Shown here: positions 1 through 64,000 of the stretch, piece after piece
How the letters are laid out: the number at the start of each line of letters is the position of its first letter
Numbering within the stretch: the stretch's first letter is position 1
Assembly: GCF_003426945.1 (NCBI RefSeq)
Contig: NZ_QURO01000004.1
Coordinates: 310,001-374,000 of the forward strand
Origin: Thermus sediminis
GTDB taxonomy: Bacteria; Deinococcota; Deinococci; Deinococcales; Thermaceae
Direction of reading: 5' to 3'
Length of the DNA: 64,000 nucleotides
Notes under the pieces: model-generated
Told to the model about the DNA's origin: nothing
Database searches by the model: none
Seen by the model: only the letters and a program-made list of their open reading frames with translations
Translations under genes and position numbers: made by a program

Positions 1-1216
1 CCGGGTAAGGGAGGCTCCTGCCCGTGAGGTCGTCCAGGATGCCCACGGTGAAGCCGTGGCGGGGCCGCTCCTTGCCGAGCTCCTCGTAGACCCCCAGGGC
101 CATGGCGGGGGTGAACTCCTTGGAGGAAAGCCCGTACCGCCCCCCCACCACCACCAGAAGGGCGCCCCCTTTGAGGGCCAAGGCGGCGGCCACCTCCTGG
201 AAGAGGGGCTCCCCTACCGCCCCGGGCTCCTTGCCCCGGTCCAAAACGGCCACCTTGCGGACGCTTGGGGGCAGGGCTTTCAGGAAGGCTTCCCCGTGGA
301 AGGGGCGGAAGAGCCGGACCCGCACCATCCCCACCCGCTCCCCCCGCTTGAGGAGGTACTCCACCGCCTCCTCCACCGCCAAGGAGGCGGAGCCCATGAC
401 CACCACCACCCGCTCCGCCTCCGGGTGGCCGAAGTACTCGTAGGGGAGGTAGCGCCTGCCCGTGACCTGGGCGAAGCGGTCCATGACCTCCTGGACCACT
501 CCCGGCAGGCGGTCGTAGTAGGGGTTGATGGCCTCGCGGTTTTGGAAGTAGTGGTCGGGGTTTTGCGCCGTGCCCCGGATCACCGGAGCCTCGGGGGTGA
601 GGGCCCGCTTGCGGAAGGCCTCGAGGGCCTCCCAAGGGAAGAGGGCCTTGAGCTCCCGGTCGGAGAGGGGGGTGATCTTCTGCACCTCGTGGGAGGTGCG
701 GAAGCCGTCCATGGCGTGGAGGAAGGGCAGGCTGGCCTTAAGGGCCGAGATGTGGGCCATGGCCGCCAGGTCCTGGGCCGCCTGGACGGACTCGGAAACC
801 AGGATGGCCCACCCCGTGGGCCGCACGGCGTAAAGGTCCTGGTGGTCCCCGAAGATGGAGAGGGCGTGGGTGGCCAGGGACCGGGCCGCCACGTGGATCA
901 CCCCCGGCAGGGCCTGCCCGGCGATCTTAAACATGTCGGGGATCATGAGAAGGAGACCCTGGCTGGCGGTGAAGGTGGTGGCCAGGGCACCCTCCTGCAA
1001 GGCCCCGTGCAGGGCCCCGGCGGCCCCGCCCTCGGACTGCAGCTCCACCACCTTGGGCACCAGGCCTAGGAGGTTGGGCTCCCCCTTGGAGGCCCACTCG
1101 TCGGAGAGCTCTGCCATGGGGCTGGAAGGGGTGATGGGGTAGATGGCGATGGTCTCGGAAAGCCGGTAGGCCACCCGGGCCACCGCCTCGTTGCCGTCCA
1201 CGGTGATGGGGCGCAT
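1..1216 (-). CDS. nifJ: Pyruvate:ferredoxin/flavodoxin oxidoreductase, N-terminal part (cut by window edge)
   Basis: About 405 N-terminal residues are visible; the gene runs off the left edge. The ATG lies at 1214-1216 and the protein opens RPITVDGNEAVARVAYRLSE, then IYPITPSSPMAEL, the TPP-enzyme pyrimidine domain (domain I) start typical of single-chain NifJ-type pyruvate oxidoreductases. These enzymes decarboxylate pyruvate with CoA to acetyl-CoA and pass two electrons to ferredoxin or flavodoxin. The later Fe-S and C-terminal TPP domains lie outside the window, so a split alpha-subunit form cannot be excluded. An oxygen-sensitive PFOR in a usually aerobic genus is noteworthy. Family assignment is strong; substrate is inferred. 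Confidence 0.8.
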   Translation of the reverse strand, partial: MRPITVDGNEAVARVAYRLSETIAIYPITPSSPMAELSDEWASKGEPNLLGLVPKVVELQSEGGAAGALHGALQEGALATTFTASQGLLLMIPDMFKIAGQALPGVIHVAARSLATHALSIFGDHQDLYAVRPTGWAILVSESVQAAQDLAAMAHISALKASLPFLHAMDGFRTSHEVQKITPLSDRELKALFPWEALEAFRKRALTPEAPVIRGTAQNPDHYFQNREAINPYYDRLPGVVQEVMDRFAQVTGRRYLPYEYFGHPEAERVVVVMGSASLAVEEAVEYLLKRGERVGMVRVRLFRPFHGEAFLKALPPSVRKVAVLDRGKEPGAVGEPLFQEVAAALALKGGALLVVVGGRYGLSSKEFTPAMALGVYEELGKERPRHGFTVGILDDLTGRSLPYP

Positions 1217-1280
1217 AGGCTTCACCTCTTCCCTACCCTACCCCCACCCCGAGGTAATGTCCCGGAGGTAGAATGGGGGC

Positions 1281-1418
1281 GTGCTGGGCCCTTTCCGCTA
1301 CCCCTTGGCCCTCCTCTCCCTCCTCCTGGCCTTGCTCCTCGAGGCCTACCGCCCCCTCTTCCTCCTCCTCGCCGGCCTGGCCCTCCTCCTCAGGCCCCGG
1401 TCCTGCCCCCGGCCTTGA
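1281..1418 (+). CDS. Small hydrophobic membrane protein (45 aa), unknown function
   Basis: A short ORF starts with GTG at 1281 and ends TGA at 1416-1418. It encodes two Leu-rich hydrophobic stretches separated by a short polar turn (EAYRP) and ends in a basic RPRSCPRP tail, suggesting a two-helix membrane hairpin. A -10 box TAGAAT (1269-1274) lies six bases before the GTG, the leaderless arrangement used by many genes here. It sits between the divergent nifJ and the downstream aminopeptidase, 31 bp ahead of it. No family is recognised. Leucine-rich reading frames arise easily in GC-rich DNA, so this is tentative. Confidence 0.4.
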   Translation: MLGPFRYPLALLSLLLALLLEAYRPLFLLLAGLALLLRPRSCPRP

Positions 1419-1449
1419 CGAAACCCCCTTGGGGGCCAAGACTTAGGGC

Positions 1450-2676
1450 GTGGACGCCCTGGAGAAAAACCTGGAAAAGTTAGCGGAGCTGGCCATAAGG
1501 GTGGGCCTGAACCTGGAGGAGGGGCAGGAGGTGGTGGCCACCGCCCCCATTGAGGCGGTGGACTTTGTCCGCCTTCTGGCGGAGAAGGCCTATGAAAACG
1601 GGGCCAGCCTCTTCACCGTCCTCTACGGGGACAACGCCCTCGCTAGGAAGCGCCTGGCCCTGGTGCCGGAGGAGGGCCTGGACAAGGCCCCCGGCTGGCT
1701 TTACGAGGGGATGGCCAAGGCCTTCCGCGAAGGGGCAGCCCGGCTGGCGGTGAATGGGAACGACCCCAAGGCCCTGGAGGGCTTCCCCCCTGAGCGGGTG
1801 GGCCGGGCCCAGCAGGCCCAGAGCCGGGCCTACAAGCCGGCCCTCTCCGCCATCACCGAGTCCGCCACCAACTGGAGCCTCGTCCCCTTCGCCCACCCGG
1901 GCTGGGCCAGGACCGTCTTCCCCGACCTGCCGGAAGAGGAAGCGGTGGAGAGGCTCTGGCAGGCCATCTTCCAGGCCACGAGGGCGGACCAGGAAGACCC
2001 CGTCGCCGCCTGGGAGGCCCACAACCGGGCCCTGCACGAGAAGGTGGCCTTCCTGAACGAGAGGCGCTTTTACGCCCTCCACTTCCTAGGCCCCGGCACG
2101 GACCTTACCGTGGGCCTGGCCGAGGGACACCTGTGGCAGGGCGGGGCCACCCCCACCCAGAAGGGGCGGCTTTGCAACCCCAACCTGCCCACGGAGGAGG
2201 TCTTTACCGCCCCCCACCGGGAGCGGGTGAAGGGGGTAGTGCGCTCAAGCCGCCCCCTGGCCCTCTCCGGCCAGCTGGTGGAGGGGATCTGGGCCCGGTT
2301 TGAAGGGGGCGTGGCCGTGGAGGTGGGGGCCGAGAAGGGCGAAGAGGTCCTCAAGAAGCTCCTGGAAACCGACGAAGGGGCGAGGCGCCTGGGGGAGGTG
2401 GCCCTGGTGCCCGCGGACAACCCCATCGCCAAAACCGGCCTCATCTTCTTTGACACCCTTTTTGACGAGAACGCCGCCAGCCACATCGCCTTCGGCCAGG
2501 CCTACGCTGAAAACCTCGAGGGCCGCCCCAGCGGGGAGGAGCTCAAGAAGCGGGGAGGGAACGAGAGCCTCGTCCACGTGGACTGGATGATCGGCTCCGA
2601 AGAGGTGGACGTGGACGGCCTCTACGAGGATGGGACCCGGGTGCCCCTTATGCGCAAAGGGGTTTGGGTGATCTAG
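1450..2676 (+). CDS. ampT: Thermostable aminopeptidase T (M29 family)
   Basis: This 408-residue protein has the length of Thermus aminopeptidase T and the M29 (AmpS/PepS/AmpT) fold. All expected dimetal ligands are present at the usual positions: Glu250 (PTEEVF), Glu316 (RLGEVAL), His345 (ASHIAF), Tyr352, His376 and Asp378 (LVHVDW). M29 enzymes remove N-terminal residues from peptides and act as cytoplasmic dimers. The GTG start at 1450 gives the standard N-terminus (MDALEKNLEKLAEL). A strong hairpin terminator follows the stop. It is preceded by a 45-codon ORF and is probably monocistronic or paired with it. Confidence 0.93.
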   Translation: MDALEKNLEKLAELAIRVGLNLEEGQEVVATAPIEAVDFVRLLAEKAYENGASLFTVLYGDNALARKRLALVPEEGLDKAPGWLYEGMAKAFREGAARLAVNGNDPKALEGFPPERVGRAQQAQSRAYKPALSAITESATNWSLVPFAHPGWARTVFPDLPEEEAVERLWQAIFQATRADQEDPVAAWEAHNRALHEKVAFLNERRFYALHFLGPGTDLTVGLAEGHLWQGGATPTQKGRLCNPNLPTEEVFTAPHRERVKGVVRSSRPLALSGQLVEGIWARFEGGVAVEVGAEKGEEVLKKLLETDEGARRLGEVALVPADNPIAKTGLIFFDTLFDENAASHIAFGQAYAENLEGRPSGEELKKRGGNESLVHVDWMIGSEEVDVDGLYEDGTRVPLMRKGVWVI

Positions 2677-2693
2677 GCTTCCCAGAGCTAGCT

Positions 2694-2732
2694 GGGAGGG
2701 CCTCAGGCCCTCCCTTCCCGGCCGGCTTTTTG
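2694..2732 (+). terminator. Rho-independent terminator after ampT
   Basis: A 9-bp perfect stem GGGAGGGCC / GGCCCTCCC with a three-base loop (2694-2714) is followed by a second short GC palindrome and a run of five T (2727-2732 region). It lies between the convergent ampT and O-acetylhomoserine sulfhydrylase genes. Confidence 0.75.
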
Positions 2733-2773
2733 TGATTTCTTTCACGATTATCCAGGCTCGTGCCTTTACTCTC

Positions 2774-4021
<1,248 letters not shown>

Positions 4022-4435
4022 CTAGCGCACCAGAAGCACGGGGCAGGGGGCCTCGGCCACCACCTTCTGGCTCTGGCTCCCCAGGAAGAGGCTCCCCACC
4101 GCCCCCAGGCCCCGGGTGCCCATGACGATGAGGTCCACCCTCTCCCCTATGGCCGCCTGGAGGATGGCCTCCGCCGCCCGCCCCTCCAGGAGAAGGGCGT
4201 CCTCCTTGGGAACCCCGGTGAGGGCGATGGCCTCGGCCAGCACCTTCTCCGCCCTCTCCAGCCGCCTCTTCAGGGCCTCCTCAAAGAAGGGCTCCCCCAG
4301 GTAGTCGGGCACGGGCTCGTAGGCGTACACCACGACAAGCCTCGCCCCGTGGGCCTGGGCCTCGGCCTTGGCCATCCCCGCCGCCCGCTTGGCGTGGTCC
4401 GAGCCATCGTAGGCCAAGAGGATGGTCTTGAACAT
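4022..4435 (-). CDS. Universal stress protein, UspA family
   Basis: A 137-residue single-domain Usp protein. It opens MFKTILLAYDGSDHAKRA, with the Asp of the nucleotide pocket, and carries the ATP-binding motif GTRGLGAVGSLFLGS near the C-terminus (pattern G-2x-G-9x-G-S/T), indicating an ATP-binding UspA type. These small cytoplasmic dimers respond to stress or starvation. A -10 box TAAAAT (4442-4447, minus strand) sits six bases before the ATG, so the mRNA is probably leaderless. The sulfhydrylase gene follows after nine bases. Confidence 0.9.
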   Translation of the reverse strand: MFKTILLAYDGSDHAKRAAGMAKAEAQAHGARLVVVYAYEPVPDYLGEPFFEEALKRRLERAEKVLAEAIALTGVPKEDALLLEGRAAEAILQAAIGERVDLIVMGTRGLGAVGSLFLGSQSQKVVAEAPCPVLLVR

Positions 4436-4530
4436 AGGGGCATTTTACCTGGAGCGCTGGGAAGGCCAGGCCAGGCGCCGGGGGAAGAAATACCCTTGAC
4501 AAAGTGAAACTCAGGTAGCACCACGACGGT

Positions 4531-5523
4531 ATGGGCTGCTGCTTGGACCGGCGCAAGGTGGTGCAGGGGCTTTCAGGGCTGGCCTTGGGGGGGCTAGGGT
4601 TGGCGCAAAGGAGGAGGCGGCTACGCCTGGCCTTCTGTTCCCAGCTCCTTTGCATCATCCCCTATGAGGTGGCCTTGAAGCGGGGCTACTTTGCCGAGGA
4701 GGGCCTGGAGGTAGAGCTGGTCTACGCCCGGGGGGGGAGCCAGGCCCTGCAGTTCCTGGTGGGGCGGGCGGTGGACTACGCCGCCACCAGCCTGGACGCT
4801 GCCCTCCAGGCCTACTAGCAGGGAGCCCCCCTCCTCCGCTTCGCTTCCACGGGCCGCCTCCCCCTCTTCGCCCTGGCCACGGGCCCCAGGAGCGCCATTA
4901 GGGGCCTAAGGGACCTCGAGGGGAAGACCGTGGGGGTCTCGGCCCTGGGCAACGCGGACCACGTCCTCCTCGTCTACCTCCTGAAGAAGGCCGGGGTGGA
5001 CCCCAGGCGGGTGCAGTACGCCACCCTGGGCCCCAACCTCTACGAGGCCCTGAGGGCGGGGTACGTGGAGGCGGGGATGGTCCAGGAGCCCGCCCTCACC
5101 CTCCTCAAGGAGGCCGGGGGGCGGGAGCTGGTGAACCTCATGGACCTGAGGCAGGCCCAGGCCTACCTGGGCGGGCCTTACGAGTTCATGGGGGTGGCCC
5201 TGCGGCGGGAGGAGCGCCAGGCCAGGCTGGAGGAGATGAGGGCCCTGGCCAGGGCCCTGGAGAAGGCCCTCCGCTTCGTCCACACCGCGAGCGCCCGCCT
5301 CATCACCGACACCCTGCCCAAGGCCCTGATCGCGGGCGGGGATGAAGAGAGGCTTCGGGCGGTCATTGAGCGCTACCGCAAGGACCTCTACCCCACGGGG
5401 GTCCGGATTGACCTGGAGGCCGCTCGCCGGGTGGCGGAAAGCCAGGTGGAGGCGGGACTCCTCCCCCCCTCCTTCCGCGTGGAGGCCCTTTTGGACCTAG
5501 AGGTGCTAGGTGCTTCGGGTTGA
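4531..5523 (+). pseudogene. NitT/TauT-type ABC transporter substrate-binding protein, interrupted by in-frame TAG
   Basis: One reading frame from ATG 4531 to 5523 encodes a 330-residue periplasmic binding protein. It has an N-terminal export signal with twin arginines (DRRKVVQGLSGLALGG), the family signature IPYEVALKRGYFAEEGLEVE, and the GKTVGVSALG motif. Codon 96 (4816-4818, after ALQAY) is TAG, with no frameshift and unbroken homology on both sides, so the gene is a one-mutation pseudogene, a sequencing error, or requires readthrough. A TTGACA element lies at 4496-4501. The ATPase start overlaps the last codons and a permease follows, forming a three-gene importer for a nitrate/sulfonate/pyrimidine-like solute; the ligand cannot be told. 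Confidence 0.8.
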
Positions 5524-6256
5524 AAACCTGGCCCTGGGGTACGGCAAGGTTCCCGTCCTGGAGGGGGTGAGCCTCCAGGTGGCGGAAGGGGAGTTCGTGA
5601 GCCTGGTGGGGCCCTCGGGGAGCGGCAAGAGCACCCTCCTCCGGGCCATCGCCGACCTCCTCAGGCCCCTTTCCGGGGAGATCCGGCGGGGGTTTCCTGG
5701 GGGCGCCTTGGGCTTCCTCTTCCAGGAGGACGCCCTCCTCCCCTGGCGCACGGCCCGGGAGAACGCCGCCCTAGGCCTCAGGGTCCGGGGCCTGCCCAGG
5801 GGGAGGGCCCTGGAGGAGGCGGAGGCCTGGCTTGATCGCCTGGGGCTAAGGGGCCTTGGGGACCGCTTCCCCCACGAGCTCTCCGGGGGGCAGAGGAAGC
5901 GGGTGGCCCTGGCCCAGGTCCTGGCCCTGAGGCCCCGCCTCCTCCTCATGGACGAGCCCTTCGCCAGCCTGGACGCCATCCTGCGCACGGAGATTACCCG
6001 CGACCTCCTGCGGCTGGTGGAGGGGGAGGGGATCTCCGTCCTCCTGGTGACCCACGACCTCGAGGAGGCCCTGGCCCTCTCCGACCGGGTCTACCTCCTC
6101 GCCCAGGGGCCCAGGGCCCGGATCGCCCAGGAGTACCCCGTGCCCTTCCCCAGGCCCCGGGACCCGGTGGGCGTGCGGAGCGACCCCCGCTTCGGACCCC
6201 TGCTTCGGCGGCTTTGGCAGGACCTGGAGGAGGTGGCCCTATGCGCCGCATCCTAG
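5510..6256 (+). CDS. NitT/TauT-type ABC transporter ATP-binding protein
   Basis: A 248-residue ABC ATPase of the SsuB/TauB/ThiZ group. Visible motifs are Walker A GPSGSGKST (near residue 35-43), Q-loop LFQEDALLPW, signature LSGGQRKR, Walker B LLLMDEP and the switch histidine THDLEEA. GTG at 5510 overlaps the 3' end of the binding-protein gene by 14 bp, and its own end overlaps the permease start by 16 bp, so the three genes are translationally coupled. It would energise import of the same unidentified solute. The frame is intact although the upstream binding-protein gene is broken. Confidence 0.9.
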   Translation: MLRVENLALGYGKVPVLEGVSLQVAEGEFVSLVGPSGSGKSTLLRAIADLLRPLSGEIRRGFPGGALGFLFQEDALLPWRTARENAALGLRVRGLPRGRALEEAEAWLDRLGLRGLGDRFPHELSGGQRKRVALAQVLALRPRLLLMDEPFASLDAILRTEITRDLLRLVEGEGISVLLVTHDLEEALALSDRVYLLAQGPRARIAQEYPVPFPRPRDPVGVRSDPRFGPLLRRLWQDLEEVALCAAS

Positions 6257-6996
6257 GGGTCCTCAGCCTCCTCCTCCTCTGGGAGGGGTTTGCCGCCATG
6301 GGGTGGGCGAACTCCCTCTACGCCCCACCCCCCCATGAGGTCCTCCTCACCCTTTGGGGCCTCCTCGCAGGCGGGGAGATCTGGCCCCACCTCCAGGCCA
6401 CCTTCAGCGCCGCCCTCCTGGGGCTCCTCTGGGGCCTCCTCCTGGGAGGGGCCCTGGGGCTCTTGGCCGCCTTCAGCCCCCTCGTCGCCGACCTCCTGGG
6501 GCCCGTCATGCTCCTGTTGAACGCCATTCCCCGGGTGATCCTCGCCCCCCTCTTCGTGATCTGGCTGGGCATCGGCCTGGCCTCCAAGGTGGCCCTGAGC
6601 CTGGTGCTGGTGGCCTTGCTCATCTTTTTCGCCGTCTATGGGGGGGTGCGGAACGTGGACTCGAGGCTTGTGGAAAGGGTCCGGACCCTGGGGGGTGGCA
6701 GGCTTTGGCTCCTAAGGGAGGTCTACCTCCCCTCCCTCGCCGCTTGGGTCCTCTCCTCCCTAAAGGTGGCCGTGGGCTTCGCCTTCACGGGAGCGGTGGT
6801 GGGGGAGTTCGTGGCCGCGAGCCAGGGCTTAGGCTACCTCCTCTCCTTCGCCCAAAGCACCTACAACGCCGAGCTCTCCCTGGCCCTCATCGCCCTCATC
6901 GTCCTCTTCGTCCTCCTCCTCTTCTTCCTCTTCGACCGCCTGGAGCGCCACCTCCTCCGCTGGCGGCCGCAGGCGAGGGAGCAAGCGCGGGGCTAG
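6241..6996 (+). CDS. NitT/TauT-type ABC transporter permease
   Basis: A 251-residue inner-membrane permease of the SsuC/TauC type with about six hydrophobic segments. The EAA-loop region is seen around VERVRTLGGGRLWLLREVYLPS, which docks on the ATPase, and the family landmark AIPRVILAPLFVIWLGIG precedes it. ATG 6241 is chosen because GGAGGTGG lies just upstream and a TTG 27 bases earlier would only add a Gly/Pro-rich stub. It is the last gene of the importer operon; its stop overlaps the hslO stop by four bases on the opposite strand. Confidence 0.9.
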   Translation: MRRILGVLSLLLLWEGFAAMGWANSLYAPPPHEVLLTLWGLLAGGEIWPHLQATFSAALLGLLWGLLLGGALGLLAAFSPLVADLLGPVMLLLNAIPRVILAPLFVIWLGIGLASKVALSLVLVALLIFFAVYGGVRNVDSRLVERVRTLGGGRLWLLREVYLPSLAAWVLSSLKVAVGFAFTGAVVGEFVAASQGLGYLLSFAQSTYNAELSLALIALIVLFVLLLFFLFDRLERHLLRWRPQAREQARG

Positions 6997-8018
6997 GCCT
7001 CGACCCGCCCCTCCGGGGGGACCTCCACCCTCCGCCCGCAGCGGCAGACCTCTCCCTCTACGCGGAAGAGGGTGCCGTCGGAGCGGGGGTAAAGCCAAAG
7101 GGCCCCGCAGTCGGGGCAGCGGACCTCGGCCACCAGGGTGCGGATCTCCTCCGGGCGAAAGCGGTAGACCTCCCCGCACCAGTGGCAGACCACCTCCGCC
7201 CCCCCGTCCTTGACGATCATCTCCTCCCGCTCCTCGGGGGTGAAAAAGACCAAGGCCTCCAGGGCCTTTTCCCGGCTGCAGCGGCAACGGAACTGGGCGG
7301 GGATCCCGTTCAGGGGGTAGCCTAGGGCCCTGAGGTCCGTGGGCGCGTAGCCGAGCCCCTGGAAGATGGCCGCCAGGGCTCCCTCGAGGCCCTTCTCCCT
7401 GAGCAAGGGGGTGAGACCCGGGAGGCCCGCTAGGTTGGCCTCGAGGCGGCCCACCACCGCCTCGGGGGCCCCAGGCACAACCTGCACGGCCACGCCCCCC
7501 GCCATCTCCACCTCCCCTTCCCCCCTGACCCGCACCCCCAGGAGAAGGGCCGAAGGGATCTGCTCCGACTGCCAGAGGTAGTGGGCCAGGTCCTCGGCGA
7601 TCTCCCCCGAGACCAGGGGCACGGTGCTGGTGTAGATCTCCCCACCCGCCAGGCTCCGGTCCACCCGCAAGAAGCCCGCTCCCACGAGCTCCCCCACGTT
7701 GAGCTTCCCGTCCTCCCGCAGGGGAACCTCCGCCTGGGGGTTTTTCACGTACCCGCGAACGTTCCCAAAGGCGTCCGCCTCGGCCACCAGGCCCCCCAAG
7801 GGCCCCGTGCCCTCTACGCGCAGGGTAAGGCGCTCCCTGGGGGTTTTGAGGAGGAGCTGGGCCAGGAGAAGCGCCCCGGTCAGGGCCCGGCCAAGGGCGG
7901 CGGTGGCCGTGGGGGAGAGCCCGTGGCGAAGCCGGGCCTCCTCCACCACGTCCCCCGTCTCCGCCGCCACCACCCTAAGGTGTCCCTCTCCTGCCAAACC
8001 CCTGAGGATCCGTCCCAT
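6993..8018 (-). CDS. hslO: Redox-regulated chaperone Hsp33 with extra C-terminal Cys pairs
   Basis: The N-terminal domain (GRILRGLAGEGHLRVVAAE; SPTATAALGRALTGALLLA; GYVKNP) is typical Hsp33, a holdase activated by oxidation. The canonical zinc motif is present as Cys245-x-Cys247 and Cys278-x-x-Cys281. Unusually the protein continues with a second set, Cys301-x-x-Cys304 and Cys325-x-Cys327 (RCPDCGALW, EVCRCGRRV), giving 341 residues against about 290 in common Hsp33. ATG 8018 gives the normal N-terminus; upstream in-frame sequence reads through the cysS promoter and is not coding. It is divergent from cysS with 36 bp between start codons. Confidence 0.92.
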   Translation of the reverse strand: MGRILRGLAGEGHLRVVAAETGDVVEEARLRHGLSPTATAALGRALTGALLLAQLLLKTPRERLTLRVEGTGPLGGLVAEADAFGNVRGYVKNPQAEVPLREDGKLNVGELVGAGFLRVDRSLAGGEIYTSTVPLVSGEIAEDLAHYLWQSEQIPSALLLGVRVRGEGEVEMAGGVAVQVVPGAPEAVVGRLEANLAGLPGLTPLLREKGLEGALAAIFQGLGYAPTDLRALGYPLNGIPAQFRCRCSREKALEALVFFTPEEREEMIVKDGGAEVVCHWCGEVYRFRPEEIRTLVAEVRCPDCGALWLYPRSDGTLFRVEGEVCRCGRRVEVPPEGRVEA

Positions 8019-8042
8019 ACCCCGCCATTTTGCCACAACCCC

Positions 8043-8048
8043 TATAAT
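8043..8048 (+). promoter_or_regulatory. -10 box of leaderless cysS promoter
   Basis: A perfect TATAAT lies six bases upstream of the cysS ATG (8055), too close for a Shine-Dalgarno, implying a leaderless mRNA. No convincing -35 hexamer is seen at 16-18 bp. Confidence 0.7.
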
Positions 8049-8054
8049 CGCCCT

Positions 8055-9503
8055 ATGGGCCTCGTCCTCTACGACACGATGCAGAGGAAGAAGGTCCCCT
8101 TCCTCCCCACCACCCCGGGGCACGTGGGCATCTACGTCTGCGGCCCCACCGTCTACGCCGACCCCCACCTGGGCCACGCCCGGGGCCCCATCGTCTACGA
8201 CGTCCTAAGGCGCTACTTCCTCCACCAGGGCTACAAGGTGCGCTTCGTCTCCAACATCACCGACGTGGGCCACCTCACGGACGACGCCGACCAGGGGGAG
8301 GACAAGGTCGCCAAGCGGGCCAAGCTGGAGCAGCTGGAGCCCATGGAGGTGGCGGAGAAGTACACCTGGAGCTACTTTGACGCCATGGAGGCCCTGAACG
8401 TCCTCAGGCCCTCCATCACCCCCAGGGCCAGCGGCCACATCCCCGAGATGTGGGAACTCACGGAGAGGCTTCTGGAGAGGGGGGTGGCCTACGTGCGGGA
8501 GGGGAGCGTCTACTTCCGGGTACGGGCCTTCCCCGAGTACGGGAAGCTCTCCGGGAAGAGGCCCGAGGAGCTTCGGGCTGGGGCCCGGGTGGAGGTGCGG
8601 GAGGAGAAGGAGGACCCCCTGGACTTCGCCCTCTGGAAGCGGGCCGAGCCCGGCCACCTCATGCGCTGGAAAAGCCCCTGGGGGGAGGGGTATCCCGGCT
8701 GGCACATCGAGTGCACCGCCATGAGCCTCAAGTACCTGGGGGAGGGGTTTGACCTCCACGCGGGAGGAATCGACCTCCAGTTCCCCCACCACGAGTGCGA
8801 GATCGCCCAGGCGGAGGCGGCGGGGTACCGCTTCGCCCGGTACTGGATGCACCACAACCACGTCCTCCTCGAGGGGGAGAAGATGGCCAAGAGCACGGGG
8901 AACCTGGTCCTTCTCCACGACCTCCTCCGGGCCCACGAGCCCATGGCCCTGCGCTTTTACCTCCTGCAGACCCACTACCGAAGCCCCATGGACTTCACCT
9001 TTGAGGGCCTAGAGGCCGCCAAAAGGGGGTACCTACGCCTCCTCAACGCCTACCGGGAGGTGCGGGCCAGGCAGGGGGCGGCCTCCCCCGGCACCACCCC
9101 GGAGCTGGAAAGGGCCCTGGACGCCCTGGAGAAAGGGGTCCTGGAGGCCCTGGAGGACGACCTCTCTACCCCTGAGGCCCTGGCCCAGTTCTTCACCTTC
9201 CTCCCCGAGCTCCACCGCCTCCTCCCCGAGGCCAGGCGGGAGAGCCTGGAGCGGGCAGAAGGGGTCTTCCACACCCTGGGCGAGGGGCTTCTTGGCCTAT
9301 TCCCGGAAAGGGTCCTGGAGGAAAAGCTCTCCGGCCCCCTCCTGGAGGGCCTCATAGGCCTCTTCCTGGAGCTCAGGGAGGAGGCGAGGCGGGCCAAGGA
9401 CTATGCCAAAAGCGACCGCATCCGGGAGAGGCTGAAGGCCCTGGGGGTCGTCGTGGAGGACACCAAAGAAGGCCCTAGGTGGCGCATAGAGGCGCTGCGA
9501 TAG
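8055..9503 (+). CDS. cysS: Cysteinyl-tRNA synthetase
   Basis: A 482-residue class I synthetase that charges tRNA-Cys. The HIGH-type motif is PHLGHARG and the KMSKS motif is KMAKSTGN. Zinc ligands that discriminate cysteine are seen at [16 protein letters not shown] and PHHECEIAQ. The C-terminal helical anticodon-binding part ends [20 protein letters not shown] and [10 protein letters not shown], as in other CysRS. ATG 8055 is supported by the TATAAT six bases before it; the reading frame stays open upstream only because it lies antisense to hslO. Divergent from hslO; a palindromic repeat lies after the stop. Confidence 0.96.
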
Positions 9504-9530
9504 CCTTCTAGCTCCCTTCGCTCTTTCAGC

Positions 9531-9680
9531 TCAGAAAAGCCTCCCGGGAACCTTCCGCCAGGGCCCCATGCTAAGTACCCCACTGCGGCTTTCGCCGCAG
9601 TGGGGGCCCCAAAAAGTTCCCCCACAGCCCTGATGCCCTCGGGCCCCCATGCTGGCTCGGGCCAGCATGGGGTGGTATGA
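9531..9680. repeat. Palindromic repeat cluster, copy A (units 1 and 2)
   Basis: The intergenic space between the convergent cysS and fadE genes holds two palindromes. Unit 2 (9573-9610) contains CCCACTGCGGC / GCCGCAGTGGG around TTTC. Unit 1 (9641-9677) is a 12-bp stem CCCCATGCTGGC / GCCAGCATGGGG with a four-base loop, placed a few bases after the fadE stop on the minus strand. CCCCATGCT occurs twice (9564-9572 and again at 9646 onward), bracketing unit 2, as if one element had inserted into the other. Related copies occur at 34367, 52464 and 54056. Confidence 0.75.
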
Positions 9681-9687
9681 AGGGCCC

Positions 9688-11421
9688 TTAGCGGGGGATG
9701 GGGTAGCCCTGGGCCTCGAGGACCGCCTCGGCCACCCTCCGCCTCAGGGCCACCAGGTCCACGGGCTCCCGCTTGGTGAGCCTGCGGGCGGCGGAGTAGA
9801 CCACCCGGGCCTCGTCCCCCTCCACCAGCCTGGGCAGGACGGAAAGGGCCCGCACCTGGGCGCGGTCCAGCGCTTGGACCAGGTAAATCCGGGCCATGGC
9901 CTGGGCCAACTCCCCAAGCCGCCTGGCCCTTAGGAGGGCGCTTTCGGCGGCGTAGGCGTCGATCAGGATGTCGGCGGCAGCAGCGAGCACCTCCTGCTCC
10001 TCCTCCACCCCTTGGCCGTACTTCTGGGCCGCCAGGCCCGCCACCGTGAGGAAGAGCTTCTTGAGCCCAGCGATCTGGTGGAGCTCCAGGTCCTCGGGCT
10101 CCTCAAAGCTGGGCTCCAGGAGCTCCTTCTGGAGCTTCATGGCCGCCTGGAAGAGGGGAAGTTGCCCTTTCAGGGCCCGGCGGAGGAGCATCCCGGGGAT
10201 GAGGAGGCGGTTGATCTCGTTGGTGCCCTCAAAGATGCGGTTGATGCGGGCGTCCCGGTAGGCCCTCTCAATGGGGTAGTCTTGGGAGTAGCCGTAGCCC
10301 CCGTGGATCTGCACCCCCTCGTCCACCACGTAGTCCAGGACCTCGGAGCCCAGGACCTTGATGATGCTGGCCTCCACGGCGTACTCCTCAATCCCCGCCA
10401 TCACCGCCTCAGGGCCTTCCCTGCCCAAAAGGGCCTCGTCGATGAGGCCCACGGTGCGGTAGACGGCGCTCTCGGCGGCGTAGATGCGGCTCGCCATCTC
10501 CCCCAGCTTCTCCTGGATGAGGCCGAAGCGGGCGATGGGGCGGCCAAACTGCACCCGCTGGGCCGCGTACTGGGCGGAAAGCTCCAAGGCCCGCTTGGCC
10601 CCGCCCACGGCCCCCGCCCCCAGCTTGTAGCGGCCCACGTTGAGGACGTTGAAGGCGATCTTGTGCCCCTTGCCGATCTCGCCCAGGACGTTCTCCACCG
10701 GCACCTTGGCGTCCTCCAGGATCACCTGGCGGGTGCTGGAGGCCTTGATGCCCATCTTCTTCTCCTCGGGGCCAAAGGAGAGGCCCGGGGTGTCCCGCTC
10801 CACCAAGAAGGCGGTGAAGTGCTCCCCGTCCACCTTGGCGAAGACGGTGAAGAGCTGGGCGAAGCCGGCGTTGGAGATCCACTGCTTGACCCCGTTCAGG
10901 ATGTAGTACCTCCCGTCCTCGGAGAGGGTGGCCCGGGTCTTGGCGGAGAGGGCGTCCGAGCCCGAGCCCGGCTCCGTGAGGCAGTAGGCGGCGATCCACT
11001 CCCCAGTGGCCAGCTTGGGGAGGTACTTCCGCTTCTGCTCCTCGGTGCCGAAGTAGACCAGAGGCAAGGTGCCGATGGAGGTGTGGGCCCCGTAGGTGAC
11101 GGAAAAGCCCCCGGTGCCGGAAAGCTCCTCCCCCACCACGGTGGAGACCACCTTGGGCAGGTCCAGGCCCCCGTAGGCCTCGGGGATCTCTATGGCGAGA
11201 AGCCCGAGCTCCCCCGCCTTCCTCATGAGGGGCACGTTGAGGGAAAGCTCCCCGTGCTCCAGGCGCTCCAGGAGGGGAAGGACCTCCCTTTCCACGAAGG
11301 TGCGCGTGGTGCGGGCGATCTCCTTGACGCTCTCGTCAAAGTCCTCCGGGGTGTAAACGCCCTCCGGGCTCTCCAGAATCCAGCCGCCGCCCTTTTGCCA
11401 AAGCTTCTTCTCCTCGGTCAT
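9688..11421 (-). CDS. fadE: Acyl-CoA dehydrogenase
   Basis: A 577-residue FAD-dependent acyl-CoA dehydrogenase, longer than the usual 380-400 residues because of a C-terminal extension, as in very-long-chain and FadE-type enzymes of Gram-positives. Signatures include [39 protein letters not shown] (in parts), [20 protein letters not shown] and [11 protein letters not shown], the last holding the expected catalytic Glu. It carries out the first step of beta-oxidation. It is the third gene of a fadN-fadA-fadE operon; the thiolase gene lies 11 bp upstream. A hairpin repeat directly follows its stop. Confidence 0.92.
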
Positions 11422-11432
11422 GGTCTCCCCCT

Positions 11433-12626
11433 TTACGCCGGATACACCTCAAAGACCCCGGCGGCCCCCATGCCGCCGCCGATGCACATGGTGACGAGGC
11501 CATACCCCCCACCCCGACGGGAAAGCTCAGCGATGAGCTGGGCGGTGAGCTTGGCCCCGGTGGCCCCCAGGGGGTGGCCCAGGGCGATGGCCCCGCCGTT
11601 CACGTTGGTCTTCTCCTCGGGCATTTCCAAAGCCCGCATCACCGCCAGGACCTGGGCAGCGAAGGCCTCGTTGAACTCGATGAGCCCGATCTGGTCCAGC
11701 CTGAGCCCGGCCCGCTCCAGGGCCTTGGGCACCGCCTTCACCGGGCCGATGCCCATCACGTCCGGCTCCACCCCGGCCACGGCGAAGCTCAGGAGGCGGG
11801 CCAGGGGCTTTAGGCCTAAAGCCTCGGCCTTCTCCCGGCTCATGACGACGAGGGCCGCCGCCCCGTCGGAGTAGGGGCTTGCGTTCCCCGCGGTCACCGT
11901 GCCCCCCTTCTTGAAGGCAGGGCGGAGCTTGGAGAGGGCCTCGAGGCTGGTGTCGGGCCGCACGGTCTCGTCCCGCGCAAAGAGGACCTCCTCCACCCGC
12001 TTCTTGGTGCCCTGGTAGGTGACCTTGGGCACCCGGATGGGGACCACCTCGCTAAAACGCCCCTCGGCCCAGGCCTGGGCCGCCCTTTGGTGGCTCCTTA
12101 GGGCCCAGCGGTCCTGGTCCTCGCGGCTGATGCCAAAGCGCTCCGCCACCCGCTCGGCGGTGAAGCCCATGCCGATGTAGGTGGAGTACCCCTCCGGGCT
12201 CCACTCCGTGGGGGTGAGGTCGGGGTGGAGGCGGGTGTGGAAGCCCGACATGGGCACCTGGCTCATCATCTCCACCCCGCCCGCCAGTACCGCGTCCGCC
12301 ATCCCCGTCATCACAGCCTGGGCCGCCATGGCCACGGTCTGGAGGCCCGAGGAGCAGAAGCGGTTGACCGTGGCCCCCGCCACCTCCACGGGAAAGCCCG
12401 CCCGCAGGAGGGCCAGACGGGCGATGTTCAGCCCCTGGGCCGCCTCGGGCATGGCGCACCCCCAGAGGACGTCCTCAAGCTCCCTAGGGTCCAGGCCCAC
12501 CCGCTCCACCGCCCCCCGCATCACCTGGGCGGAGAGGTCCACCGGGTGCAGGGTGGCCAAGGCCCCATCCTTCTTGCCCCGGGCCACGGGGCTCCTGACC
12601 GCGCTCACGATGACCGCTTCCCGCAT
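11433..12626 (-). CDS. fadA: Acetyl-CoA acyltransferase (thiolase)
   Basis: A 397-residue thiolase that cleaves 3-ketoacyl-CoA with CoA to acetyl-CoA and a shortened acyl-CoA. The nucleophilic Cys is in [14 protein letters not shown], the second active-site His in [15 protein letters not shown], and the C-terminal Cys in [12 protein letters not shown]. The N-terminus [16 protein letters not shown] is standard. It lies 12 bp downstream of the fused hydratase/dehydrogenase and 11 bp upstream of fadE. Gene order and neighbours favour degradative KAT over biosynthetic acetoacetyl-CoA thiolase, but substrate length cannot be read. Confidence 0.93.
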
Positions 12627-12638
12627 CTTCTCCCCCTT

Positions 12639-14930
12639 CTAGTTCCTAAGAGGCTTCCCCGTCTTCAGGGTGTAGGCGATGCGCTCCTGGGTCTTCCGGG
12701 TGCCGAGGAGCTTCAGGAAGGCCTCCCTTTCTAGGTCCAAAAGGTCCCACTCCGAGACCTCCCGCGCCGGGCCTTCCCCGCCGGAGAGCACGTAGGCGAT
12801 CTCCAGGCCGATCCGCATGTCGTGGTCCGTGATCTCCCCCGCCTCATGGAAGGCCCAGACGGCGTAGCGGAGGTTGCCCAACGCCTCGCTACCCAGGACC
12901 CGGATCCTGGGGGAAAGGGGCGGGCGGTAGTCGGGGGCGAGCTCCAGGACGCGCCGCTTGGCGTCGGCGATGAGGAAGTCCCGGTTCATGGAGATCCGGT
13001 CCCTATCCCTCAGGAAGCCCATCTTCCGGGCCTCGAGGGCGCTCGTGGAGGTCCTGGCCATGGCGATGAGGCCGAAGGCCCGTTTCACCGCCTCAAAGGG
13101 ATCGGCCTCCTCGTAAGGGCTTAGCTCCTCGGTGAAGCGGAGGAGCATCTCCTTGGTGCCGCCCCCAGCGGGCAGCAGGCCCACCCCGGCCTCCACGAGG
13201 CCCATGTAGAGCTCGGCGTGGGCCTGGACCAGGTCAGCGTGCAGGGTGAACTCCGCCCCACCCCCCAGGGTGAGGCCGAAGGGGGCCACCACCACGGGGA
13301 AGGGGCTGTAGCGCAAGGACATGGAGGCCTTTTGGAACTGGCGCACCGCAAAGGAGAGCTCGTCCCAATCCCCCTCCTGAGCCCCGGAGAGGATCAGGGC
13401 CAGGTTGGCCCCGGCGGAGAAGGCCCTGGGGTCCTCGTTGCCGATGACGAGGCCCAGGTAGCCCTTCTCCTCCACGTACTCCAGGCTCTTCTGGAGCATG
13501 CGGATCACCCCCTCCCCGATGGCGTTCATCTTGGTGCGGAACTCCAGAAGGACCACCCCGTCCCCCAGGTCCAGAAGGGCCGCCTCCTTGCCCTCTAGAA
13601 GGGTTTTCCCTTCGGACCTTAGGGCCTTGAGGGAGACCACCCCTTCCCGCTGGGGCAGGGGGTGGTAGGCCCCGTCAAACCCCAGGAAGGTATTCCCCTT
13701 GTAGAAGGCCCCGTCCGCCTTCTCTAGGAGCTCGGGGAGGGGGAGGCCATGCTCCGCGAGGAGGTCCTTCACCCTCGCAAGGCCCACGGCGTCCATGTTC
13801 TTGAAGGGGCCCATCTCCCAGCCAAAGCCCCACTCCAGGGCCTGGTCCACGGCCACCAGGTCGTAGGCGATCTCCGGTGCCTTTTCCAGGGTGTAGTGGG
13901 CGGTCTTGGCGAAAAGCTCCCTGAGGAAGGCCCCGTACTTGCCGGGAAGCTCCAAAACCCGGGGAAGGCGCTCCGCAAGAGGGAGATCGCGAAGGGTCCT
14001 AACCTCCGGGAGGTCCGGCTTGGCCCTGGGCCCGTAGTCTAGGGTCCTGGGGTCCAGGGTGAGGATCTCCCCGTTCACCCGCTTGTAGAACCCCGCCCCA
14101 GCCTTCTCCCCCAAACGGCCCTCCTCCACCAGGCGGAGGACCCAAGGGGGCAGGGCGAAGTCCTCCCCGGTGGCCTGGGCGAGCTCCTCGGTCACGAGCC
14201 TGAGCACGTCCAGGCCCGTGAGGTCAGCGGTGCGGAAGGTGGCGGAGTTAGGGCGGCCCAGGAGAGGCCCGGTGAGGGCATCCACCTCGTCAATGGAAAG
14301 GCCGTGTTTCTCCATGAGGCGCACCGCCTGGACCATGCCGTAGACCCCCAGGCGGTTGGCGATGAAGCCCGGGCGGTCCTTGGCCAGGACCGTCCCCTTG
14401 CCCAGGATGCGCTCGCCGAAGCGGCGGATCGCCTCCAGGACCTGGGGGTCGGTCTCGGGGGTGGGGATGAGCTCCAGGAGGTGGAGGTAGCGGGGCGGGT
14501 TGAAGAAGTGGGTCCCCAGGAAGCGCTTGCGGAAGCCCTCGGAGCGCCCCTCCAAGAGGACTGCCATGGGGATCCCGCTCGTGTTGGAGCTCACGATGGC
14601 CGTGGGCTTGAGGAGGCCTTCGAGGCGAGCGTAGAGGGCCTGCTTGGGCTCGGGCTTCTCAACGATGGCCTCCACCACCCAGTCGCAGTCCCTGAGCCTC
14701 TCTAAGTGGTCCTCGGTGTTGCCGATCTCCACGTTCCGGGCGAGGTCGGGGTCCATGAAGGCCGCCGGCTTGGCCTTCAGGGCCCGCTCCAGGCCCTTCT
14801 TGGCGGGTTCGTTCCGGTCCTCCTTCCCGGGGATGTCCAGGAGGACCACCGGGACGCCGGCGCTCACCAAGAGGGCCGCGATCCCGCTCCCCATGGTCCC
14901 CGCGCCCACCACGCCTACCTTCTTGATCAT
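12639..14930 (-). CDS. fadN: 3-hydroxyacyl-CoA dehydrogenase / enoyl-CoA hydratase fusion (FadN type)
   Basis: A 763-residue bifunctional enzyme with the dehydrogenase first: NAD-binding KKVGVVGAGTMGSGIAALLV at residues 3-22, substrate motif GTHFFNPPRYLHLLELIP around 140, then the 3HCDH C-terminal domain (KDRPGFIANRLG). A crotonase domain follows from about residue 430 (DGVVLLEFRTKMNAIGEGV, SAGANLALI, oxyanion segment LGGGAEFTLHADL). This order matches Bacillus FadN rather than E. coli FadB. It hydrates enoyl-CoA and oxidises the 3-hydroxy product. First gene of fadNAE; AAGGAGG precedes the ATG, unlike the many leaderless genes nearby, and a good promoter lies at 14956-14985. Confidence 0.93.
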   Translation of the reverse strand: MIKKVGVVGAGTMGSGIAALLVSAGVPVVLLDIPGKEDRNEPAKKGLERALKAKPAAFMDPDLARNVEIGNTEDHLERLRDCDWVVEAIVEKPEPKQALYARLEGLLKPTAIVSSNTSGIPMAVLLEGRSEGFRKRFLGTHFFNPPRYLHLLELIPTPETDPQVLEAIRRFGERILGKGTVLAKDRPGFIANRLGVYGMVQAVRLMEKHGLSIDEVDALTGPLLGRPNSATFRTADLTGLDVLRLVTEELAQATGEDFALPPWVLRLVEEGRLGEKAGAGFYKRVNGEILTLDPRTLDYGPRAKPDLPEVRTLRDLPLAERLPRVLELPGKYGAFLRELFAKTAHYTLEKAPEIAYDLVAVDQALEWGFGWEMGPFKNMDAVGLARVKDLLAEHGLPLPELLEKADGAFYKGNTFLGFDGAYHPLPQREGVVSLKALRSEGKTLLEGKEAALLDLGDGVVLLEFRTKMNAIGEGVIRMLQKSLEYVEEKGYLGLVIGNEDPRAFSAGANLALILSGAQEGDWDELSFAVRQFQKASMSLRYSPFPVVVAPFGLTLGGGAEFTLHADLVQAHAELYMGLVEAGVGLLPAGGGTKEMLLRFTEELSPYEEADPFEAVKRAFGLIAMARTSTSALEARKMGFLRDRDRISMNRDFLIADAKRRVLELAPDYRPPLSPRIRVLGSEALGNLRYAVWAFHEAGEITDHDMRIGLEIAYVLSGGEGPAREVSEWDLLDLEREAFLKLLGTRKTQERIAYTLKTGKPLRN

Positions 14931-14955
14931 GGCTAACCTCCTTATACTGAGTCAA

Positions 14956-14985
14956 AGTTTACCCCCACCCCCGGGGCCCTGTCAA
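14956..14985 (-). promoter_or_regulatory. fadNAE promoter
   Basis: On the minus strand TTGACA (14980-14985) and TAAACT (14956-14961) are spaced by 18 bp, placing the start of transcription near 14949 with a short SD-containing leader. The sequence ACTTTGACTCAGT overlapping the -10 and start contains the 7-bp palindrome TGACTCA and is a plausible repressor site; which regulator binds is unknown. Confidence 0.6.
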
Positions 14986-14998
14986 AGGGGAGGTTCAC

Positions 14999-17935
14999 CT
15001 AGCGGTCGGCGAAGAGGTAGAGGGCCTGCATGAGGGCCTCGGGGTAGTCCCGGGGCCTCAGGCCCCTTTTGGCCAGGCGGAAGCCAGGGGGGTACTGGGT
15101 GATCTCCACCCGGAAGGGAAGCTCCCTCAGGGCCTTGGCGTCGTAGTCCAGGGGGAAGCGGGGGAAGACGGCCTGGAGGTGGGTGAGGTCCTCGGTGAGG
15201 GAGAGCACCCCCTTCCTCTCCGCCACCAGGCGGAGCCGGGTGAGGTTGACGAAGTTCTCCGCCTCCTCGGGGAGAGGGCCGTAGCGCTCCTTGAGCTCCC
15301 GCACCAGGCGGGAAACCTCCGCCAGGGTCTTGGCCTCGGCGAAGCGGCTGTAGTAGCGGCTCCTGGCCTCGAGGCTCCCCACGTACTCCGCGGGAAGCCG
15401 GGCGGAGAGGGAGAGGTCCAGGGTCACGTGGGGCCTCTCCTCCGCCTCCTCCCCCTTGAGCTTCCTCAAGGCCTCCTCCAGGAGCTCCGTGTAGACCTCC
15501 AGGGAGAGGGCCCGGATGTGGCCGTGTTGCTCGGGGCCCAGGAGGTTCCCCACACCCCTGATCTCCATGTCCCGCTCCGCCAGGAGGTGGCCGCTTCCCA
15601 GGTCGGAAAGGTCGGCGATGGCGTGGAGGCGCTTCTCCGCCGCCTCCGTGAGCCTTGGCGGGTGGAAGAGGTAGGCGTAGCCCTCCTGGTCCCGCCTTCC
15701 CACCCGGCCCCTTAGCTGGTAGAGGGTGGCGAGGCCCAAGCGGTCCGCCCGCTCAATGAGGATGGTGCCCGCCTCGGGGATGTCCAGACCCGCCTCAATG
15801 ATGGTGGTGGCGAGGAGGACATCGTAAGCCCCCTCGGCGAAGAGGAGCATGGTCTCCTCTATGAGGGCCTCGGGCATCTGCCCGTGGACCACCCCAATCC
15901 GGGCCTCGGGGACCAGGTTCTCCAGGTAGCCCCGCCTAGCCTCTATGGAGGCCACCCGGTCGTGCACGTAAAAGGCCTTTCCCCCCCGCTCCAGCTCCAT
16001 CAGGATGGCCTCCCGCACGAGAAGGGGGTCAAAGGGCGCAAGGAAGGTCTGGATGGGCTTCCTTCCCGGCGGTGGGGTCTGGATGCTGGAGAGGTCCTTG
16101 AGGCCCACCAGGGCCGAGTAGAGGGTGCGGGGGATGGGGGTGGCGGAGAGGTAGAGGGTATCCACGTTCTCCTTGAGTTCCCGAATGCGCTCCTTCTGGG
16201 CCACGCCGAAGCGGTGCTCCTCGTCCACGATGAGAAGGCCCAGGTCCCTGAAGGCCACATCGGGCTGGAGGAGGCGGTGGGTGCCGATGACGAGGTCCAG
16301 GGTGCCCTCCCTCAGGCCCTTCAGGATGGCCTCCTCCTCCTTGGGGGGGGTGAGGCGGGAGAGGACCCCTATGCGCACGGGTAGCCCCCGGAAGCGCTCC
16401 CGGAAGGTCTTGCCGTGCTGCTCGGCCAGCAGGGTGGTGGGCACCAGGAAGGCCACCTGGGCCCCGTGGCCCACCACCCGGTGGGCGGCCCTTAGGGCCA
16501 CCTCCGTCTTGCCAAAGCCCACGTCCCCCGAGACCAGGCGGTCCATGGGATGGGGGCTTTCCAGGTCCTTTAGGACCTCCTCGAGGGCCCGCCTCTGGTC
16601 GGGGGTGAGCTCATGGGGGAAGCCCGCCTCCACGAGGGGGTCCCACTCGGGGAGAGGGGGAAAGGCCCGGCCCGGGGTGGCCCTCCTCTTGGCGTGGAGG
16701 ACAAGGAGCCTGGCGGCTAGCTCCTCCACGTCCTTCCTGGCCCTCTCCTTGGCCCTCTGCCACTCCCCCTTGCCCAGGGAGGAGAGCTCCGGGGGGTCGT
16801 CGGTGGTGCCAGGGTGGCGCTTGAGGAGGGGAAGGCCCTCCACGGGCAGGTAGAGCCGCCCCTCCCCGGCGTAGCGGAGGACCAGGTAGTCCCGCTTGGC
16901 CCCCAAGACCTCCCGGGTCTCCAGGCCCAGGTACTGGCCGATGCCGTGCTCCGGGTGGATGAGGAAGTCCCCCGGGCTCAAGGCCCCGGGATCGGTAAGG
17001 CCCTCCCCTAGGCGCAACCTGGCCTTTGCTGCCCCGGTGGCGAAGACCAGGGCCTCGGTGAGGAGGACCTCCTCCCCCCACTCCGCCCCGCCCTCAAAGG
17101 CCCCGGGCAGGAGGGAAAGCCGCCCCTTAGGCCCGGGGTACCGGTCCAGGACCAGGGGCGAGAAGGCGGCGAGGCGCCCCTTCAGGTAGTCCAGGGTGCG
17201 GGCGTGGCCCACGAAGAGGTGGACCCGCTTCCCCTCAGCAAGCCAGCGGGAAAGGTCCTTCTCCAAGGCCTTGAGGCTTCCCCGGTAGGGGGGGATGGGC
17301 CTCGTCCCCAGGTCCAGAGGGGGAAGCTCCACCCCCGCCCCCAGGGCCACCAGGGGCCTCCCCGCAAGAAGGGGCCAGAGCGCCTTGGGGGCCAGGGAAG
17401 GGATGTCCAGGTAGACGGGACCCGGGAAGTGGAGGACCTTTTGGGAGGTGAAGCCCTCGGCCTTCCCCGGCTTGGAGAGGAGGACGTGCCGCCTCTTTCC
17501 CTCACCCGCGACGAAAAGGCGCTCCAGTTCCTCCCCGAAGAACTCCAGGCGCACCTCCCCCACCTCCAGGACCTCCCCTAGGACCCTCACCTCCTCGTCC
17601 CGGGCGTAGCCCATCCCCAAAAGGCGCTCCAGGAGTCCCTCCCGGGAATAGATCCGGCCCACCTCCAGCACGAGCCGAAAGGCCCCGGGATCCTCGGGGA
17701 AGGGGCTCAGGGCCTCCTCGTAGCCCATGACGAAGAGGGCCCGCTCCTCCAGGGCCTCGAGGCCCGGATTGGGGTAGACGGGCACCCCGAAGGCGGAAAG
17801 GTCCCGGTAGCGCCTAAGGCGCTCCTCTGGGACCAGGAGAAGGGCCGGGGGCTTCTCCCGGGCAAGGAGCAAAGCAGCAGCCACCTGGGGCAAGGCGACC
17901 CGGTGGCCGTAAAGCTTCTCCAGGGCGATCTCCAT
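14999..17935 (-). CDS. mfd: Transcription-repair coupling factor
   Basis: A 978-residue Mfd, the ATP-driven translocase that removes RNA polymerase stalled at DNA damage and recruits UvrA. Seen in order: UvrB-like N-terminal region ([18 protein letters not shown]), RNAP-interaction (CarD-like) domain [17 protein letters not shown], RecG-like helicase lobes with Walker [13 protein letters not shown], motif Ia [15 protein letters not shown] box [23 protein letters not shown], and [13 protein letters not shown], then the TRCF C-terminal domain. ATG 17935 is chosen over an in-frame TTG four codons upstream. It lies 24 bp downstream of the DegV gene on the same strand. Confidence 0.96.
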
Positions 17936-17959
17936 GCTGGGCCCCAAAGGGGCCAGGGG

Positions 17960-18796
17960 CTATTCTACCGCGTAGGCGTGCACCGCCAAAGCCCCGAGGC
18001 CCACGTTGGCGGCGATGGTGGCCCCGGAGCGGGTGATCCGGCCCCGCTCCAGACGAAGGGCGCTCTCCAGACTCCGCTTTAGGCCCTCCAGCCACTCGCT
18101 CTTGGCCTCGGTGTGGGCGATGGTGATGCGGGCCACCCGCCCCCGGAACTCCCCCAGGATCAGGCCAGCCAAGGCCTCGGGTACCGCGCTCTCCCGGGCC
18201 ACCTTGAGGAAGCGGATGTGCCCCTTCTCAATGCGCAGGATGGGCCTTAGGCCCAGGAGGTTCCCCACCACCTCGCCAAAGCGGGGAAGGCGGCCGTTGC
18301 GGGCCAGGTGGGAGAGGTCGGCCACGCTGAAATAGAGACTGGAACGCTTCATCCGTTCCATTTCCCGCACCACCGCCTCCTCCTCAGCACCCCTCTTCAG
18401 CATCTCCACCGCCCTTAGGACCATGGCCCCAAGCCCCGCCGAGACCATCCCTGAGTCCAGCACCCGGATGCGGGTGGGGGCCACCTGCAAGGCCGCCTCC
18501 CGGGCCCGTTGCACGGTCTTGGAGAGCTCCCCGGAGACGTGGAGGGAAAGGAGGCGGTCGTAGACCTGGAGGTGGCGCTCGTAGACCTCGGCGAAGTCCT
18601 CCGCGCTGGGAGGCTCGGTCACGGGCTCCGCCCCCGCCCGCATGGCCTGGTAAAGGGCGTCCGGGGTGAGTTCCTGCCAGTCCCTGTAACGCCTCCCCAA
18701 GAGGTGGACGTAGACGGGCACCAGGCCCACCGCCTCCTCCCGGAGAACCTTGGGGGAAAGGTCCGAAGCCGAGTCGGTGACGAGACCCAAGTCCAC
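17960..18796 (-). CDS. DegV family fatty-acid-binding protein
   Basis: A protein of about 278 residues with the DegV/FakB fold: N-terminal LGLVTDSASDLSPKV, RVLDSGMVSAGLGAMV, GNLLGLRPILRIEKGHI and C-terminal GALAVHAYAVE. FakB members bind fatty acids and present them to the kinase FakA; no FakA gene is visible here, so a role in fatty-acid phosphorylation is only a family inference. An extended -10 TGGTATAAG ends directly at an ATG (18805), so transcription would begin inside that codon; the GTG at 18796 nine bases downstream of the box is therefore preferred, with ATG 18805 as alternative. Divergent from pcp. Confidence 0.85.
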   Translation of the reverse strand: MDLGLVTDSASDLSPKVLREEAVGLVPVYVHLLGRRYRDWQELTPDALYQAMRAGAEPVTEPPSAEDFAEVYERHLQVYDRLLSLHVSGELSKTVQRAREAALQVAPTRIRVLDSGMVSAGLGAMVLRAVEMLKRGAEEEAVVREMERMKRSSLYFSVADLSHLARNGRLPRFGEVVGNLLGLRPILRIEKGHIRFLKVARESAVPEALAGLILGEFRGRVARITIAHTEAKSEWLEGLKRSLESALRLERGRITRSGATIAANVGLGALAVHAYAVE

Positions 18797-18833
18797 GCCC
18801 CCCATCTTATACCAGGTCAAAGGATGGCCCCCC

Positions 18834-18839
18834 TATAAT
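18834..18839 (+). promoter_or_regulatory. -10 box of pcp promoter
   Basis: TATAAT lies nine bases before the pcp ATG at 18849, consistent with a leaderless or near-leaderless transcript. The divergent degV -10 (TATAAG, 18806-18811) is 22 bp away on the other strand. Confidence 0.6.
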
Positions 18840-18848
18840 GGCAGGGGC

Positions 18849-19427
18849 ATGGTCCTGGTCACCGGCTTTGAGCCCTTTGGCGGCCTACCCCACAACCCCT
18901 CGGAGGCCCTCCTCCCCCTCCTACCGGAGGCCATAGGGGGAAGGCCCCTTCGCAAGGCCCTGCTCCCCGCGGACACGGAAAGGGTGGGAGAGGCCCTTTT
19001 GGCCCTTTACCGGGAGGGGCCAGAGGCAGTCTTACACTTGGGCCTGGCGGAGAAAAGACCCCTTATCTCCGTGGAGCGGCTGGCTGTGAACCTCCTGGAT
19101 TTTGAGCGCCCCGACAATGGGGGGAGGGTCCTCGAGGACACCCCCATCCTTCCCGAAGGCCCCCTGGCCCTCCCCGCCCGCTTCCCCGTCAAGGCGGTCC
19201 TAAGGCGCTGGCGGGAAGCGGGCATCCCGGGAAGCCAGAGCCTCTCCGCCGGAAGCTACCTCTGCAACCAGGTCTTCTACCTCTCCCTCTACCACCTGCC
19301 CGAAGGGGTCCCGGTGGGCTTCCTCCACCTTCCCCCCGACGAAACCCTGGCCTTGGAGCGGCCCGGCCCCTATGTGCCCCTCGAGGTCCAGGCCCGGGCC
19401 GTTCTCCTCGCCCTGGAGGCCCTGTGA
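18849..19427 (+). CDS. pcp: Pyrrolidone-carboxylate peptidase (pyroglutamyl peptidase I)
   Basis: A 192-residue C15 cysteine peptidase that removes N-terminal pyroglutamate. The catalytic triad is visible as Glu in ISVERLAVNL, Cys in AGSYLCNQVFY and His in GFLHLPPDE; the N-terminus VLVTGFEPFGG is diagnostic. TATAAT nine bases before the ATG suggests initiation close to the start codon. Its stop overlaps the GTG of the following glycosyltransferase (GTGA), so it leads that operon although the functions seem unrelated. Confidence 0.95.
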   Translation: MVLVTGFEPFGGLPHNPSEALLPLLPEAIGGRPLRKALLPADTERVGEALLALYREGPEAVLHLGLAEKRPLISVERLAVNLLDFERPDNGGRVLEDTPILPEGPLALPARFPVKAVLRRWREAGIPGSQSLSAGSYLCNQVFYLSLYHLPEGVPVGFLHLPPDETLALERPGPYVPLEVQARAVLLALEAL

Positions 19428-20470
19428 GGGTCCTCTTCCTCACCGACGCCAAGCGGATTGGAGGAAGCGAGGTCTACCTCCGGGAGATGCTTCCCCGCCT
19501 CAAAACCTTGGGACTAAGTCCCGAGGCCGCCCTGCCTCTGGCCGAAGGCAACAGGCCCATCCGGGAAGCGCTTCTGAAACAGGGAATCCCAGTCCACGCT
19601 TACCGGACCCTAAAAGATCTGCCGCGGGGGTTTGACCGCGTGGTGGCCTCGGCCTGGTACCCACAGAGCTACAGGGCCTTCTTCACCCACTATCCACGGT
19701 TAACGCTTCTTATTCATGACCAGATAGAGGTCTTTTATCCCCTGGGAGGCCGGTACCTTTACCGCCTGGGTTATCGCCTTCTCCAAGTACCTAACCTAAA
19801 GCGCGCCGAAGCGGTCATCACCGTCTCCCAATGGGCCGCCAGATGGCTAAGGGAGGTCCATGGGATAGAAAGGGTCTTTGCTGTTCCCAACGGCGTGGAT
19901 ACAGAGCGCTTCCGCCCACCCCTTCCAGGGGAAAAGGAAGCTCTCAGGGCTCGGTATGACCTGAACCGATACACCGTTCTTGTGCCCGCACGCATGAGCC
20001 CGGAAAAGAACCACTTGGCCGTCCTCCTCACCGCCAGGCTTCTCCCTGAGGTAGACTTCCTCCTGGTGGGAACGGGCGAGCTGGAGGGGCTTTGGCGAAA
20101 GATGGCGCAAGTTTTGCGCCTTCAAAACGTGCGCTTCCTAGGAAGGCGAGAGGATATGCCTGACCTCTACCGAGCCGTGGACACCGTCCTCCTCCCAACC
20201 CTAGGGGAGAACCAGTCCTTGGCCACCCTCGAGGCCATGGCCTCAGCCCTCCCCGTGGTCACCACTCCCATCCCCGCCCAAAAGGAGCTCATTCAGGATG
20301 GATACACTGGGAGACTTGCCAATCCTTCCCCTTGCGAACTTGCTCTTACTTTGAAAACCTTGCCCTCTACGCTGGGCAAAGCCGCCCGTGCCTGGGTCCT
20401 AGCCCGTCACAACTTGGAACAAAGCGCCCTCCAGCTAGCCCAAACGCTTCGTGAGGTACATCGTGCTTGA
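19424..20470 (+). CDS. GT4-family glycosyltransferase (first of tandem pair)
   Basis: A 348-residue GT-B enzyme. The N-terminal domain opens RVLFLTDAKRIGGSEVYLRE with the glycine-rich acceptor loop, and the C-terminal domain has VPARMSPEKNHLAVL, LLVGTGELEGL and the EX7E motif ENQSLATLE. It probably transfers a nucleotide-activated sugar with retention to a cell-surface glycan or lipid; substrates are unknown. It overlaps pcp by four bases. The N-terminus closely resembles the next gene, showing a tandem duplication. From about 19,600 onward the base composition is less GC-rich than neighbouring genes. Confidence 0.82.
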   Translation: MRVLFLTDAKRIGGSEVYLREMLPRLKTLGLSPEAALPLAEGNRPIREALLKQGIPVHAYRTLKDLPRGFDRVVASAWYPQSYRAFFTHYPRLTLLIHDQIEVFYPLGGRYLYRLGYRLLQVPNLKRAEAVITVSQWAARWLREVHGIERVFAVPNGVDTERFRPPLPGEKEALRARYDLNRYTVLVPARMSPEKNHLAVLLTARLLPEVDFLLVGTGELEGLWRKMAQVLRLQNVRFLGRREDMPDLYRAVDTVLLPTLGENQSLATLEAMASALPVVTTPIPAQKELIQDGYTGRLANPSPCELALTLKTLPSTLGKAARAWVLARHNLEQSALQLAQTLREVHRA

Positions 20471-21539
20471 AGTCGCCTTCATCACCGACGCTCCGCGGGT
20501 AGCGGGGAGCGAAGTTTGGCTTAGGGAAACCCTTCCGCTTTTGCCAGCCCTGGGCGTCAAACCAACCGTCTATCTCGCCGCGCACCCTAAGCTGAAGCCC
20601 TTTTCTAACCAGCTGGGCCGCGCAGGCATCACCACTGTGCTTTATCGCTCTTTAAAAGAACTCTCCTCGGAAACTGAAGGCTATCCCATACGCGTTCTCC
20701 AAAGCTGGTTTCCCAAAACCTATGCCATACTGCTTTCTACCTTACGTTTCCCCCTCGCTGTATACATTCATGATCAGTTGGAATATCATTATCCACTCGG
20801 CCTAACCCACCTTTTTCGTTGGATTTATGGATTTACCAAGGCCAAATACCTCCACCGGGCTACCTGCCTGTTCGTAGGGACTTACTGGGCGTCTTCATAC
20901 CTTCAGCGCCACTTCGGCTTGAGAGCCCATGTGGTGCCCGTAGGCGTTGATCCAAACCACTTTAAGCCCCCGACGGAGGAACAGCGGCACCAACTGCGCC
21001 ATACATATCGCTTGGAGCGCTTTACGCTCATTACACCCGCCCGCTTCACCCTGGAGAAAAATCAAATCAGTATCGCTTTTGTTGCCAAGCTTGTACCTGA
21101 AGCTGAGTTCCTTCTTGTAGGAGAAGGGAATTTAGCCCGAGTTATCCAGACCTTGAGCCGCGCTCTAAGGGTGAACAACGTTCGGTTTCTAAAGCCTCGC
21201 CTGGACGTGTCCGAGCTCTACCGGGCAAGCGATGCAGTCCTCTTCCCCACGTTAGGGGACAACCCTGGGCTCGTCATCTTGGAAGGTATGGCATCGGGCC
21301 TGCCTGTGATTACAAGCCCCTTCCCTCCCCAGAAGGAAGTGCTCTCACCTTCGGAAGGACTTTTGGTCCCTCCTACGCCTAGGGCTCTAGCCAAAGTCGT
21401 GCGCTGGCTCCAAGACCACCCGACAGAACTCAAAATCATGGGCCAAAAAGGACGCGAGCGCATCCTACGGGAGCGAACCAACGCCCATAGCGCCCAAGCC
21501 CTGGTTGAAGCCCTACACCAATGTCTAAACCGTAGGTAG
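20463..21539 (+). CDS. GT4-family glycosyltransferase (second of tandem pair)
   Basis: A 358-residue GT-B protein similar to the preceding one (AFITDAPRVAGSEVWLRETL; TPARFTLEKNQISIAF; LLVGEGNLARV). At the EX7E position the first acidic residue is Asp (DNPGLVILE), a conservative change. GTG 20463 is preferred over GTG 20451 because it aligns with the paralogue's start and overlaps the upstream stop by only eight bases. The sequence is clearly AT-richer than the rest of the window, with many A/T-ending codons (for example 20,730-20,850), suggesting acquisition from another source. Sugar donor and acceptor are unknown. Confidence 0.8.
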   Translation: MLEVAFITDAPRVAGSEVWLRETLPLLPALGVKPTVYLAAHPKLKPFSNQLGRAGITTVLYRSLKELSSETEGYPIRVLQSWFPKTYAILLSTLRFPLAVYIHDQLEYHYPLGLTHLFRWIYGFTKAKYLHRATCLFVGTYWASSYLQRHFGLRAHVVPVGVDPNHFKPPTEEQRHQLRHTYRLERFTLITPARFTLEKNQISIAFVAKLVPEAEFLLVGEGNLARVIQTLSRALRVNNVRFLKPRLDVSELYRASDAVLFPTLGDNPGLVILEGMASGLPVITSPFPPQKEVLSPSEGLLVPPTPRALAKVVRWLQDHPTELKIMGQKGRERILRERTNAHSAQALVEALHQCLNRR

Positions 21540-21550
21540 AATCCCCTAGG

Positions 21551-22762
21551 ATGCGTCTTTATCGCGTAGGTCTCTTCACCGACGTCTACTTCCCCAACCC
21601 CAACGGGGTGACCACCAGCGTCTACCTCCTCCTGAGGGAGCTCAGGCGCATGGGGCACGAGGCCTGGGTCCTGGCTCCCGCCCACCCCGAGGCCCCGGAG
21701 GAGGAAGAGGGCGTGGTGCGGGTCCCCTCGGTGGCCTACCCTTTCTACGAGGGCCAGCAGATCGCCCTACCTTCGGCTCGCTATTTGCCTACGAAGTTCG
21801 AGATCGTCCACACCCACACCCCCCTCACCCTCGGGGTCTGGGGGCTGAGGCTCGCCCGCAACAGGGGCCTGCCCCACGTCTCCACCTTCCACACCCACTA
21901 CGAGAAGTACGCCCACTACATCCCAGGCCTGGCCGTTCTGGATCGGTACACGGGCATCGTGCCCCGCCTGGCCAAGGCCTTCTACAACCGGGTGGAGGTG
22001 GTCATCACCCCCACGGAGCCGGTGAGACGCTTGGCGGAAGGGTACGGGATCGAGAGGCCCATCCGGGTCATCCCCACGGGGATTGACAACCGCCTCTTGG
22101 AGGAGGCCCCCCTCCCCTCCCCTCCCCCCTGGCCCGAGGGGAAAAGGCGGCTTGTCACTGTGGGCCGCCTGGGGAAGGAGAAGAGCTTTGACCTGGTCCT
22201 GAGGGCGCTGGCGGAGATGGCCCGAGTGGAGGACGTCTTCCTGGTTCACATCGGGGAAGGTCCCGAGCTTACCTATCTCCAGGCCCTGGCCCGGGAGCTT
22301 TCCATCGTCCACAGGGTGCGCTTTCTAGGACCCGTCCCCTACCGAAGGATCGGGGGCTACTACCGTTCGGCCGAGCTCTTTCTCTTCGCCAGCGAGACGG
22401 AAACCCAGGGCCTCGTCATCTGGGAGGCCCAGGCCATGGGGGTGCCGGTGATAGCGGTGGGAGCGGAAGGGACTTTAGAAGGGGTAGAGGAAGGAAGGAC
22501 CGGATACCTAGTGCCCCCCGGAGACTACAAAGCCTTGGCGAAAAAAGCCTTAGAGCTCCTCCAGGATGAGGAAAAGCGGCGGCGATTCAGCGTACGGTCC
22601 CGGGCCTGGGCCCTGGAACGCTCAGCGGAGCGCATCGCCGAAAGGATCGTGGCCGTCTACGAAGAGGCCAGCGAGATCCTCCGCGCCGAGCCCAGGCGGC
22701 TCATCTTTCCCTTTCCCCGCCTTCCCCGAAGTAACCTCGAGGATCGCCCAGGAGGTTCCTAA
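21551..22762 (+). CDS. GT4-family glycosyltransferase, diacylglycerol glucosyltransferase-like
   Basis: A 403-residue GT4 enzyme of the MgdA/diacylglycerol alpha-glucosyltransferase group: [73 protein letters not shown] and EX7[10 protein letters not shown]. These enzymes sit on the inner membrane face and build membrane glycolipids, abundant in Thermus; assignment to a specific lipid step is inference. A -10 box TAGAAT (21537-21542) overlaps the previous stop codon and lies eight bases before the ATG, so it probably has its own leaderless promoter. GC content returns to the Thermus norm here. Its last 62 bp overlap the 3' end of the convergent GT2 gene. Confidence 0.85.
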
Positions 22763-23384
22763 CCTGCCTCAGGAGAAAAGGCCCCCAGCCCCCCTGGAGT
22801 CTCCGGGCCGAGGTAAGGACGAGGGCCTCGGGCACGTAGCGCACAGGGCCGAGGCGCCTTAGCCTCCAACCCAAAAGGACGTCCTCCCGGGCCTCCACCT
22901 CGGGGAAGCCGCCCACCCAGAGGGCCGCCTCCTTGAGGAGCATCATGTTGGCCCCCGCCAGGTTGGGCCGACCGAGGAGGGCCATCAGGTTGAGAAAAGC
23001 CCGGTAGCCTTGCTCGGAAAGGGTGGCCTCAAAGGGGGAGACCCCGTAAAAGCGTAGGGGGCCGTAGAGGGCCACCGCCCCCCCTGCCCGCGCGGTCAGG
23101 CGTTCCAGCCAGCGCTCCGTGGGCAAGGAGTCGGCATCGGTCATGGCCACCCACTCCCCCCGGGCCGCCAGGAGGCCCGCCTGCCGGGCGAAGGCCACCC
23201 CCTTCCTGGCGCAGAGAACCACCCGGGCGCCGTGGGCCTCGGCCACCTCCCGTGTGCGGTCGGTGGAGGCGTTGTCCACCACGATGACCTCCAGGGGCTT
23301 CAGGGTCTGGGCCGCCACCGCCCCAAGGGCTCTAGGAAGGTAGGCCTCCTCGTTGTGGGCGGGGATCACCACGCTGATGCGCAC
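22701..23384 (-). CDS. GT2-family glycosyltransferase
   Basis: A 227-residue GT-A enzyme: [35 protein letters not shown], metal-binding [14 protein letters not shown] (DxD) and a final acidic motif [15 protein letters not shown]. No large hydrophobic segment is present, so it is likely cytosolic or peripheral. It starts with GTG 23384, six bases after a minus-strand -10 TAAAGT (23391-23396), and its 3' end overlaps the convergent GT4 gene by 62 bp. Its context suggests surface glycan or glycolipid synthesis; the sugar is unknown. Confidence 0.87.
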
Positions 23385-23387
23385 GGG

Positions 23388-23396
23388 TATACTTTA
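23388..23396. promoter_or_regulatory. Overlapping divergent -10 boxes (GT2 / MFS genes)
   Basis: Plus-strand TATACT (23388-23393) is five bases from the MFS start (23399). Minus-strand TAAAGT (23391-23396) is six bases from the GT2 start (23384). The two boxes share three base pairs, so RNA polymerase could occupy only one at a time. Confidence 0.6.
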
Positions 23397-23398
23397 GC

Positions 23399-24565
23399 GT
23401 GTTTCGCTACCTGCCTTGGGCCCAAGACGGTCTTAGCATCCTCCTCCGCCTCATCCTGGCCGTGGGTCTGATGGAGGGGGTAAGGAGCGGTTATTTTGCT
23501 GGATTTCTCGCCTTCTACGCCCCGGAAAGGTTAGAGCTAGGCCCCACCGCTTTCACCCTGGCCTACACCCTACATCACCTCGCCGACCACCTCTCCAAAG
23601 GCCTGGGGGGGCTGATGGCGGAGCGGGTAGGCTTCGGCCTCACCGCCAGCCTGGCGGCTTTTGTGGGCTTTTTGGCCCTCCTCCTCACCCCCGCGGCCCA
23701 CGGGGCCTGGACCCTCTGGGCCTTGGGGCTCCTCTGGGGGGTTTCCATGTCCACCCTCTACCCGGGCCTCATGACCTACGCCAGCCGCATCGCTGTCCCC
23801 GGAAGGGAGGCCAGGGCCCTTTCCTTCACCCTTACCCTGGTCCTGCCCTGGGTGGGCATCGGGGTGGTGGGGGTGGGGCAGGTGGCCTGGCGCCACCCGG
23901 AGGCGGGCCTCACCGCCCTCCTCTTCGCCCAGGGGGCGGCCCTGGCCCTGGCCCTCTCTCTCCTCCGCTTCCGCATCCCCGTGCCCCCGAAGAGCCGGAA
24001 GCGCTACCCCCTTTCCCGCCCTCTGTTCTTTTTGCCCGCGGCCTTCGGCCAGACCTTCGCCCCGGCTTTGGTCTCCCTCTTCCTCCTCCGCTTCGCCAAG
24101 GAGAGCCTGGGCCTCGAGCCCATCGGGGTAGGGGGGCTCCTCCTCCTTGGCGGCGGACTCGCCTTCGGCCTCCTCCCCTTCACCGGCAGAATGGTGGACC
24201 GCAAGGGGTACCGCCTGCCCCTGATCCTGGGCCTGGCCCTCCTGGGCGGGGTCATGCTCCGCCTGGCCCTGGGGCCCTCTCTGGCGGAGGTCTTTCTCCT
24301 TGCGGCCCTGGGGGGCTTGGGCTTCAGCCTCTTCATGCCGGGGTGGAACGGCTTCCTGGCCAAGAACCTGCCCCAGGAGAATCGGGCCGCCATCTGGGGT
24401 AGCCTGATGACCGTGGAGGGGCTCGGCGTGGCCCTGGGGCCCGTGGTGGGAGGGGCTCTCTGGGAGGCCTTTGGGCTCCAAGCTCCCTTCTTGGCGGGGG
24501 GCATCATCCTCTTTAGCCTGAGCCTCTTCTACGCCTTAGCGCTACGGAGGTTTGGATGGAACTAG
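23399..24565 (+). CDS. Major facilitator superfamily transporter
   Basis: A 388-residue protein with about 12 hydrophobic segments and MFS landmarks: LADHLSKGLGGLMAERVGFG (motif A-like loop after TM2) and LLPFTGRMVDRKGYRLPL (second-half motif A). Starts with GTG 23399 in a leaderless arrangement. The deacetylase gene overlaps its end by ten bases, so the two are coupled, which hints at lipid or glycan-precursor handling; the substrate cannot be read from sequence. Confidence 0.85.
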   Translation: MFRYLPWAQDGLSILLRLILAVGLMEGVRSGYFAGFLAFYAPERLELGPTAFTLAYTLHHLADHLSKGLGGLMAERVGFGLTASLAAFVGFLALLLTPAAHGAWTLWALGLLWGVSMSTLYPGLMTYASRIAVPGREARALSFTLTLVLPWVGIGVVGVGQVAWRHPEAGLTALLFAQGAALALALSLLRFRIPVPPKSRKRYPLSRPLFFLPAAFGQTFAPALVSLFLLRFAKESLGLEPIGVGGLLLLGGGLAFGLLPFTGRMVDRKGYRLPLILGLALLGGVMLRLALGPSLAEVFLLAALGGLGFSLFMPGWNGFLAKNLPQENRAAIWGSLMTVEGLGVALGPVVGGALWEAFGLQAPFLAGGIILFSLSLFYALALRRFGWN

Positions 24566-25737
24566 CCTTCGGATTGGTCCTTCTGCTCTACGGACTTTCG
24601 GATATCCTCTTCCGCTTTCTGGGCCTTGGGGCCTACGCCCGGGGAAGCCGGCGGGAGCCCAAGGTGGCCCTCACCTTTGACGACGGCCCTTCGGAAAGGA
24701 CAGAGGCTCTTCTTCACCTCCTGAAAGCCCACGGGGTGAAGGCCACCTTCTTCCTCACCGGGGAAAAGGCGAAGAAGCGGCCAGACCTGGTGGAAAGGAT
24801 CAGGGAAGAGGGCCACCAGATAGAGGACCACGGCCAGATCCACCAGGCCTGGAAGCTCCTTCTGCCCTGGGTGGAGTGGCGGCACATGGCGGAGAACCCG
24901 GCGCGGTACTACCGCCCCCCCCACGGTCTCCACACCCCCTTCACCCGCCTCTTCGCCCGCCTACTGGGGAAAAGGGTGGCCCTCTGGGACCTGGAGAGCA
25001 AGGACTGGCTGGACCTGCCTCCTGAGGCCTTGGCGGAGAGGCTTCTCTACTACCTGCGCCCAGGGAGCGTGGTCCTCCTCCACGATGGCCCCGAAAGGAC
25101 CCTGAGGCTTCTGGAGCTGGCCCTACCCAGGATGCGGGCGCTGGGCTACCGGTCCGTCACCCTAGACGAGCTTTCCCCCATACCCCTGGGGCCCCGTTTA
25201 GCCCTGGTCAGGGGCCTCCAGGGGTTCAACGAGCGGTATGACCGGAGGCACGGGCTAAAAAGGGTAGGTCTCGGCCCTTTTGATTTCCTCAAAGTGGAAG
25301 CCAAGCCTTTTCCCTTTCCTCCACTTAGAGGAGAGCCCGCTTTGGAACTCCATCTGGACTCCGAGCGGGTGGTGGAGCTCAGCCCCTTCCAAGCCCTCAG
25401 ACAGATTCGGGAGGGGATGAAGGGGCTTGCGGCCATGATAGAAAGGGGCGAGATTCCTAGGCCCAAACTCCTTTATGGTTTCAGCTACCAGGCGGAGGAC
25501 CTACGGGTTTTGGGTTTCCAGCCTTGGCCTTACCCTCTTCCCCCATGGGCCGCCCGCCTGGCCGCCTTAGCCACCATGTGGCAACTCTGGCTCTACCGAG
25601 GCGACCTCCCCGACTGGCGTAGGCCCGCCGCTACCCTCCGCTACATGGAAACCGAGGAGCTTCTACGGCGATTCCCACCGTCCACTCCCGCTTCCCCACC
25701 CCTGGCACCCGGTGGAGGCGAAACCCCGCCTCCTTGA
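24556..25737 (+). CDS. Polysaccharide deacetylase (NodB domain) fused to YkoP-like domain
   Basis: A 393-residue protein. A short N-terminal hydrophobic segment (LAFGLVLLLYGLSDILF) is followed by a NodB domain with motif 1 TFDDGPSERT, motif 2 as the spaced pair HGQIH, motif 3 YYRPPHG, WDLESKDWLD and VVLLHDGPE. The metal ligands Asp-His-His are therefore kept. After about residue 220 a second domain (GFNERYDRRHGLKRVG, LELHLDSERVVELSPFQALR) resembles the YkoP-like domain found next to glycosyltransferases in Bacillus. It may deacetylate a surface or lipid-linked sugar. It overlaps the MFS gene by ten bases and, antisense, the methyltransferase gene by 107 bp. Confidence 0.82.
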   Translation: MELAFGLVLLLYGLSDILFRFLGLGAYARGSRREPKVALTFDDGPSERTEALLHLLKAHGVKATFFLTGEKAKKRPDLVERIREEGHQIEDHGQIHQAWKLLLPWVEWRHMAENPARYYRPPHGLHTPFTRLFARLLGKRVALWDLESKDWLDLPPEALAERLLYYLRPGSVVLLHDGPERTLRLLELALPRMRALGYRSVTLDELSPIPLGPRLALVRGLQGFNERYDRRHGLKRVGLGPFDFLKVEAKPFPFPPLRGEPALELHLDSERVVELSPFQALRQIREGMKGLAAMIERGEIPRPKLLYGFSYQAEDLRVLGFQPWPYPLPPWAARLAALATMWQLWLYRGDLPDWRRPAATLRYMETEELLRRFPPSTPASPPLAPGGGETPPP

Positions 25738-26299
25738 GGGCCCGCCGGAAGGCTCCTTGGGCGGAGTAGGTGGCGAGCACCCCGCCCCGCCTTAGGGCCA
25801 GGCGGAGCCTCCTGAGCACCGGGGCTTCCCAGGCCTCGGGGTTGGCCTTGGGGCTGAAGGGGTCCAGATAGACCGCCGTGGCCCAGAGGGCGGGAAGGGC
25901 CACCTCCCGGATATCCCCGAAGACCACCCTAAGCTCCCCCCAGGGGCCGGAAAACCGCTCCTCGGGCCAGGCCTCGAGGATCTCCCCAAAGACCCTCTCC
26001 CCCAGGGGCAGGGGGAGGCGGATGGCGGAAAGGACCTCCCGGGGCAGGGGCTCCTTTTCCACCGCCAGGTAGCGGAGGAAGACCCCCCGGGCCAGGGCGC
26101 TTTCCAGGGCCACCCGGAAGTTCACCAGGAGGCCCAGGCCCACCTCCAGGACCCTCGGGGCCGGGTGGAGGTGGGTCCGGGTCCTCTCCAGGTAGAGCCT
26201 CCGGGCCTGGAGGAGGGCCCCCTGCCTGGGGTGGTAGGCCTCCCCGTAGGCGGGGTGGAAGAGGGTGGGGGTGCCGTCTTCGGTGTACAGGACCTCCAC
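25631..26299 (-). CDS. MnmC/MnmD-like SAM-dependent methyltransferase
   Basis: A 222-residue protein of the MnmC N-terminal (DUF752) family: LYTEDGTPTLFHPAYGEAYHP at the start (in parts), SAM-binding VLEVGLGLLVNFRVAL, acidic VFGDIREVAL, and catalytic-type YLDPFSPKANPEAW, ending GVGKREWTVGIA. Stand-alone relatives methylate the aminomethyl group on wobble uridine of tRNA (mnm5U pathway). This fits the presence of mnmE in the same window. GTG 26299 is eight bases from a -10 TATTCT. The C-terminal 107 bp overlap the deacetylase gene on the other strand. Confidence 0.8.
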   Translation of the reverse strand: MEVLYTEDGTPTLFHPAYGEAYHPRQGALLQARRLYLERTRTHLHPAPRVLEVGLGLLVNFRVALESALARGVFLRYLAVEKEPLPREVLSAIRLPLPLGERVFGEILEAWPEERFSGPWGELRVVFGDIREVALPALWATAVYLDPFSPKANPEAWEAPVLRRLRLALRRGGVLATYSAQGAFRRALKEAGFRLHRVPGVGKREWTVGIAVEAPRFPCSGG

Positions 26300-26306
26300 G
26301 CCCCCT

Positions 26307-26313
26307 TAGAATA
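26307..26313. promoter_or_regulatory. Overlapping divergent -10 boxes (MnmD-like / DUF554 genes)
   Basis: Plus-strand TAGAAT (26307-26312) is seven bases before the DUF554 ATG. Minus-strand TATTCT (26308-26313) is eight bases before the methyltransferase GTG. The boxes are almost coincident, an inherently bidirectional element. Confidence 0.55.
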
Positions 26314-26319
26314 CCCCCC

Positions 26320-27063
26320 ATGGAGCTCACCCTCCTGGATAGGCTCTCGGGAACCCTGGTGAACGCCGCCACGGTGGCCCTGGGCACGGGGCTGGGCCTG
26401 GCCCTAAGGGGCAGGCTACCCCAGCGCATGGCCCGCATCATGGTCCAGGGGGTGGGGCTCACCACCCTCTTCATCGGCCTCTCCATGGCCCAGGCCCTGG
26501 GGGGGGCCAAAGGGGGAGCCGTAGACGGGGTGGTCCTGGGCCTCCTGGCCTTGGTCCTGGGGGGGCTTCTGGGGGAGGCCCTGGGGGTGGAGGAGGCCCT
26601 CGAGGGCCTGGGGGAGAAGATCAAGCGGGCGGTGCGGGGCGGGGGGAGCTTCACCGAGGGCTTCGTGGCGGCAAGCCTCCTCTTCTGCGTGGGCCCCATG
26701 ACCCTTTTGGGCTCCATCCAAAACGGCCTCACCGGGGATGCAAGCCTCCTGCTCCTCAAGGCCACCCTGGACGGGATGAGCGCCATCGCCCTCACCAGCT
26801 CCTTCGGGATCGGGGTAGGGTTCAGCGTGGTGGTGATCCTCCTCTACCAGGGCGGGGTGGCCCTCCTGGCGGGCACCCTGGCCCAGGTCCTCCCCGACCC
26901 CGCCCAGGACCCCCGGGTCCTCCTGGTGACCGGGGTGGGGGGGCTCATGGTCCTGGGGGTGGGGATCAACCTCCTGGGCCTCACCAAGGTGCGGGTGGGC
27001 TCCTTCCTGCCCGCTCTTCTCCTCGCCCCCCTGGTCTGGGCCCTGGCCGACTGGCTGAGCTAA
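26320..27063 (+). CDS. DUF554 membrane protein
   Basis: A 247-residue integral membrane protein of the DUF554 (YdfK) family with about seven hydrophobic segments. Family features: GTLVNAATVALGTGLGLAL at the start, SFTEGFVAASLLFCVGPMTL in parts, GSIQNGLTGD and LLLKATLDGMSAIALTSSFG (central conserved block). Function is not established; transport is often assumed. It shares a bidirectional -10 region with the divergent methyltransferase gene, and its stop codon overlaps the -10 (TAAGAT) of gatC. Confidence 0.88.
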   Translation: MELTLLDRLSGTLVNAATVALGTGLGLALRGRLPQRMARIMVQGVGLTTLFIGLSMAQALGGAKGGAVDGVVLGLLALVLGGLLGEALGVEEALEGLGEKIKRAVRGGGSFTEGFVAASLLFCVGPMTLLGSIQNGLTGDASLLLLKATLDGMSAIALTSSFGIGVGFSVVVILLYQGGVALLAGTLAQVLPDPAQDPRVLLVTGVGGLMVLGVGINLLGLTKVRVGSFLPALLLAPLVWALADWLS

Positions 27064-27073
27064 GATAGCCCCC

Positions 27074-29686
<2,613 letters not shown>

Positions 29687-29714
<28 letters not shown>

Positions 29715-30469
29715 GGGGCTGGGAAGAGATGGAAAGGGTGGTGGGGCTCCAGCGGGAGGTCTGGGGCCGCGCGGAGAGCGACCTGGTGCCCAGGGGCCTC
29801 CTCATCGCCGTCCAGGACCAAGGGGGGCTGGTGGCGGGGGCCTTTTTGGGGGAGGAGCTGGTGGGCTTCGTCTTCGGCCTCCCCACCCAAGACCCTAGCC
29901 TCCAGCACTCCCACATGCTGGGGGTCCTGGAGCCTTACCGGGGCACGGGGGCCGCCCTCCTCCTCAAGCGCTTCCAGCGGGACTGGTGCCTAGCCCGGGG
30001 CATCCGCAAGGTGGTCTGGACCTTTGACCCCTTGAGGGGGGCCAACGCCAACTTCAACCTGAGGAAGCTCGGGGCCTGGAGCAGGACCTACCTCCCCGAC
30101 CACTACGGACCCATGTCCGGCATCAACGCCGGGGCCCCCTCGGACCGCCTCCTGGCCGAGTGGGACCTCCTTTCGGAAAGGGTCTACGCCCGGATCTACG
30201 CCCCTCCGCCCGAAGCCAAGGTGGCGGGCCTTCCCCAGGCCAACCGGGTGGAGGAGGAGGTGCCCCTGAAGGCAAGGCTGGACCTGGAGGCGGAAAGGGT
30301 GTTGGTCCAGATTCCCGAGGACTGGGGACGGATCCTGCGGGAAGACCCCGCTTTGGCCCTAAGGTGGCGGGAGCACAGCCAAGAGGTCTTCGGCCATTAC
30401 TTCGCCCGGGGGTACGTGGCCGTGGACTTCGTCCGAGGGCCCAACCGCTATGTCCTGGCCAAGGACTGA
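29687..30469 (+). CDS. GNAT-family N-acyltransferase paired with the racemase (COG3375 type)
   Basis: A 260-residue GNAT protein. The N-terminal domain shows [37 protein letters not shown] and the acetyl/acyl-CoA loop [15 protein letters not shown], followed by [20 protein letters not shown] and [13 protein letters not shown], strings diagnostic of the subfamily located next to NAAAR/NSAR. It is expected to succinylate or acetylate D-amino acids to supply the racemase. ATG 29687 overlaps the racemase gene by 28 bp. Its 3' end overlaps the amidohydrolase by 20 bp. Confidence 0.82.
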
Positions 30470-31559
30470 GATCTGGACCGCCGAGGTGGTCTACACCGGC
30501 TTCGGCACCCCCATGCTCCGGGGGGGGATCGCCGTCCAGGGGGGGGTGGTGGTGGGCCAGGGGCCTTTGGAAGAGCTCCAGGCCCGCTTCCCCCAGGGCC
30601 AGGTGGTGAGGAAGGGCCGGGCCCTCCTCCCGCCCCCGGTGAACGCCCACACCCACCTGGACCTCTCCCTCCTCTCCCTCTACCGGGGGCCCTTCACGGG
30701 CTTCCTCCCCCACGTGGTGGCCCACCGGGGGCTCAGGGGCCTCGAGGGGGCAAAAAGGGGCTTAGAAGAGCTCCAGGCCTCGGGGGTGGGGGCCTTCGGC
30801 GACATCGTCTTCCGGGACGAGGTCATGGACTTCCTCCTCCGGGAAAGCCCCCTGCCGGGGGTGGCCTTCTACGAGGTCTTCGCCCCCGAGCCCAGCGAGG
30901 CCGAGGAGGTTTTCGCCAGGGTGCGGGGGAAGCTTGCGGCCTGGCGCAGGCGGGAAGGGAGGGTGCGGGTGGGCCTCGCCCCCCACGCCCCCTACTCCGT
31001 GAGCCCGCCTCTGCTTAGGAAGCTGGCCCAGTATGCTCAGGCCGAGGGCATCCCCCTCATGATCCACGCGGCGGAAAGCCTCGAGGAGGTGAGGTTCCTC
31101 AAGGGCGGAGAGGGACCTTTTTTGGAGGTGTACCGCCGCCTCGCCCAGACCCCCTGGCGGCCCCCGGGCCTCACCCCCATCCGCCACCTCCACGCCCTGG
31201 GGGTCCTGGGGCCCCAGACCCTTCTGGTTCACGGGGTCCAGGTGGACGAGGAAGAGGTGCAGCTCATCGCCGAAACCGGAGCCAAGGTGATCCTCTGCCC
31301 TAGGTCCAACGAGAACCTTGAGGTGGGGGAGGCCCCCCTTCTCCTCTACGCCCGCCACGGGGTGGAGCTAGCCTTGGGAACAGACTCCAGGGCCAGCAGC
31401 CCCGATCTGGACGTGAAGGGGGAAGCCCTCCACCTCTGGGACAAGGCGGACCCCCGCCTCCTGGTGCGGGCCCTCACCCGGGGCGGGTACCGGGCTTTGG
31501 GCCTTCCCACCCCCCGCCTCGCCCGGGGAACCCCAGCGGCTTTGGTACACTCCCTCTGA
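30450..31559 (+). CDS. Amidohydrolase-superfamily deaminase/hydrolase (COG0402)
   Basis: A 369-residue metal-dependent hydrolase. Ligands: HxH in NAHTHLDLSLLS, His in MIHAAESLEEV, His in LVHGVQVDEEE, and Asp in LGTDSRASSPD. The region LCPRSNENLEVG and PHAPYSV are typical of the chlorohydrolase/SsnA/MtaD branch. Candidate activities are deamination of an aminofutalosine-type nucleoside (menaquinone futalosine pathway) or N-acyl hydrolysis for the racemase pathway; the sequence favours a deaminase but does not decide. It overlaps the GNAT gene by 20 bp and its stop overlaps the ClC start (TGATG). Confidence 0.7.
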   Translation: MSWPRTEIWTAEVVYTGFGTPMLRGGIAVQGGVVVGQGPLEELQARFPQGQVVRKGRALLPPPVNAHTHLDLSLLSLYRGPFTGFLPHVVAHRGLRGLEGAKRGLEELQASGVGAFGDIVFRDEVMDFLLRESPLPGVAFYEVFAPEPSEAEEVFARVRGKLAAWRRREGRVRVGLAPHAPYSVSPPLLRKLAQYAQAEGIPLMIHAAESLEEVRFLKGGEGPFLEVYRRLAQTPWRPPGLTPIRHLHALGVLGPQTLLVHGVQVDEEEVQLIAETGAKVILCPRSNENLEVGEAPLLLYARHGVELALGTDSRASSPDLDVKGEALHLWDKADPRLLVRALTRGGYRALGLPTPRLARGTPAALVHSL

Positions 31560-32932
31560 TGCGGCCCCTGCCCCACACCCTGGGCTTTCTCCCTACCCTC
31601 TTTGGTGAGGACCTGCGCCAGACGGGCCCCCTCATCCTCTACAGCGCCTTCACCGGGGCCCTGGCGGGGCTTCTGGTGGCCCTTCTGAACCTCCTCCTGA
31701 GGGCCTTAAGCGCCCTCTTGGGCCTCCTCTTCGGCTACCTTCCCCCCGAGGCCCCCGGGGAGAGGGGGCTCCTCCAGGCCTTCACCGGACCCCCGTTCTG
31801 GCCCCTGGCCCTCCTCCTCCCGCCCCTCTTCGCCCTCACCAGTTTTCTGGGCACGGGGCAGGGGCTTTCCGCCCTCCTCCTCGCCGCCCGGGAAGGACGC
31901 CCACCCCCGAGGCACACCCATCCCCGGACGATCCTGGGCGGGGTCCTGCAGATCTCCCTCTACTCCCCCATGGGCCGGGAGGGGCCCTTCGGGGTCCTGG
32001 GCCTCTGGCTGGGAAGCGCCCTGGACCACCGCTTTCCCCGGATGGGCGGGGGGCTCGCCTTTGCCGGCTTGGCAGCAGGCCTCGCCGCCGCTTTCCACGC
32101 CCCGGTGGCCGGGGCCCTTCTGGCCACGGAGATCCTCTACCGCTCCCTCCTCCTCGAGGCCCGGGCCCTTACCCCCGCCCTCATCGGGGCCCTCTCGGGC
32201 TTCGCCGTCTACGGGGCCTTCTTCGGCTACACCCCCCTCCTCCCCTTCCGGGTGGAGGTGGAGCTCACGGCCATCCCCTTGGGGGCCCTCATCGGCCTCC
32301 TGGCTGCCGCTCTGGCCACCTTCTGGACGGAAGGAAGCCGCTTTCTGGAAGGCCGCCTGAGGGGCCTGGTCCTCCCCCTGAGACACGCCCTCTTGGGCCT
32401 AGCCCTGGCCTTCCTCCTCCTCTTCCTCCCCGAAGCCTTGGGAAGTGGCCTGGGATGGGTAGCCATCGCCACCACCCCCCTCCTTCCCCCTCTGGCCCTC
32501 CTCTACCTCCTCCTGGCCAAGCTCCTCCTCCTCCTCCTGGCCCAGGGGGTGCGGGCCCACGGCGGCCCTTATACCCCAGCCCTGGTCCTGGGCGGGTTTC
32601 TTGGGGCCCTTCTCGCCCGCTTCTCCGGCCCCCTGGCCCTACCCCCCGAGGCTCTGGCCCTGGCCGGGGGGGCAGCGGTCCTCTCCGGGGTAGCCCGGGC
32701 CCCTTTTGCGGCCACGGTCTTGGCGGCGGAGTGGGGCGGGTACGCCATCTTGCCCCTGGTCATCCCCGCGGTCCTCCTAGCCTATGTGCTCACCCCGGCC
32801 CATGCCCCGGAGGAAGGCTTCAAGGAAGCCCCGGCCACGCCGGAGGCGCCTCCGTCTGAAACGCCTCTGCAAAGGGAACCCCCGCCTCCTGCCCCCGGAG
32901 CCGACGCCGAGCCCGGAAGTCCTCGAGGGTGA
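31559..32932 (+). CDS. ClC-family chloride channel/antiporter-like protein
   Basis: A 457-residue membrane protein with about ten hydrophobic helices. The gating motif GREGPFGVLG is present, as are FHAPVAGALLATEILYR (the FNAPLAG...E region) and the GxFxP-like loop HGGPYTPALVLGGFLG. The first selectivity motif GSGIP is not seen; GTGQGLSALL occupies that place. It may be a divergent Cl-/H+ antiporter or fluoride-type relative. The last 40 residues are Pro/Glu-rich and lie antisense to the PIG-L gene. Start overlaps the amidohydrolase stop. Confidence 0.83.
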   Translation: MRPLPHTLGFLPTLFGEDLRQTGPLILYSAFTGALAGLLVALLNLLLRALSALLGLLFGYLPPEAPGERGLLQAFTGPPFWPLALLLPPLFALTSFLGTGQGLSALLLAAREGRPPPRHTHPRTILGGVLQISLYSPMGREGPFGVLGLWLGSALDHRFPRMGGGLAFAGLAAGLAAAFHAPVAGALLATEILYRSLLLEARALTPALIGALSGFAVYGAFFGYTPLLPFRVEVELTAIPLGALIGLLAAALATFWTEGSRFLEGRLRGLVLPLRHALLGLALAFLLLFLPEALGSGLGWVAIATTPLLPPLALLYLLLAKLLLLLLAQGVRAHGGPYTPALVLGGFLGALLARFSGPLALPPEALALAGGAAVLSGVARAPFAATVLAAEWGGYAILPLVIPAVLLAYVLTPAHAPEEGFKEAPATPEAPPSETPLQREPPPPAPGADAEPGSPRG

Positions 32933-33482
32933 AGGGCCAGCGGTAAAACTCCTGGTAGAACCGGAAGACGGCCTCGGCCACCTCTTCCGTCTCGGTCACG
33001 TCCACATAGACCAGGGGCCTCCCTAGGTCCCGCCTGGGGTAGTGGTAGAGGCGCACGGGGTCCCGGTGGGCCTCCCCCACCAGCTTGGGGATGCGGCAGA
33101 GCTTCAGAGCCGAGAGCACCGCCTGGTGGGTAGCCCGGTGGTCGGGGTGGAGGTCCAAGGGATCCCAGGTGATCACCGCCTGGGGGCGGAACGCCGCCAT
33201 GAGCCGGGCTAGGGCCAAGGCCTCCTCCCTTCCTCCGGAGAGAAGGGTGTCTCCGAAGGGCAAAAACCTGTACTCGGCCCCAATCAGCCCGGCTACGTGA
33301 GCCCCGTGCTCCTCCCGCATTTGGGCCACCTCCTCGGGAGAGGCCTCCCCAAAGTGGCTGGCCAGTTCCCCCCGGGTCATCCAGACCAGAAGGACCCGGT
33401 CCCCCCTCCTGGCGTGGAGGGCCAGGGTGCCCGAGGCCCCAATCTCGTCGTCGGGATGGGCGAAGACCGCCATGAGGTTCAT
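32820..33482 (-). CDS. LmbE/PIG-L family N-deacetylase (BshB-like)
   Basis: A 220-residue zinc deacetylase. Metal-binding motifs are AVFAHPDDEIGASG and LHPDHRATHQAVL, with WDPLD between. This family includes BshB (GlcNAc-malate deacetylase of bacillithiol synthesis, reported in Thermus) and other GlcNAc deacetylases; which applies is not settled. ATG 33482 is chosen because a -10 TAGACT (33490-33495, minus strand) sits seven bases upstream. The 3' end overlaps the ClC gene by 113 bp. Confidence 0.85.
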   Translation of the reverse strand: MNLMAVFAHPDDEIGASGTLALHARRGDRVLLVWMTRGELASHFGEASPEEVAQMREEHGAHVAGLIGAEYRFLPFGDTLLSGGREEALALARLMAAFRPQAVITWDPLDLHPDHRATHQAVLSALKLCRIPKLVGEAHRDPVRLYHYPRRDLGRPLVYVDVTETEEVAEAVFRFYQEFYRWPFTLEDFRARRRLRGQEAGVPFAEAFQTEAPPAWPGLP

Positions 33483-33501
33483 GGGGGGAAGTCTACCCAA
33501 C

Positions 33502-33530
33502 TTGCCCCCCTAGGGCAAACCCCTTAGCAT
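33502..33530 (+). promoter_or_regulatory. aroH promoter
   Basis: TTGCCC (33502-33507) and TAGCAT (33525-33530) are separated by 17 bp, 11 bases before the aroH ATG. The divergent PIG-L gene -10 lies at 33490-33495. Confidence 0.5.
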
Positions 33531-33541
33531 GGGGCCTAGCC

Positions 33542-33910
33542 ATGGTTCGGGGTATCCGGGGTGCTATCGCTGTGGAAGAGGACACGCCCGAGGCCATCCA
33601 CCAGGCCACCCGGGAACTCCTCCTGAAGATGCTGGAGGCCAACGGCATCCAAAGCCATGAGGAGCTGGCCGCCATTATCTTCACCGTCACCGAGGACCTC
33701 ACCTCGGCCTTTCCCGCGGAGGCCGCGCGGCAGATCGGCATGCACCGGGTGCCCCTCCTCTCCGCCCGGGAGGTGCCCGTGCCGGGCAGCCTCCCCCGGG
33801 TCATCCGCGTCCTCGCTCTCTGGAACACGGACATCCCCCAGGACCGGGTGCGCCACGTGTACCTGAGGGAGGCGGTCAAACTCCGGCCCGATCTGGAAAG
33901 TGCCCAATGA
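33542..33910 (+). CDS. aroH: Chorismate mutase, AroH type
   Basis: A 122-residue trimeric AroH-class chorismate mutase converting chorismate to prephenate. Diagnostic parts: VRGIRGAIAVEEDTPEAIHQ, EELAAIIFTVTEDLTSAFPA, AARQIGMHRVPLLSAREV and the C-terminal VRHVYLREAVKLRPDL, which carry the active-site Arg, Glu, Cys/Met-side and Tyr positions expected. It is monocistronic, with a separate promoter following its stop. Confidence 0.94.
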   Translation: MVRGIRGAIAVEEDTPEAIHQATRELLLKMLEANGIQSHEELAAIIFTVTEDLTSAFPAEAARQIGMHRVPLLSAREVPVPGSLPRVIRVLALWNTDIPQDRVRHVYLREAVKLRPDLESAQ

Positions 33911-33913
33911 GCC

Positions 33914-33942
33914 TTGACAAGCCGGTCCCCCGGGCGTATCCT
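33914..33942 (+). promoter_or_regulatory. Sigma-A promoter upstream of TPR-like gene
   Basis: TTGACA (33914-33919), 17-bp spacer, TATCCT (33937-33942): one of the best consensus promoters in the window. It begins just after the aroH stop and reads toward the damaged small gene at 33991-34366. Confidence 0.75.
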
Positions 33943-34066
33943 GAAGAAGGTAAGGTTTAAGGGAGAAAAAAGGCATATCTGGTTTGGGGTATGACGGCGC
34001 TTCCTAGCTTGGGAGTGGCTCAACAGGTGGGAGGCCTCACCCCGGAGGGCCTACCCTGTAGGGTTC

Positions 34067-34366
34067 GTGGACCTCACCCCCTGGAAGCGGGCCTTGGAGG
34101 CGGCGGAGGCCCTAGTAAAGCAGAACCCCAACGACCTGCGGGCCCTCCGGCTCCTGGCCGAGATCTACACTGAAACCCAGTGGGCCATCCGCGCCTGGGA
34201 GGCCTGGATGAACTACCGGGAGCAGGGGGGCATCTGGGACGAGGCCTCCAGGGAGGCGGCGGCCAAGGTGGCCCGCACCCTAGCCTTCTACGCCAACCAG
34301 CGCGGGGACCGGGCCGAGGCGGAGCGCTGGGCAGCCCAGGCCCTGGCGGTGGGGGCGGGCCAGTAA
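34067..34366 (+). CDS. Small TPR-like helical protein, probably with eroded 5' end
   Basis: From GTG 34067 a 99-residue helical protein is encoded: LTPWKRALEAAEALVKQNPN, LRALRLLAEIYTETQWAIRAWEAW, then WDEASREAAAKVARTLAFYA and AEAERWAAQALAVG, resembling two tetratricopeptide units. The promoter is 120 bp upstream. Between them another frame starting ATG 33991 reads LGVAQQVGGLTPEG, like the end of a signal peptide, and joining it to the main frame needs frameshifts (about 33994 and 34048). So the native gene was probably a longer exported TPR protein, and this copy may be a pseudogene. Function unknown. Confidence 0.55.
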   Translation: MDLTPWKRALEAAEALVKQNPNDLRALRLLAEIYTETQWAIRAWEAWMNYREQGGIWDEASREAAAKVARTLAFYANQRGDRAEAERWAAQALAVGAGQ

Positions 34367-34404
34367 TACCACCCCATGCTGGCTTGCGCCGGCATGGGGG
34401 CCCC
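34367..34404. repeat. Palindromic repeat unit 1, copy B
   Basis: Directly after the TPR-like stop codon: ACCACCCCATGCTGGC, a four-base loop, then GCCGGCATGGGGGCCCC. It matches unit 1 of copies A (9641) and C (52537), in the same orientation relative to the preceding stop codon. It may serve as a terminator-like hairpin, but it has no T-run. Confidence 0.75.
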
Positions 34405-34471
34405 GGCGCAAGGTCCCTGGGGGCCTCCTAGGGCTCGTAGGGTAAAGGAAACCGGAAGCAAGGGTATAAGC

Positions 34472-35623
34472 CTAGGGCAGGCGGAAAAGGAGGACCCGCC
34501 CTTCCCCCCCGCCCGTAGCCAGGGCGGGGGCTTGGGGGTGAAAGTCCAGCCCGTACACCGCACCGGTATGCCCCACGTAAACCCGCTCCAAAAGGTCCGC
34601 CTCGAGGTCGTAGAGGCGCACCTCCTGGTCCTGCCCTCCGGAAGCCAAATAGCGGCCATCGGGGCTGAAGGCTAGGCCCAAGGGCAGATCCTTGTGGGCG
34701 TAGAGGAGCCGGGGTTCGGGCCCGCCCGGGGCCAGGAGGTCCAAAAGCCTCACCCCCCCGTCCGCCGAACCCACGGCGAGGTAGCGGCTGTCGGGGCTGA
34801 AGGCCAGGGCGTAGACGGGCCCTCCCGGGACCCGGACTTCCCCCCGCTTTCCTGGGAGGGCGAGGTCCCACACCTCCACCCGGCCCACGGAAAGCCCCAA
34901 AGCGAGGACCCTCCCCCCGGGGCTTTAGGCCGCGGAGAAGAGGTAGGGGCTTAGGGGACGGGTGGCCAGGACCTTGCCCGTGGCAGGGTCAAACAGGGAG
35001 AGGTTCCCCCGGAGCTGAAGGCCGTAGAGGCGGCCCTGGGAGTCAAAGCCCACCTTGAGGAAGGCCGGGCCCCTACCCAAAGCCCGGAGGAAACGGCCTT
35101 GGGTCTCGTACAGGCGCACCGTCCCATCCCCTGAGGCCGAGGCGAGGTGGCGGCCGTCGGGGCTGAAGGCTAGGTCGCGCACGTAGGAGGCGTGCCCCTC
35201 GAGGTCCAAGGGGGGGCGGCCCGGGGGGATGAGGCGGACCTGCCCGGCTGCGTCCCCCAGGGCCAAGACCCCCTTGGGGCTGTAGGCCAGGGCGTAGACC
35301 AAGCCCCTGCCCCCCTTCAGGGCCTCCGCCCGGGGATCATGGCGCAGGAGTTCGGCGGTGAAGGCCCTCAGGCCCCCCTCCTGCACCTCCACCCGAGCCT
35401 CGTAGGCCAGGTAGGTCCCCCCGGGCTCCTCGAGGCGCAGGCGGAGAAGGCGGCGGCCCGGGGCAGCTTGGACCTCGAGGGGACAGGTCCCCAAGAGGCT
35501 CCCGTCCCAGAAGACTTAGGCGGGCCTGGCCTCCCCTCGGAAGCAGCAGTCCAGTTGAAAGGCCGGGGCCAGGGTCTGGGCCAGGGCCGGAAGGACGAGG
35601 GGGAGGAGACCCAGCGCCCTCAT
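34472..35623 (-). pseudogene. Exported WD40-repeat protein with two in-frame TAA codons
   Basis: One uninterrupted frame of 384 codons from ATG 35623 to 34472. It has a signal peptide (RALGLLPLVLPALAQTLAPA), a beta domain, then at least five WD40-like blades (LAFSPDGRHLASASGDGTVR, ALAFSPDSRYLAVGSADGGV, LAFSPDGRYLASGGQDQEVR). Codon 36 (35516-35518) and codon 233 (34925-34927) are TAA, both following GCC, while homology continues across each without frameshift. A full product would need readthrough twice; most likely it is a recent pseudogene. The ATG overlaps the aldehyde dehydrogenase stop (ATGA), so it was the second gene of that operon. Confidence 0.8.
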
Positions 35624-37209
35624 CCCAACACCTCCCCCCAGGGCGTGGGCTCCTTGGGGCTCACGTAGCCCGTGTCCATCTGGGCGAGCTGCAGCCTCCC
35701 CGAGTACTCCTCGTTCACCGCCTGCCAGTAGGTGTACTCCTCTATGACCCAGATCCCCGACTCCCGGGCCCCGTTGCCGCTCCCCTTCACCCCGCCGAAG
35801 GGCAGGTGGGCCTCGGCCCCCACAGTGGCGTTGTTGATGCTGGTCATGCCCGCGCGGATGCCCACCTTGAAGAGGTAGGCCCAGTGGCGGTGGTTGGTGT
35901 AGATGGCGCTGGAAAGCCCATAGGGGGTGCTGTTGGCCACCTCGATGGCCTCCTCGATGCCGTCCACCTTCACCAGGTTGATGGTGGGGCCGAAGATCTC
36001 CTCCTGGAACTGGCGCATGCCGGGACGGGCCTCAAAGACCGTGGGCCAGCCGAAGAGGCCCGCCTCCGGGTCCCCGTGGAAGTGGGGGTAGGGGTTGTCC
36101 CGCCCGATCCGCCCCCGGCCGAAGAGGAGCGTAGCCCCGTCCTCCTCAGCCCAACGGTAGTGCTCCAGCCAACGGGCGTAAAGCCTCTCGTTGATGAAGG
36201 GGCCATAGGTGACCTGGGGGTAGAGGAGGGGGTTGCCGATGGCGGTGGCCTCCACCTTCTCCAGGAAGCGCCTTTTGAACTCCTCGTAGATGGGGGCGTC
36301 CACCAGGATGTTGCCCGCCGAGGTGCACCTTTGGCCCCCGGTGGCGAAGGCGCTCCACCAGGCCCCCTCCACCGCCAGGTCCAAGTCGGCGTCCCGCATG
36401 ACCAAAAGGGGGTTCTTGCCCCCAAGCTCCAGGGTGGGCCTTATGAGGTTCCGCCCCGCCACCTCCCCGATCCAGCGGCCCACCTGGGTGCTCCCCGTGA
36501 AGGCGAACTTCTGGAAAAGCCCCTCGTCCATGAGCTCCACCAGCCACTGGCCGGTGGAGTCCTTCCCTCCGCCCAAGACCAGGTTGATGACCCCGGGGGG
36601 TAGGCCCGCTTCTTCAAAGAGCTTCACGAAGACGTAGGAGAGGACCGGAGAGTCGTCGGAGGGCTTCCACACGACCGTGTTCCCCGCGAGGACCGCCGGG
36701 ATCAGCTTCCAGCTGGGCACGGCGATGGGGAAGTTGCCGGCGGTGATCATTCCCACCACCCCCAGGGGCCGCCTGAAGGTGAAGAGCTCCTTATGGGGCA
36801 TCTCGCTGGGGACGGTCTGGCCGTAGAGCCTGCGCCCCTCGGAGGCAAAGAAGATGGCGGTGTCTATGGCCTCCTGCACGTCCCCTGCCGCCTCCTTGAA
36901 GGTCTTCCCCACCTCCCGCACCATGAGGCGGGTCAGGGTGGGCTTCTCCCTTTCTAGGATCTTGGCCAGGTTGAAGAGGACCTGGCCCCGGACGGGGGCG
37001 GGGGTGCGGCTCCATTCGGAGAAGGCCTCCTTAGCCTTCAGGGCCGCCTTCCTCAGGGTGTCCTTGGTGCCCTCGGGGAAGCGGGCGATCAGGTCCTCCC
37101 CGTCCGAGGGGTTCCGCCTCTCCAGGACCTTCCCTTCAAAGACCTCATCCCCACCGATGAGGTGGCCCAGCTCCAGGGCGTTGCCGTACTTGCTCGCAAA
37201 GGCCTTCAT
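35620..37209 (-). CDS. NAD(P)-dependent aldehyde dehydrogenase
   Basis: A 529-residue ALDH. Catalytic Glu in LELGGKNPLLV, nucleophilic Cys in TGGQRCTSAGN, NAD-site FTGSTQVGRWIGE, and structural KPSDDSPVLSY and EEIFGPTINLV. The C-terminus (YSGRLQLAQMDTGYVSPKEP) extends beyond the core, as in the Thermus ALDH with a C-terminal tail over the substrate channel. It oxidises aldehydes to acids; it resembles the aminoadipate/pyrroline-carboxylate group, but the natural substrate is not clear. A -10 TAGAAT and SD GGAGG precede the ATG. A WD40 gene overlaps its stop; coaD lies 20 bp upstream. Confidence 0.88.
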   Translation of the reverse strand: MKAFASKYGNALELGHLIGGDEVFEGKVLERRNPSDGEDLIARFPEGTKDTLRKAALKAKEAFSEWSRTPAPVRGQVLFNLAKILEREKPTLTRLMVREVGKTFKEAAGDVQEAIDTAIFFASEGRRLYGQTVPSEMPHKELFTFRRPLGVVGMITAGNFPIAVPSWKLIPAVLAGNTVVWKPSDDSPVLSYVFVKLFEEAGLPPGVINLVLGGGKDSTGQWLVELMDEGLFQKFAFTGSTQVGRWIGEVAGRNLIRPTLELGGKNPLLVMRDADLDLAVEGAWWSAFATGGQRCTSAGNILVDAPIYEEFKRRFLEKVEATAIGNPLLYPQVTYGPFINERLYARWLEHYRWAEEDGATLLFGRGRIGRDNPYPHFHGDPEAGLFGWPTVFEARPGMRQFQEEIFGPTINLVKVDGIEEAIEVANSTPYGLSSAIYTNHRHWAYLFKVGIRAGMTSINNATVGAEAHLPFGGVKGSGNGARESGIWVIEEYTYWQAVNEEYSGRLQLAQMDTGYVSPKEPTPWGEVLG

Positions 37210-37229
37210 GGGAACCTCCAGGGAGGATT

Positions 37230-37715
<486 letters not shown>

Positions 37716-38231
37716 CTAGACCTCCACCAGGGTGAGGGCGTTCTCCCCGTAGACCCGGCGCTCCCCCAAGGGCAGGTGGAGGTCCTTGGGGTGCTGAAGG
37801 ATGCAAAGCCCCCCTTTCTCCACCAGACTGCTTTCTAAAAGGGCCCGAAAGGCGGCCACCAGGTCCATGGGATAGGGCGGGGCCATGAAGGCCACGGTGT
37901 ACCGCTCCCCTTTGGCCTGGGCCTCGGGGAGGAAAACCTCCACGGGCAAGGGGACGATGCGCACGGAAAGACCGGCCCTACGGGCGTTTTCCTTGAGCAG
38001 GGCGATGGCCCCTTTGTCCCTCTCCACCAGGGTGGCTTGCCAACCCTCGCTGGCCGCCTCGAGGCCCACCGCCCCGCTTCCCGCATAGAGGTCCAGAAAC
38101 CGCCCCTTCCTTGGGTAGCGCAGGCGGAGGTAGTCAAAGAGGGCCTTCCTGAGGCGCACCGGGGAGGGACGGGCCGAGGTGGGCACCTTCAGGGGCACCC
38201 CCTTGGCCCTGCCGCCAAGAATCCTCACCAC
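37716..38231 (-). CDS. rsmD: 16S rRNA (guanine-N2)-methyltransferase, RsmD family, atypical APPY motif
   Basis: A 171-residue RsmD: RILGGRAKGVPLKVP, RPSPVRLRKALFDYL, SAM motif FLDLYAGSGAVGLEAAS and VERDKGAIALLKENARRA. RsmD methylates G966 of 16S rRNA near the P site. The catalytic motif IV, normally D/N-PPY, reads AFMAPPYPMDL here: Ala replaces the acidic/amide residue (codon GCC where GAC would be a single change). Either the enzyme tolerates this or it is impaired. The GTG start lies 10 bp after the Na/Pi-like gene's stop. Confidence 0.88.
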   Translation of the reverse strand: MVRILGGRAKGVPLKVPTSARPSPVRLRKALFDYLRLRYPRKGRFLDLYAGSGAVGLEAASEGWQATLVERDKGAIALLKENARRAGLSVRIVPLPVEVFLPEAQAKGERYTVAFMAPPYPMDLVAAFRALLESSLVEKGGLCILQHPKDLHLPLGERRVYGENALTLVEV

Positions 38232-38241
38232 ACCCCTTAGC

Positions 38242-39720
38242 TTAAAGCTCCAAGACCAGCTGGGCCAGGCGGGCCACCCCCTGGTCTATCTCCTCCAGGG
38301 TGAGGAGGATGTCCAGATGGGCCAGGGTGCTGGCCCGGGTCTGGGCTAAGCCGGCCTCGAGGCGGCGCAGATGGGCCCGCTTGAGGCCTTGGAAAAACTC
38401 GCCGCCCTCTTCCCCCAAAACCTCCTTCGCCAAGGCCCGCTCCCCCGTGGCCAAGGCCGCCCCCAGGCGCTCCAGCCGGGAGAGCACCCGGGAGGCCGCC
38501 AGGAGAAGGTCCTCCTTGCCCTCTGGGCTGAAGCGGAGGCCCTGGGACCAGAGCCTCTCCGCCTGGCGCACCACCCGGCGCACCAGGTCCCCCAGGCGCT
38601 CCAGCTCGCTGGCGGCCACGAACAGCCTCACCGCCCGCTCGTCCCCTGTGCGTCTAGCCAGCTCGGAGGTGTAGAGGACCAGCTCCCGGGTGAGGGCGTC
38701 CACCTTCTCCTCCTGTTCCTGCAAGCTGGCCTCTCTCCCCTCCTCCTGGGAAAGGACCCGCACGGACTGGACCAGCATGCTCCGCACGGTGTCCGCCACC
38801 CGGGATAGCTCCCGCCGCGCCAGGGCTAAGGCCAGAAGGGGGGAGTCCAAAGCTTCCGAACGCAGGTACTTCGGGACCACCTTGCGCTTAGGGAATATCC
38901 CCTGCGCCACCCTGCCCCAAACCCCGGAAAGCGGCCAGTAGAGGAGGGTATAGAGGAGGTGGCCCAAAAGGTGCCAGGCCAGGATGTTCTCGGGAATGAT
39001 CCACACCAGGGGGAGGAGGAAGCCCGAGACCAAAAGCCGGTGCAGGAAAAGGGGAATCCCCAGGCGCCAGGCCTCCCCCCTTCCCCCTAGGGCGGCCCAA
39101 AAGAAGGTGCTGGTGGTGCCCACCCCGGCCCCCAGGACCATGGCGGCGGCCACCCCAGGGGCTAGCTCGCCCACAAGCAGGAGAGCCAAAGCGGCCACGG
39201 CGTTGGCCGAGCCCATGAGCCCCCCTAAAAAAAGCCCCACCAGATACCCTGTCCCAAGGCCCCGCACCTCCCGGGCCAGGGCCAGCACCGGGTCAAGGCC
39301 CCGCCCCATCTCGGCAAAGCCCAAAAGGAGGAGGCCCAGGCCGAGGAAGAAAAACCCCCACCGCCGCCACGCGGCCACCAGGTAGAGGAAAAGCCCCAAA
39401 ACCAAAAGGGCCTCCTGCACCCCCTCCCGGGCCACGGCCAACAGCCCTACCCAGACCCCCGCCCCCGCGGTGGCGGCCAGGGCCAGGAGGGCCGCCTGGG
39501 CGTGGGTCAGGACCCCCACCTCCAGGAGGGCCAAGGCCAGCAGCCCAAGACCCGAGCCGCTCCCGGAGAGAGCGCCCAGGGCCAGGCCATAGACCAGGCT
39601 CCCCGCAGGAGAGCCCAGCCCCCGGGAGAGAAGCACCCTGCGCCCCCTCCATCCGGCCAGGGCCTCGGAGATGAGGTGTAAACCCAAGAGGAAGAGGGCC
39701 AGGCCCGCTAAAAAGTGCAC
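38242..39720 (-). CDS. Na+/phosphate cotransporter-like protein with PhoU-type C-terminal domain
   Basis: A 492-residue protein. The first 270 residues are hydrophobic with two repeated halves of the NptA/PNaS fold ([40 protein letters not shown]); the QSSS signature of the family is degenerate. The last 200 residues form a PhoU-like helical bundle ([40 protein letters not shown]). Relatives import phosphate with sodium or are regulatory. It starts GTG 39720, six bases after -10 TATACT (39727-39732, minus strand), a leaderless arrangement. rsmD-coaD follow on the same strand. Confidence 0.82.
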
Positions 39721-39738
39721 GGGGAAAGTATACGTAAA

Positions 39739-39756
39739 GCCGGCCCCAGGGCCGGC
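39739..39756 (-). terminator. Terminator of tRNA-Pro gene
   Basis: A perfect palindrome GCCGGCCC-CA-GGGCCGGC lies just 3' of the tRNA on the minus strand and is followed by TTTACGT. It also overlies the upstream region of the Na/Pi-like gene promoter. Confidence 0.6.
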
Positions 39757-39760
39757 CTTA

Positions 39761-39837
39761 TGGTCGGGGAGACTGGATTTGAACCAGCGACCCCCTCGTC
39801 CCGAACGAGGTGCGCTACCGGGCTGCGCTACTCCCCG
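39761..39837 (-). tRNA. tRNA-Pro (anticodon CGG)
   Basis: The minus strand folds as a 77-nt tRNA: acceptor CGGGGAG / CTCCCCG, D arm AGCGCAGCCCGGTAGCGC, anticodon stem CCTCG / CGAGG around the loop TTCGGGA (anticodon CGG, reading CCG), and T arm with GGTTCAAATCC. Discriminator A and an encoded CCA end (39761-39763). It has its own promoter and terminator. Confidence 0.95.
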
Positions 39838-39848
39838 TAGCGGAGTCC

Positions 39849-39877
39849 AGTATAGGGGAGGAAGGAGAAAAGGTCAA
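39849..39877 (-). promoter_or_regulatory. tRNA-Pro promoter
   Basis: Minus strand TTGACC (39872-39877), 17-bp spacer, TATACT (39849-39854), about 12 bases from the mature tRNA 5' end. Its -35 is only six bases from the -35 of the divergent metY promoter. Confidence 0.8.
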
Positions 39878-39883
39878 AGGGGA

Positions 39884-39913
39884 TTGACGGGAAAGCCCAA
39901 GGGTTTCTACACT
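39884..39913 (+). promoter_or_regulatory. metY-metX promoter
   Basis: TTGACG (39884-39889), 18-bp spacer, TACACT (39908-39913), with transcription expected near 39920, about 35 nt before the SAM riboswitch. Confidence 0.75.
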
Positions 39914-39953
39914 AGGGCCTAACCGCGCCGGGGCGCGGCCACAACCAGCCCGT

Positions 39954-40092
39954 TCTCTTATCCAGAGCGGTGGAGGGTACGGCCCTAGGAAGCCGCGGCA
40001 ACCTCCCACCCCTTCCGTTTCATGGCCGGATGCGGGTGGGGCTGGTGCCAACGCCGGCCCGGGCGGGGGAAACGCCCGGGGACGATAAGAGA
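39954..40092 (+). ncRNA. SAM-I (S-box) riboswitch
   Basis: P1 pairs CTCTTATC (39955-39962) with GATAAGAG (40084-40091). The conserved core is present: CAGAGCGGTGGAGGG, GGCCC(T)AGGAAGCC with GCGGCAACC, and later GGTGCCAACGCC, the arrangement of the S-box with its kink-turn. It lies between a sigma-A promoter and an intrinsic terminator ahead of methionine genes metY-metX. SAM binding is expected to stabilise P1 and allow termination (off-switch). Confidence 0.93.
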
Positions 40093-40101
40093 GGGGGGTA
40101 A

Positions 40102-42602
<2,501 letters not shown>

Positions 42603-42610
42603 GGCCCGGC

Positions 42611-43909
42611 CTACTTACCCACGCAGAAGTTCTGGAAGACCCGGGCCACCACCTCCTCGGCCACCTCCTTGCCCGTGAGGGCGGAAAGGGCCTTCAAGGC
42701 CTCCTCCAGGGCCAGGCCCATGAGGTCTTCGGGGAGGGCAAGGGCCTCCAAGAGCCTCTCCTTGGCCCGAAGGAGGGCCTCCACCTGCCTTTCCGTGAGG
42801 AGGAACTCCCCACCCCCGCTCCCCAGCAGGGCCTCCTTGAGGGCTTCCTTGAGGTTTTCCATCCCCTCCCCCGTCAGACTGGAGACGGAAAGAAAAGCGG
42901 GGTCCCCCCAAGCGGGAGGGAGGTCGGCCTTGGTGGCCACCCGGATGACCCGCTCCCAGGGAAGGGGGGGCGGCGGGGGCCTGGGGACCGAGCGGTCGGC
43001 CACGTAGAGGACCAGGTCCGCCTCCTCGGCGATCCTGAGGGCCCGCTCCACCCCGGCCCTTTCCAGGGGGTCCTCCGTCTCCCGCACCCCGGCGGTGTCC
43101 AAGGCGACGAGGGGGATGCCGAAGAGCTCCAGGGGGGCCTCCAGGTAGTCCCGGGTGGTGCCGGGGATGGGGGAAACCAGGGCCCGCTCGTAGCCCAAAA
43201 GGGCGTTCAGGAGGGAGCTTTTCCCGGCGTTGGGGGCCCCGACCAGGGCCAGGCGGGCCCCCTTCTGGGCTAGGCGGGAGGCCTTGGCCTGGGCCAAAAG
43301 GCCCTCTACCTCCTCTAAGGCCTCCCGGATGGTCCCTTCCGCCCGGTGGGGCTCCACCCCCTCCTCGGGGTAGTCCAGGAGGGCCTGGATGTGGGCCAGG
43401 AGGTCCAGAAGCCTCTCCTCCAGGGCGGCGATCCTGCGGGAAAGGGCCCCCTCGAGGCCCCTCAGGGCCTGCCTCCTGGCCAGCTCCCCTTCCGCCTCTA
43501 CCAGAGCCAGGACCGCCTCCGCCTGGGCCAGGTCCAGCCTGCCGTTCAGATAGGCCCTCAGGGTGAACTCCCCCCGCCCGGCAGGCCTCGCCCCCAGGCC
43601 CACCAGGACCTCCATCACCCGCTTCAAGACCGCTGGGGAACCGTGGGTCTGGAACTCCACCAGGTCCTCCCCGGTGTAGGAGCGGGGGGCGCGGAAGACC
43701 AGGAGGAGGGCCTGGTCTATGGTCTCCCCGGTCCAGGGGTCCACCACCTCCCCAACGGTGAAGCGCCCCCCCTTCAAGCGCCTGGGGTCCTTCCCCCGGA
43801 AGGCTTGGGCGGCGATCTCCAAAGCGCCTTCCCCCGAGAGGCGCACCACCCCGATGGCTCCCTTGCCGGGAGGGGTGGCGATGGCGCAGATGGGGTCCTT
43901 GAGGTTCAC
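42611..43909 (-). CDS. mnmE: tRNA uridine-5-carboxymethylaminomethyl modification GTPase
   Basis: A 432-residue MnmE (TrmE). The N-terminal folate-binding domain opens [19 protein letters not shown]; the G domain has Walker [17 protein letters not shown], switch [23 protein letters not shown] and a TKAD motif; the protein ends FQNFCVGK, the C(I/L/V)GK signature. With MnmG it modifies wobble U34. The start codon overlaps the stop of hicA (ATGA), so mnmE is the third gene of a hicB-hicA-mnmE transcript. Confidence 0.95.
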
Positions 43910-44118
43910 GCCTGGCGAAACTCCTCCTCGGTGATGCCCGCTTGCTTCAGGATGGCCCGGAAAAGGCCCCAGGGAATCTCCCCGGAGTGCATGGGCAACA
44001 CCACCCTTCGGCCATCTGGGTGCACATAAACCCTATGCCCGCCCTTACCTCTTCGCGGCAGGAGTTGGAAACCCAACCGCTCCAGCTTGCGGGCCACCTC
44101 GGAAGTCTTAGGCGGCAT
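43906..44118 (-). CDS. hicA: HicA-family mRNA interferase toxin
   Basis: A 70-residue dsRBD-like HicA toxin: [20 protein letters not shown], active-site His in [20 protein letters not shown], and the C-terminal [17 protein letters not shown]. HicA cleaves mRNA and is neutralised by HicB. It overlaps hicB by 11 bp upstream and mnmE by four bases downstream, so all three genes are coupled. Full length and all conserved residues suggest it is functional. Confidence 0.9.
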
Positions 44119-44329
44119 CCAGGGAGACCTGGGCCACCGCCACGTCGGGAGGCGGAGCTTCCCCTAGGGCCTCGAGGGCTTCCAGGGCAGCCGCCAACGC
44201 GTCCTTGGCGTTTTCCAGAGCCTCTTCCGGGGAGTGCCCGAAGGTGACGCACCAAGGGATAGCGGGCACCTCGGCCAGCCACACCCCGGGGGTCTCCGGG
44301 TCGGGACGAAGGAGGACGGTGTAGCGCAT
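44108..44329 (-). CDS. hicB: HicB-family antitoxin
   Basis: A 73-residue Hic[41 protein letters not shown] and [17 protein letters not shown], the partial RNase H-like antitoxin fold without an added C-terminal DNA-binding domain. ATG 44329 is preferred over ATG 44338 because a perfect TATAAT (44337-44342, minus strand) lies seven bases before it and overlaps the alternative start. That -10 also overlaps the hemL stop. hicA follows with an 11-bp overlap (antitoxin first). Confidence 0.87.
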
Positions 44330-44337
44330 CCTTCCCA

Positions 44338-45612
44338 TTATAGAGCCTGATCCAGGGCCTCGAGGGTCCTCGCCACCTCCTCTTCCCCGTGGGCGATGGA
44401 GAGGAAGGCGGCCTCAAAGTTGGAGGGCGGCCAGTACACGCCCCGGGCCAGGAGGCCGTGGAAGAAGCGCTTGAAGAGCTCCAAATCCGTGCGCTTGGCC
44501 TCGGCGAAGGTGCGCACGGGGCCTTCGGTGAAGAAGACGGTGAGCATGGACCCCACCCGGTTCACCGCGTGGGGCACGCCCTTTCTGGCGAGGACCTCCC
44601 CTAGCCCCTCCTCCAGCCTGGCCCCCACCTCCTCCAGGTGGGCGTAGAAATGGGGGTTCGCCTCCAGGGTCTCCAGGGTGGCCAGGCCCGAGGCCATGGC
44701 CAGGGGGTTCCCGGAGAGGGTCCCCGCCTGGTACACAGGGCCTAGAGGGGCCACCTTCTCCATGATCTCCCGCCTTCCCCCGTAGGCGGCGGCGGGGAGC
44801 CCCCCGCCCAGGACCTTGCCCAGAGCGACGAGGTCGGGCTTGAGGCCAAAACGCTCCGTGGCCCCGCCTGGGGCCAGGCGGAAGCCCGTCATCACCTCGT
44901 CGGCGATGAGGAGGGCCCCGTAGGCCTGGGCCTCGTGGAGGGCCTTGAGGAAGTCCTCCGTGGGGACCAGGACCCCGGCGTTCCCCACCACGGGCTCAAA
45001 GATGATGGCGGCGATCTCCTCGCCCCGGCGCTTCAGGACCTCCCGGAGGCCCTCGGCGTCGTTGTACTTCAGGACCAGGGTGAGCCGGGCGTAGGCCTCG
45101 GGAACCCCGGCCGAGGAGGGCACCCCCAGGGTGAGGGCCCCGCTTCCCGCCTCCACCAGGAGGCCGTCCGCGTGGCCGTGGTAGTTGCCCCGGAACTTGA
45201 CGATGAGGTCCCGGCCCGTAAACCCCCGGGCGAGCCTCAGGGCGCTCATGGTGGCCTCCGTCCCCGAGCTCACGAAGCGCACCAGCTCCACGCCGGGGTA
45301 GGCCCGCTTCACCTTCTTGGCCAGCTCCACCTCGAGGGGGTGGGGGGCCCCGAAGGTGAGGCCCCGCTCCAGGGTCTCCCGCACCCGGGCGAGGACCCTA
45401 GGGTGGGCGTGGCCCAGGATCAGGGGCCCCCAGCTCAGCACGTAGTCCAGGTAGCGGTTCCCGTCTATGTCCCACACATAGGCCCCCTCACCCCGCACCA
45501 GGTAAGGGGGGGTCCCCCCCACCGCCCTGAAGGCCCGCACCGGGCTGGACACGCCCCCGGGGATATGCCTTTTCGCCTCCTGGAAGTAGGCCTCAGAGAT
45601 GGGCCGCTCCAT
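44338..45612 (-). CDS. hemL: Glutamate-1-semialdehyde 2,1-aminomutase
   Basis: A 424-residue class III PLP aminotransferase that makes 5-aminolevulinate. Landmarks: AKRHIPGGVSSPVRAFRAVG, SSGTEATMSALRLARGFTGR, KFRGNYHGHADGLLVEAGSG, DEVMTGFR, PLP Lys in ALGKVLGGGLPAAAYGG, and YQAGTLSGNPLAMASG. It starts at ATG 45612, seven bases after -10 TAGAGT (45620-45625, minus strand). The hicBA promoter overlaps its stop. Confidence 0.96.
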   Translation of the reverse strand: MERPISEAYFQEAKRHIPGGVSSPVRAFRAVGGTPPYLVRGEGAYVWDIDGNRYLDYVLSWGPLILGHAHPRVLARVRETLERGLTFGAPHPLEVELAKKVKRAYPGVELVRFVSSGTEATMSALRLARGFTGRDLIVKFRGNYHGHADGLLVEAGSGALTLGVPSSAGVPEAYARLTLVLKYNDAEGLREVLKRRGEEIAAIIFEPVVGNAGVLVPTEDFLKALHEAQAYGALLIADEVMTGFRLAPGGATERFGLKPDLVALGKVLGGGLPAAAYGGRREIMEKVAPLGPVYQAGTLSGNPLAMASGLATLETLEANPHFYAHLEEVGARLEEGLGEVLARKGVPHAVNRVGSMLTVFFTEGPVRTFAEAKRTDLELFKRFFHGLLARGVYWPPSNFEAAFLSIAHGEEEVARTLEALDQAL

Positions 45613-45736
45613 GCCCCCTACTCTATCGGGTTCCGGCGGAGAGAAAGTGGGGAAAGGGCCCCAAGCGCCCGCACCTTAGCCCGGGCTACGGAGCCCCCTT
45701 TTCGGGTCGCTGCCTGAGCCAAAGCCGGAGGGAGGC

Positions 45737-46273
45737 TTAGGCCCCAAAGAGGTCCTTCAGGGGAAGGCGGAAGCCGGGAAGGGCCTCGCCCCCCTCCAGG
45801 ACCTCTCCGGGCCGCAAAAGCCTTCCCTCCCCGCCCCGCCTGTAGACCTCCACCGCCTGGAGCTCGGGGTAGACCAGCCACACCGCCTTGGCCCCCGCCT
45901 CCAGATAGTCCAGGACCTTGGCCAAAACCCCCTCCGCCTCCTCCCCCGGGGAGACCACCTCCACGGCGAGGTCCGGCGCCCCCTCGTAGAAGCCTTCCCG
46001 GGCCACCTCCTTGAGCCTTTCGTGGGAGAGGAACCAGACGTCAGGGCTCCGCACCCGGTCGGGGTCCCGCCTCAGGATAAACCCTCCCTCCACCCCGGCC
46101 ACGCCGAGCTTGGTCTCCTCCAGCCAAAGGCGAATGCGGAAGAAGACCTCGCCAGCGATCCTACCGTGCCCCGGCTTGGGCGGCATCTCCTCCCGGACCT
46201 CCCCGTCCACAAGCTCCCCCCGCTTTAGGGGCAAGGCGAAGAACTCCTCGGCCTTGAGGCGGGTCTTGACCAT
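45737..46273 (-). CDS. Uma2-family (DUF820) PD-(D/E)XK nuclease-like protein
   Basis: A 178-residue member of the Uma2 family, widespread in cyanobacteria and Thermus. The nuclease-like core is SPDVWFLSHER and APDLAVEVVSPGEEAEGVL with a following Lys (KVLDYLEAGAKAVWLVYP). Biological role is unknown; links to mobile elements and to restriction have been proposed. It lies 12 bp downstream of the E1-beta gene on the same strand and may be co-transcribed. Confidence 0.8.
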   Translation of the reverse strand: MVKTRLKAEEFFALPLKRGELVDGEVREEMPPKPGHGRIAGEVFFRIRLWLEETKLGVAGVEGGFILRRDPDRVRSPDVWFLSHERLKEVAREGFYEGAPDLAVEVVSPGEEAEGVLAKVLDYLEAGAKAVWLVYPELQAVEVYRRGGEGRLLRPGEVLEGGEALPGFRLPLKDLFGA

Positions 46274-46285
46274 GGGGCCTCCTTC

Positions 46286-47281
46286 CTAATAGGTTAGCAC
46301 CTTCCTGAGGGCGGCCAGAACCCTTCTGGCGTTGGGCCGGTAAAGGTGCTCAATGGCGCTAAAAGGAGGGTAGGGGGCGTCGTACCCCGCCACCCGCAGG
46401 ACGGGGGCCTGGAGGTGGTCTATGGCCCCCTCGGCGATGCGGGCGGCGATCTCCGCCCCAAAGCCCCCGGTGCGCATGGCCTCGTAGACCACGATGGCCC
46501 GGCCCGTAGCCCTCACCGCCTCCAAGAGGGTGTCCTCGTCCAGGGGGACCAAGGTCTCCAGGTCCACCACGGTGACCTCCACCCCCTCCCTTTGGGCCAC
46601 CTCCGCCGCCTCCAGCATCACCTCCACCATCCCCCCGTAGCCGATGAGGGTGGCCGCCTTCCCCTCCCGCACCACCCGGGCCTTCCCCAAGGGCAGGGTG
46701 TAGTACCCCTCGGGCACCTCGGCCCTGGCCCCCCGGTAGAGCTTGATGGCCTCCAGGAAGAAGACCGGGTCCTCGTCCTCTATGGCGGAAAGGAGAAGCC
46801 CCTTGGCCCTTTCCGGGCTTGCGGGGATCACCACCTTGACCCCCGGGGTGTGGCAGAGGAAGGCCTCGGGGGAGTCCGCGTGCTGCTCGGGGGTGTGGAC
46901 GCCCCCGCCGTAGGGAGCCCGCACCACCACGGGCAGGCCCACCCGGCCCCTGCTGCGGTGCCGCCAGCGCCCCAGGTGGGAGAGGATCTGGTCCAGGGCG
47001 GGGTACAAGAACCCCGCGAACTGGATCTCGGCCACGGGACGCATCCCCCCCATGGCCAGGCCGATGGCCAGGCCCAGGATGCCGCTTTCCGCCAGGGGGG
47101 TGTCAAAGACCCTGCTCTCCCCGTGCTTGGCCTGAAGGCCCTCCGTGACCCGGAAGACCCCCCCAAGCCTCCCCACGTCCTCCCCGAAGACCAGGACCCT
47201 CTCGTCCCGGGCTAGGGCCAGGTCCAGGGCCTCGTTGATGGCTTGGACCAGGTTGAGGACCCGCGTCCTTTCCCTCACCAT
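46286..47281 (-). CDS. 2-oxoacid dehydrogenase E1 component, beta subunit (pyruvate type)
   Basis: A 331-residue transketolase-like E1 beta: [78 protein letters not shown], and C-terminal [19 protein letters not shown]. With the alpha subunit encoded just upstream it decarboxylates a 2-oxoacid via thiamine diphosphate. The two genes overlap by seven bases. E2 and E3 genes are absent from the window, so the complex must be completed elsewhere. Pyruvate versus branched-chain specificity is not certain. Confidence 0.88.
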
Positions 47282-48315
47282 GCCTCCTCCACGTGGAGGC
47301 CCCGCCTCAAGGCCTCGTGGGCCCGCCTCTGGTCGGGGCCCATCTCCTTGTACACGTGCTCCACGATCTCCTCAGGCCGGGGCTCGGGGGCCTGGTCCGC
47401 CAGGGCGAGCTCCCTTTGGAACTCCTCCTCCAGCTCCTCTAGAAGGCCCCTCTCCCGCTCCTCGTCCCAGAGGCCCCGTTCCTCCAGGGCCTTCCGCAGG
47501 CGCAGGATGGGGTCCTTCTTCCGCCAGGCCTCCTCCTCCTCCCGGGTGCGGTAGCGGCTGGGGTCGTCGGAGGTGGTGTGGGGGGCCAGGCGGTAGGTGA
47601 GGGCCTCGAGGAGGGTGGGCCCCTCCCCCCGCCTCGCCCTTTCCACCGCCTTCTTGGCCTCCAGGTAGACGGCGAAGGCGTCGTTCCCGTCCACCACCAC
47701 CCCAGGCATCCCGTACCCCTCGGCCCTCCTGGCGATGTAGTCCACCCGCATCTGCCGGGAGCGGGGAACGCTGATGGCGTAGCCGTTGTTCTGCACCAGG
47801 AAGACCACGGGGGCACTAAAGACTGCGGCGAAGTTCAGCCCCTCGTGGAAGTCCCCCTCGCTGGTCCCCCCGTCCCCGATGGAGACGGCCACCACCCAGT
47901 CTTCCCCCCTATACCGCCCCGCCAGGGCCAGGCCCACCGCCTGGGGGATCTGGGTGGCGATGGGGATATAGGGGTTCACCCCCCGGAAGCCCTGGGGAAA
48001 GCCCCAGCCCGCCGGGTGGGCCCGCCAGTAGAGGAGGAGGACGTGGATGGGAAGGCCCTTGGCGAGGAGCAGGGCGCTTTCCCGGTAGGAGGGCACCACA
48101 AAGTCCCCTTCCCCTAGGGCCAGGGCCACGCCCACCTGGGCCGCCTCCTGGCCCATGAAGGGGGGGTAGACCCCAAGCCGCCCCTGGCGCTGGAGGGTGA
48201 CGGCCTTCTCGTCAAAGAACCGGGCCCGGCGCATGGCCCGGTAGAGCCTCAGGGCCTCCCCCTCCTCCAGGGGAAACTCGCCCCTTTCCAAGTAGGCCAC
48301 AGGCTTTAGCTTCAC
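47275..48315 (-). CDS. 2-oxoacid dehydrogenase E1 component, alpha subunit (PdhA-like)
   Basis: A 346-residue E1 alpha. The ThDP motif is [20 protein letters not shown] ending in [15 protein letters not shown]; the Phe/Tyr-rich [21 protein letters not shown]-terminus and the phosphorylation-loop region [11 protein letters not shown] are also seen. It resembles Gram-positive PdhA more than the branched-chain enzyme. GTG 48315 overlaps the aminotransferase stop (GTGA), placing it in an aminotransferase-E1alpha-E1beta-Uma2 transcript. Confidence 0.87.
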
Positions 48316-49430
48316 GCCAGGGAGTTTACCACAGGGGCCAGGCGCTCGAGGGCGAGGGAGAGCTCCTCCTCGGTCTTGCAGAAGGCGAAGCGGAAAAGCC
48401 CCTCCGGAGGGTCTTCCAGGTAGAAGGCCGAGGCGGGGATCAGGGCCACCCGGGCCCTTTCCACCAGGCGAAAGGCATCCCACCCCGGAAGCCCCGCCAT
48501 GAGGAAGTAGGTGCCCTGGGGCACGTAAACCCTGAGCCCCAGGGCCCTAAGCCCCCCGGCCAGGAGGTCCCGCCTTTTCCGGTAGCCCTCCCTCAAGGCC
48601 TGGTAGAAGCCCTCCCGCCTCGCCACCCTCAGGGCCTCCGCTACCCCGGCCTGGAGGGGGCTGGGGGCGGAGAAGCTCGTCCACTGGCGCATCCCCGCGA
48701 GGGTGGGCATGAAGTCCTTGGGCCCCACGATCCAGCCCACCCGGTAGCCCGTGGCCTCCAGGCGCTTCCCCGCGCTCCCCACGGTGAAGGTGCGCTCGGG
48801 GGCGAACTCCCTAAGCCGCCTTGGCCTTTCCCCATAGTAGAGCTCGTCGTAGACCTCGTCGGAGACCAGGAAGAGGTCGTGCCTCCTGGCTAGCGCGGCC
48901 ATGGCCATGAGCTCCCTTTCCCCGAAGACCAACCCCGTGGGGTTCATGGGGGTGTTGAGGAGAAGGAGGCGGGTCCTGGGGGAGATGGCCCTTTCCAGGG
49001 CCTCGAGGTCCAAGGAGAAGCCCTCCTCGGTTAGGGCGAGGCGCACCAGGCGGGCCCGGGCCCCCGCCAGGAAGGCATCCGGCAGGTAGACGTCAAAGAA
49101 GGGCTCCAGGACCACCACCTCGTCCCCAGGGCCCACGAGGCTTTGCAGGAGGACGTAGATGGCCTCCGTGGCCCCGGAGGTGACCACCACGCCCTCGGGC
49201 TCCACGCCAAACTCCTCCGCCAAGGCCTCCCTTAAGGCGGGAAGCCCCGCCGGGGGGGCGTACTGGTCGTAGCGGCCCACCGCCCGGCGCACGGCCTCGA
49301 GGAGGAAGGGAGGGGGAGGGCTACTGGGAAACCCCTGGCCCAGGTTCACGGCCCCCAGGCGCTGGGCCAGGGCGCTCATCTTGGGGAAGATGCTCTCTTT
49401 GGCGGCCTCGGTGCGGGGATGGAGGCGCAT
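48312..49430 (-). CDS. Class I/II aminotransferase, glutamine:phenylpyruvate type
   Basis: A 372-residue fold-type I PLP enzyme very like the Thermus glutamine/kynurenine-type aminotransferase: RLHPRTEAAKESIFPKMSAL, VNLGQGFPSSPPPPFLLEAV, TSGATEAIYVLLQSLVGPGD, LNTPMNPTGLVFGERE, DEVYDELYYGERP, PLP Lys in VGSAGKRLEATGYRVGWI. It likely transaminates glutamine or aromatic/methionine-related 2-oxoacids. ATG 49430 gives the standard N-terminus; the frame extends six codons further upstream without support. First gene before E1 alpha/beta. Confidence 0.9.
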   Translation of the reverse strand: MRLHPRTEAAKESIFPKMSALAQRLGAVNLGQGFPSSPPPPFLLEAVRRAVGRYDQYAPPAGLPALREALAEEFGVEPEGVVVTSGATEAIYVLLQSLVGPGDEVVVLEPFFDVYLPDAFLAGARARLVRLALTEEGFSLDLEALERAISPRTRLLLLNTPMNPTGLVFGERELMAMAALARRHDLFLVSDEVYDELYYGERPRRLREFAPERTFTVGSAGKRLEATGYRVGWIVGPKDFMPTLAGMRQWTSFSAPSPLQAGVAEALRVARREGFYQALREGYRKRRDLLAGGLRALGLRVYVPQGTYFLMAGLPGWDAFRLVERARVALIPASAFYLEDPPEGLFRFAFCKTEEELSLALERLAPVVNSLA

Positions 49431-49450
49431 GGGGATAGGGTAGCGCAACT

Positions 49451-50356
49451 TTATGCCTGGGGGGAGGGGTCCTTGAAGAGGCGGAGGAAGAGGCTTTCCA
49501 GGCTGGGCGTCCCCTGGGAGACCTCGAGGGCCTCCACAGGAAGCCTTGCCAGGGCCTCCCTCAGGGCTTCCCAGGGCCCCAGAAAGAAGAGACGGTCCGG
49601 GGCCTCAACCAGCCACTCCGGCCCCAAGGCCCCCGCCAGGGCCTCCGCCTTGGGCTCGGCAATGCGCACCCGGTACCCCTCCCCGGCCCACTCCCGGAGG
49701 AGGGACCGGGTGGGGCCCTCCCGCAGCACCTCCCCCCGGTGGAGGAAGGCCACCCGGTCGCTCACCCGCTCCACGCTCTCCAGGTCGTGGGAGGTGAGGA
49801 GGATCCCCCACCCCTCCCCCTTCAGGTCCAGGAGGATGGCCTCCAGCTCCTTGCGGCTCACGGGGTCCAGACCCAGCGTGGGCTCGTCCAGGAGGAGGAA
49901 GCGGGGGTTGAGGGCGAGGGCCAGGGCCAGGGCGGCCTTCTGCTGCATCCCCCGGGAGAGGGAGGCCAGGGGGGCGTGGAGGCGGTCCCTGAGGCCGAAG
50001 CGCTCCAACCAGGCCTCAAACCGGGGCCGCACCTCCCTGGGGGAAAGCCCCCGGATGCCCCCGAAGTAGAGGGCGTTGGTGAGGAGGGAGAGGTTCACGT
50101 AGAGGTTGCGGCTTCCCTCCAGGAGGACGCCGAACTCGTAGCCCTGGGGCCGCTTCCGCCTTTCCCCTTCCACCAGGACCACCTCCCCCCCATCGGGGAG
50201 GAGGAGGCCGAGGACGATCTTGATGAGGGTGGTCTTGCCTGCCCCGTTGGGCCCGAGGAGACCCAGGATCTCCCCAGCGCCAAGCTCCAGGCTCACCCCC
50301 TTCAGGGCCTCCAGCTTTCCGAAGCGCTTGTGAATGTTTTGCACTAAAAGCCGCAT
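49451..50356 (-). CDS. ABC-2 exporter ATP-binding protein
   Basis: A 301-residue ATPase of the DrrA/NatA/antibiotic-export type: Walker A GLLGPNGAGKTTLIKIVLGL, Q-loop GVLLEGSRNLYVN, signature ASLSRGMQQKAALALAL, Walker B FLLLDEPTLGLDPVSRKE and switch TSHDLESVERVSDRV. The C-terminal 80 residues form the domain typical of these exporters. It overlaps the upstream permease stop by one base and is the last gene of a three-gene exporter. The transported molecule is unknown; the small ORF at 51961 upstream is a candidate cargo or relic. Confidence 0.9.
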   Translation of the reverse strand: MRLLVQNIHKRFGKLEALKGVSLELGAGEILGLLGPNGAGKTTLIKIVLGLLLPDGGEVVLVEGERRKRPQGYEFGVLLEGSRNLYVNLSLLTNALYFGGIRGLSPREVRPRFEAWLERFGLRDRLHAPLASLSRGMQQKAALALALALNPRFLLLDEPTLGLDPVSRKELEAILLDLKGEGWGILLTSHDLESVERVSDRVAFLHRGEVLREGPTRSLLREWAGEGYRVRIAEPKAEALAGALGPEWLVEAPDRLFFLGPWEALREALARLPVEALEVSQGTPSLESLFLRLFKDPSPQA

Positions 50357-51117
50357 CAGTACCTCCCCAAAAGACCCCTTCGCCGCACCACAGCGTAGGT
50401 CCAGGCCATGGCGAGAAAGCCCAGGACCAGGAATAGGAAAGCCTGGAGGGCGGCTAGGCCCACCAGGGCTAAGGACAGTCCCTCCCCCGTAAGGCCGATC
50501 CGGAGGAGGTAGGCCCCCGGGGCGAAGGGCAGGGGGACCATCCAGGGCTCAAACCGGACCAGGGAGAAGAAGTAGGGCAGGAAGAGGAACCGAACTATGG
50601 TGAAGAAACTATCCACCTCCTTGAAGTAGAGGGCCAGGGCCCCCATACCGAGGGCGAAGCCCAAGGCGGCGAGGTACAGGGGCAAAAGCCCCAGGGGCCA
50701 CCAGGGGGCGGGGGCGAGCCGCACCCCTAGGAGAAGAGCGAGAGGGAGGAGGATAAGGAGGCCGGTGGCGATGCCCGTAAGACCCCGCACGAAGGAGCGC
50801 AGGAGGAGCTGCCAAAGGAGCCCTCCCCGGGCTAGGCCCAGGTGCTCCAGGGTGCCTCGGGCGGCCTCGGACTGCACGCTGTACGCCACGGACTGAAAGG
50901 TGCCCACCACCAGGTTGAAGGCGGCGAAGAGGAGGAGTAAGGGGCCCACATCCAGGCCCAGGCTCGCCAGGCCTTCAGGGGTCAGGTTCTCCAGGCCAAG
51001 GACCATGGAATAGAAGAAGAGAACCGAGGCCAAGAGCCCCGCTACCAGTTCAAACCAGTAGCGCTTGGTCAGGATCCACTCCAGGAGAAGCTCGCTCCAA
51101 AGTTGCCAGAGCATCAC
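50356..51117 (-). CDS. ABC-2 exporter permease (second)
   Basis: A 253-residue membrane protein with six hydrophobic segments: LLEWILTKRYWFELVAGLLA, GTLEHLGLARGGLLWQLLLR, LAALGFALGMGALALYFKEV, PYFFSLVRFEPWMVPLPFAP. It is a paralogue of the preceding permease with the same loop motifs (GTLEHxxLAR, ALYFKEVDSFFT, PFAPGAYLLR), so the exporter is a heterodimer. Five bases separate it from the first permease and it overlaps the ATPase gene by one base. Confidence 0.87.
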   Translation of the reverse strand: MMLWQLWSELLLEWILTKRYWFELVAGLLASVLFFYSMVLGLENLTPEGLASLGLDVGPLLLLFAAFNLVVGTFQSVAYSVQSEAARGTLEHLGLARGGLLWQLLLRSFVRGLTGIATGLLILLPLALLLGVRLAPAPWWPLGLLPLYLAALGFALGMGALALYFKEVDSFFTIVRFLFLPYFFSLVRFEPWMVPLPFAPGAYLLRIGLTGEGLSLALVGLAALQAFLFLVLGFLAMAWTYAVVRRRGLLGRY

Positions 51118-51122
51118 GCCTC

Positions 51123-51893
51123 CTAGAACCTACCCAATATACCCCGCCTACGGACCAGGCGGTACATGTAGACCATGGCGAGAAGCCCGGCGGCGAGCAA
51201 GAAAAGACCCTGAAAAAGGGCCAGGAGGAAAATGCCCCGGTCAAACTCCCCGCCCGTGAGCCCAAGCCGCACCAGGTGGGCTCCCGGGGCAAAGGGGAGG
51301 TAGGCCATGTAGGGCTGCCAGTGGATGAAGGAAAGGAAGTAAGGGATGAGGGTGAACTGGATGAGGGTGAACAGGCTGTTGATTTCCCTGAAGTAGAGGG
51401 TGAGGGCTCCCATGAGGAGGGAAATCCCTATCGCCGCCAGCAAGACCGCGCCCACCCCAAGAGGCCACCAGGAGGTGACTTTTAGGGTAACCCCCGTCAG
51501 GGCCAGGAGGATCAGGAGAACCAATAGAGTTTGTCCCAGGATGACGGTACCGTGGGCTAGGAGCCTCATGAAGAGCTGGTACAGCAGGCCTCTCCGGGCT
51601 AGGGCCATGTGCTCCAAGGTGCCTTGGAGTGCATCGGTGCGTATGAAGTGGTAAACGGAAACGTAGAAGCCTAAGGTCAGCTGGAGTACCGCATAAATCA
51701 ACACCAGGGAGGAGGTTCCCGGCAGGTTTTCACCGGGCACCAGATTCCGGACGGCCACCAGAATGGCGTAGAAGTACACCAGGTCCACGAAGGTGCCGAC
51801 CAGGTTGTTGAACCAATACCGCCTTAGAATCTGGGCCGCAAAGATAAACTCCGCTTGGAGTTGGGTGAGACCGATTTTCATTTTGCTAACCAT
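51123..51893 (-). CDS. ABC-2 exporter permease (first)
   Basis: About 256 residues with six hydrophobic segments: FAAQILRRYWFNNLVGTFVD, GTLEHMALARRGLLYQLFMR, LTLYFREINSLFTLIQFTL, PYLLxF-type loop and PFAPGAHLVRLGLTGGEF. Start is uncertain: ATG 51893 (MVSKMK) or ATG 51881 (MKIGLT); neither has a good SD. Codon use is somewhat less GC-rich than the core genes. A large hairpin lies 32 bp upstream between it and the small ORF. Confidence 0.85.
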   Translation of the reverse strand: MVSKMKIGLTQLQAEFIFAAQILRRYWFNNLVGTFVDLVYFYAILVAVRNLVPGENLPGTSSLVLIYAVLQLTLGFYVSVYHFIRTDALQGTLEHMALARRGLLYQLFMRLLAHGTVILGQTLLVLLILLALTGVTLKVTSWWPLGVGAVLLAAIGISLLMGALTLYFREINSLFTLIQFTLIPYFLSFIHWQPYMAYLPFAPGAHLVRLGLTGGEFDRGIFLLALFQGLFLLAAGLLAMVYMYRLVRRRGILGRF

Positions 51894-51924
51894 AGCTCTA
51901 CACAAACGGATTCGTAGGAACATA

Positions 51925-51952
51925 GGGGCCGGAGCCATTTGAATCCGGCCCC
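51925..51952 (-). terminator. Intergenic hairpin between small ORF and exporter (attenuator-like)
   Basis: Nine-base arms GGGGCCGGA / TCCGGCCCC with a ten-base loop, no T-run after it on the minus strand. Its position between a short SD-led gene and downstream transporter genes resembles the partial terminator used in peptide operons to raise precursor over transporter expression. Confidence 0.55.
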
Positions 51953-51960
51953 AAGGTTGC

Positions 51961-52176
51961 TCAGCTGAGCAGCCCTAACCCTTGCCGTTTACTTGACCCC
52001 ATTCTCGCCGCAATTCTTCCCGCAGATGAAAGGGAGTTGAAGGCGAGCTTCTCGCCCGTAGGCAGGGTGTGGAAGTGGTTGAAGCGGCTCGGCTTATAGG
52101 TCACCCCTCCCTGGGTTAGCGCTGCGGCGGGTTCCTGAAGGTTCACCGTAGGCAACTGCAGCATCTCCTCTTGCAT
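51961..52176 (-). CDS. Short ORF (71 aa) resembling the N-terminus of radical SAM/SPASM maturases; RiPP-related relic or precursor
   Basis: Starts at ATG 52176 seven bases after AGAGGTG, one of the few SD-led starts in the region. The first 24 residues are leader-like (QEEMLQLPTVNLQEP). The middle reads YKPSRFNHFHTLPTGEKLAF then NSLSSA, which matches the conserved opening of many radical SAM/SPASM peptide maturases (RxN, dG, fNsLsgA). No Cys and no radical SAM CxxxCxxC follow; the C-terminus is short and basic. Deleting one G near 52020 would instead give EELRREWGQVNGKG and a stop. Either a truncated maturase or a peptide precursor. Composition is less GC-rich than neighbours. Confidence 0.5.
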   Translation of the reverse strand: MQEEMLQLPTVNLQEPAAALTQGGVTYKPSRFNHFHTLPTGEKLAFNSLSSAGRIAARMGSSKRQGLGLLS

Positions 52177-52463
52177 GCTCTTTCACCTCTCTTGACCACC
52201 TTCAGGCTGACCTTAGGGTAGCAAGGGGAAGGTAACGCCCACGTAACTCAGGAAGCTCTCATAAAGGCTCCTTGGCGTTACGCGGAGGTTATGTAGGCCC
52301 AGGGAGCCTCCAAACACACGGTTCCTAGGGCTTCTCCTCGCCCTCCTCGAGGGCTCTTGGGTCCTTCCCCAGTGCCTCACCCCCCACTGCCCGCCCCCGG
52401 GGCTTGGGCTCTAAGCGCCACTTCGGCTTTGCAACATGATGCCCAAGCCGGGGCTGCGGGAAG
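52177..52463. other. Intergenic region with inverted repeat, no gene seen
   Basis: No convincing gene. Inverted arms GTAACGCC (52232-52239) and GGCGTTAC (52274-52281) are separated by 34 bp and lie upstream of the small ORF, where a regulator could bind. No clear -35/-10 pair was found. The remainder up to the repeat cluster is unremarkable GC-rich sequence. Confidence 0.5.
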
Positions 52464-52577
52464 GCTTTTGGGGGCCCCCACCGCGGCCAAAGCCGCGGTG
52501 GGTTAGCTCAGAAGAACCTCCCAGGAACCCCTTTCCGGGGCCCCCATGCTGGCTTGGGCCAGCATGGGGTGGTGTTA
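52464..52577. repeat. Palindromic repeat cluster, copy C (units 1 and 2)
   Basis: Unit 1 (52537-52574) is CCCCATGCTGGC / GCCAGCATGGGG abutting the stop codon of the regulator gene. Unit 2 (52464-52504) is CCCACCGCGGC / GCCGCGGTGGG in the opposite orientation to copy A. Between them AGCTCAGAAGAACCTCCCAG matches the flank of copy A (AGCTCAGAAAAGCCTCCCGG), showing that the flank belongs to the repeat. Confidence 0.75.
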
Positions 52578-54047
52578 GAGGCCCCACTCCCCCCTGAGCC
52601 TTTCCGCCCGGGCCTGGGCGATGGGAAGGCGGGGGTCCTGGGGCGGGAGCCTCTCCAGGAGGGCCTCCCAGACCTCCAGGTCCTCCCCCAGGCGCTCCGC
52701 CAGGAGGAAGAGGGCGTCCGGGTCCTTGGAGGCCAGCACCGCTTGCCTCAGGGCCTCCTCCAGCTCCAGGCGGAGGGCCTCCACCCCGGGGGCCTGGCTT
52801 TGGGGCAGGAGGGGGCCCTGGTAGCGGGCGAGGGCTCCCCTCAGGTCCCCCTGGCGGAGGGCTTCCCATACCTCCAGGAAGTCCGCCGCAAGGGCCTGGG
52901 CCAGGCGGTAGGGGCGGCTTTCCACGGCAAGCCCCCGCCGCCTCAGGCGCAGGACCTCCATGCGAAGGGCGGGCCCGTTGGCCTCTCCGTAGAGGGCCTG
53001 GGCCAGCTCCTCCCCCTTCCAGCCTTCCCTCCGGGCTAGGAGAAGGACCAGGAGCTCCGCTTGGCGTAGGGGGAGGGGCTCGCCCCCAAGCCTCGGCTCC
53101 CCCAGGGCCCGGAAGTGGGCCGAAGGGGTTGCGGGCCAGAGAAACTCCTGTCCCCGCTTGGAGAGCTCTCCCAGGAGGGGATGGGGCCTCCCCAGGAAGA
53201 GGAGGCCCCGCATGGCCTCCTCCGCTGCCTCCTCTAGGAGGAGGGGGAGGGCCCCAGCCACTCCTTCCCCGTCCCCCCGGTAAAGCCCCTGGGCCAGGGC
53301 GAGGAGGGCCTGGGTGAAGGGCTCTTTGGCCCAGGGCCTCGCCGCCTGGAGAAAGGGGAGGGCTTCCTTCCCAAGGAAGCGCACCCCGGCAGGGGCGAGG
53401 TAGGGAAGGGCGGGAAGAGGGGCCTCCTCCAGGACCTTCCGCAGGTAGGCCCGGGCGGTGGGCTCCTCCCCCTGGAGAAGGCGAAGGTGGGCCATGAGGA
53501 GGCAGGCGTAGAGCCCCACGCCTCCCCTCGCGCTTCTCCCCAGGCTCAGAGGCTCCACCTGGCGGAGGAGGTCGGGGAGGGAAGGCTCCTCCGCCGCGAG
53601 AAGGGCCAGCCAGGCCCACTCCAGGAGGGCGGAGGGGGTGAACCCCCGGGCATGGGCTAAGGCGGCGTAGTCCAAGGCCTCCCACAGGCGGCCGAGCCGC
53701 CTCAGGGTGCGGGCCAGGGCCAGGGCGAGGCGGCCCTGGGCCCGGGGGTCCTCGGTGCGCCGAAGGGCCTCCTCCAGGGCCAGCGCACCCTCCCTTGGGG
53801 GCAGGGCCAGGCCCAGGTGGTAGAGGGTGAGGGGAGTCTGGGCCCTCCGGGCGCCCTCGAGGGCCAGGGCACGGTAGGCCCCGAGGTTTCCCCGCCTCGC
53901 CTCCACGAAGCCGAGAAGGGCGAGGCGCTCCGCCTCCAAAGGGCCCTCCTGGGGAACAAGGAGAAAGGCCAGGGCCTCCTGGTCCCTCCCCTCCTCCAAG
54001 AGGCGGAGGGCGGGGGCCAGGGGGTTCCCCGGAAGCTCCCGGGCCAC
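52575..54047 (-). CDS. TPR-rich transcriptional regulator with C-terminal winged-helix/BTAD-like region
   Basis: A 490-residue protein. Residues 1-330 are Ala/Leu-rich helical repeats (TPR-like). The C-terminal third begins FRALGEPRLGGEPLPLRQAE and LLVLLLARREGWKGEELAQALYG, a trans_reg_C/SARP-like winged helix, followed by RMEVLRLRRRGLAVESRPYRL and a BTAD-like helical part (GDLRGALARYQGPLLPQSQA). This suggests a SARP/LuxR-large-type activator without an NTPase domain. It starts GTG 54047, six bases after -10 TAAAAT (54054-54059, minus strand). It lies between repeat copies C and D. Targets are unknown; the inverted repeat at 52232 is a nearby candidate. Confidence 0.72.
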   Translation of the reverse strand: MARELPGNPLAPALRLLEEGRDQEALAFLLVPQEGPLEAERLALLGFVEARRGNLGAYRALALEGARRAQTPLTLYHLGLALPPREGALALEEALRRTEDPRAQGRLALALARTLRRLGRLWEALDYAALAHARGFTPSALLEWAWLALLAAEEPSLPDLLRQVEPLSLGRSARGGVGLYACLLMAHLRLLQGEEPTARAYLRKVLEEAPLPALPYLAPAGVRFLGKEALPFLQAARPWAKEPFTQALLALAQGLYRGDGEGVAGALPLLLEEAAEEAMRGLLFLGRPHPLLGELSKRGQEFLWPATPSAHFRALGEPRLGGEPLPLRQAELLVLLLARREGWKGEELAQALYGEANGPALRMEVLRLRRRGLAVESRPYRLAQALAADFLEVWEALRQGDLRGALARYQGPLLPQSQAPGVEALRLELEEALRQAVLASKDPDALFLLAERLGEDLEVWEALLERLPPQDPRLPIAQARAERLRGEWGL

Positions 54048-54055
54048 GGGGCCAT

Positions 54056-54100
54056 TTTAAGTACCCCACCGCGGCTTTCGCCGCGGCGAGGCCCCTAAAG
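54056..54100. repeat. Palindromic repeat unit 2, copy D (partial)
   Basis: AAGTACCCCACCGCGGCTTT then CGCCGCGGCGAGGCCCC matches unit 2 of copy A (9573-9610) in the same orientation; the right arm is slightly degenerate. It overlaps the -10 of the regulator gene (ATTTTA, 54054-54059). Confidence 0.65.
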
Positions 54101-54194
54101 AGCCTCCTCCTGGTCCTGTTTCGGGTATCCCGTATTGCGAAGCCCCTGTGTGGGGGCTGAACGCCACCTGCCATATAGGGTGTACAGTGAAGAC

Positions 54195-54419
54195 ATGGAG
54201 AAGACCACCCTCTACCTTCCCCCAGAGCTTCACCGAGCCCTAAGGGAAGCCGCGCGGCGGGAGGGCAAAAGCCAGGCGGATCTCATCCGGGAGGCCCTAG
54301 CGGCCTACCTCGCCCAGCGCCAAAGGCCCCCCTTTCGCTCCTTGGGCGCAGGCGAGGACGAGGAACTCTCCGGCCGCACCTCTGAGGCTTGGCTGGAAAG
54401 GGCCTGGTCTGAGCGATGA
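54195..54419 (+). CDS. Ribbon-helix-helix antitoxin (VapB/CopG type)
   Basis: A 74-residue RHH protein: KTTLYLPPELHRALREAARR followed by EGKSQADLIREALAAYLAQR, the beta strand and two helices of MetJ/Arc/CopG antitoxins, then a toxin-binding tail SGRTSEAWLERAWSER. ATG 54195 is six bases after -10 TACAGT (54183-54188). A truncated PIN toxin gene overlaps its stop, so the antitoxin appears orphaned. Confidence 0.83.
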   Translation: MEKTTLYLPPELHRALREAARREGKSQADLIREALAAYLAQRQRPPFRSLGAGEDEELSGRTSEAWLERAWSER

Positions 54420-54666
54420 TCACCTGGGGCTCAGGGCCTTGGAGGCCTTCCTTCAAGACCTCGAGGCCAGGGCCTTCTCCCTGGAGTGCGGGGAAGAGGA
54501 CCTGCCGCGCGTTAGGGAGCTGGTGGCCCGGTACCAGGACCTCCCCCTGGGCTTCGCCGACGCTGCGGTCATCGCCGTGGCCGAGCGGAGCGGCGGCCTA
54601 GTCCTCAGCCTGGACCGCCACTTTCACGTGGTGGCCCAGGAGGGTACCCTCCGCGTCCTTCCCTAG
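54416..54666 (+). pseudogene. Truncated VapC-like PIN-domain toxin
   Basis: The toxin start ATGATC (54416) overlaps the antitoxin stop, but its frame soon leaves PIN homology. In another frame (about 54418-54666) the C-terminal part of a PIN domain is read: LEAFLQDLEARAFSLECGEE, LGFADAAVIAVAERSGG and VLSLDRHFHVVAQEG. The N-terminal third with the first catalytic Asp is missing, so a deletion of about 150 bp plus frameshift is inferred. The 3' end overlaps the tpiA stop by four bases. Confidence 0.7.
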
Positions 54667-55415
54667 CCCGCGATCCGGAGGAGGGCGAGGAAGCTTTCAA
54701 GCTCCAGGCTCGCCCCGCCCACAAGCCCCCCGTCCACGTTGGGCATGGAAAGGAGGTGGGGGAAGTTCTTGGGGTTCACGCTCCCCCCGTAGAGGATGCG
54801 GACCCTTTGGGCGAAGGCCTCCCCATACCGTTCCGAGAGGGCCTTGCGGATGGCCTGGTGCATCTCCTCGGCATCCTCCGGGGTGGCGTTTTTCCCGGTG
54901 CCAATGGCCCAGACGGGCTCGTAGGCGATGACCAAGCGCTCAGGGGCGTTAGGCTCCACGCCCTCCAGGCTTCCCAGGAGCTGGGCCAGGGTGTAGGGCA
55001 CCGCCTCCCCCCTCTCCCGGACCTCGAGGGGCTCCCCCACGCAGAGGATGGGGGTAAGGCCCTCTTCCAGAAGCCTCTTGGCCTTCTCCGCCACCAGGGC
55101 GTCCGTCTCCCCGTGGTAGCGCCTCCTTTCCGAGTGGCCCACGATGGCGTAGCGGCAACCGAGGTCGGAAAGCATCCGGGCCGAGACCTCCCCCGTGTAG
55201 GCCCCCTCCTTGTGGGCGGAGACGTCCTGGGCCCCGTAGGCGACCTGGGTGCCCGAGAGGACCTCCTTGGCCACGGGGAGCATGGGGTAGGCGGGGAGCA
55301 CCGCCGCCTCCGACTGCAGGGGGGGAAGGAGCCTTTTGAGCTCCGCCAGCCAGACCCGGGCCTCCGAGGGAACCTTGTGCATCTTCCAGTTTCCTGCTAC
55401 CAGCACGCGGCGCAT
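54663..55415 (-). CDS. tpiA: Triosephosphate isomerase
   Basis: A 250-residue TIM. Start motif [13 protein letters not shown] (catalytic Lys), electrophilic His in [16 protein letters not shown], base Glu in [20 protein letters not shown], and phosphate loop [11 protein letters not shown] with [15 protein letters not shown] 55415 is chosen over an in-frame start 45 bases upstream that adds a Pro/Leu stub. Third gene of gap-pgk-tpiA, 51 bp after pgk. Confidence 0.95.
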
Positions 55416-55466
55416 GGGGGATAAAAGGAAGGGCCCCAACCCCAAAGGGGCAGGGGCCAAGGAAAC

Positions 55467-56636
55467 CTACTCCAGGACCTCAATCCCGGGAAGCGTGCCC
55501 TTCTCCAGATACTCCAGGCTGGCCCCGCCCCCGGTGGACACGTGGCCGAAGCGGTCCTTGAGCCCTAGGCGGTTCACCGCCGCCACGGAGTCCCCGCCCC
55601 CCACCACGGTGAAGGCCCCCGTGAGCTCCGCCAGGGCCCGGCCCACGGCCAGGGTCCCCTCGTCAAAGGGAGGCACCTCAAAAACCCCCATGGGGCCGTT
55701 CCAGAAGGCGGTGCGCACGCCCTTTAGGGCCTCGGCGAAGGCCTCCCGGGTCCTTGGCCCGATGTCCAGGCCCATGTAGGGGATGGGGATGGCGTCCGCC
55801 GGGAAGACCTGCGTGGGCACACCGGGCTCTATCCTCTCCGCTGCCACCACATCTACGGGGAGGTAGACCCTGACCCCCAGGGCCTCGGCCCGGGCCAGGA
55901 GGTCCTTGGCCAGGCCCAGGCGGTCCTCCTCCACCAGGCTTTTGCCCACCTCACCCCCCAGGGCCTTGATGAAGGTGAAGGCCATGGCCCCGCCGATGAG
56001 GAGGCGGTCCACCTTGGGGAGGAGGCTCTCCAGCACCCCGATCTTGTCGGAGACCTTGGCTCCACCGAGGACCACGGCGTAGGGCTTTTCCGGGTCGTGA
56101 AGGAGGCGGGAGAGGGCCTTCACCTCCTTCTCCATGAGGAAGCCCGCGTAGGCGGGGAGGAGCCTCGCCACCCCCACCACGCTGGCGTGGGCCCGGTGGG
56201 CGCTCCCGAAGGCGTCCAGGACGAAGGCCTCCCCCAGGCGGGCATACCGCTTTGCCAGCTCGGGATCGTCCTTCTCCTCCCCGGGCTCAAAGCGCACGTT
56301 CTCCAGAAGGGCCACCTCCCCTGGAGCTAGGCCCTCCACCGCCTTGTAGGCCTCCTCGGAGCTAGGGCTAGAGGGCACGAAGCGGACCCCGGGGAGGTGC
56401 TTGGCCAGGGCCTCGGCCACAGGCTTGAGGGAGTGCTTGGGGTCAGGCCCCTTGGGGCGGCCCAGGTGGGAGAGGAGGACCAAGGAGGCCCCCCCATCCA
56501 GGAGGTGGCGCAGGGTGGGAAGGCTTTCTTGGATCCTGGTCTCATCTTGGACCACGCCCTCCTGGATGGGGACGTTGTAGTCCACCCGCACCAGGACCCG
56601 CTTTTCCTTGGGGTCCAGGTCCCGTAGGGTGCGCAT
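55467..56636 (-). CDS. pgk: Phosphoglycerate kinase
   Basis: A 389-residue PGK. N-terminal [20 protein letters not shown], substrate Arg/His motif [20 protein letters not shown], hinge and nucleotide motifs [38 protein letters not shown] and [15 protein letters not shown]. It transfers phosphate from 1,3-bisphosphoglycerate to ADP. Its ATG directly follows the gap stop with no spacing. Confidence 0.96.
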
Positions 56637-57674
<1,038 letters not shown>

Positions 57675-57698
57675 CTACCCCTCCCCACAAACCCTAGG

Positions 57699-57976
57699 AT
57701 GAGGACTCTAGCAGCTAGCCCTGAAAGGCTTATCTATCCACCGAAGACCTCGAGGTTGCAGACCTTGTCCGCCCGGCATTCCTCCCCGGCACCCGTCGCA
57801 CCACACCTTCCAGGGCCCCTAGAGCTTGCCCCGCGCCTTGGGTTCCTGGAGGTGCAGACGCACCGGGGCCCCTCTGGGAAGCCTCTGGGGCCTTATGAGG
57901 TGCGGCGGTTGCGCCGGCTAGGGCCGCAGGATTGGCATTATGAGGAGGCGCAAGGTATCCTGTTTTACAAAAGCTT
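57699..57976 (+). other. Intergenic region with unassigned open frame
   Basis: Between gap and xdhC one plus-strand frame stays open (from ATG 57699) and encodes LGFLEVQTHRGPSGKPLGPY, then EVRRLRRLGPQDWHYEEAQG and ILFYKSLW before running into xdhC. The mixed, charged composition looks protein-like but matches no family I recognise. It may be a gene fragment. A TATCCT (57956-57961) is a weak -10 candidate for xdhC. Confidence 0.3.
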
Positions 57977-59044
57977 ATGGCGCCGTCCGAAGTCCAAAGC
58001 CTGCTCCAAGCTTTGGCCCAAGGGAGGAGGCAAGGCATCCTGGCCACCCTGGTTCGGGTCCGGGGCTCCGCCTACCGCAGGGAGGGGGCCAAGATGCTCG
58101 TCCTCCCCGACGCCACCACGGTCTGCAGCCTCTCGGGGGGTTGCCTGGAGCCCGACGTGGCCCAAAGGGCCCTGGAGGTGATGGAGACGGGAAGGCCCCT
58201 CCGGGTGGCCTACGACCTGGAGGAGGATACGGTCTGGGGGCTCGGCCTGGGGTGCGGGGGGAGCGTGGAGGTCTACCTGGAACCCCTCAGGGACCCCCTC
58301 CTCCTGGCCTTCCTGGAGAGCCTCAGAGGGGAGGAGCCAAGCCTCCTGGCCACCGCCCTCTCCGGCGGCGAGGGCCGCCTCCTCTACCGGGAGGGGCGTT
58401 GGGAGGGCAGGATGGAGCCCAGGGCGTTGGAAGAGGGGACCAAGGCCCTGGGGGAGGCGCTCCTGGCGGCCCAGACCCCCAGGGCCAAGCTCCTGGAGGT
58501 GGCGGGGGCCGAGGTCTTCCTGGACCCCCACGCCCCTCCCCTGGAGCTCGTCCTCTTCGGGGGCGGGCACGACGCCATCCCCCTGGCCCAACTGGCCCGG
58601 CGCTACGGCTTCAAGGTCACCGTGGTGGACCCCCGGGCGGCCTACGTCCACGAGGGGAACTTCCCCGGCTGCCGCCTGGTCCTCGCCCACCCCGAGGACC
58701 TCCCCGAAGGCCTCCTCGGGCCCCAGAGCTATGCGGTCATCATGAACCACCACCTGGAAAGGGACCGCAAAACCCTGGCCTACGCCCTCCGCTCCCAGGC
58801 CCCCTACATCGGGGTCCTGGGACCCCGGGACCGCTTCCAGAGGCTCCAGGAGGCCCTGGAGAAGGAGGGGTTCGCCTTCGGGCCAGAGGCCATGGCCCGC
58901 ATCCACAACCCCGTGGGGCTGGACATCGGGGCCGAGGGGCCCGAGGAGATTGCCCTCTCGGTCCTAGGGGAGGTCTTGGCCGTGTCCCGGGGCTACGAAG
59001 GGGGGTCCCTCCGGCACCGCCCCGGCAAGATCCACAAGGCGTGA
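57977..59044 (+). CDS. XdhC/CoxF-family molybdenum-cofactor maturation factor
   Basis: A 355-residue XdhC-type protein. The N-terminal part carries TLVRVRGSAYRREGAKMLVL and the Cys motif VCSLSGGCLEPDVAQRALEV; the C-terminal Rossmann domain shows LELVLFGGGHDAIPLAQLAR, VTVVDPRAAYVHEGN and IGVLGPRDRFQRL, ending HNPVGLDIGAEGPEEIALSV. XdhC binds and sulfurates Mo cofactor for xanthine-dehydrogenase-type enzymes. It faces the cox genes downstream and overlaps the MobA-like gene by four bases (GTGA). Confidence 0.9.
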   Translation: MAPSEVQSLLQALAQGRRQGILATLVRVRGSAYRREGAKMLVLPDATTVCSLSGGCLEPDVAQRALEVMETGRPLRVAYDLEEDTVWGLGLGCGGSVEVYLEPLRDPLLLAFLESLRGEEPSLLATALSGGEGRLLYREGRWEGRMEPRALEEGTKALGEALLAAQTPRAKLLEVAGAEVFLDPHAPPLELVLFGGGHDAIPLAQLARRYGFKVTVVDPRAAYVHEGNFPGCRLVLAHPEDLPEGLLGPQSYAVIMNHHLERDRKTLAYALRSQAPYIGVLGPRDRFQRLQEALEKEGFAFGPEAMARIHNPVGLDIGAEGPEEIALSVLGEVLAVSRGYEGGSLRHRPGKIHKA

Positions 59045-59810
59045 GCCTCCACGGCCTCCTCCTGGCTGCCGGGGGGGCAAGCCGCATGGGGGCCCCCAAG
59101 CTCCTCCTCCCCGCCCCCGAGGGCACCCTCCTTCGCCGCATGGCCCTCCTCCTGCGGGAGAGCGTCCCAGGGCAGGTGGCCGTGGTCCTGGGCCACGAGG
59201 CCCTTCTCCACCGCCGGGCCCTGGAGGGGGTGAGGAGGGTCCGCCTGGCCCATAGCAGGAACTGGGCCCTGGGCCTCTCCCAAAGCCTCAAGGCCGGGCT
59301 CCGGGCCCTCCCCGAGGGGCCGGTCCTGGTCCTCCCCGCCGACCAAGGGGGCGTGGGACCAGGGGAACTGGAAGCCCTCCTCAGGGCCTTTCGCGAACCC
59401 GGGGTCCTCTCGGGGCACGGGGGAGTGGCCATGAGCCCCGCCCTCCTGGGGAAGGAGGCCAGGAGGGAGGTCTGGCGGATCCAAGGCGACCAGGGGGCCA
59501 AGGGCCTCCTCCTGGCCCTGGGGGCCCGGGTGGTGGAGCTGGGCCCGGGGCCCTGGAGCCTGGACGTGGACACCTGGGAGGCCTACGCCCACCTGGTGCG
59601 GGCCCTGGGCTGGACCCTCCCCCACCCTCCCCTCCCCTGGCGCGGCCCCCCCACCCGGCCCTCCTCCGGCGCACCCCCCTCTTCCGCCTGGGGCCCGCCC
59701 TCCTCCTCTATGGCCGCCCCGGGGCCTACGCCGGCCCCCTCTTGGCGGAGCGGGACGCCCTCCGCCTCCTCGCCCGGGGGGCGGCCACCCTCCTCAGGGG
59801 AGGTCCCTGA
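59041..59810 (+). CDS. MobA/MocA-like nucleotidyltransferase with probable frameshift near the C-terminus
   Basis: From GTG 59041 the protein reads LLLAAGGASRMGAPKLLLPA (nucleotidyltransferase GG-S-RMG-K motif), VAVVLGHEALL, LSQSLKAGLRALPEGPVLVL, PADQGGVGPGELEALL and GDQGAKGLL, as in MocA (CTP/GTP:molybdopterin transferases of Mo hydroxylases). After DVDTWEAYAHLVRALGW the frame becomes Pro/Ser-rich and antisense to coxE. Adding one base at the C7 run (59646-59652) gives a natural tail, FRLGPALLLYGRPGAYAGPL and LLAERDALRLLARGAATLLR, ending TGA 59810. Either a frameshift/sequencing error or a short functional form. It follows xdhC with a GTGA overlap. Confidence 0.7.
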
Positions 59811-60885
59811 GGCGGCGGAGAAAGGCCAAAAGCTCCTCCCCCGTCCCCGCAGGAAAGAGGGCGTCCAGGTAGGGCAGGGCTGCCCGCATCCCACGGGCCA
59901 GGGGGGCGTACCCAGGGAGGCCCGCCAGGGGGTTGAGCCAGTAGACCCGGCGCACCCGCCGCCTCAGGGCCCCTAGGGCCCGGGCTACCGCCTCAGGGTC
60001 CCCCTGGTCCAGGCCGTCGCTCAGGACGAGGAGGAGGCTCCGCCGGCCAAGCCTCCGCCCCTCGCCCTCCAGAAAGGCCCTGAGGCTCTCCCCGAGCCGC
60101 GTCCCCCCGGCGAAGTCCTCGGCCAGGCGGCCAAGCCCAGGGAGGGCCTCCTGGGGGGGCAGGGGGAGGAGGGGGGTGATGCGGGTGAGGCGGGTGCCGA
60201 AGGCGAAGGCCTCCAGGGGGAGGCCCCGCCCCTTCAGGGCCTGGAGGAGGAGGAAGAGGGCCCGGGCGTAGGGGGCCATGGAGCCCGAGACGTCCAGGAG
60301 GACGTAGTAGCGGTAGGCCTGGCGCCTGGGCCTGAGGAAGCGGGCCTCCAGGATGTCCCCCCCGGTCCTCAAGGCCCGCCGCAGCGTGGCGGGGAGGGAT
60401 AGCCTCTCCCCCTTGGGAGCCCGGCGCCTCCGCCTCGCCGCAAAGCGGGGGGGCGGGAAGGCCAGGGCGGCGAGCAACCGGGCAAGGAGGAGGGCCTCCC
60501 CCGGGGTCAGGCCCTCCAGGGGGCGCCTGAGGAGGCGCTCCAGGGGGCTGTAGGCCCCCTTCAGGACCCCTTCCCCCTCCGCCTCCCCCGAGCCCAGGAC
60601 GGGAAGGGTTCCCTGGGCCTGGGGCCGGGGAAGGGCCTTGGGCCTGAGGTGGCCGAAGTAGCGGCGGAAGGCCCGGTCAAAGGCGGCGTAGTCCTCCTTG
60701 CGCCCCACGAGGAGGGCCCGGGAGGCCAGGTAGAAGGCCTCCCCCTCCCAGGGGACCAGGAGGAGGCCCTGGAGCCAGGCCTGGACCTGGGCCCTCCCCG
60801 GGTGGAGGCCCTCGGCGCGGAGGGCCCCCACGAACCCCAGGAGGCCTCGAAGAAGAGGGGTCTCGAGGATACGGGGGTCGGTCAT
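59794..60885 (-). CDS. coxE: CoxE-like VWA-domain protein
   Basis: A 363-residue protein. The C-terminal von Willebrand A domain has a full MIDAS motif (VLLDVSGSMAPYARALFLLL), FAGGTRLGESLRAFLEG and LLVLSDGLDQGDPEAVARAL. With the MoxR-type ATPase CoxD it is needed for assembly of the CuSMo-type or related active site in CO dehydrogenases. ATG overlaps the coxD stop by four bases. 3' end overlaps the extended MobA-like frame. Confidence 0.88.
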   Translation of the reverse strand: MTDPRILETPLLRGLLGFVGALRAEGLHPGRAQVQAWLQGLLLVPWEGEAFYLASRALLVGRKEDYAAFDRAFRRYFGHLRPKALPRPQAQGTLPVLGSGEAEGEGVLKGAYSPLERLLRRPLEGLTPGEALLLARLLAALAFPPPRFAARRRRRAPKGERLSLPATLRRALRTGGDILEARFLRPRRQAYRYYVLLDVSGSMAPYARALFLLLQALKGRGLPLEAFAFGTRLTRITPLLPLPPQEALPGLGRLAEDFAGGTRLGESLRAFLEGEGRRLGRRSLLLVLSDGLDQGDPEAVARALGALRRRVRRVYWLNPLAGLPGYAPLARGMRAALPYLDALFPAGTGEELLAFLRRLRDLP

Positions 60886-61775
60886 CCGAGGGCCATGAGG
60901 AGGTCCCCCAAGGCCCGCCGCACCCTCTCCACGTCCTCCCGGGCCTTGAGGAGGGCCCCGAGGGCGGGGTCCAGGGCCTCAGGGGCCAGGTCCCCCACCC
61001 CTAGGGCGAGGAGGGAGGCGGCGAGGTCCAGGGTCTCCGCCACCCCAGGGGGCTTGAGGAGGCCCAGGCCCCGCACCCGCTGCACCAGGGCCACCACCTT
61101 GCGGGCCAGGGCCTCGGGGAGCTCGGGGAGCCGGGCCCGCACGATCCTCAGCTCCTTCTCCAGGGAGGGGTAGTCGATCCAGTAGTAGACGCACCGCCGC
61201 CTCAGGGCATCGTGGAGCTCCCGGGTGCGGTTGGAGGTGAGGACCACCAGGGGCCGGGCCCTGGCCCTGAGGGTGCCGAGCTCGGGAATGGTGACCTGGA
61301 AGTCGGAGAGCACCTCCAGGAGGAAGGCCTCGAAGGCCTCGTCCGTGCGGTCCACCTCGTCGATGAGGAGCACCGCCTCCCCTAGCTCCAGGGCCTCCAG
61401 GATGGGCCGCTTCAGGAGGAACTCCTCCCGGTAGACCCCCGCCCGCAGGCGGTCCAGGTCCCGCTCCCCCAAGGACTCCAGGAGGCGGATCTCCAGAAGT
61501 TGCCGGGCGTGGTCCCACTCGTAGAGGGCCTGCTCCAGCTCCAGCCCCTCGTAGCACTGGAGGCGCACCAGGGGCACCCCAAGGCCCTTGGACAGGACCC
61601 GGGCCACCTCCGTCTTCCCCACCCCGGGCTCCCCCTCCAGGAGGAGGGGCCGCCCCAGGCGCAGGGCCAGGAAGGTGGCGACGGCAAGCCCCTCTTCGGC
61701 GATGTACCGCTCCCTCTCCAGGAGGGCGGCCACCGCCGCGGGGCTTTCCAGGGCGAAGGCGGGCTTGGGGTCCAT
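60882..61775 (-). CDS. coxD: CoxD-like MoxR-family AAA+ ATPase
   Basis: A 297-residue AAA+ protein: Walker A LLEGEPGVGKTEVARVLSKG, ALYEWDHARQLLEIRLLES, Walker B EAVLLIDEVDRTDEAFEAFL, sensor 1 VVLTSNRTRELHDALRRRCV. It is a chaperone-like ATPase for maturation of the large subunit. It lies 39 bp after coxM and overlaps coxE by four bases. Confidence 0.9.
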   Translation of the reverse strand: MDPKPAFALESPAAVAALLERERYIAEEGLAVATFLALRLGRPLLLEGEPGVGKTEVARVLSKGLGVPLVRLQCYEGLELEQALYEWDHARQLLEIRLLESLGERDLDRLRAGVYREEFLLKRPILEALELGEAVLLIDEVDRTDEAFEAFLLEVLSDFQVTIPELGTLRARARPLVVLTSNRTRELHDALRRRCVYYWIDYPSLEKELRIVRARLPELPEALARKVVALVQRVRGLGLLKPPGVAETLDLAASLLALGVGDLAPEALDPALGALLKAREDVERVRRALGDLLMALG

Positions 61776-61814
61776 GGCCTCCAGGTTAGCCCCCCAGGCC
61801 CGCCCGGTGAACCC

Positions 61815-62639
61815 CTATCCGGCCAGGGCCCTCTCCAGGGCCCGCCGGGCCAGGACCCGGAGGAGGTGGAGCCGGTACTCGGCGCTCGCGAAGCGGTCCT
61901 CGGCCAGGGGGACAGGGGGGGTGTAGTCCCGGGTGGCCTCCACGGGGCCCGCACCCCCCTTGAGGGCCGCCTCCACCCCTTCCAGGCGGAAAGGCCCGTA
62001 GGCCGCCCCGGTGGCCCCCAGGCGGACATCCTTGAGGGCCTCCCCCTCCTGGAGGACCGCCGCCGCCACGCCCACCACAGCGTAGCCCGAGGCGGGGTGG
62101 AGGAACTTCTCGTAGGCGAAGCGGTACCCGGGGAGCTTGGGGACCCTTAGGCCCACGAGGACCTCGCCTGGGGCCAGGGCGGTCTGGAACATCCCCTGGA
62201 AGAAGTCCCGGGCGGGGATCCAGCGCTCCCCCCTGGGCCCCCTGGCCAGGATCTCGGCCTCCAGGGCCAGGACCGCCGCCGGGTAGTCCGCCGCGGGGTC
62301 GGCGTGGGCCAGGCTCCCCCCAAGGGTGCCCAGGTTGCGCACCATGGGGTCCCCGATCACCCGGGCCACCAGGGGGAGGAGGGGGAGGGAGGAGCGCTCC
62401 AGCTCGGCGTGGGTGGTGAGGGCCCCCACGAAGTAGGCCCCGTCCTCCTCGCGGATCCCCTTAAGCTCGGGGAGGCGGCCAATGTCCACGAGGAGAGGAG
62501 GGGTGGCCAGGCGGAGCTTCATGGCCGGGATCAGGGAGTGCCCCCCCGCCAGGAGCTTGGCCTCCGGGTTCTCCTCCAGAAGCCGGATGGCCTCGTCCAG
62601 GGTCTGCGGCCGGAGGTAGCGGAAGCTTGCCGGGTACAT
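61815..62639 (-). CDS. coxM: Molybdenum hydroxylase FAD-binding medium subunit (CoxM)
   Basis: A 274-residue FAD_binding_5/CO_deh_flav_C protein. FAD motifs: AKLLAGGHSLIPAMKLRLAT (AGGxS) and RNLGTLGGSLAHADPAADYP (TLGG). The medium subunit passes electrons from the Fe-S small subunit to quinone or other acceptors. It follows coxL by 11 bp; coxS is not in view and probably lies beyond the right edge. Confidence 0.92.
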   Translation of the reverse strand: MYPASFRYLRPQTLDEAIRLLEENPEAKLLAGGHSLIPAMKLRLATPPLLVDIGRLPELKGIREEDGAYFVGALTTHAELERSSLPLLPLVARVIGDPMVRNLGTLGGSLAHADPAADYPAAVLALEAEILARGPRGERWIPARDFFQGMFQTALAPGEVLVGLRVPKLPGYRFAYEKFLHPASGYAVVGVAAAVLQEGEALKDVRLGATGAAYGPFRLEGVEAALKGGAGPVEATRDYTPPVPLAEDRFASAEYRLHLLRVLARRALERALAG

Positions 62640-62650
62640 CCCAGACCTCC

Positions 62651-64000
62651 CTAGTCAGCAGCCACGGGAACCCTGTCCCGAAGGGCCCGCCAGATCTTCT
62701 CCGGGGTAAGGGGCATGTCCAGATGCCGGACCCCAAAGGGCCTAAGGGCGTCCATCACCGCGTTGACCACCGCCTGGGCCGCGGCGATGGTCCCCGCCTC
62801 CCCAATCCCCTTGACCCCCAGGGGGTTCACCGGGGAGGGCGTCACCGTATGGCCGTGCTCGATCCGGGGGATGTGGGCCGCCCTGGGCATGGCGTACTCC
62901 ATGTAGCTCGTGGTCAGGAGCTGGCCGTTCTCGTCGTACACCCCCTCCTCCAGAAGGGCCTGGGCGATGCCCTGGACCACGCCCCCCTCCACCTGCCCCT
63001 TGACCAAGAGGGGGTTGATCTGGGGGCCGCAGTCGTCCACAGCCACGTAGCGGAGGAGCTTGACCTCCCCGGTCTCGGGGAAGACCTCCACCACGGCCAC
63101 GTGGGTGCCGAAGGGGAAGACGAAGTTAGAGGGATCGAAGAAGGCCGTGGCCTCCAGGCCCGGCTCCATCCCCTCAGGCAGGTTGTGGGCCAGGTAGGCC
63201 TGGAGGGCCACCTCCTGGAAGCCCTTGGCCTTCCCCGGCACCCCCTTGACCTCAAACCGCCCCTCCCGGTACTCCAGGTCCTCGGGGGCCACCTCCAAGA
63301 GGTGGGCGGCGATGCGCCTCGCCTTGTCCAGGACCTTCTCCACGGCCCGGACCACGGCGGAAAGCCCCACCGGGGCGCTCCGGGAGCCGTAGGTGCCCAT
63401 GCCGAAGGGGATGCGGCCCGTGTCCCCGTGGACGATCTCCACGTCCTCCAGGGAAACCCCCAAGAGGTCGGCCACCACCTGGCTAAAGGCGGTCTCGTGC
63501 CCCTGGCCGTGGCTGTGGCTGCCCGTGTAGACCTCCACCTTGCCCGTGGGGGCCACCCGCACCAGGGCGCTCTCCCAAAGCCCCGCCTGGGCCCCAAGCT
63601 GGCCCACCACCTTGGAGGGGGCGAGGCCGCAGGCCTCGATGTAGCAGGAGAGGCCGATGCCCAGGTAGCGCCCCTTGGCCCTGAGCTCCGCCTGCTCCTT
63701 GCGGAGGTTCCAGTAGCCCACGAGCTCCAAGGCCTTCTGGAAGGCCTCCTCGTAGTTGCCCGAGTCGTAGACCAGGGCCACGGGGGTGGCGTAGGGGAAG
63801 GCGTCCTTGGGGATGAAGTTCTTCCGCCTGAGGTCCGCGGGGTCCACCCCGAACTCCTCCGCCGCCAGGTCCATGAGGCGCTCCAGGATGTAGGAGGCCT
63901 CGGGCCGGCCCGCCCCCCGGTAGGCGTCCACGGGGGTGGTGTTGGTAAAGACCCCGGTGACGTGGCAGTAGATGGCAGGGATGCGGTACTGGCCGGAGAG
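62651..64000 (-). CDS. coxL: Molybdenum hydroxylase large subunit, form II CODH-like (CoxL), C-terminal part (cut by window edge)
   Basis: About 449 C-terminal residues are visible; the gene runs off the right edge. The active-site loop reads VDAYRGAGRPEASYILERLM: AYRGAGR is the form II signature, not the AYXCSFR of true (form I) CO dehydrogenases. Mo-pterin motifs GSHSHGQGHETAFSQVVADL and the C-terminal NPLGVKGIGEAGTIAAAQAV with the conserved catalytic Glu (GEAG) are present. Substrate is unknown; form II enzymes are not reliable CO oxidisers. First visible gene of coxL-M-D-E. Confidence 0.92.
   Translation of the reverse strand, partial: LSGQYRIPAIYCHVTGVFTNTTPVDAYRGAGRPEASYILERLMDLAAEEFGVDPADLRRKNFIPKDAFPYATPVALVYDSGNYEEAFQKALELVGYWNLRKEQAELRAKGRYLGIGLSCYIEACGLAPSKVVGQLGAQAGLWESALVRVAPTGKVEVYTGSHSHGQGHETAFSQVVADLLGVSLEDVEIVHGDTGRIPFGMGTYGSRSAPVGLSAVVRAVEKVLDKARRIAAHLLEVAPEDLEYREGRFEVKGVPGKAKGFQEVALQAYLAHNLPEGMEPGLEATAFFDPSNFVFPFGTHVAVVEVFPETGEVKLLRYVAVDDCGPQINPLLVKGQVEGGVVQGIAQALLEEGVYDENGQLLTTSYMEYAMPRAAHIPRIEHGHTVTPSPVNPLGVKGIGEAGTIAAAQAVVNAVMDALRPFGVRHLDMPLTPEKIWRALRDRVPVAAD

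Follow-up and report, generated by a model that had tools for sequence, protein, structure and literature searches.

The 71-codon open reading frame ahead of an ABC-2 exporter in Thermus sediminis is very probably a deletion scar in a radical SAM/SPASM RiPP operon

What does a short open reading frame (ORF) encode when it stands ahead of an ABC exporter with no modifying enzyme beside it? The question is raised by a locus of Thermus sediminis in contig NZ_QURO01000004.1, of which positions 310,001–374,000, a stretch of 64,000 nucleotides called here the window, were analysed. The initial annotation had described a 71-codon ORF with a strong ribosome site, a GC hairpin without T-run, two paralogous ABC-2 permeases and an ATPase, and had taken the ORF for a precursor or a separate recognition peptide. 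The elements themselves were all found in place (Table 1). The ATG of the ORF is preceded by AGAGGTGA, and the G+C content is 52–58% across the ORF against 63–74% on its outer sides, as had been noticed.

Table 1. Features of the locus (positions are those of the window)
Feature	Position	Strand	Basis or remark
ABC transporter ATPase	49451..50356	-	PF00005, 94.3 bits
ABC-2 permease 2	50356..51117	-	Clade found after type-I precursors in relatives
ABC-2 permease 1	51123..51893	-	Start 51893 or 51881; predicted fold
Precursor-exporter hairpin, GGGGCCGGATTCAAATGGCTCCGGCCCC, no T-run	51925..51952	-	Position in relatives; folding
71-codon ORF (very probable deletion scar)	51961..52176	-	Maturase 5' end, then out-of-frame precursor 3' end
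Putative precursor gene 3' end, other frame (FICGKNCGENGVK and stop)	51989..52030	-	Rarity of the CGxNCGxN pattern
Maturase gene, codons 1-50	52027..52176	-	76-84% identity to residues 1-50 of intact maturases
Operon promoter: TAAC-N7-TAAC and GTTAC-N6-GTTACC in 11-bp register, then -10-like TTGCTACC	52217..52291	-	Kept in relatives
Regulator-like gene, 490 aa ("SARP-like" unproven)	52575..54047	-	Adjoins the operon in most relatives

The first part of the ORF belongs to an enzyme. In BLAST, residues 1–50 matched the maturases of other Thermus and nothing was matched beyond residue 50. When the 71-aa sequence was used as query against 27 Thermus genomes, the best matches covered only this first part and lay mostly at the starts of long ORFs with open frames of 478–482 codons, the intact maturases having 476 codons. 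The string YKPSRFNHFHTLPTGEKLAFN, which had been likened to the N-terminus of radical SAM/SPASM maturases, is a true maturase N-terminus (E 1e-20 to 1e-24), and a chance likeness is excluded; Pfam and NCBIfam searches with the 71-aa ORF gave no match. The intact Thermus maturases scored 57.9 bits with PF04055, 54.9 bits with the SPASM profile TIGR04085 and 362.7 bits with their best match, TIGR04463, whose curated cut-off of 525 bits places them as related to that family and outside it as drawn. Their CxxxCxxC motif lies at residues 124–131, and the window stub ends before it. The maturase had been reported missing, and no maturase of this Thermus family was found on any contig of the genome, which thus lacks the enzyme with CxxxCxxC and SPASM domain that a functional cluster would contain.

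The arrangement from which the stub comes is preserved in relatives, where the maturase is followed by a Cys-containing precursor, a hairpin, one or more ABC-2 permeases and the ATPase. The exporter locus was counted in 17 of the 27 genomes, five of these 17 with an intact maturase. Permease, ATPase, aminotransferase and dehydrogenase genes come after the maturase, or what is left of it, in T. igniterrae (G013), G004 and T. scotoductus (G018), the same setting as in the window. A second, frameshifted maturase copy was noticed in T. igniterrae (L057:12194–13635), and T. composti (G010) has a maturase with a premature TAG or a frameshift (L055:7588–9000). The precursor genes have 28–36 codons and a ribosome site GGAGGTGA, begin right after the maturase stop and share the leader MR[WY]xxKP. 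Their products were sorted into type I (MRWIVRPSRVQPLGDPGCGGRRPCPTKNPPVLT), type I' (MRWIVKPSRVQPLGDPGCGGRMPAPCPQR), type II (MRWVVKPGLRIAPSGDCGYNCGQNSGCGINTKLW), type III (MRYIVKPTRSAEPLGCGIFICGSNSGPK) and type IV, found in G020 (MRWVRKPSRTSSVNCIIKCIGNCGKNNVEVDE). A DNA pattern combining the ribosome site with the leader was located in 13 of the 27 genomes, with one occurrence in each and every time at the operon locus, and was found neither on any contig of the window genome nor in the reversed control. A precursor with leader and Cys-containing core is therefore absent from the T. sediminis locus, where only an out-of-frame 3' end of the core appears to be left.

The homology to the intact syntenic gene breaks off sharply at a junction near 52027, and the sequence past the break resembles the next gene of the intact operon, carrying CGxNCGxN with the hairpin directly after it. 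The precursor relic has about 11 residues. Its BLOSUM match was modest when compared with all precursor types: 8 of 5000 shuffles did as well, and as high a score was reached by 49 of 3196 other window stretches, so that this comparison is suggestive and not decisive in GC-rich DNA. The rarity of the motif and the presence of the leader were therefore used as tests. DNA coding for CGxNCGxN was found at two sites only in the 27 genomes, namely 52001–52024 of the window and the T. igniterrae precursor. When the scar tail was aligned with G020 DNA, only the hairpin stem aligned, with a score common by chance. Judged from sequence, position, motif rarity and the absent leader jointly carry the assignment of the precursor tail, over which the final 21 ORF residues would be an out-of-frame reading.

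The flanks of the junction agree with this origin. For the 81-nt hairpin region, a folding energy of -34 kcal/mol was computed (z = -2.8), and an Rfam search returned nothing. The relatives that were folded have a strong hairpin between the precursor stop and the first permease, largely unrelated in sequence; in G008 and G023, it starts at or near the precursor stop. Because the position is conserved and the stem core GGGCCGGA/TCCGGCCC is common to the window and G020, which adds TTTTTC after it, the window hairpin was identified as the old precursor-exporter hairpin. Such an element is probably a partial terminator or an mRNA stabiliser that would set the peptide above the exporter. Upstream, the promoter repeats are kept in relatives, the exporter-only loci G009 and G025b included, and this locus is the best match of the pattern in the genome, with 0 mismatches; a sigma-70 promoter scan of the region found none. 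The initial annotation had spoken of repeats and a SARP-like regulator. A SARP regulator would combine an OmpR-type winged helix with a BTAD domain. The 11-bp register of the promoter repeats fits such a regulator without proving one; the label itself was not confirmed, since the regulator-like gene matched none of the Pfam and PDB profiles searched, SARP included. Directly after this gene, at 52478–52570, two palindromes were seen by eye, CCCACCGCGGC..GCCGCGGTGGG and CCCCATGCTGGC..GCCAGCATGGGG, which are probably its terminator region. The window also holds a HicA toxin gene paired with a HicB-like antitoxin gene (43906–44338) and an ORF pair that resembles, by eye, a ribbon-helix-helix antitoxin and a PIN-domain toxin (54135–54666).

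These findings together suggested, with a probability of about 0.94, that a deletion within a radical SAM/SPASM RiPP operon left the 71-codon ORF as its scar, because maturase homology ends at codon 50 and a precursor-tail motif follows in another frame, because the leader and the maturase are missing from the genome and the hairpin position is conserved in relatives, and because other Thermus show different maturase breaks here and exporter-only loci keep the promoter. The ancestral order would have been promoter, maturase, precursor, hairpin, permease 1, permease 2 and ATPase. A deletion beginning at maturase codon 51 and ending midway through the precursor gene would have removed the entire catalytic part of the maturase together with the precursor leader and the first core residues. 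It would have spared the promoter, the ribosome site and maturase codons 1–50, whose reading frame now crosses the precursor tail, out of frame with it, to a chance stop. The intact alleles used for comparison come from other Thermus species. As assembled, the locus can now neither make nor modify a peptide. The description of the locus as a partly decayed RiPP-type system has thus held, in view of the maturase stub and precursor tail here and the intact operons elsewhere, and the ORF taken alone is ordinary gene decay in an operon of a known kind.

One could instead suppose that the 71-aa product works by itself, serving as a recognition element or being a new precursor, and leaves the cell through the neighbouring pump. 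The strong ribosome site and promoter retained at the ORF speak for this, as does G008, where a short part of the maturase N-terminus has likewise been retained. We consider it highly improbable. What the ORF matches is an enzyme of 476 codons, and this only as far as codon 50; beyond it comes an out-of-frame precursor tail. Other decayed loci keep other parts: T. scotoductus has codons 1–184, T. thermophilus TF24 the 3' half, and G023 and G026 nothing but the 3' tail. Moreover, in the AlphaFold model of the full maturase, a poor one (pLDDT 51), the strands of the stub lead into helices that the stub no longer includes. The proposal of a precursor or a separate recognition peptide was accordingly replaced by that of a maturase 5' stub joined out of frame to a precursor 3' end. 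An artefact of sequencing or assembly, in which case the strain would have the full operon, was weighed as well, since the junction is known from one assembly of one isolate. The assembly reaches 99.9% completeness and has the 2.0-Mb chromosome on a single contig, fragments of the maturase or the leader were not found on any contig, and independent breaks of the maturase gene are common in the genus, all of which leave very little room for such an error.

The breaks in the genus are of several kinds. The T. scotoductus maturase is cut after codon 184, that of G008 has an internal in-frame deletion, and only the 3' tail is left in G023, G017, G020, G024 and G026. In T. thermophilus SG0.5JP17-16, insertion sequences follow codon ~103, and in TF24 a transposase gene cuts the maturase at codon ~214, precursor and exporter being whole; five further megaplasmids carry the same maturase fragment as TF24, the fragment alone having been compared. 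The operon copies with the maturase broken by transposase genes lie on T. thermophilus megaplasmids (L108:3557–8140 and L109:6001–8672). Several maturase-less Thermus have a lipoprotein-like ORF (..GLFAGCGRGAAT.. to ..YYYQWTDLRIYSSRRSSSNSRCF) in the maturase's place, directly before the remnant of its C-terminal tail (L059:1406–2370, L061:8200–9030 and L060:7670–8270). The maturase was thus broken several times independently, with the exporters persisting. Other Thermus genomes that have this exporter with an unrelated cargo gene and no radical SAM protein or small ORF had been named as evidence against the initial reading; the outcome is mixed: some relatives have the intact maturase, and others have lost it in ways different from the window.

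The exporter of the window remains adjacent to the scar, and its permease and ATPase genes, which the old promoter and hairpin still precede, have open frames. The longest-ORF start of permease 1, at 51938, falls within the hairpin, and the true start is probably one of the two given in Table 1. The two permeases are paralogues with 42% identity and had no match in Pfam or NCBIfam. The model of permease 1 (pLDDT 73.7) matched KpsM, Wzm, TarG and PmtCD in Foldseek, which points to a type-V ABC-2 fold, and together with the ABC ATPase it gives the composition of a type-V ABC-2 exporter. A heterodimeric exporter, as had been supposed, is not required, because relatives carry one to three permeases per single ATPase.

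The permeases were found to follow the precursor types. In the permease tree, those after type I precursors form one clade (T. altitudinis [G002], G021, G025 and T. thermophilus TF24, with G041, of another family, basal), those after I' precursors a second (G004, G006, G017, G024 and G026) and those after type II precursors a third (T. igniterrae and T. composti), and the permease after the type III precursor is on a separate branch (G023). Window permease 1 pairs with that of G005, and the pair is sister to the type-II clade (support 90/91, not strong). The tree was made without G020 permease 1, which is fragmented in its assembly and is orthologous to window permease 1 (71% identity). Some operons stack permeases: in T. 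igniterrae, precursor II is followed by permeases of the II, I' and I clades in this order, in G004 precursor I' is followed by those of I' and I, and in the window the relic is followed by permease 1 and an I-like permease. Between T. igniterrae and G004, identity is 99.4% over the promoter, the maturase and the leader up to about its seventh codon; T. igniterrae then has ~930 bp (core II, hairpin and its own permease) and G004 ~160 bp, and the identity returns at the I' permease (L052:3803–4755 compared with L053). From its sequence, this difference reads as the exchange of a cargo-exporter cassette, the breakpoint lying in the conserved leader, and core and permease would be cognate, as both move together.

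The repeated loss of the maturase with persistence of the exporters makes retained self-protection the likeliest present role, whereby the window exporter would expel related peptides that other Thermus strains nearby produce. The precedent is one of analogy: in E. coli plasmids, orphan bacteriocin immunity genes have been described in which production was lost and immunity kept (PMC12546727), these genes encoding small immunity proteins whereas the window has an ABC exporter. We put such a use of the exporter slightly short of an even chance. The exporter might instead be a relic that has not yet decayed, or now export another substrate, for which the odds are about level. The exporter dN/dS of 0.18–0.31 against G005 fits constraint, though it measures mostly the time before the deletion and is no proof of present use, which leaves room for a relic. 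Against it, the exporter-only loci with conserved promoter (G009 and G025b) and the persistence of other-cargo permeases in T. igniterrae and G004 argue for selection to keep such exporters. A wider picture is offered tentatively, as a possibility somewhat weaker than retained immunity in the window: Thermus may harbour a peptide-competition family in which core and cognate permease enter a fixed maturase-ATPase frame as one cassette, permeases of earlier cargo being kept downstream as a stacked record of immunity, and the window would hold an allele that makes no peptide yet is immune, its permeases serving two types of cargo.

Among known systems, those of TIGR04463 have Cys-rich precursors or precursors with Cys at every fifth residue (CefA, which adjoins such a maturase on a Methylomagnum plasmid), whereas the Thermus precursors, of 28–36 residues, have few Cys and follow the maturase; the window retains only 50 maturase codons by comparison. 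In G027, of the same order, a 51% identical maturase is followed by two precursors with Cys at about every fifth residue and the leaders MEWIVSP and MKWIVNP (M[EK]WIVxP; L087:2917 and 3176; L100 around 10560–10900). Clo7bot (TIGR04334), a radical SAM/SPASM system for Cys peptides, was the second-best maturase family at 261.6 bits, far under its cut-off of 600 bits. PmtCD exports peptides and also protects its host from them. Exporters of this type (Foldseek 9q1y and 6xjh) have the type-V ABC-2 fold of the modelled permease 1, which is likened to them by fold alone, the polysaccharide exporters KpsM and Wzm being better matches. No paper on the Thermus family was found in literature searches, and a RiPP family with its own permease clade for each precursor type, some operons stacking permeases of other cargo, is apparently undescribed.

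The interest of the locus lies more in the comparison across the genus than in the window ORF itself. The RiPP family spans Thermus and at least one neighbouring family and would supply small, testable peptides from thermophiles. The recurrence of maturase loss without loss of the exporter, and the consistent match between precursor type and adjacent permease, would make it a clean system for asking if cargo and exporter-immunity evolve together as one unit, and if non-producers retain immunity.
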